Assembly: GCA_016218585.1 (NCBI GenBank) | Contig: JACRDK010000002.1 | Location: forward strand, 1 to 32,008 | Direction of reading: 5' to 3' | DNA from: Candidatus Doudnabacteria bacterium | GTDB lineage: Bacteria; Patescibacteriota; Doudnabacteria; UBA920 | DNA: 32,008 nucleotides | In this document: positions 1 to 32,008 of the stretch, one piece after another | How positions within the stretch are numbered: position 1 is the first letter of the stretch | How the letters are laid out: every line of letters starts with the position of its first letter | Notes under the pieces: model-generated | What the model was told of the DNA's origin: nothing | Databases searched by the model: none | What the model saw: only the letters and a program-made list of their open reading frames with translations | Position numbers and translations under genes: made by a program

Positions 1-37
1 AATATTAAATTGAAAGTATTGTTTAATATTTTCAATT

Positions 38-523
38 ATGTTTTATAAAGGATTGGGGGTGAAAAAATTGCGAAATAAAAACAAAGCAGGTTTCACTTTA
101 ATTGAATTGTTGGTAGTTATCGCCATTATAGGTCTTTTGGCATCTGTGGTTTTACTTGCCCTAAACTCGGCTCGAGCCAAGTCCAGGGACGCCAAGAGGT
201 TGGCTGACATTAGACAGCTGGCTTCTGCTTACGAGCTTTACTTTAATGACGTTAACAGCTATCCGACAGTTGCAGCGGGTGCTATTCCAGCAGCAGGTGT
301 TGGAGCTCCAAACATTGTTCCTAGCTATATTGGTTTAATTCCGACTGCCCCTACTCCTCCAGATGGTTCTTGTACCGCAGCTCAGAACACCTATACATCT
401 ATTGCAAACAACCAGGGTTCTCCAAATTTGACGGGAACTTATGGTATCACTTTCTGTTTAGGTGCTCAGACCGGAGGCTACGGCCCTGGTTTCCACACTT
501 TGACTCAAGCTGGTATTCAATAG
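38..523 (+). CDS. type IV pilin / prepilin-type N-terminal cleavage/methylation protein
   Basis: GFTLIELLVVIAIIGLLASVVLLALNSARAKSRDAKR: class III prepilin signal, Glu5 and hydrophobic helix; start may instead be the GTG at 59. Confidence 0.92.
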   Translation: MFYKGLGVKKLRNKNKAGFTLIELLVVIAIIGLLASVVLLALNSARAKSRDAKRLADIRQLASAYELYFNDVNSYPTVAAGAIPAAGVGAPNIVPSYIGLIPTAPTPPDGSCTAAQNTYTSIANNQGSPNLTGTYGITFCLGAQTGGYGPGFHTLTQAGIQ

Positions 524-534
524 TATAACTTGCT

Positions 535-574
535 TTCTTGTCCCGCTAAATTTTGTAATTTAGCGGGACAAGAA
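535..574. repeat. 18-bp perfect inverted repeat (hairpin) just after the pilin stop codon
   Basis: ttcttgtcccgctaaatt-ttgt-aatttagcgggacaagaa; 4-nt loop, no immediate T-tract. Confidence 0.9.
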
Positions 575-592
575 TTGCAGTTTAAAATTTTT

Positions 593-985
593 ATGTTTAC
601 TATCAACCCGAAACTTAAACTATTGTTAGGCAGCCTAATTGTGGCTGCTGTTTTGTTATTGGCAGTCGTGTTAGGGCTTTCTGCTGGAAAAAATTTGGCG
701 CAGGCTGAAACAGTGGCCGCATCGGCGCAGTCCCTGGCAAAGGCTTTTGAATATTTTTATAATGACCAGGGAAGGTTTCCCACCGCAGTTGAATTTACAA
801 ACCAGAATGTTATGTTAAACTATTTAAGCGGTTACAACCTGCCCTCATTTACTTCTAAAATATGTTCCGACAGCCTCCAGTACAAAAAAGCTTTAAATGG
901 CGGTTATGTGCTGGATTTTTGCCTGCCAACAGCTGCTCGAAATTATGCTAAAGGCTGGAACAAGATTCAGTCAGGAGCGCAGTAA
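593..985 (+). CDS. hypothetical membrane-anchored pseudopilin-like protein
   Basis: ORF 530..985 in frame; the ATG at 593 (MFTINPKLKLLLG...) places the start downstream of the hairpin; N-terminal hydrophobic helix. Confidence 0.65.
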   Translation: MFTINPKLKLLLGSLIVAAVLLLAVVLGLSAGKNLAQAETVAASAQSLAKAFEYFYNDQGRFPTAVEFTNQNVMLNYLSGYNLPSFTSKICSDSLQYKKALNGGYVLDFCLPTAARNYAKGWNKIQSGAQ

Positions 986-1006
986 AACAACGAACGATAG
1001 CAATTT

Positions 1007-2989
1007 ATGTTTAAATTTTCAATTCCACGCTTACCCTATCGGGAGGATATAGTAGTTGGCTTAATTGGCTTTATTGTTTTTATTGTACCCCTGGCGTTCT
1101 CCATTTTTTCTCATGAGAATTTTGAAACAATAAAATTAGTTTTGTTTTGGCTGCTGCTGGGAGCGGCATCTTTTGTTTATTTAAACAGGCTCAGGCAGGC
1201 AAAAGCGCAAATCGGGTATAATAAGATAGTATATTTGCTTTTAGGGCTTTTTATTTTACTGGCAATTCTCTCAACGCTCGGATCAATTGATAAGCTTTTT
1301 AGTATTTTTGGTTTTTATTATCGTTTTACAAGCGGCCTGATTTTTTATTTGTCCTGGGCGCTTTTTTTATTTTTGCTTTTAGCGATTAATGAAAAAGAAA
1401 AACTAATTTATTTGCTGAAAATTTTGGTTTTTGGGGCGATGGTAATAGCGGTTTATGGTTTTTTCCAAAGTTTAGGCATTAATTTTTATATTCCCGGAGG
1501 AGCAGGCGGTTTTGCCCGGGCTCCCAGTTTGCTGGGAAATCCAAATTTTTCAATGATGTATGCAGCAGCGCTGCTGCCGTTTGCCCTGGCATTTATGGCT
1601 GAGAGCAAGTCTTTTGCCAGCAAAATTTATTATGCAGTAGGAATATTTTTTATTATTTTTACCAACGCAATTTTTTCCAGCAGAGGAGCGCTGTTGGCTA
1701 TCGCCTCGGGTTTGTTGGTGGGTTTATCCGTATTGATATTTTTTCACTTCCCAAAGAAACTTATATGGAAATTTCTTGCCGTAATATTTTTAGCAGGAAT
1801 ATTTAGTTTTGGCTTAGTATCGGTAAGCAGGCCGCAAGCGGTATCTTCTGTGGTGCAGTCGGCGGATGACAATACTTTTTTCCGGCTGGAAGCCTGGACG
1901 ACTTCCATTAATGGGATAAGAACAAGGCCATTTTTAGGAACGGGACCGGGAACTTTTGCGTTATTTTATGAAAGAAGCAGGACCCAGGGGTTGGGGAGCA
2001 TTGCCGGAGTGTTTGATGATGCCCATAATTTATTCTTGCAGATGGCGGTAACGGCAGGGTTGCCGTTTGTTTTAACTTTTATTTCCTTACTTATTTTAGC
2101 TGTTGTTTATGGCTTGAAAGAGCTGGTAGAAAAGCCTGATTTGCAAACCGCGGCGGCAATATCAGCCTTGGCGGCTTGGATTTTCGGGGTGTGTTTTAAT
2201 CCGGTGCCTATTCCGATGTTTTTATTGCTTGCGGTAATTTTGGCTTTTTTGTTTTATCCAAAACTAACTAAGATTAATCGTCCCAAAACATTATGGTTGT
2301 TTGCGCCGATTTATGCTTTAGCGGGAGTGTTAATTGTCTGCGGAACTGTATTGCTTGTGGCGGAACAAATTTTTTATTTTGCCGAGATGGGCTATATAAA
2401 CTTTAATTATAAGGAAACTTATAAACTAAGCCGCTTGGCCTATAAAGTTAACCCAACTAACCAAATAACTTATTTATATGAATTGGCTTCGGCAATCAGG
2501 ATTGGCAAAGACAGCGGCGAGATTGTGCAAGGCATAGAAAATTTAAAAAAAATCCATCCAAATTACACAACTAACTACGTCGAAGCCGGAAACTTATACG
2601 CCATGCTTTATGAGCGGACAAAAGAAAAACAATATTTGCAACATTCCGTTGAAAATATGGAACAGGCTTTAAAGATAGATCCGAATTACTCGGAGCGTTA
2701 CGGGCAATTAGCCTTGTATAATTTTCAGCTTGGAAATTTGCCCGCCGCAAAAGCTGCTATACAAAAATCGCTTGCCCTAAAACAAACCGATTTTTACGGC
2801 TGGCTGTTTATGGCAAAAGTTTATCAGCTGGAAAATCAGCGTTCTCCCTCTCTTGCCGCGCTGGATAAAGCCTATAAATTAAGGCCGGATATTGTCCAAT
2901 TGAGATATTTAATTGACGCTTTAAAACAGCTGCCGGATTTCCGGCAAATACCCATTCAAGTGTCAGTGCAGCGTCCGGATATAAATTAA
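1007..2989 (+). CDS. O-antigen ligase / Wzy_C-family polytopic membrane protein with C-terminal TPR-like region
   Basis: multiple TM segments, GTGPGTFALFYERSR...DDAHNLFLQMAVTAGLP ligase-like motif, C-terminal TPR-like repeats (NYSERYGQLALYNFQLGNLPAAKAAIQKSLAL). Confidence 0.82.
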   Translation: MFKFSIPRLPYREDIVVGLIGFIVFIVPLAFSIFSHENFETIKLVLFWLLLGAASFVYLNRLRQAKAQIGYNKIVYLLLGLFILLAILSTLGSIDKLFSIFGFYYRFTSGLIFYLSWALFLFLLLAINEKEKLIYLLKILVFGAMVIAVYGFFQSLGINFYIPGGAGGFARAPSLLGNPNFSMMYAAALLPFALAFMAESKSFASKIYYAVGIFFIIFTNAIFSSRGALLAIASGLLVGLSVLIFFHFPKKLIWKFLAVIFLAGIFSFGLVSVSRPQAVSSVVQSADDNTFFRLEAWTTSINGIRTRPFLGTGPGTFALFYERSRTQGLGSIAGVFDDAHNLFLQMAVTAGLPFVLTFISLLILAVVYGLKELVEKPDLQTAAAISALAAWIFGVCFNPVPIPMFLLLAVILAFLFYPKLTKINRPKTLWLFAPIYALAGVLIVCGTVLLVAEQIFYFAEMGYINFNYKETYKLSRLAYKVNPTNQITYLYELASAIRIGKDSGEIVQGIENLKKIHPNYTTNYVEAGNLYAMLYERTKEKQYLQHSVENMEQALKIDPNYSERYGQLALYNFQLGNLPAAKAAIQKSLALKQTDFYGWLFMAKVYQLENQRSPSLAALDKAYKLRPDIVQLRYLIDALKQLPDFRQIPIQVSVQRPDIN

Positions 2990-2994
2990 CTTTT

Positions 2995-3798
2995 ATGATT
3001 ACTTTTTTTTCTTTGGCGGCATTTATTTTTGGCAGCGCAATAGGCAGTTTTTTAAATGTTTTAACATTGCGATTGCCTGAGGAGGAGAGCCTCGGGGGCA
3101 GGTCTCATTGCCCTTCTTGCAAACATATCCTGTCATCTAGCGACCTGGTCCCGTTATTTAGTTTTTTGTGGCTTCGCGGTAAATGCAGATATTGTAAAAC
3201 TAAAATTTCCGCGCGTTATTTTATGGTTGAGCTGGCTACGGCCTTGCTGTTTGCTTGGGTTTATGCGGCACTGTTGCCGGAAAGCATTTTTGGCATCGTT
3301 ATTTTAATTAGGTACTGGTTTGTGGCCGCGGTTTTTGTATCGGTATTTGTGATTGATTTGGAGCATTTCGTTATACTGGATAAAATGGTTTTACTTTCAT
3401 CCATTGTGGTGGCTAGTATAAATATAATTTTATCGATTATAGCCGGAAGCAGTGTTTTTTCAATTAATGGATTGTTCATAAGCGGACTAGTTGGCGCAGT
3501 GGCTGGTTTTTTGCCATTTTATGCGTTATGGTTTGTTTCAAAAGGGAAGTGGCTTGGCTTTGGCGATGTGAAGTTTGCTTTGCTTTTGGGTTTGATTCTA
3601 GGCTGGCCGCAAATTTATGTAGGTTATTTTTTTGCAATTATGATCGGCGGCTTTGTTTCGTCAATATTGTTAATATTTACAAAAAAGAGCTTAAAAAGCA
3701 GGCTGCCTTTTGGAACTTTTTTGACTGTTGGCGCCTTTTTAGCCATGCTATACGGCCCGCTTTTTCTAAAATGGTATTTGGCTTTTTTGGGATTTTAA
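2995..3798 (+). CDS. pilD: prepilin peptidase (A24 family)
   Basis: GSFLNVLTLRLP, CPSC...CRYC cysteines, WLGFGDVKFALLLGL (GxGD-type aspartyl protease motif). Confidence 0.92.
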   Translation: MITFFSLAAFIFGSAIGSFLNVLTLRLPEEESLGGRSHCPSCKHILSSSDLVPLFSFLWLRGKCRYCKTKISARYFMVELATALLFAWVYAALLPESIFGIVILIRYWFVAAVFVSVFVIDLEHFVILDKMVLLSSIVVASINIILSIIAGSSVFSINGLFISGLVGAVAGFLPFYALWFVSKGKWLGFGDVKFALLLGLILGWPQIYVGYFFAIMIGGFVSSILLIFTKKSLKSRLPFGTFLTVGAFLAMLYGPLFLKWYLAFLGF

Positions 3799-3839
3799 GG
3801 CATAATAATTGTATAGCGATTGGCCCGGTTTCAATTAAA

Positions 3840-4565
3840 ATGAAACAAACACAAATGCCTAAATTTTCAACTAAAAAAAAGGGCTTTACCCTTATTGAAT
3901 TAATGGTTGTAATGTCCATTATGGTTATTTTGATTTCCGTAATGGTTATAAATTTAAACAGCCAAAAGGCCGCCAGAGATATTAAAATTGCCCAGAATCA
4001 GCTGGTGAGCGACTTAAGAAAAACAGCGGCCTATACACTGGCATCCAGAATAACGCCTTCCGGACAAACCGCACTTTATTATTTGGTTAAATTTGATTTA
4101 AACAATCCTACAAAATATTTTGTTCAGGCAATAACAAAAAATTCAAACAATTATCAGTTGGAGAATGTTGAAACTATTGGCCTGCCATCGGGAATAAGTA
4201 TTGCCAGTACCAGCGCCGCAAGCTATCCAATTGTTGTAAGTCAGCGCATTGCCAACCCGGCAACCCAGAATTTCCTTTCTACCGACTGCGGTCTGGTAGC
4301 TTTTGTGGCTCCTTTTGGTAAAACGATTGTTAATAAAGGATGCAATATTCCTGCTGCCCCGGCAGTGAGCATCTCCAATACCGCCGACGATTACGGCAAG
4401 ATTGTGAATTTTCAGACTAATGTTGCCTGCGACACAAACAGCAACCCCCCGTCATGTTCCGCCAGTACCGACTCGTTATTTACCATTACACTTAGGGATC
4501 AAAAAAATACAGTTTCTAAAACTGTAACCGTTAATGCGGTAACCGGAGCAATAATTTTTAATTAA
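3840..4565 (+). CDS. GspH/FimT-like pseudopilin
   Basis: KKGFTLIELMVVMSIMVILISVMVINLNSQ; internal ATG at 3840 of ORF 3528..4565 avoids overlap with the peptidase gene. Confidence 0.85.
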   Translation: MKQTQMPKFSTKKKGFTLIELMVVMSIMVILISVMVINLNSQKAARDIKIAQNQLVSDLRKTAAYTLASRITPSGQTALYYLVKFDLNNPTKYFVQAITKNSNNYQLENVETIGLPSGISIASTSAASYPIVVSQRIANPATQNFLSTDCGLVAFVAPFGKTIVNKGCNIPAAPAVSISNTADDYGKIVNFQTNVACDTNSNPPSCSASTDSLFTITLRDQKNTVSKTVTVNAVTGAIIFN

Positions 4566-5300
4566 ATGACATTTTTTCCTAAAATAAAATCTTTAAAATA
4601 TTCCGCCGGGCAGACTTTAATTGAAACTTTGGTCGCTTTGTTTATTTTGATAATGGGAGTGAGCGCGGCTGCCGGGCTGGCTGTTTATGCTTTAAGTTCT
4701 TCAACTGGCGTTATAAAGCAAATAGTCGCCAACGGGCTTGCTAGGGAAGGTATTGAGGCGGTAAGAAATATGCGCGACACTAATTGGCTAAAAGACACCC
4801 TATTAATAAATGGATGTTACGATTACACGACTTCAACCGCCAACAAAGCTAATTGTTATGCCAACTGGCTGAGTCGGGAGTATTGTTTGGATCCAACAAA
4901 AAATAATGGCGTTAATTGCAGCGGAGTTGGTTTGTCCACCGCAACATTTTTTCTCAGCTTTGATTCTTCTTTATTAAGTCCCTGGATATTCAACAAAGAC
5001 GGCAGTAAATTTGGTTTGAATTTTGATTCCGCTAACTCCGGCAATGGCGGTTATTATGGCGGCGGGTCTACCGGAGTTGACTGCACTAATGGCACCGGAC
5101 GCTCCGATTACTGCCGAAAAATTATTATTACCCAAGATGCAACAGCTCCTTTTAACCAGGATGTAGGCGCTTTGGTTAAGGTTCAGTCACAGGTTTGGTG
5201 GATAGACAAAAAGTGCCCGCGCGTTGTGGATTATAATTTGGCCCCGGCATCCTGTAAAATTGAATTAGACAGTTATTTAACGAACTGGAAAAATTATTAG
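4566..5300 (+). CDS. PilV-like pseudopilin
   Basis: SAGQTLIETLVALFILIMGVSAAAGLAVYAL prepilin-type N terminus; starts directly after the previous stop. Confidence 0.8.
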   Translation: MTFFPKIKSLKYSAGQTLIETLVALFILIMGVSAAAGLAVYALSSSTGVIKQIVANGLAREGIEAVRNMRDTNWLKDTLLINGCYDYTTSTANKANCYANWLSREYCLDPTKNNGVNCSGVGLSTATFFLSFDSSLLSPWIFNKDGSKFGLNFDSANSGNGGYYGGGSTGVDCTNGTGRSDYCRKIIITQDATAPFNQDVGALVKVQSQVWWIDKKCPRVVDYNLAPASCKIELDSYLTNWKNY

Positions 5301-5308
5301 ACAGAAGT

Positions 5309-6034
5309 ATGAATAAAGAATCAAAAATCAACGAAAATAAACAAAGCGGATTTACTTTAATGGAAATAACCGTTGCCACCAGCATTTTCGCCGTGGTGAT
5401 GGTTTCGCTGCTGTCTTTATTCAATTATGTTTTAAAAATAAATCGGGAATCGGAAGCCTTGCGCCAGGCTTCGCAGGGAATGCGAAATTTTGTGGAATAC
5501 CTTGTGAAAGAAATACGCAACGGCCAAATTGATTATTATGTGAACGGCGGTACTACTTTAAATAGCGCTTTTAGCGGAAGTTCTCCCTGCGTTCCGCCGG
5601 CGGGCGGCGTTGGAAGCAATACTTATGCTTTAAAAGAAAATAAGCTAGGAATAGTAAATACAGATAATATCCAAGAATGTTTTTATTTTGGTAAAAATGA
5701 CGGAAGCTACGTTGATACCATAGGGGCTAACCCAACAACCTTCTCTGCTCCAAGCAATCAAAATTATACTTTGGTTATGCAAAAAGCAGGGGTTCCAAAT
5801 GCCCAAATTTTAAACCCCAAGAACTTAAGGGTAGATAAATTAATGTTTGTAATCCGGCCGCTATGCGATCCGTTCACTCCTTCTTGTACCAGTTACGGAA
5901 ACAGTTACGCTAAAACCCAGCCGATGGTAACGATTCTAATAAAATTTACAGTCCAGCTCCCAACCGGGGAGCAGGTGCCGATTTATTATCAAACATCAGT
6001 ATCTTCAAATGAATATGACATACCAAACAATTAA
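5309..6034 (+). CDS. PilW-like pseudopilin
   Basis: QSGFTLMEITVATSIFAVVMVSLLSLFNYVLK prepilin-type N terminus. Confidence 0.82.
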   Translation: MNKESKINENKQSGFTLMEITVATSIFAVVMVSLLSLFNYVLKINRESEALRQASQGMRNFVEYLVKEIRNGQIDYYVNGGTTLNSAFSGSSPCVPPAGGVGSNTYALKENKLGIVNTDNIQECFYFGKNDGSYVDTIGANPTTFSAPSNQNYTLVMQKAGVPNAQILNPKNLRVDKLMFVIRPLCDPFTPSCTSYGNSYAKTQPMVTILIKFTVQLPTGEQVPIYYQTSVSSNEYDIPNN

Positions 6035-6833
6035 GAATTTACGGCAAGAAAACCAGCAGGGTGTAACCTTGTTGCTGGCGATTTTAGTTTTGTCCTCGAT
6101 AATGGCAATAAGCTTCAGTTTGGCCACAATTCTGTTTATTGAAGTAAGAAGCTCTAGCGACCTGTTAAAGTCGGAAAGTTCTCTTTATGGCGCTACTGCA
6201 ATTGGCGAAGAAGCGGTTTTTAGCATAAAAAGAGGCGTTTGTCCGACCAGCAACTTAAATTGTTTTACTTTCCCCAGCCAGTTTAATAATAGTACAGTAT
6301 TGCAAACCCAGCCGGTGTTTAGCTCAACCTCCACCCCGGTGATTCAAGATAAAATTCCCAAAGCAACCAGCTTTACCAGCACTACTAAAAAATACGATTT
6401 TTGCGGGGCCAATGTGTACAGCAGCGGCTGCGGTTATGGCAAGGTTACCATAACATTTAATGATATTGGCAACGGCGCTTCCGTTTACGCCTATTTATGC
6501 GAATTCGACGCCTCAGGAAATACCTCATACACAAGTTCTCCTTGTACGGAACAATATTATTCCGGATCTCCAAGCTACTGGTCTCACACTGCGCAGTTAA
6601 GCGCTTCGTCCAATTCAACAGTGTCTTGGGATTTAGACACGAATTCCCAACAAATGCTTATTTTATTTAATCCAAGCAGTACCGCAGATGCTTATGTTAG
6701 TATTACCACATACGCCAACGATAAAACAACGCTTAAAGGGTTGCCTTACTTAGGCCAGACAGCTGTAGATATAAATACCAGCAATGGCAACTTGGGCAGA
6801 AAAGTAAGGGTTGTGGTGCCAAACGGCCAGTAG
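6009..6833 (+). CDS. PilX-like pilus assembly/minor pilin protein
   Basis: QQGVTLLLAILVLSSIMAISFSLATILFIEVRSSSDL; overlaps the upstream CDS by 26 bp; last gene before a terminator. Confidence 0.65.
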   Translation: MNMTYQTIKNLRQENQQGVTLLLAILVLSSIMAISFSLATILFIEVRSSSDLLKSESSLYGATAIGEEAVFSIKRGVCPTSNLNCFTFPSQFNNSTVLQTQPVFSSTSTPVIQDKIPKATSFTSTTKKYDFCGANVYSSGCGYGKVTITFNDIGNGASVYAYLCEFDASGNTSYTSSPCTEQYYSGSPSYWSHTAQLSASSNSTVSWDLDTNSQQMLILFNPSSTADAYVSITTYANDKTTLKGLPYLGQTAVDINTSNGNLGRKVRVVVPNGQ

Positions 6834-6843
6834 CAATAAATAA

Positions 6844-6876
6844 AAAAAACACTCCTAGGCTATAGGAGTGTTTTTT
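6844..6876 (+). terminator. Rho-independent terminator of the pilus cluster (probably bidirectional)
   Basis: aaaaaacactcct-aggcta-taggagtgtttttt. Confidence 0.9.
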
Positions 6877-6910
6877 ATAGGTATGTAATTTTTTGCAGAA
6901 GGGACTTTCT

Positions 6911-7303
6911 TTACTGTTTTGGAACTTTAACTATTTGCCCTTGTTTTAGATAGAACGGGCTTTTTAGGTTGTTTAAGGTGGCTAAGGTTGTCCAGCTAAT
7001 TTTGAATTTTTGGCTTATGTTAAATAAGGTGTCGCCTTTTTGTACAGTATAAGAAGTGAATTGAATAGAGTCTGTGTTTTCTGAGGGGGCTGAGTCGCTA
7101 GCTCCCAAAACTTGAGGGTTGTTGCTGTTTTGCGCAGGACCTTTGCTTGTATAAACCAATCTGGCGGCATTTAAAGACAAGCCGATGGCTAACACAAGAC
7201 AAATAACTGCTGAAAATTTTAATATTTGGTTTTGGGTAAAGCCTCTGCCGACGCCTAATTTTAGTCTTGGAGATAATTCAAATTTTTTATTATTCATTGG
7301 CAT
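6911..7303 (-). CDS. LysM domain protein with N-terminal TM segment
   Basis: SYTVQKGDTLFNISQKFKISWTTLATLNNLKSPFYLKQGQIVKVPKQ. Confidence 0.9.
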   Translation of the reverse strand: MPMNNKKFELSPRLKLGVGRGFTQNQILKFSAVICLVLAIGLSLNAARLVYTSKGPAQNSNNPQVLGASDSAPSENTDSIQFTSYTVQKGDTLFNISQKFKISWTTLATLNNLKSPFYLKQGQIVKVPKQ

Positions 7304-7459
7304 TGAAAAATTTGGAAATATTTGATTTCAAAAGGCTGTTCTTTTTTCTTCTTTACTTAATTTTACCATAAATCAAGGCAATAGGCGTTGTGGATAAATG
7401 ACAAACTTTAAGCATTTGTTGGGATAAAATAGGTGGTGGTTGCAAAGGCTGGGTTGCTG

Positions 7460-7502
7460 CCTGAATTTATCACCGTGTTCGCGAACGACGTGATTTATCA
7501 GG
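7460..7502. repeat. imperfect palindrome in the ligA upstream region
   Basis: cctgaatttatcaccgtgttcgcgaacgacgtgatttatcagg, with central gttcgcgaac palindrome. Confidence 0.75.
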
Positions 7503-7525
7503 TTGTCTCACAAGGTTGCGTAGTA

Positions 7526-7575
7526 GTAGTTGCCTGATTTATCAGGCTTAACAGCTCGATGAATCGAGCAACTAC
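7526..7575. repeat. two inverted REP-like hairpins (BIME-like unit)
   Basis: GTAGTTGCCTGAtttaTCAGGC...GCTCGATgaATCGAGCAACTAC: each hairpin preceded by GTAG(TT) on its own strand, in opposite orientation. Confidence 0.7.
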
Positions 7576-7681
7576 ATGGGAAGATTTTACAAATCTATGA
7601 TTCCATTAAGGAATTGCAATTAGTTGCAAAAACAGGATTAGGCTAAATTAGCCGAAAAATAGTATAATATAAGGGAAATAT

Positions 7682-9718
7682 ATGGATAAACAAGCCGCTA
7701 AAAACAGAATAGAAAAATTGGAGCAGCAAATTGAAGACCTGCGTTACCGTTATCATGTTCTAAATGACCCGAAAGTGACCGATGACGTTAAAGACTCTTT
7801 GGAAAAAGAGCTAAAAGCTTTGTATGCTAAGCATCCAGATTTGCAAACTTCAAGTTCTTCACTTTCCCGCATTGCCGGACAGCCGCTTGATAATTTCGTA
7901 AAAGCTCGCCATGAGATTAGAATGACCTCGCTTAATGATATATTTAGCAGGGAAGATTTGGTGGCTTGGGATAAGCGTAATCGTAAACTTTTGCCGCCTG
8001 ACGCAAAGTTAGATTATTTTTGCGAATTAAAACTGGACGGGTTGTCTGTGTCGTTAATTTATGAAAAAGGGATTTTTGTCCGAGGGGCTACCCGGGGCGA
8101 CGGTTTAATTGGCGAAGACGTTAGCCAAAATTTGCGAACTATCCAATCGATCCCGTTAAAGCTCCGCGCGCCGTTTCCGGATGTGTTAGAGGTAAGAGGT
8201 GAAGCAATAATGTCAAAAAAAGTTTTAAATGAACTTAACGCTCGTTATGAACGAGAAGGCAAGCCGCTTTTAGCAAATACCAGAAATGCCGCCGCCGGCA
8301 GCTTGCGCCAGCTTGACCCTAAGCTTACCGCCGAAAGGAATTTGGATTTTTTTGCTTGGGATATTGCGCAAATGTTTTTTGAATTTAGCGATGGAAAATT
8401 GGATATTGCAACGCGCCATTCCGATAAGCATAATTATTTGCGCAAATTAGGTTTTAAAGTAGACAGACATGAATCAATTTGTGCGGATTTGGAAGAGGTT
8501 TTAGCTTTTATTGATATGATTGAAAAGTTGCGTCCCGCATTTCCTTTCGGAACCGATGGCGTTGTCGTTTCAGTTAATCAACTGTCATTGCAAAAGCAAT
8601 TGGGTATAGTAGGCAAGGCCCCGCGCTATATGGCAGCTTTTAAATATCCGGCCGAGAAAGCCACCACTATAATTAAAGAAATTAAAGTAAATGTTGGGCG
8701 AACCGGCGTGCTTACTCCACTGGCTATATTTGAACCGACTCTGGTGGCCGGGAGCACAATTGGCAAGGCCACGCTTCATAATATGGATCAAATTGAGCGC
8801 CTGGATGTGCGGGTGGGCGATACGGTAGTTATTCAAAAGGCCGGCGATGTTATTCCGGAAGTGGTAGAAGTTTTGCCGAAGATGCGCAGCGGCAAAGAAA
8901 AAAAATTTAAAATGCCGGGGGTTTGTCCTGTTTGCAATCACGCGGTAGAAAAAAGGGAGGCCGGCTCAAAGAAAGAGGGAACGTCGGTGGCTTACTATTG
9001 CACCAATCCCAAGTGCCCGGCCAAGAACCGCAGATTTATGCAGCACTTTGTAAGCGTTTTGGAAATTTATGAAATTGGACCTAAAATTTTAGACCGTTTT
9101 CAGGAAGAAGGCTTAATTAGCGACGCTGCCGACATTTTTTCTCTCGAAGTAGAAGACATAAAAGATTTAGAAAGATTTGGCGAAAAGAGCGCGGACAATA
9201 TTATCGATTCAATAAACCAGCATCGCAGCGTATCTTTACCTAAGTTTATTTATTCCTTAGGGATTTTGCATGTGGGAGAACAGACGGCTGAAGATTTAGC
9301 TAAAGCTTTTGGGTCTTTAGAAAAAATAAAATCCGCTTCTTTAGAAGAAATTACCGCAATTGAGAATATCGGGCCAATAGTTTCAAAGAGCGTTTATGAA
9401 TATTTTAAAGACAAAGATAATTTAAAATTTGTTGAAAAGTTATTTAAAAACGGTGTGTCCGTCCCTCCCTACAAACTACAAACTACAAACTACAAACTTG
9501 CCAATAAAACTTTTGTTATCACTGGTTCCTTAGAAACTATGTCCCGGGATGAAGCGAGACAGAGAATTAGAGAATTAGGAGGCAAGACAACCGAAAGCGT
9601 TTCAAAACAAACTTCTTTTGTGGTTGTTGGCAGCGAGCCTGGATCGAAATATGAGAAGGCTAAAAAATTGAATATAAAAATTCTAAATGAAAATGAATTT
9701 TTGGACATTATTCACTAG
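7682..9718 (+). CDS. ligA: NAD+-dependent DNA ligase LigA
   Basis: CELKLDGLSVSLIYEKG adenylation motif (KxDG), EVRGEAIM, CPVC...CTNPKCPAKN Zn finger, HhH region and C-terminal BRCT. Confidence 0.97.
   Translation: MDKQAAKNRIEKLEQQIEDLRYRYHVLNDPKVTDDVKDSLEKELKALYAKHPDLQTSSSSLSRIAGQPLDNFVKARHEIRMTSLNDIFSREDLVAWDKRNRKLLPPDAKLDYFCELKLDGLSVSLIYEKGIFVRGATRGDGLIGEDVSQNLRTIQSIPLKLRAPFPDVLEVRGEAIMSKKVLNELNARYEREGKPLLANTRNAAAGSLRQLDPKLTAERNLDFFAWDIAQMFFEFSDGKLDIATRHSDKHNYLRKLGFKVDRHESICADLEEVLAFIDMIEKLRPAFPFGTDGVVVSVNQLSLQKQLGIVGKAPRYMAAFKYPAEKATTIIKEIKVNVGRTGVLTPLAIFEPTLVAGSTIGKATLHNMDQIERLDVRVGDTVVIQKAGDVIPEVVEVLPKMRSGKEKKFKMPGVCPVCNHAVEKREAGSKKEGTSVAYYCTNPKCPAKNRRFMQHFVSVLEIYEIGPKILDRFQEEGLISDAADIFSLEVEDIKDLERFGEKSADNIIDSINQHRSVSLPKFIYSLGILHVGEQTAEDLAKAFGSLEKIKSASLEEITAIENIGPIVSKSVYEYFKDKDNLKFVEKLFKNGVSVPPYKLQTTNYKLANKTFVITGSLETMSRDEARQRIRELGGKTTESVSKQTSFVVVGSEPGSKYEKAKKLNIKILNENEFLDIIH
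9469..9496. repeat. heptamer tandem repeat (CTACAAA)x4 inside ligA
   Basis: ctacaaa x4, encodes PYKLQTTNYKL before the BRCT domain. Confidence 0.95.
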
Positions 9719-10922
9719 TATAAAAAAATATAAAACGATTCTTATATTGGGCGGTTTTATAGCAATGTTTATAATATTGGCTTTCCCTAATGCAAGAGGC
9801 CACTCACTTTACGCATATGACGAGCACATTAGAGACTTAAATATAACCCAAAACATTTCTTTAAAAAATTTGGTTTTATTGGGTCCGCCTTCCAGCTTAG
9901 GTAGCTTTTATTTCGGTCCGGCTTATTACTATTTATTATTTCCCTTTGTTAGACTGACAAATTCCGCTTTGTGGTCTTTGCCTTTAGCCAGTATTTTTTA
10001 TACTAGCTTAACCATTGTCGTGTTGTTTTTTGTGGTAAAGAAATGGTGGCAAAATACAGAATTAGCCCTATTGATTTCCGGTTTGATGTCAGCTTCGATA
10101 TTAACGACTCAGTTCGCCATGTATTCGTCTAATCCTAATACTGCTCCTTTATTTAGTTTGTTGTTTTTTTATTTTTTGGAGAGGTTGGTTGGAGGAACAT
10201 CGCGACCTGTTTTTTATACTTTTTTACTGTCATTGTCTTTTGGCATAGCTATCCAGCTCCATTCAGTGCCGTTGGTTTGTCTGCCGATAATTTTGTTTAT
10301 CCTAATATTGACTAAAAAATTAAAATTTAATCCCAAGCTGTTATTTATATTTGTGGTTGGAGTTTTATTAACCAATAGCCCTTATATTTATTATGATTTG
10401 ACTCATAATTTTGCGAATACTAAGTCTTTATTCCAAATTGCTGCCGGGGCAAATAATTATGCTCCTTTATCGGAACATGTTGTTGGATATATAGGATTTT
10501 GGATAACATCGTTTTTGTCCAGCCATCCGTTTTTTAATGTTCCTTTGATTTTAGGCAATGAGTTTTATATTTATTTTATAGGTCTTTTAATTAGTTTGTT
10601 TCTTGTTTTTAAATATAACGTAAAAAGACTAAGGCCGGCGGTGGTCATGTTGAGAACACAGCCATCAGTAAGGTTGATTTTAAAATTTTGGCTTTTGGTT
10701 CCGACGGTGGTATTATTATTGCCTGCCGGAGCGCTGGCCGGTTTGCGAATTTACTACTATTTTATATTATCCCCGCTAGTTTTTATTTTTTTGGGTCTGG
10801 GGTTGTGGAATATGTATAAAAATGGTTATTATTTATTAGTTTATTGCATTTTGGCCGCATATTTTATAATGCAAGCAGGACAGATGTACTTATATCACAT
10901 GTTAATATCCCAATTGAAATAA
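9687..10922 (+). CDS. polytopic membrane glycosyltransferase-like protein (GT39/ArnT-like)
   Basis: many TM helices, N-terminal YDEH motif then GSFYFGPAYYYLLFPFVRLT; overlaps the ligA 3' end. Confidence 0.6.
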   Translation: MKMNFWTLFTSIKKYKTILILGGFIAMFIILAFPNARGHSLYAYDEHIRDLNITQNISLKNLVLLGPPSSLGSFYFGPAYYYLLFPFVRLTNSALWSLPLASIFYTSLTIVVLFFVVKKWWQNTELALLISGLMSASILTTQFAMYSSNPNTAPLFSLLFFYFLERLVGGTSRPVFYTFLLSLSFGIAIQLHSVPLVCLPIILFILILTKKLKFNPKLLFIFVVGVLLTNSPYIYYDLTHNFANTKSLFQIAAGANNYAPLSEHVVGYIGFWITSFLSSHPFFNVPLILGNEFYIYFIGLLISLFLVFKYNVKRLRPAVVMLRTQPSVRLILKFWLLVPTVVLLLPAGALAGLRIYYYFILSPLVFIFLGLGLWNMYKNGYYLLVYCILAAYFIMQAGQMYLYHMLISQLK

Positions 10923-10925
10923 CCA

Positions 10926-12014
10926 ATGCATCTCACTAAATTAAAAAACTGGTACGGAAAATATGAACGGCCAATTTCTTCGCTATCGCTAATTGGCGGT
11001 TTTGTTTTTGACGCGGTTACCTTAAAGCGCGTAGATTTATTTTGGGAGAATGTCTGGGTAGTGGGACATTTAGTAATTGTTGGGGTCTGTATTATTTTGG
11101 TACATGCTTTGGAAAAAGGGGAAAATGATGAGGCTAACCCTTCCAAAGCGCACTTTTGGCTGGTTAACATTTTGCAGTTCTTTTTTGGAGGCATTCTTTC
11201 CACCTATTTGGTATTTTATTTTAGAAGTTCAGACATTACCGTTGCTTGGCCGTTTATGTTGATTTTGGCCGCATCCTTCGCGGCCAATGAAGTACTCAAA
11301 CGCCACTTTGTCCGCTTAACTTTTCAAATCTCCCAACTCTATCTGTCCGTATTTGCTTTCGCTGTTTTTATTGTGCCGGTTATATTACACAAAATTGGCG
11401 ATGGAATTTTTATCCTTTCCGGCGCAGTTTCTTTGGTGGTAATAGGTCTGTACTTATTAATCCTAAATTATTTTTCTAAAAATCCCATCAGCCGTAGCTG
11501 GAAAACTATTACCTTAAGCATCAGCGGCATTTTTATACTAATGAATGTTTTTTATTTTACTAAATTATTACCGCCTATTCCACTGTCTTTAAAAGATGCC
11601 GGGGTGTTTTATTCGATTGCCAGAAATACCCAAGGGGATTATGTTGCCATGGCAGAGCAAAAAAGTCTTTGGGAGTATTTTACCCTGTATCCGGACTTTC
11701 GCTATATTTCCGGACAGCCAGTTTATGTGTATACCGCAGTTTTTTCCCCGTCAGGCTTAAACACGGCCATTGCCCATCAATGGCAAAAAAAAGACGCATC
11801 GGGTAATTGGGCAACCGTAGATACAGTCGCTTTAAAAGTAGTTGGCGGGCGTGATGGCGGGTTTAGAACTTATTCACAAAAAACTTTTAGCTTAAGCCCG
11901 GGACATTGGCGGGTAAATGTAAAAAATACCCAAGGCCAAACAATAGGCCTGGTAAGATTTAATTTAATTTTAGCGGATGCTTTACCAAAAGTTATTGAGG
12001 AAATAAAAAAATAA
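10926..12014 (+). CDS. multi-TM protein with DUF2914-like C-terminal domain
   Basis: C-terminal HQWQKKDASGNWATVDTVALKVVGGRDGGFRTYSQKTFSLSPGHWRVNVKNTQGQTIGLVRFNL. Confidence 0.65.
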   Translation: MHLTKLKNWYGKYERPISSLSLIGGFVFDAVTLKRVDLFWENVWVVGHLVIVGVCIILVHALEKGENDEANPSKAHFWLVNILQFFFGGILSTYLVFYFRSSDITVAWPFMLILAASFAANEVLKRHFVRLTFQISQLYLSVFAFAVFIVPVILHKIGDGIFILSGAVSLVVIGLYLLILNYFSKNPISRSWKTITLSISGIFILMNVFYFTKLLPPIPLSLKDAGVFYSIARNTQGDYVAMAEQKSLWEYFTLYPDFRYISGQPVYVYTAVFSPSGLNTAIAHQWQKKDASGNWATVDTVALKVVGGRDGGFRTYSQKTFSLSPGHWRVNVKNTQGQTIGLVRFNLILADALPKVIEEIKK

Positions 12015-12027
12015 CAAATTTAAATTT

Positions 12028-12945
12028 ATGGAAATAAAAAAAACGCAAGACTTAGGTTTAGGCGACAAGGTAGTCCAACAAAATCGAACCAGGTTTTTAA
12101 ATCGTGACGGCAGTTTTAACGTTCATCGCAAGGGAAGTTTTGAGCGCGGAAACTTTAGTCCTTACCATGCCATTTTAAATATGACTTGGCCCCGTTTTTT
12201 AATTAGTGTATTGGGGTACTATTTGTCAATAAACTTATTTTTTACCTTTTGGTATTATATTACCGGCAGCGCTGCGTTTCCTGAATTGTCGGCATTATCG
12301 GCAGGACAGCGCTTCGGCCAGTTATTTTTTTACAGCATTCAGGTAATTACTACGCTTGGCTCCAGTCCATTGCATCCGGCCAGTACTATGTCTCACGTAG
12401 GTTTGGCAATAGAAGCGTTAGTTGGCTTGTTTGGTTTTGCCGTTGGCGCCAGCTTAATGTTTGCGCGCTTTTCTAATCCTTCTGTAAAAATTCTATTTAG
12501 CAAAAAGGCGGTAATCGCTCCATACGAAAATATGACGGGATTGATGGTTAGAATTATTAACGGCCGAAGTAATGAACTAATAGAGGTGAAGGCAACGGTA
12601 ACTTTGGCAATGCAAAATAAAGAGGGCCGGAGAACTTTTCAGCAGCTGCCGCTGGAGCGGGATATGGTTTTGGTGTTCCCTTTAAATTGGACTATAGTCC
12701 ACCCAATAGATAAAGACAGTCCGCTTTATGGCATGACAGCCAAAGACCTGGCCGATGCTCACGTTGAATTTTTAATCGGCATTACGGCCATTGATCAGGA
12801 TTTGTCCAAAACTATTTATACCAGAACTTCTTATCTATATAAAGAAGTTATGGTGGGCTATAAGTTTACATCTATAATAGAGAGTACTCAGGACGGCACA
12901 GTTGTGGTGGATCCGAAAAAAATTAGCAATATGGAAAAAGTTTAA
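12028..12945 (+). CDS. inward-rectifier-type (Kir/KirBac) channel homologue with non-canonical selectivity filter
   Basis: YSIQVITTLGSSPLHPASTMSHVGLAIEALVGLFGFAVGASLMFARFSNP plus cytoplasmic Kir domain (FPLNWTIVHPIDKDSPLYGMTAKDL). Confidence 0.88.
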   Translation: MEIKKTQDLGLGDKVVQQNRTRFLNRDGSFNVHRKGSFERGNFSPYHAILNMTWPRFLISVLGYYLSINLFFTFWYYITGSAAFPELSALSAGQRFGQLFFYSIQVITTLGSSPLHPASTMSHVGLAIEALVGLFGFAVGASLMFARFSNPSVKILFSKKAVIAPYENMTGLMVRIINGRSNELIEVKATVTLAMQNKEGRRTFQQLPLERDMVLVFPLNWTIVHPIDKDSPLYGMTAKDLADAHVEFLIGITAIDQDLSKTIYTRTSYLYKEVMVGYKFTSIIESTQDGTVVVDPKKISNMEKV

Positions 12946-12963
12946 GGTATAGAATCAAACAGC

Positions 12964-13003
12964 GGGCCCGGCGACAAGAGTGTCCCCAGGCCCAGCTTTT
13001 TGT
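12964..13003 (+). terminator. putative terminator downstream of the channel gene
   Basis: gggcccggcgaca-agag-tgtccccaggccc followed by agcttttt. Confidence 0.65.
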
Positions 13004-13018
13004 CTGTGGTGTTGAATT

Positions 13019-13360
13019 CTATTGCAGAAATACGTGGTATTCGATTGGTGACTTTTCAAGAGCGGAAAGGATTTGGAACAATTGATCCAAATTTAGATCC
13101 CCGGTTTCAATGGCCTTAAGGAGGCCTCCATGTTCTCTCGAACAGAGAACGATAGCCCATCTTGTGCTACCAATATCGCACATTGCTTTATCAGCTTTTC
13201 GTACTTTGCAGAATTCGTTTAGCCGGCGAAGCCAAGGGTACTTTGTGTTTATCGCAGTACCGCATTCGAACCACTCGCACGACAAATGTTTACCTTTGGC
13301 ATATTCAGCGATCCGTTCATCGGACCACGAGCCCATGCCCACGTTGATCATGGCGAACAT
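13019..13360 (-). CDS. hypothetical protein (113 aa)
   Basis: strong Shine-Dalgarno AAAGGAGGTGGCGAT upstream of the start on the minus strand; preferred over the overlapping plus ORFs. Confidence 0.6.
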   Translation of the reverse strand: MFAMINVGMGSWSDERIAEYAKGKHLSCEWFECGTAINTKYPWLRRLNEFCKVRKADKAMCDIGSTRWAIVLCSREHGGLLKAIETGDLNLDQLFQILSALEKSPIEYHVFLQ

Positions 13361-13456
13361 ATCGCCACCTCCTTTATTAGTCTAAGTGCAGAAGAACCAT
13401 ACCAGCCTATCAAAATCCAGAGAGAGAGTCAATTATAAGCCACTTGTGTTATATCC

Positions 13457-13491
13457 TTAATTCTTAATACTCTCTACTTAATACTAAATCT
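13457..13491. repeat. degenerate heptamer repeat
   Basis: ttaattc/ttaatac/tctctac/ttaatac/taaatct. Confidence 0.75.
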
Positions 13492-13570
13492 GTGGTTAAC
13501 GTGTGGATTTCTAAGATTTTACTCCTCTTATTTAAGCCAAAAATTTATAGGGCTTTTTCTTTGAAACCTC

Positions 13571-13599
13571 TTGACAACCTATAGAGAATCGCTTAAAAT
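13571..13599 (+). promoter_or_regulatory. sigma70-type promoter
   Basis: TTGACA - 17 bp - TAAAAT. Confidence 0.8.
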
Positions 13600-13605
13600 A
13601 GCTAT

Positions 13606-13774
13606 ACGATAAATATTCACAGATACGCAGATAGCACAGATTGCACTGATGCTATGAAAGTATCAAGGTTTAACCCTCTATGTTAAAAACCTTAAAACTG
13701 TTAACTCAAATGCGGTTTATGTAACTGGCCAATTTAATGTGGTCTGAACATAACCGCCCAGTCGCGGTTTTTTT
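13606..13774 (+). ncRNA. candidate small RNA or leader with alternative antiterminator/terminator hairpins
   Basis: transcript predicted from the 13571 promoter; gcggtttatgt (13712-13722) can pair with acataaccgc (13748-13757), which also forms the terminator aaccgc-ccagtc-gcggttttttt (13752-13774); no ORF. Confidence 0.4.
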
Positions 13775-13800
13775 GTCGCTAAAGTAGCTCCTTTTAAAAT

Positions 13801-13905
13801 CCAATCATAGCTAAATATATACTGCTCACAGATCAGACAGCCGTTCCAATATTACTTTGGGAACCTTAGGCATTTGAAGATCCCATTTGGGCAGTAGCTA
13901 TTTGG
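13801..13905 (+). ncRNA. candidate structured RNA element upstream of 23S rRNA
   Basis: nested stems CCAAtcATAGCT/AGCTATTTGG, TACTGCTC/GGGCAGTA, GTTCC/GGAAC by eye. Confidence 0.35.
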
Positions 13906-13937
13906 TTGTAATGGATAGCATATTAAAAACTAAATAT

Positions 13938-13968
13938 AGATCATCGTGATATCAAGTAACGATGATCT
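13938..13968. repeat. inverted repeat, hairpin
   Basis: agatcatcgt-gatatcaagta-acgatgatct, followed by gggtagatttttt. Confidence 0.75.
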
Positions 13969-14103
13969 GGGTAGATTTTTTCTGTTAAATTTTTAACAGG
14001 AGACATCATGTAAGTAAAATCAAACCGATTAAATAAAATTAATCGGATTAGAACATTGTATCCTTAGTAGTTTGTCTATCATATCTCTTGCCGAGTTATG
14101 GTA

Positions 14104-14125
14104 ACCACAAATTACTAGTCAATAT
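14104..14125. repeat. left arm of 23S precursor processing stem
   Basis: accacaaattactagtcaatat is the exact reverse complement of 17986-18007. Confidence 0.9.
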
Positions 14126-14777
14126 TCATTTCATTTCGTTTACGAAATGAAAACTGAATTAAAATAAGTTAAGGGTATACGGTGGATGCCTAGGCAGTAT
14201 GAGCCGATGAAGGACGCGATAGCCGTGCGAAACGTCTCGGGGAGCTGGCAATAAGCTTTGATCCGGGAATGTCCGAATGGGGAAACCTACGTACTGGAAG
14301 AGTACGTGCCTATATGTCGTGGGATATATAGTGTGGGAACCATGCGAAGTGAAACATCTCAGTAGCATGTGGAAAATAAATCAATTGTCGCAAGACAAAC
14401 GAGATTCCGTCAGTAGTGGCGAGCGAAAGCGGAAGCATATAGAAATTTATTCATCACTTTAGTATAGTAGAAAGTGGTGAATAGATTATCTATTAGCCCA
14501 AACCATTTGAGTGTTGTTGAAGTCGCAAGACAGAGACTTAAAGTTTACAGACGTTGCTCAAGTGGTGTTATAAGTGGGAGTTATTGTGAGGCTGTAACCT
14601 CACTGGGAATATAGTGTGTTGTTTAGCAGAACACGCCTGGAACGGCGGACCAAAGAGGGTGATAGTCCCGTATCGCGAAAAACCATGCAATTTCCTAACT
14701 TTTTCTTGAGTACGACCAGACACGAGAAATCTGGTCGGAAATCAGGTCGACTAAGATCTAAGGCTAAATACTCATAT

Positions 14778-14818
<41 letters not shown>

Positions 14819-15463
14819 CACCCCGGAAGGGGAATGAAATAGTATCTGAAACCGTATACTTACAAGGAGTGGAAGACCTTATCCTTTTTTCGCAAGATTA
14901 AAGGATGGTTAACCGCGTGCCTATTGAAGAATGATCCAACGAGTTAATCTTATGTGGCTTACTTAAGTCTTACTAAAGACGAAAGTGCAGTGAAAGCGAG
15001 GATGAATAGTCCGTATTAGGATTTTGATTGGTTGATTACCTGTTTTAGGCTAATCAACCGCTACAATTTCCTAAATGTCACATGAGTTAGACCCGAAACC
15101 CGGTGAGCTACGCATGGCCAGGATGAACGTTATGTAAAAGTAACGGGAGGTCCGAACCCACTATTGCTGCAAAAATAGGGGATGAGTTGTGCGTAGGGGA
15201 GAAATTCCAATCGAACCGGGTGATAGCTGGTTCTCCTCGAAATAGCTTTAGGGCTAGCGTCGAGAGTTCCTTTGAGAGGTAAAGCACTGAATGGAAACCT
15301 GCTGCGCAAGCGGTAGGCTCCAACCAAACTCTGAATTCTCAAAGTCAAGATCTCGGCAGTCAGTCTGTGGGGGCTAAGCTCCACCAGACAAATGGAAAAG
15401 AATCCACACCACCGTCTAAGGCCCCCAAATCCTAGCTATAGTGCAAAGGATGTGGGATTGCCC

Positions 15464-15500
<37 letters not shown>

Positions 15501-17125
15501 TAAAGAAAGCGTAACAGCTCACTGGTCAAGCGATCCTGCGCCGACAATATATAGGGGCTAAGCTAGGTGCCGAAGACGTGGATTTACTACGATTTATCGT
15601 GGTAAGTGGTAGAGGAGTGTTGTGTACAGGTTGAAGCGGTATGCGTAAGCGGCCGTGGACAGTACACAAGTAAGAATGTTGGAATAAGTAATATATATAG
15701 AGGTGAGAATCCTCTTCGCCGAATATCCAAGGTTTCCAGGGCAACGATCGTCGTCCCTGGGTTAGTCGATCCTAAGAGTGGGCCCCAAGGGGTTCACCCG
15801 ATGGAAAATATGGTTGATATTCCATAACCGCCATACTATTATCTTAGGCGGGACGCATCATGATAACACTAGCGTAATCTGACTATTTGCGTTGTCATAC
15901 TTGTAGAATGAATTTCCAGGCAAATCCGGAAATTCTATGCGATTATTTACTACCTCGCAAGAGATGTAAATAAAAGTTGTAATTTCGAGAGTATGAAGAA
16001 ACCTGGCAACGGGAATTAGTGTGAATCAAGGTGTCAAGAAAAGCGTCGAAGTCATGTAGTATGGTGATCGTACCGTAAACCGACACAGGTGGATGGGGAG
16101 AGAATCCCAAGGCGTCCGGACCAATGTTCGTTAAGGAACTCGGCAAAATAGCAGGTGTACCTTAGGTATATACCTTGCCCCAATGAATAATTGGGGCCGC
16201 AGCGAAAGACCTCTCCCGACTGTTTACCAAAAACTTAGGTCCGTGCTAAAGCGCAAGCTGATGTATACGGGCTGATGCCTGGCCAGTGTCAGAAGGTTAA
16301 ACCCCTCGTCGCAAGATTGGGGGCCAAGCCCTGATGAACGCCGGCAGTAACTATAACTGTCCTATGGTAGCGAAATTCCTTGTCGCGTAAGTTGCGACCC
16401 GCACGAATGGCATAACGAGTAGAGGACTGTCTTAACGAACATTCCGATGAACTTACAGTGGCGGTAAAGATGCCGTCTACCCGCAGCAAGACGGAAAGAC
16501 CCTATGAAGCTTTACTATAGCGTGTCATTGAAATTAGTTTTTTGTTGCTCAGCATATGTGGGAGCCTTTGAGATTCGGTTTTCGGATCGAATGGAGGCGA
16601 AATGTGAGATACCACTCTGCAAGAGATTGATTTCTAACCAATACTTAACCTATATTGGGACAGTGGCTCGTGGGTAGTTTAACTGGGGCGGTTGCCTCCT
16701 AAATGGTAACGGAGGCGTTTATTAAGGTATGCTAGGCATGGATGGAAATCATGCTGATAGTGCAAACGCATAAGCATGCTTGACTGCAAGGGCGGCGACC
16801 CGCGCAGGCACGAAAGTGGAAGTTAGTGATCCGATGCGTTCGAGTGGAAGACGCAAAGCCCAACGGATAAAAGTTACTCTAGGGATAACAGGCTGATCCT
16901 CTCCAAGAGTCCACATCGACGAGAGGGTTTGGCACCTTAAACTAAATCGGGGTGCTATGAGAGTAATCTCATACTGTGTGTCTTCATCCGTCTGTCTCGA
17001 TAATATCGGGACGATAAATTTTGAAGAATAAATAAATTCGGCTTATAACGGAGAACCCGTAGTACTTATGTGGTCAAGTTAAATTGACTTAAGTAACCGG
17101 CAACACCGTGGGAAGTCGCAGTGAG

Positions 17126-17216
17126 TTTCAAGTTTTCAAGTTCCAAGTTAATCAAGTTACTGCAGATTGCAGCTAACTTGAAAAACTTTATGAACTTTAA
17201 AACTTTATGAACTTGT
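17126..17216. repeat. hairpin with roughly heptameric arms inside the intron
   Basis: ttcaagttttcaagttccaagttaatcaagtta...taacttgaaaaactttatgaactttaaaactttatgaactt. Confidence 0.75.
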
Positions 17217-17258
17217 TGTTGACCCCGTAACGACTGACCCGAAAGGGAAGGCTTAATT

Positions 17259-17343
17259 TAGTAGTTAGTAGCGAGTAGTTAGTAGCGAGTTCTGCAACGT
17301 GCAGTTTCTCACAACTAGTAACTCGCAGCTCACAACTAGTTAG
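17259..17343. repeat. second repeat hairpin inside the intron, 14-bp (2x7) units
   Basis: agtagttagtagcg x2 (17260-17273, 17274-17287), partial complement tagtaactcgcagctcacaactagtta. Confidence 0.85.
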
Positions 17344-17522
17344 GCAATACGCCGACTCCAGCCCTTTGTGACCTCTGGTCATAAAAGGTTTTTACGAAAA
17401 GTAAACTTAATGGCATGATTAAAAGTTTTAATCTAAACCAAAGAGCTGGAAGAAGATATAGTCTGCACCATACGAAATTATGGAATTATGTACGATGTCG
17501 GCTCATCACATCCTGGGGGTGA

Positions 17523-17559
<37 letters not shown>

Positions 17560-17843
17560 TGGTACGCGAGCTGGGTTCAAAACGTCGTGAGACAGTTTGG
17601 TCCTTATCTGCTGTGGGTGTTCGAAACTTGAGTAGTCGCATCTCTAGTACGAGAGGACCGAGATGCATAGACCTCTGGTGTACCCGTTGTCCTGTCAAGG
17701 GCATGGCGGGGTAGCTAGGTCTAGTTCAGATAAGCGCTGAAGGCATATAAGCGTGAAGCTGTCTACAAAACTAGGTTTCGTGTTTTTGTAGCAATACAAA
17801 AACTTTAGGTTCGGGGAAGACTACCCCGTAACAAATTAGGTGG

Positions 17844-17910
17844 TAGGGAGTAGGAAGTAGTTAGTAGTAGCAATACTACAAGCTACAACCTACAAGCTAC
17901 TAACTAATCT
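17844..17910. repeat. heptamer-repeat expansion hairpin in 23S, around helix 98
   Basis: 5' arm tagggag/taggaag/tagttag/tagtagc; 3' arm ctacaag/ctacaac/ctacaag/ctactaa/ctaatct. Confidence 0.85.
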
Positions 17911-17985
17911 ATAGGCTGCAGGTGTAAGCATAGTAATATGTTCAGCCGAGCAGTACTAATCAACCGAAAATTTTAATTCTATTTT

Positions 17986-18007
17986 ATATTGACTAGTAAT
18001 TTGTGGT
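17986..18007. repeat. right arm of 23S precursor processing stem
   Basis: atattgactagtaatttgtggt, 22-bp perfect complement of 14104-14125. Confidence 0.9.
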
Positions 18008-18012
18008 ATAAT
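18004..18012 (+). promoter_or_regulatory. extended -10 promoter between 23S and 5S
   Basis: TGGTATAAT; no good -35 at 17-bp spacing. Confidence 0.5.
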
Positions 18013-18063
18013 ATCACAAGCAAATGTTCTAAATTGATTTGACCTTGATAATTATTCTACCCA

Positions 18064-18171
18064 ATGCTTAAACAAAATTTAAAGCTCACAGGTTTAGTTT
18101 TTGTTTTGTTAGTTGTTTTAGTCGGTTTTTTTGTTCTTTCGCAAAACTTAGTTTACGCGATAAAACCGTAA
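18064..18171 (+). CDS. 35-aa single-TM microprotein
   Basis: MLKQNLKLTGLVFVLLVVLVGFFVLSQNLVYAIKP*; read by eye, below the ORF-track cutoff; no clear Shine-Dalgarno. Confidence 0.4.
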   Translation: MLKQNLKLTGLVFVLLVVLVGFFVLSQNLVYAIKP

Positions 18172-18212
18172 AGTGTTACCCTCGTTATTTTTTATCTTGA
18201 ATAAAAGACAGC

Positions 18213-18326
18213 GAGGGTGGCATTTCCAGCGTGGTTCTACCTGATCCCATCCCGAACTCAGAAGTCAAACACGCTTGGGCCAATGATACTCTAACGCATG
18301 TTAGCGGGAAAGTAGGTGGTCGCCCA
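18213..18326 (+). rRNA. rrf: 5S rRNA (ends approximate)
   Basis: gagggtggcatttcc...acctgatcccatcccgaactcagaagtcaaac...gcgggaaagtaggtggtcgccc. Confidence 0.93.
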
Positions 18327-18336
18327 CTATATCATC

Positions 18337-18368
18337 AACCCCTCCATAATTGGAGGGGTTTTTGTTTT
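18337..18368 (+). terminator. terminator after 5S
   Basis: aacccctcc-ataatt-ggaggggtttttgtttt. Confidence 0.92.
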
Positions 18369-18446
18369 GACAAAGGGGAAAATTTCTGCTATACTTAAAT
18401 TAATAAAAGTTCGCAAAAATAAGAAACAAAAAAATAATTAAATAAT

Positions 18447-21400
18447 ATGAATAAAAAATTGCTCTCGGCAGTTGGTTTGTTTGTGCTGGGTCTGACTTTA
18501 GTCGCCCAGCAGACAGTTGCCACCATAGCATACATTGATGCTAATGCGGTGGAATTTGGTGTCGGTTCCCATGTGCAAGGTAAAGTTTTAGGCGCTAGCA
18601 CTTCCGGCCTGGTTGGCTATTGGAAGTTAGATGAGGCATCGGCAAGTTCAGCCGCCGATTCGTCAGGCAGTAATTATAACGGCACCTTAGTAAACAATCC
18701 GACCTGGTCAGCGGGCAAAATTAATGGAGGCTTAAGTTTAAATCCCGGCACAACCAAAAACCAGTATGTTTCTTTGCCGAGTATTTCTTTGGGCAATTCC
18801 GAAGTAACAATTTCGGCTTGGGCGAATATTAGATCTTATTCAACGAATGTCCCTTTTATTTCTAAAGGAACCAACATTTATCGCAATGGCTCTGAATGGG
18901 GTCTTTGGATATATGGCGGTGGAAATTTAGAAGCCAGAAGGGGCGGGCAATATATTACCGCGCTGACAAAAGTAACCTTAAACTCTTGGCATAATTACGC
19001 AACCGTTATGTCAGCTTCCAGCACAACAGTTTATGTTGATGGAGTAAAAGTTTTTACCGGCGCAGGCTTGCCAACCACGGCAATTGGCGGAACAACAGGA
19101 ATTGGCGGCTGGGGCGGTACGGGAAATTTAGACGGAACTTTAGATGAAATTAGAGTTTACAATCGGGCGCTTTCCGCGACTGAAATTTTAGATATTTATA
19201 ACGACACCGGCAGCGGCCAGCCGCCGGTAGACACAACCGCTCCGGTTATTTCCGGAGTCACTTCTTCTTCAATAACCACGGCTTCGGCCGCAATTACTTG
19301 GAACACCGACGAAATAGCCGACGGGTTAGTTGAATATGGCGAAACAACAAGTTATGGCTCCAGCTCCGGGTTAGTTTCCAACTTAACTAGCTCCCACAAT
19401 ATTTCTTTAACCGGTTTAAATCCTTCCACTCAGTATCACTATCGGGTAAAATCCGCCGACGCCTCAGGAAACCAGGCTGTCTCAGGCGACAATACTTTTA
19501 CAACTTCAGCGGCTCAAATTATAGACACTCAAGCCCCGACTGTTCCAAGCGGTTTGGCGGTTAGCGGCGTTTCCTCCTCGTCTGTAAATTTTTCCTGGAA
19601 TGCCTCAACCGACAATGTCGGCGTGTTTGGGTATCGAGTTTATCGAAATGGTTCAATTGTTGGCACAACAACAGCTGCGTCTTTTACAGACTCCCAGCTG
19701 CAGCCTTCCACGGCATATGTTTACGAAGTTAGCGCTTACGATGCGGCGGGAAATTTTTCCGACCGGTCCGCCCAGTTGCAAGTAACCACTTCTGAGGCTT
19801 CCGGCGATTCCGTTGCTCCGAGCGTGCCAAAGCATTTGTATGCTTTTAGAACCACTGCTTCCAGCACAACATTAACCTGGGATAGTTCAACGGATAACGT
19901 CGGCGTTTCCGGTTATAATGTTTATCGATTCGGTTTAAAAATTGGCACTACCGTTACAACAAAATTTGTAGACACCGGATTGCTTTTTGGCAGAGGATAT
20001 TCTTATAGTGTTTCCGCGATTGACGCGGCCGGCAATGAATCGTCACAGTCATCTATAACCAATGTGGTGATGCCAATAAACAATTATGCTTCATTTAGAG
20101 GGGATAGCTTGTGTGCGCCGCCGGCAACAATAACCGCCAATGCCCAGAAAAATTTGAATGCGGTTAAGTTAAATTTGCCAAGTATGTTGGCAGACGCCGA
20201 CAATTATGACGCCCTAATTGCTCCATTTAGAAGCTCGGCCGATGTTAATGTAAAAGATTCGGTAAATATGGTTGACCTTGGTGTTAGATTATTGCGAACA
20301 ATTCCAATGGCTATAAATTGCACGCCTCAGGATTTTGATTATACTTTGAGCCTGTCCAGGCTGCAGTCAATCCAGCAGTCGTTGCCGTATTTTTATAACA
20401 AAGCCCAAAATAGCCAAGATCCTTATGCGGGAATGAAAAGGGGGACTGTTGCCGTAAGATCCGATATTGATGGCCATATTGATTATTATTATTTTGCTTT
20501 GCCAACAAACTATAACCCGGCGGTAAAATATCGCTTGCAGGTAATTTTGCACTTTGCTGGAACTTGTGCTTGGGAAGCCGCGGGCTTAAGCTCATTTAAA
20601 CCTTTAACAGGAGATCTTATAGTTGGGACCCCAAGCAGCGCGTCGGCATTGGCCAGCACCATTACCGACACAATTTATATTGTCCCATGCGGCAGGGGGG
20701 CCAGTTCTTCTTATGCCGTGTTGGCGCAAAAAACCATACTGGATGAAATTGCGGACGCAATGAGGCGCTATCCGATTGATTCAAATTATGTTTCCATTAG
20801 CGGTTCAAGCATGGGCACGACCGGAGGAGTAAATCTTTCCGCCCATTATCCAGATTTATTTGCCGGAATTTTAATGTTTACCGGCAGCCCGGACTTTAAT
20901 TTGCCGACCGGAGATTATCGTTACGACGGTTCAATGCTTTATCCGAGCGTTGGCAGCGTGAGCTATGGTATTTTAGATACTCCAGGCGACACATCTTCGT
21001 ATCAAAAGGAAGAAAATTTTGCTGCCAATTTGCAAAATCTTGGGACTGCTCACCCGGGTTACTATAAATACGTAAAATATACAGACCCCGCCGGCAGCCA
21101 TGGAATTATTAATCAAACAATGATTGACCAGGCGGAAAGTTTCTTAAAAACCGCAGTCAGGAATCCCTATCCTGCCAGAGTAGCTTACAATATGGGTTCC
21201 GAGCAGTATGATGGCGCTTATTGGGTGCACAATATGACCAGGAGCAATGTTTTGTCTCCGGGCAGCATAGAAGCGGAAAGTTCTTCTAACGGTTCCTTGG
21301 TTACCGTTGCCACAACCAATTTAAAAACTTTTAGTTTGGACTTGTCCGCCGGCAATCCGCTGTTTGCCGGTTTAAGCACTGTAGTTGTTTCTATAAATGG

Positions 21401-22052
21401 AACTGCCATTACAGTTCCCACTGGAAGCACGGCATATTTTACAACAGCTACCGGTTCTTGGACTTATTCCTCATCGCCTGACTTTGGATTGTACAAGAAA
21501 AAAGGCGTATCCGGTCCTATTGCCGATGTCTTTATGGATAAGCCGGTACTTATGGTTTACGGCAGTAAGCAGGGGAACAGCGCGGCTATGGGCAGCGTAT
21601 TAGCCGAACAATTAACGCAAGCTTATTTTGGAAGCTCAATTTCTCAAGATAGCTACATCCACTACGGCAAATTTGAAATTAAAGCGGATGTCGATGTAAC
21701 GCCTGATGATATACAAAATAAAAATTTAGTTTTATTTGGCACGCCAAATCAAAACTCTCTTGTTGCCAGCATGTCTGCTTCGTTGCCTTTCCAAATTTCT
21801 GATTCTGGGGTTCAAATCGGCGGCAAAGCTTACACCGGCGCAAAAATTGGCTGGTCTATTGTTTATCCTAATCCGTTAAATCCTTCCCGTTATGTTTTGT
21901 TCGCCTCGGAGAATTACAATATGGGCATTGTGGGTTTCTTAAACACCAATGTTTTGCAGAATGACTATGTAATTTTGCAAGGGTTGGACTCCGGATTTTA
22001 TACCAGGAAAGTTTTAACCCAAGGCTTATTTAATAGCCAGTGGCAAAAGTAA
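18447..22052 (+). CDS. large secreted protein: LamG/concanavalin-like, FN3-like repeats, alpha/beta-hydrolase (esterase/PHB-depolymerase-like) domain
   Basis: N-terminal signal helix; GLVGYWKLDEASASSAADSSGSNYNGTL (LamG); three FN3-like segments (DTTAPVISGVTSSS..., DTQAPTVPSGLAVSGV..., SVAPSVPKHLYAFRTT...); GSSMG nucleophile motif at 20802-20816. Confidence 0.85.
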   Translation: MNKKLLSAVGLFVLGLTLVAQQTVATIAYIDANAVEFGVGSHVQGKVLGASTSGLVGYWKLDEASASSAADSSGSNYNGTLVNNPTWSAGKINGGLSLNPGTTKNQYVSLPSISLGNSEVTISAWANIRSYSTNVPFISKGTNIYRNGSEWGLWIYGGGNLEARRGGQYITALTKVTLNSWHNYATVMSASSTTVYVDGVKVFTGAGLPTTAIGGTTGIGGWGGTGNLDGTLDEIRVYNRALSATEILDIYNDTGSGQPPVDTTAPVISGVTSSSITTASAAITWNTDEIADGLVEYGETTSYGSSSGLVSNLTSSHNISLTGLNPSTQYHYRVKSADASGNQAVSGDNTFTTSAAQIIDTQAPTVPSGLAVSGVSSSSVNFSWNASTDNVGVFGYRVYRNGSIVGTTTAASFTDSQLQPSTAYVYEVSAYDAAGNFSDRSAQLQVTTSEASGDSVAPSVPKHLYAFRTTASSTTLTWDSSTDNVGVSGYNVYRFGLKIGTTVTTKFVDTGLLFGRGYSYSVSAIDAAGNESSQSSITNVVMPINNYASFRGDSLCAPPATITANAQKNLNAVKLNLPSMLADADNYDALIAPFRSSADVNVKDSVNMVDLGVRLLRTIPMAINCTPQDFDYTLSLSRLQSIQQSLPYFYNKAQNSQDPYAGMKRGTVAVRSDIDGHIDYYYFALPTNYNPAVKYRLQVILHFAGTCAWEAAGLSSFKPLTGDLIVGTPSSASALASTITDTIYIVPCGRGASSSYAVLAQKTILDEIADAMRRYPIDSNYVSISGSSMGTTGGVNLSAHYPDLFAGILMFTGSPDFNLPTGDYRYDGSMLYPSVGSVSYGILDTPGDTSSYQKEENFAANLQNLGTAHPGYYKYVKYTDPAGSHGIINQTMIDQAESFLKTAVRNPYPARVAYNMGSEQYDGAYWVHNMTRSNVLSPGSIEAESSSNGSLVTVATTNLKTFSLDLSAGNPLFAGLSTVVVSINGTAITVPTGSTAYFTTATGSWTYSSSPDFGLYKKKGVSGPIADVFMDKPVLMVYGSKQGNSAAMGSVLAEQLTQAYFGSSISQDSYIHYGKFEIKADVDVTPDDIQNKNLVLFGTPNQNSLVASMSASLPFQISDSGVQIGGKAYTGAKIGWSIVYPNPLNPSRYVLFASENYNMGIVGFLNTNVLQNDYVILQGLDSGFYTRKVLTQGLFNSQWQK

Positions 22053-22071
22053 AAAACGAATTAGACAGCAA

Positions 22072-22106
22072 AAAACCGCCCCTTGTACATTGGGGGCGGT
22101 TTTTGT
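22072..22106 (+). terminator. Rho-independent terminator
   Basis: aaaaccgcccc-ttgtacatt-gggggcggtttttgtt. Confidence 0.92.
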
Positions 22107-22119
22107 TAAGATTACTAAT

Positions 22120-22653
22120 ATGCTGTTATCTATAATTTTAGGATTCTTTTTATTATTGGCCTTAGTGCTGTTATTTCTAATCTCCAGCGAGTTTGTGGCC
22201 TTTCTGCGCACTCGGGTGCCTTTTGTTCCAACTCATGCCGGAGACATTGAATTTATCGTGAGAAAACTTGGGCTTTCGAAAAAAGATGTATTTTATGACC
22301 TCGGCAGCGGCAACGGCAAAGTTGTGTTCCTGGTGGAAAAATTGAGCGGTGCCAGCGCCACCGGCTTTGAACTTGGCTGGTGGACCATTTTATTTGCTAA
22401 AGCCAAAGCAAAATTAACCAACTCGCGCGCTCAATTCAAAAATCAAAATTTTTTTAATTCAGACTGGTCCGGCGCCAATATAATTTATTGTTATCTTTAC
22501 CCGCCGCTTATGGGGAGAATAGAAGAGAAGTTTAAAAAAGAATTGCGCCCCGGCAGCCTGGCTATAGTGCGGGATTTTCCTTTTCCAAATATGGCGTACT
22601 CGGAGAAATATTATTTGCCAAAAGACCATGAAATATATGTGTATAAAATATAG
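22120..22653 (+). CDS. class I SAM-dependent methyltransferase-like protein with N-terminal TM segment
   Basis: DVFYDLGSGNGKVVFLVEKLSGASATGFELGWW motif I; ATG at 22120 preferred over the TTG in the terminator. Confidence 0.78.
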   Translation: MLLSIILGFFLLLALVLLFLISSEFVAFLRTRVPFVPTHAGDIEFIVRKLGLSKKDVFYDLGSGNGKVVFLVEKLSGASATGFELGWWTILFAKAKAKLTNSRAQFKNQNFFNSDWSGANIIYCYLYPPLMGRIEEKFKKELRPGSLAIVRDFPFPNMAYSEKYYLPKDHEIYVYKI

Positions 22654-22683
22654 TTTGTAGAAAATTTATAACAAATATTATTA

Positions 22684-22714
22684 TAAAATATGCTTTAAAT
22701 AAAGCATATTTTTT
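22684..22714 (+). terminator. Rho-independent terminator
   Basis: aaaatatgcttta-aat-aaagcatattttttattt. Confidence 0.8.
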
Positions 22715-22741
22715 ATTTTCTTTGATTTTGTAGAAAAAAAG

Positions 22742-22770
22742 TTGACAAAGTTTTAACAGAAGAATAACAT
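22742..22770 (+). promoter_or_regulatory. sigma70-type promoter upstream of the TrmB-like gene
   Basis: TTGACA - 17 bp - TAACAT. Confidence 0.7.
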
Positions 22771-23056
22771 ATAAACAGAGAGAAAAAGATATAGGAGGCA
22801 GTTACAACATTTTACTGCTTGCGCAGTAAAACCCTAGAAGATCAAAGAAGACAAGTGAAAAAGATTTATGAAAATTATTAGTCCGGCAGGAAAATTTAAG
22901 TAGCCTAAAGGCAACCCCCTACCACCCCCGCAATCTTGCATACCTTTCACTCTTCCCCCGCCTTCACCTCTTAAATCTCCACCCCCGACTAATCCATAAA
23001 TCCTTTCCGCCCCCGTCCTTCTTCTGATCTTCTTCCCTTTTATAAAAGAAATCAAT

Positions 23057-23806
23057 ATGGAAATACCAATAATTTTAAAAACTTTTGGGCTCAATGAAAA
23101 AGAAATAGCAGTGTACTTGGCTTTAATTGAGCTCGGTCCGTCGCCGGTGAGGCTGGTGTCTGCGAAAGCCAAGGTTAACCGCGGCACAGCATACGATATT
23201 TTAAAGTCTTTGCAGAGCCAGGGTTTGGTAAGTTTTTATGACACCAAATCGCACCAGAACTTTGTGGCCGAACCGCCGGAAAAATTAATCTCAGCCTTGG
23301 AAGACAAACAAGAAGATTTAATATTTTTAAAAAAACAAATTCAAAAAGATTTGCCCGCGCTGCAATCTTTATTCGAGAAACAAGGGGGCAAGCCCGCCGT
23401 TAAACTATACGAGGGAAATAAAGGGATTAGGAATATTTTGGAAGATGTACTGCAATCTATGGCTAAAGAAAGCCAGAAAGAGTACTATATTTTTTCTTCC
23501 GCTGAATTAAGAAAAAATGTTTACTTAGCTATGCCGGATTTTAGTAAAAAAAGAATTAAGGCTGGCATAAAAGTTAAGACCATTGCATTGGGCGAAGGCG
23601 GACAGCTGGTGGGTATGGATGAAAGAAAGTGGCTTAAACAAAGCGGCACGGGAAAGCTCAAAGCAACTTATGAAATTATTTACGCGGGCAAGGTGGCCCA
23701 TATTTCGTTGGACAACGCGGAAAATCCGGTTGGGGTGGTAATTCAAAATGAAGAAATTTACCAAACCCAAAAAATGATTTTCGAGTTCAGCTGGGGAAAG
23801 CTATAA
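23057..23806 (+). CDS. TrmB-family transcriptional regulator
   Basis: FGLNEKEIAVYLALIELGPSPVRLVSAKAKVNRGTAYDILKSLQSQGLVSFY wHTH plus effector-like C-terminal domain. Confidence 0.88.
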   Translation: MEIPIILKTFGLNEKEIAVYLALIELGPSPVRLVSAKAKVNRGTAYDILKSLQSQGLVSFYDTKSHQNFVAEPPEKLISALEDKQEDLIFLKKQIQKDLPALQSLFEKQGGKPAVKLYEGNKGIRNILEDVLQSMAKESQKEYYIFSSAELRKNVYLAMPDFSKKRIKAGIKVKTIALGEGGQLVGMDERKWLKQSGTGKLKATYEIIYAGKVAHISLDNAENPVGVVIQNEEIYQTQKMIFEFSWGKL

Positions 23807-23866
23807 TTCTCCTCAGTTTTACCCGACAATCGTTAAAATTGCCGGAAAGAAAACAGGAGGCACAAT

Positions 23867-24097
23867 ATGATGATGAGGGAGTTGGCGGCGACAATTAGGG
23901 AGATCCGCTCCGTTCGCAGAATCAGACGTGGAGACAGACAGCCGAATAATTCCGACTTCGGAGATGTTGGCCAAATGATAGAAAATCTGGCTTACGCCGA
24001 AAAGGGGGCAGTGAAATTGCTGCTCAGGGATGCAACGCTGGCGGCGCGAGTCGCTGAAACAGCCAAAACCTATTTAAATTCTCTGAGAACAAAATGA
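23867..24097 (+). CDS. hypothetical protein (76 aa)
   Basis: SD ACAGGAGGCACAAT before ATG; basic N terminus MMMRELAATIREIRSVRRIRRGD. Confidence 0.65.
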   Translation: MMMRELAATIREIRSVRRIRRGDRQPNNSDFGDVGQMIENLAYAEKGAVKLLLRDATLAARVAETAKTYLNSLRTK

Positions 24098-24131
24098 GAC
24101 GGATTGTCGCCATCAAACAAACAACAAACAA

Positions 24132-24163
24132 CAGGGTCGGTGAGCTTGCCGCTTACCGACCCT
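24132..24163 (+). terminator. strong hairpin downstream of the 76-aa gene, terminator-like without T-tract
   Basis: agggtcggtgagc-ttgcc-gcttaccgaccct. Confidence 0.6.
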
Positions 24164-24268
24164 CGAACACCTATTAAGTAAGATGCCCGAGTTGAATTTA
24201 AAAGTTTTTTAAGTTTAGCCCGGAGATTTTATTAGCCGGAGAAAGCAAATAAAAAGGGGGATGCAAAC

Positions 24269-25063
24269 ATGGGTGTTGCTGCGATTATCCCGGCTGCCGG
24301 CTGGGGATTTTTCGTCCCAGGCTTTCCTAAAGTCCTGGAGCAAATTGGTGGCCAGACGATTCTGGAGACTGTGCTGAAAACCGTTTTTGCCAGCGGCGTG
24401 GTAGATGAAGTTGTGGTGGTGGTAAACCCCAACAACTATGGCCCGCAAATAGAGAAAGTCTGTGACGGGCTGCCTGTACAAATTGCCTATCAGCAGGAGC
24501 GGACTGGCGCGGCCGGTGCGGTTGCCGTAGCTCTTCCTCTGGTCAAACACTGCGAACACATTCTGGTGACTTATGCCGATATGCCGCTTTGGCGGACGAA
24601 CACCATGCGCGAGCTGGTGATTAGACATATCGGTGATGGCGCCACCGTGAGCATGGTAACGGTTGCTCTTAACGGCACTCGTCGACTGGAACGTTATGGT
24701 AGGGTGATTTTTGACGAACAGGGTGTTCCGTTGGCGGTGTTTGAGCCGGACGAACTTGTTTCGGTTAACCCCGAATTACTCGAACGGGCAAAAACGGTCA
24801 ATCCATCTTTGTATGCTTTTGACAGGGATTGGTTGGAGAGGTATATCCCGGAAATAGAGCCCGTTTCCAAAGACGGGTACACTGCGGAGCGTCATTTGCC
24901 AAAGCTCATTCCGATGGCATATCAACAGGGGCGGTTAATGTCCACTTTGTTGATCAAAGACGAAACAGAAGCCCTTGGGGTGAATACGTACCCGGAGCTG
25001 GTCCAGGCTCGAGAGATTTTGGCGCAACGCCAAGAGAATAATCACGACGGAGGGAGGCCGTGA
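24269..25063 (+). CDS. GlmU-N-like nucleotidyltransferase with divergent nucleotide-binding loop
   Basis: IIPAAGWGFFVPGFPKVLEQIGGQTILETVL...HILVTYADMPLW...LGVNTYPELVQAREIL; SD aagggggatgcaaac. Confidence 0.82.
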   Translation: MGVAAIIPAAGWGFFVPGFPKVLEQIGGQTILETVLKTVFASGVVDEVVVVVNPNNYGPQIEKVCDGLPVQIAYQQERTGAAGAVAVALPLVKHCEHILVTYADMPLWRTNTMRELVIRHIGDGATVSMVTVALNGTRRLERYGRVIFDEQGVPLAVFEPDELVSVNPELLERAKTVNPSLYAFDRDWLERYIPEIEPVSKDGYTAERHLPKLIPMAYQQGRLMSTLLIKDETEALGVNTYPELVQAREILAQRQENNHDGGRP

Positions 25064-25080
25064 TCCACGGCCTTCCTCCC
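25050..25080 (+). terminator. hairpin overlapping the stop codon of the preceding gene
   Basis: ggagggaggccgtg-atc-cacggccttcctccc. Confidence 0.6.
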
Positions 25081-25136
25081 ACAACCCTTTATAAGAATTA
25101 ATTAATTTGTTTTTTCTACAAAGAACCAATTAACCA

Positions 25137-26180
25137 ATGCTTATAAAATCTAAAAATAAAAAAATTGTAATTATTGGCGGCGGGGTGGGGGCAGCCACGG
25201 TCACAAAGAGCTTAAAAGATTTACCAATTAAGCTTACAACTATTGTCAGCAGTTTTGACGATGGCGGCAGCACGGGTATGATTCGCCGCGACTATGGCGG
25301 TTGGGCCGTGGGGGATTTTAGAAACTGTCTGCTGGCCGCTTCTGAAGCGTCGGACGAACTTAAGCAAAGTTTGAACCATAGATTTGGCCCGGGGCAGCTT
25401 TACGGAGCTCAAGCCGGGAATTTGCTGGTAAAGGCTGTTTTAAATACGCATAAACCATTTACAAAAGCTAACAGGCTGCTCCACGAACATTTTAAAGTTA
25501 ATCATATGGTTCTGCCAATTTCCGTGGCTGACAGCAAAATAAAAGCCCAGCTGGCCAATGGAAATTTTTTGGAAGGCCAAAACCAAGTTGCAAATTATTT
25601 GAGCTTTGATGCCGCGCCAATAAAATCCATTGAGTTAACTAAACCGGCAAAGATTTTGCCGCAAGCAGCCCGCGCTATTGCCGAAGCAGATATAATAATT
25701 TTTGGCCCGGGGCATTTTTTTACCAGCCTGCTGCCGCATTTAGCCGTTTCGGGGTTTGCCGATGCCTGGCGGAAAACCAAAGCAAAAAAAATTTTATTGT
25801 TAAATTTACTTGCCCATCGCGGCCAGGACAGTTATTATACTTTGGCGGATTATTTAAAGTGGTTTGCCAAAGAGCTTGGCGGCCGCCCGTTTGACATAAT
25901 TATTTCCGGGCTGCCCCCGGCAAAAAAAATATTAAAAATAGTTAGCGATCGCTTTGTGCCGGTACAAATAACGGAAAAGGATTTGGAATTTTTAAGCAAA
26001 GAAAATATAAGCCACTTGCGGGCAAACCTGGCCGGCACAAATTTGAGAAACCAGTCGGCAAATGATACAATTCAACGAGCTCCCGTAAGACATGACGAAG
26101 CCAGGCTTAAAGCGTTTTTAACAAAAATAATAGAAGATGCCAATATACTAATCAAGACGAATGAAACTAACCATAACTAA
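25137..26180 (+). CDS. yvcK: YvcK/GlmR-type (CofD-like family) protein
   Basis: KIVIIGGGVGAATVTKSLKDLPIKLTTIVSSFDDGGSTGMIRRDYGGWAVGDFRNCLLAAS; IIFGPGHFFTSLLPHL. Confidence 0.9.
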   Translation: MLIKSKNKKIVIIGGGVGAATVTKSLKDLPIKLTTIVSSFDDGGSTGMIRRDYGGWAVGDFRNCLLAASEASDELKQSLNHRFGPGQLYGAQAGNLLVKAVLNTHKPFTKANRLLHEHFKVNHMVLPISVADSKIKAQLANGNFLEGQNQVANYLSFDAAPIKSIELTKPAKILPQAARAIAEADIIIFGPGHFFTSLLPHLAVSGFADAWRKTKAKKILLLNLLAHRGQDSYYTLADYLKWFAKELGGRPFDIIISGLPPAKKILKIVSDRFVPVQITEKDLEFLSKENISHLRANLAGTNLRNQSANDTIQRAPVRHDEARLKAFLTKIIEDANILIKTNETNHN

Positions 26181-26240
26181 TGTCTTTATTTCGTTAACAT
26201 TAGTAAATTTGTATATTAGTATTGTGTATTAGCAAACTTT

Positions 26241-26999
26241 ATGAGAAATCAATTTGTAATTTTAGCTGCGGGTAAAGGCACTCGCATGAATAATGAACAG
26301 GTCCCCAAGGTTTTGACTATGTTAAAGGCCAAGCCGTTAATTTTATATTTATTAGAGGAGATTGAAAAAGTTGGCCAGTTAATCAAGCCGGTGGTTGTGG
26401 TGGGATATATGCATAAGCAAGTGGAAGCGGTGCTGGGCGACGGTTTTTTGTATGCTTTGCAGGAACAGCAGTTGGGTACTGCCCACGCAGTTTTAGCAGC
26501 CAGAAAAAAAGTTAAAGCGGAAAACATTCTGGTGCTCTATGGAGACATGCCGTTTATTCAGGCCGACAGCCTTAAAGAATTAATAAATATGCATTTTAAG
26601 ACCGGCTCTAAAATTTCCATGCTTACCGCTCAGGTGGAAAGCTATGGCGGTATTTATGAAAGTTTGGAGCATTACGGCAGAATAATTCGCGAACCGATTG
26701 AGCATAACATTGTAGGAATTGTTGAATTTAAAGATGCCAGCCCCGAGCAAAGGCAGATTAAGGAAGTTAACCCCGGCATTTATATGTTTAACGCCGGCTG
26801 GTTATGGAATAATTTAGACAAAATCCAAAACCATAACGCTCAAGCGGAATATTATTTAACAGATATAGCAAAAGTAGCTATTGAGCAGGGAGAAAAAATT
26901 CACTCTTTAATGATAAATCCAAAAGAAGTGCTTGGCGTAAACAGCAGGCAGGACTTGGCGGTAGCGGAAGAGGTGCTGGCAGAAAATATATCAGGTTAG
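26241..26999 (+). CDS. UDP-GlcNAc pyrophosphorylase-like (GlmU N-terminal domain only)
   Basis: FVILAAGKGTRMNNEQVPKVLTMLKAKPLILYLLEEI...QLGTAHAVLAARKKVKAENILVLYGDMPF...EYYLTDIAKVAIEQGEKIHSLMINPKEVLGVNSRQDL. Confidence 0.9.
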   Translation: MRNQFVILAAGKGTRMNNEQVPKVLTMLKAKPLILYLLEEIEKVGQLIKPVVVVGYMHKQVEAVLGDGFLYALQEQQLGTAHAVLAARKKVKAENILVLYGDMPFIQADSLKELINMHFKTGSKISMLTAQVESYGGIYESLEHYGRIIREPIEHNIVGIVEFKDASPEQRQIKEVNPGIYMFNAGWLWNNLDKIQNHNAQAEYYLTDIAKVAIEQGEKIHSLMINPKEVLGVNSRQDLAVAEEVLAENISG

Positions 27000-27001
27000 T
27001 T

Positions 27002-27041
27002 CTTTGTACAAATTCAGACGATCGTCAAAATTTGTACAAAG
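27002..27041. repeat. about 40-bp near-perfect palindrome
   Basis: ctttgtacaaatt-ca-gacgatcgtc-aa-aatttgtacaaag (13-bp arms plus central 10-bp palindrome). Confidence 0.92.
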
Positions 27042-27059
27042 TAGGAATTATAAAAAATG

Positions 27060-27093
27060 AGAAGACCCCGGGCAAGTGCGCGGGGTCTTTTTG
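27060..27093. terminator. terminator, probably shared by convergent genes
   Basis: gaagaccccg-ggcaagtgcg-cggggtctttttg. Confidence 0.88.
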
Positions 27094-27114
27094 CGTACGA
27101 CGTCGCGGTGGCCG

Positions 27115-27294
27115 CTAGTAGGAGAGGGGGTAAATCTGGTCGTAATCACCAGGGTCGGGTGGGGCGGTGTGCGGGTTGAAGCGGGGGACGTCGTTGTTGG
27201 GTTCTCCTCCTTGGAGAGTGGCGGCGGGGGTTTCTGTTTGAGGAACAGTGATTGTTCCTCGATAATCTTCGTGGGTAGGGGAATTGCCGTTCAT
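27115..27294 (-). CDS. 59-aa Pro-rich, probably disordered small protein
   Basis: MNGNSPTHEDYRGTITVPQTETPAATLQGGEPNNDVPRFNPHTAPPDPGDYDQIYPLSY*; 1 aa below the ORF-track cutoff; terminator at 27060-27093 lies just downstream on this strand. Confidence 0.5.
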   Translation of the reverse strand: MNGNSPTHEDYRGTITVPQTETPAATLQGGEPNNDVPRFNPHTAPPDPGDYDQIYPLSY

Positions 27295-27341
27295 AAATTA
27301 ATTATGAAAAATAATAATCAAGCTTACAAATTAAAGTATGA

Positions 27342-27373
27342 TATAATAAGATAAAGTATGTTGATAGTATCAA
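27342..27373 (+). promoter_or_regulatory. extended -10 (TGATATAAT) with direct and inverted repeats upstream of the RHH-fusion gene
   Basis: AAAGTATG at 27333-27340 and 27353-27360 flank TATAAT (27342-27347); TTGATA-G-TATCAA at 27361-27373. Confidence 0.5.
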
Positions 27374-27392
27374 AAATTAAGAATTTTGGGTT

Positions 27393-28235
27393 ATGGCAAG
27401 GGAGCGAATAACAATCACTTTAAAAAAAGAACTCATTAAAGCCTTAGACGCTAGCATAGACGGACAAACAATTCGCAACCGCAGCCACGCTGTGGAAGTG
27501 GTGTTGTCCAAAACACTGCTAAAGAAACCGACTAAAGCTTTAATTTTAGCCGGAGGCAAAGAAATCCGCCTGCCGCAGCTGGGACGGGATGTTCCTAAGA
27601 CAATGCTGCCGGTGCAGGGCCGGCCTATTTTAGAACATATTTTACTGCGCTTAAAAGCAGCGGGGATAGAAGAAATAATTTTATCTATTGGCCAGGGCGG
27701 CCAAAAAATCCGCGACTATTTTAGAAACGGTTCGCGTTTTGGAGTTAACATTAGTTATTTAGAACAGGATCAAATAAAAAAAGGAACCGCCCAGCCTATA
27801 AAGCAGGCGCAAGGGCAGTTAATGGACGCGCCATTTGTTTTGGTTTACGGAGATGTCTTGGCGGACATTGATTTTGCCGATTTTTTAAATTTTCACGAGA
27901 ATCAAAAAAGCCTGGTGGCGACCATGGCTTTGGCATCGGCGGAAAAGGTTAGTATGTGGGGAGCGGTTAGATTAATAGGCAGCAAAGTGGTGGAATTTCA
28001 TGAAAAGCCAAAAAATCCCAGCATGCAATCCCATTTGGTGAATGCCGGGATGTATATTTTAAGCCCTAAAATTTTTGATTATTTGTCCGCCGACATGGCT
28101 AAGCTGGAAAGCGATTTGCTTCCCCGTCTGGCCGAAGAAAGCCGCCTTGGCGGTTATAATTTTGGCGGAAGCTGGTTTGATGTTTCTACCTCGCAAGTTT
28201 ACGAGGCTGTGTTAAAAGAATGGCGCGGGCTGTAG
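27393..28235 (+). CDS. ribbon-helix-helix domain fused to sugar-phosphate nucleotidyltransferase
   Basis: N-term RERITITLKKELIKALDASIDGQTIRNRSHAVEVVLSKTL (RHH); then ALILAGGKEIRLPQLGRDVPKTMLPVQGRPILEHILLRLKAAGIEEIILSIG (NTP transferase). Confidence 0.88.
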   Translation: MARERITITLKKELIKALDASIDGQTIRNRSHAVEVVLSKTLLKKPTKALILAGGKEIRLPQLGRDVPKTMLPVQGRPILEHILLRLKAAGIEEIILSIGQGGQKIRDYFRNGSRFGVNISYLEQDQIKKGTAQPIKQAQGQLMDAPFVLVYGDVLADIDFADFLNFHENQKSLVATMALASAEKVSMWGAVRLIGSKVVEFHEKPKNPSMQSHLVNAGMYILSPKIFDYLSADMAKLESDLLPRLAEESRLGGYNFGGSWFDVSTSQVYEAVLKEWRGL

Positions 28236-28242
28236 TAGATTT

Positions 28243-29016
28243 TTAGAGTTGCTTGGTGTACTTGATTAATTCATTGTGAATTTTTCCAGCCGTAACCAGA
28301 ACGGATTGGGAATGAAGGCTCAAAGGTTTGCCGTCTATTTCAGTAATTTTTCCGCCCGCTTCCCGGACAATGCAGGCTGCGGCGCCAATGTCCCAAATAT
28401 TTACTTCGTTGGTTGTAAAAAATCCCAAGTTGCCGCTGGCTACCAAGCAGGCCTGCCAGGTGGAAGTGGCATAAACTCTTACTTTCCGGCAGACACGAAC
28501 CAATTTAGAAAAGATTTTTATTCCCCCTTCCGGGTAGAGCCAGCCAATGGCGCCAATAGCTTCATTTAACTTGCTAATTTTTGGGCAGGTTATTTTTTTG
28601 CCGTTTAGGTAAGCACCTTTGCCGCGCTCGGCTATATACATCATTTCCGAAATTGGATTATAAACTACGCCCATAAGCGGTCCATGCTTGTCCCAAAGGC
28701 CAATGGAAATGCAGCAGAAAGGCACGCCATTTATAAAATTGGTGGTGCCGTCTATTGGATCTAGAATCCAAAAATAATCGGTATGGTTTTCCGGCGCGCG
28801 GGAAAACTCTTCGCCAATAATTTTATGTTTGGGAAAATTTTTGGCAATGGCTTTTCTAATGTTTGTTTCAATTTGCAAGTCTATTTCGGTAACAAAGTTT
28901 CGGGGATCGTTGTTTTTTATTTTAACGCTTCCCGGATGGCCAAAATTCTTTTTAAAAAGTTTGCCGTTTTTTTTAGCTTGTAAAATAGCCAAGCGCAAGT
29001 AAGGAGATGTAATCAT
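28243..29016 (-). CDS. inositol monophosphatase family protein (SuhB-like)
   Basis: IIGEEFSRAPENHTDYFWILDPIDGTTNFINGVPFCCISIGLW; NIWDIGAAACIVREAGG. Confidence 0.93.
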   Translation of the reverse strand: MITSPYLRLAILQAKKNGKLFKKNFGHPGSVKIKNNDPRNFVTEIDLQIETNIRKAIAKNFPKHKIIGEEFSRAPENHTDYFWILDPIDGTTNFINGVPFCCISIGLWDKHGPLMGVVYNPISEMMYIAERGKGAYLNGKKITCPKISKLNEAIGAIGWLYPEGGIKIFSKLVRVCRKVRVYATSTWQACLVASGNLGFFTTNEVNIWDIGAAACIVREAGGKITEIDGKPLSLHSQSVLVTAGKIHNELIKYTKQL

Positions 29017-29055
29017 ATATGCAAATTATACAGGAAAAAATGCTATAATAACAGT

Positions 29056-29156
29056 ACTTTTACTAAATACGGATTGGTACCAATATACTAATAGGCAGAT
29101 AATTCTTACTAAATTTAGTATTGGTATATTAGTATTAATTAGTATTTAGTAAAAGT
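29056..29156. repeat. large inverted repeat with heptameric 3' arm immediately upstream of the EndoQ-like gene
   Basis: acttttactaaatac (29056-29070) / gtatttagtaaaagt (29142-29156), heptads tagtatt/ggtatat/tagtatt/aattagt/atttagt. Confidence 0.88.
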
Positions 29157-29157
29157 T

Positions 29158-30450
29158 ATGCGTATTATTGCCGATTTACAAATTCATTCTAAATATAGCA
29201 GAGCCTGCAGCCAGGATTTAAATCCAAAAAATATTGGCGCTTGGGCGGATAAAAAAGGCATTGCCGTAGTTGGCACCGGTGATTTTACGCACCCCAAATG
29301 GCTTATGGAGCTAAAAGAAAATTTAGTGGAAACCAAGCCGGGGCTTTACCAGCTAAAAGACAAGTCCGCCAAAGCGTATTTTATGCTGACATCGGAAGTC
29401 TCCAGCATTTACAAACAGGGAGACAAGGTTAGGCGCATTCACAATATGATTTGGGCGCCAAATTTTTCCGTGGTAGACGCGATTATTTCCGGTTTGGAAA
29501 AAGTTGGGGCAAACTTAAAATCCGACGGTCGTCCGATTATGGGCGTGCATTGCGACAGCCTGGTTAAAATTGTTAAAGCCGCCGATGAGCAGGCGGAAGT
29601 CATTCCGGCGCATGCCTGGACGCCGCACTTTGGTTTGTTTGGCTCGCTGTCGGGATTTAATAGCGTAGAGGAAGCCTTTGGCGACCAGTCTAAATATATT
29701 CGCGCCATTGAGACCGGGCTTTCCAGCGACCCAAAAATGAACTGGCAAATTTCCGGCTTAGATAAATACGCGCTTACTTCCAATTCCGACGCGCATTCGT
29801 TGCGCAAGATTGGGCGCGAGGCTAATGTTTTTGAAATTCCGGAAGATAAATTATCTTACGGGGAAATAATTCGCGTACTTTATGGAAAAAATCCAAAAGA
29901 ATTTTTATACACCATTGAATTTTTTCCGGAAGAGGGCAAGTATCATTTAGACGGACACAGGGACTGCAAATTTTCCTGCGAGCCTGCCAAAACCAAAAAG
30001 TTAAAAGGCCTCTGCCCGGTTTGCGGAAAAAAGTTGTTGGTGGGCGTGCTGTCGCGGGTGGAAGATTTGGCTGACAGGGAATACGGGTTTACTCCCCAGC
30101 GCGTTATTCCATTTAAGAGTTTAATTCCTTTGGAAGAAATTATTGCCGAAACCTACGGAGTTGGAACGCAAAGCAAGAAAGTTGTTGGGATGTATAATCA
30201 AATGACCAATTTCAAATTTCAAATTTTAAATGAAGGACCAGTTACAGAATTTCAAATACTTCTTGACTTATCACGGGAAGAAATCGGCAAATTAGGAAAC
30301 ATAGAAATTGCAGAGGCTGTAATGCGCGTAAGAGAAGGGCGAGTTAGGGTAGAAGGCGGTTACGACGGCGTGTTCGGCAAAATCCATATTTTTGACCAGC
30401 AGGAACGCGATAAAGTTTTAAAAAAACCAAAACAGGTAAGTTTGTTTTAA
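29158..30450 (+). CDS. EndoQ-like PHP-domain protein (endonuclease Q family)
   Basis: ADLQIHSKYSRACSQDLNPKNIGAWADKKGIAVVGTGDFTHPKW; SNSDAHSLRKIGREAN; Cys cluster DCKFSCEPAKTKKLKGLCPVCGKKL. Confidence 0.82.
   Translation: MRIIADLQIHSKYSRACSQDLNPKNIGAWADKKGIAVVGTGDFTHPKWLMELKENLVETKPGLYQLKDKSAKAYFMLTSEVSSIYKQGDKVRRIHNMIWAPNFSVVDAIISGLEKVGANLKSDGRPIMGVHCDSLVKIVKAADEQAEVIPAHAWTPHFGLFGSLSGFNSVEEAFGDQSKYIRAIETGLSSDPKMNWQISGLDKYALTSNSDAHSLRKIGREANVFEIPEDKLSYGEIIRVLYGKNPKEFLYTIEFFPEEGKYHLDGHRDCKFSCEPAKTKKLKGLCPVCGKKLLVGVLSRVEDLADREYGFTPQRVIPFKSLIPLEEIIAETYGVGTQSKKVVGMYNQMTNFKFQILNEGPVTEFQILLDLSREEIGKLGNIEIAEAVMRVREGRVRVEGGYDGVFGKIHIFDQQERDKVLKKPKQVSLF
30208..30228. repeat. three heptamers (AATTTCA,AATTTCA,AATTTTA) inside the EndoQ-like CDS
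   Basis: 21 nt, frame-preserving; encodes part of QMTNFKFQILNE. Confidence 0.8.
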
Positions 30451-30504
30451 TGCTAAAAACAGGCGAAATTTGTTTAAACCAGAGAAAAAAGATATAATTA
30501 CTGT

Positions 30505-31899
30505 ATGTATAAAAAAACGAAAATTGTGTGCACTTTGGGGCCGACATCTTCTTCGGTCAAAAATATTACCGAAATGGTTAAAGCCGGCATGAATGTGGCG
30601 CGGTTGAACTTTTCCCACGGGGATTATAAAAGCCACGAACAGCTAATTAGCAATGTCCGCTCGGTTTCCGAGAAGCTGGGCCTGCCCCTGGCTATAATTC
30701 AGGATTTGCACGGGCCAAAAATTCGGGTAAAGAATTTAAAAAAACCGATTGACGTAAAAATCGGCCAGACAGTAGTTATTGGCCAAGATTTTGATATGGA
30801 CGCCGAGGTAGTAAAAAGCATCCGCCCGCGCCAGCATATTTTAATTGAAGACGGGTTAATTGAAATGGAAGTAAGCCGCGTAGTTGGCAGGAAAGTTTTT
30901 TGCACCGTGCTCTCGCCGGGAAAGATTCAGGATAAAAAAGGCGTAAACCTTCCCCGCACTCGCTTGAAAATTCCAATATTAACCGAAAAAGACATTGAAG
31001 ATTTGAAATTTGGCTTAAAGCAAGACGTCGACTATATTGCTTTGTCGTTTGTTCGCACCGCCGCCGATGTGCGCAATTTAAAAAAGCTAATAAAAAAGTA
31101 TAATCCTAAAGGTTTCGAGGCGCCGAAAATTATTTCTAAAATTGAAAAACCGGAAGCGGTAAAGAATTTTGACGCAATCTTAAAAGAGAGCGATGCCGTA
31201 ATGGTTGCCAGAGGGGACTTGGGCGTGGAGATGCCGGAGTCGCAGGTACCGATTATTCAAAAAACAATTATTCAAAAAGCTCTTCGCGCAGCCAAGCCGG
31301 TAATTGTTGCCACTCAAATGTTGGACAGTATGATAAGAAACCCCAGGCCAACCCGCGCGGAAGTGAGCGATGTTGCCAACGCGGTTATAGACCAGACAGA
31401 TTGCGTTATGCTTTCTGGAGAAACTGCCTTCGGACGCTATCCGGTAAAAACCGTTCAGCAAATGGCGAAAATTATTGAAGCCACGGAAAAAAGCATATTC
31501 TTGCCTGGCCACAAACATTTGGTGGAAAAAGCTTTAAGCAAGAGCGAAGCCGTAGCCGAGAGTGTTTATGAATTAGCTTCCAGCACCAAAGCCAAAATAA
31601 TTATTGGCGCCACCGACAGCGGTTTTACCGCGCGGGAGGTGGCTCACCAGCGCCCGGTAATGACCAATATTATTATGCTTACCCCAAAAGAAAAAACTCA
31701 AAGACAAATGTGCCTTATATGGGGCGTAAGGAGTTTTCTGGTGCCAATGGTAAAGACATATGAAAACTTGCTGGCTTTAATGATAAAAACCGCCAAAGAA
31801 AACAAACTGGTCAAAAAAGGAGAAAAACTGATTATTGTGACCGGCGAACCTTTGGGCATGAAAGAAAACCTGAATTTGGTTGAAGTGAAAACGGTTTAG
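30505..31899 (+). CDS. pyk: pyruvate kinase
   Basis: TKIVCTLGPTSSSVKNITEMVKAGMNVARLNFSHGDY; VMVARGDLGVEMP; MLDSMIRNPRPTRAEVSDVANAV; MLSGETAFGRYP. Confidence 0.97.
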   Translation: MYKKTKIVCTLGPTSSSVKNITEMVKAGMNVARLNFSHGDYKSHEQLISNVRSVSEKLGLPLAIIQDLHGPKIRVKNLKKPIDVKIGQTVVIGQDFDMDAEVVKSIRPRQHILIEDGLIEMEVSRVVGRKVFCTVLSPGKIQDKKGVNLPRTRLKIPILTEKDIEDLKFGLKQDVDYIALSFVRTAADVRNLKKLIKKYNPKGFEAPKIISKIEKPEAVKNFDAILKESDAVMVARGDLGVEMPESQVPIIQKTIIQKALRAAKPVIVATQMLDSMIRNPRPTRAEVSDVANAVIDQTDCVMLSGETAFGRYPVKTVQQMAKIIEATEKSIFLPGHKHLVEKALSKSEAVAESVYELASSTKAKIIIGATDSGFTAREVAHQRPVMTNIIMLTPKEKTQRQMCLIWGVRSFLVPMVKTYENLLALMIKTAKENKLVKKGEKLIIVTGEPLGMKENLNLVEVKTV

Positions 31900-31900
31900 G

Positions 31901-32008
31901 GATTGAAGATTGAAGATTGAAGATTGAAGATTGAAGATTGAAGATTGAAGATTGAAGATTGAAGATTGAAGATTGAAGATTGAAGATTGAAGATTGAAGA
32001 TTGAAGAT
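31901..32008. repeat. heptamer tandem repeat (GATTGAA)n, about 15.4 copies, truncated by window end
   Basis: perfect gattgaa repetition starting 2 nt after the pyk stop codon. Confidence 0.98.

Follow-up and report, generated by a model that had tools for sequence, protein, structure and literature searches.

The window analysed here, a stretch of 32,008 nucleotides from a Candidatus Doudnabacteria genome, includes a gene for a Kir/KirBac-like channel subunit in which the K+ selectivity filter T-V/I-G-Y-G is replaced by T-L-G-S-S, followed by a proline (Table 1). The replacement is shared by orthologues from independent genomes and is most simply a derived change that seems to have arisen once, in one family of Candidatus Doudnabacteria. 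By analogy with other channels that have lost the tyrosine of the filter, we consider it somewhat probable that the protein forms a homotetrameric Kir-type channel that is weakly selective or non-selective for monovalent cations.

A sequence-only reading of the window had described this gene as coding for a Kir homologue with TLGSS as its filter, and the ORF, the Pfam match, the alignment with KirBac3.1 and the structure model all agree with it. The ORF starts with ATG, and the codons ACG CTT GGC TCC AGT specify residues T109 to S113. KirBac3.1 from Magnetospirillum magnetotacticum was the top PDB match (phmmer, E 5e-49, residues 19-298), and in the pore the segment TTLGSSPLHP is aligned on ATIGYGKLIP with zero gaps. 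An AlphaFold2 monomer model without ions, which was built from 53 homologues and has a mean pLDDT of 88.6, places residues 109-119 in the loop that connects the pore helix with TM2. When this model was compared with solved structures using Foldseek the best matches were crystal structures of KirBac3.1 (E about 1e-29 to 1e-25, TM 0.70-0.83), which is therefore the best match in both sequence and fold across the whole protein. A PDB search with just the short pore segment retrieved ankyrins in addition to KirBac; the ankyrin hits were regarded as spurious and the search gave no further information. Since the gapless alignment and the structural placement coincide, TLGSS occupies the filter position and is not a misaligned stretch. 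The channel thus has the architecture of the Kir/KirBac superfamily, two transmembrane helices around a pore loop plus a C-terminal Kir beta-domain, but lacks the TxGY/FG filter of the K+-selective KirBac channels.

Table 1. Features of the channel gene and of its upstream neighbours in the window.
Feature	Coordinates	Strand	Basis or remark
ligA (NAD-dependent DNA ligase); synteny anchor, not a functional part	7682..9718	+	Upstream of the channel in 5/5 loci
DUF2914 membrane protein; probably not part of the system	10926..12014	+	Pfam DUF2914 E 3e-14; neighbour in 2/5 channel loci
Kir/KirBac-like channel subunit, 305 aa, TLGSSP filter	12028..12945	+	Pfam, phmmer, AlphaFold2, Foldseek
TM1, aa 54-79	12187..12264	+	AlphaFold2 model helix
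Pore helix, aa 92-108; carries the clade-specific F102Y and T106V	12301..12351	+	AlphaFold2 model, alignment
Selectivity filter T-L-G-S-S, aa 109-113, then P114	12352..12366	+	Translation, KirBac3.1 alignment, orthologues
TM2, aa 120-148	12385..12471	+	AlphaFold2 model helix
Cytoplasmic Kir domain IRK_C, aa 155-305, intact	12490..12942	+	Pfam PF17655 E 8e-26

Five distinct orthologues were identified including the query, all from independent genomes that belong to two genera of one Candidatus Doudnabacteria family, and the other four are 61-64% identical to the query. None of them carries GYG. The motif TLG[ST]SPLHP is found in all five, as TLGSSP in three and TLGTSP in two, with LHP always next. 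We collected 144 distinct homologues, the majority of them from Bacteroidota and Balneolota, and 137 carry GYG or GFG; the set is uneven, as it was partly chosen by similarity to the query. In the tree the five orthologues form a single branch (SH-aLRT 100) nested inside the GYG channels, so that the filter change is derived and, most simply, occurred a single time. The neighbours of this clade, L009, L095 and L096, are KirBac channels of Bacteroidota/Balneolota, all with TIGYG (44% identity for L009). The filter seems to derive from that of a GYG channel akin to the Bacteroidota and Balneolota ones, and the gene was likely acquired by transfer from a donor resembling these groups. A profile of 53 homologues run against a phylum sample of 380 genomes gave no full-length Kir match outside the family, the other matches in these genomes being short and confined to the pore, and no viral relatives were found in IMG/VR. 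Two KirBac homologues from Chitinophagaceae (L080 4686-5558 and L084 1283-2155) have the filter TV[AT]VD[FY] with a two-residue insertion; they are nested among GYG channels and represent a second, independent loss of GYG.

The filter codons differ synonymously among the orthologues, and pairwise dN/dS values within the clade were 0.06-0.15 where they could be computed, several pairs being saturated at synonymous sites. A local sequencing error or an isolated decaying gene, which might be considered in a window that derives from an assembled, multi-contig genome, is extremely improbable; it is ruled out by the five orthologues from independent genomes, the synonymous differences in the filter codons and dN/dS values well below 1.

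The changes that distinguish the clade are few. In the 137 GYG homologues, 43 positions show a conservation of at least 90%, and the clade departs from them at just seven: F102Y, T106V, V110L, Y112S/T, G113S, T141A and G142S. All seven are located in the pore helix, the filter or TM2, and the pore loop, which holds 10 of the 43 conserved positions, includes five of the seven altered ones (hypergeometric P 0.004). Counted from the filter without gaps, positions 102 and 106 are those of Trp68 and Thr72 of KcsA, two residues that form hydrogen bonds with the GYG tyrosine and whose replacement has been held responsible for the altered filter of HCN channels (PMC7682534). Thus, the same lineage in which the tyrosine was replaced has also changed at the two holding positions; KirBac3.1, with TIGYG, has F and T at the holding positions where the query has Y and V. 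The two TM2 changes, A141 and S142, are also present in KirBac3.1 and are uninformative about selectivity.

Within the clade 15 of the 17 positions of the stretch 102-118, which was picked after the alignment had been inspected, are invariant, compared with 47% over the whole protein (P 0.0004). Identity to the query is 77-85% in the pore, 60-64% in the cytoplasmic domain and 36-46% in TM1. Of all parts of the protein, the pore is thus the most constrained. This speaks against decay of the pore and, less strongly, against a protein that does not conduct. Loss of GYG often yields dead channels in mutagenesis, and the Kir domain is intact, so one could envisage a membrane sensor in which this domain reads lipid or pH while the pore is sealed. 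We regard such a sensor as unlikely: a dead pore would not need the best conserved loop of the protein, and no conserved partner gene accompanies the channel. The sequence-only reading had listed a non-selective pore, a channel for another ion and a non-conducting sensor as possible outcomes of the loss of GYG; the conservation of that loss across species favours its general proposal of an altered selectivity, and the constraint on the pore makes the third option less likely. For a true Kir homologue with a conserved loss of GYG, altered selectivity would be the natural reading.

Kir homologues that lack TxGYG are already known as the NirBac channels (Zubcevic et al. 2015, PMC4607889), of which NirBac1.1 and NirBac1.2 are non-selective for monovalent cations in liposome flux assays (PMC4607889). 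The Doudnabacteria channels share with them intact Kir transmembrane and cytoplasmic domains and a filter other than TxGYG, and judging from its conservation their filter is a real, conserved new example of this kind. The P-loop of NirBac1.1 and NirBac1.2 is wholly unrelated to known filters, whereas the clade retains a KirBac-like pore loop that, apart from the filter, aligns with KirBac3.1 without gaps, and the substitution is a specific one to S/T-S-P. In this respect it resembles, as compared by description, NirBac2.1 from Gemmatimonas, whose filter (TTGTD) is altered while its P-loop is conserved. The hosts also differ: NirBac channels are from Anaeromyxobacter or Gemmatimonas, and those described here are from a candidate-phylum bacterium.

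Two other precedents bear on the filter itself. In NaK, with the filter TVGDG, only the sites S3 and S4 are formed and the channel is non-selective (PMC8689586); in a CNG mimic built on NaK the residues ETPP follow T-V-G (PMC6091977). NaK and the clade retain T-x-G and replace the tyrosine, and the filters of the CNG mimic and of the clade fit one frame, T-x-G-x-[T/S]-P. The scaffolds differ, as CNG channels have six transmembrane helices and a cyclic-nucleotide-binding domain and NaK is a plain two-helix channel, neither with a Kir domain, while the channel in the window has two transmembrane helices and a Kir domain only. Moreover, the clade has S/T at the tyrosine position, where CNG has E and NaK has D; as an acidic residue is absent there, the analogy with NaK and CNG is partial.

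On the strength of NaK, the CNG mimic and NirBac1.1/1.2, a non-selective channel is the best reading, and the following mechanism can be proposed. Two-helix subunits, each with an intact cytoplasmic gating domain, would assemble into a homotetramer, with T-L-G-[S/T]-S and a following P in place of the original T-V/I-G-Y-G filter. The backbone of the two inner cation sites, S3 and S4, which presumably are occupied, would be retained through T, L and the first G. The loss of the tyrosine, of the two pore-helix positions that hold it and of the second glycine would eliminate the ordered outer sites S1 and S2, and the outer filter would become a wider, hydroxyl-lined vestibule. Na+ and K+ would then pass with little discrimination, as in the NaK and CNG filters, and gating would be exerted by the Kir cytoplasmic domain and probably also by membrane lipids.

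Loss of the standard motif is no proof of non-selectivity, since TbIRK, a Kir-like channel of the eukaryote Trypanosoma brucei that lacks it, still has a K+/Na+ preference of more than 7 (PMC5429665). The filter of TbIRK, GGYVG, is unlike that of the clade. A channel that still prefers K+, in which the T-L-G carbonyls and the Ser/Thr hydroxyls would provide an alternative set of K+ sites, is nonetheless a minor possibility that the retention of T109 and G111, as well as the TbIRK precedent, would support. Against it, none of the second glycine, the tyrosine and the two residues that hold the tyrosine has been retained, and NaK and CNG channels keep T-x-G, lose the tyrosine and are non-selective. 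Selectivity for a different ion, such as Na+, NH4+ or protons, the last through a ring formed by the conserved His116, is decidedly unlikely. The S/T-S-P-L-H-P exit motif is indeed kept in all five orthologues, but the same HP after the filter can occur in KirBac-type GYG channels (pattern GYGDMHP, as given in the sequence-only reading), there is no acidic ring of the kind seen in Na+ channels, and there are no contextual genes.

The gene order that is conserved in the family runs from ligA through optional genes to the channel and then to 23S rRNA, and in the window 23S and 5S rRNA genes lie downstream of the channel gene. The DUF2914 protein is located directly before the channel, as had been noticed from the sequence alone, and it had been suggested that it could be a partner. 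A DUF2914 gene is found between ligA and the channel solely in the window and in genome G019; in the other three channel loci (G011, G013 and G020) the channel directly follows ligA. Among 22 genomes of the family, DUF2914 is present in six, the channel in five and both in just two. This co-occurrence count led us to reject DUF2914 as an obligatory partner: it is a frequent neighbour at the locus and probably not a partner. Four genomes have DUF2914 and no channel; in two of them, G018 and G008, the DUF2914 gene lies at the end of its contig or close to it, and the absence of the channel is for this reason less certain.

Other features of these loci can be recorded. In G015 (L166 2885-3644) ligA, DUF2914 and the 23S rRNA gene are found in this order with no channel between them, an apparent clean loss of the channel gene. 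The 23S rRNA gene of the window (14157-17980, 3824 nt) has an insert of about 555 nt at 16938-17492 that is missing from the 23S rRNA gene of the sibling genome G015 (L166); the insert overlaps a sub-threshold Rfam match to a group I intron (16988-17484, E 0.0012) and is a probable group I intron. The product of nucleotides 18447-22052 is a surface-type protein of 1201 aa, whose domains comprise LamG, three of the fibronectin III type and one that is esterase/depolymerase-like. As judged from translations only, the region 1-6833 holds a series of genes for pseudopilin-like proteins that carry the methylation motifs of type IV pilins, together with one prepilin-peptidase-like gene.

The genome from which the window derives (G000) is 1.19 Mb long and about 98% complete. 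Searches of this genome for TrkH, Kup, KdpA and Ion_trans_2 (PF02386, PF02705, PF03814 and PF07885) gave no match, while control genomes did give matches to the same profiles. As far as these four families are concerned, the channel may provide this organism with an important route for cations. The same result can be counted in favour of a K+-preferring channel, as a path for K+ may be needed. We put forward as a tentative possibility that a CNG-like filter, T-x-G-[S/T]-S-P, arose independently on the Kir scaffold together with a coordinated rebuilding of the tyrosine-holding positions, and that the channel serves as the main path of cation leak or uptake in an ultra-small bacterium in which TrkH, Kup, Kdp or another Ion_trans_2 channel was not detected.

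The clade can be considered a natural experiment in undoing the K+ filter on an otherwise standard Kir scaffold. Its interest lies in a small, coordinated change after which the stretch 102-118 has remained almost invariant, and the change of seven positions is cleaner than that in NirBac1.1 and NirBac1.2, where the entire pore loop differs. It predicts a few residue swaps that are testable in KirBac3.1 and, with the standard K+ uptake families not found in G000, it bears on the handling of cations by minimal genomes.
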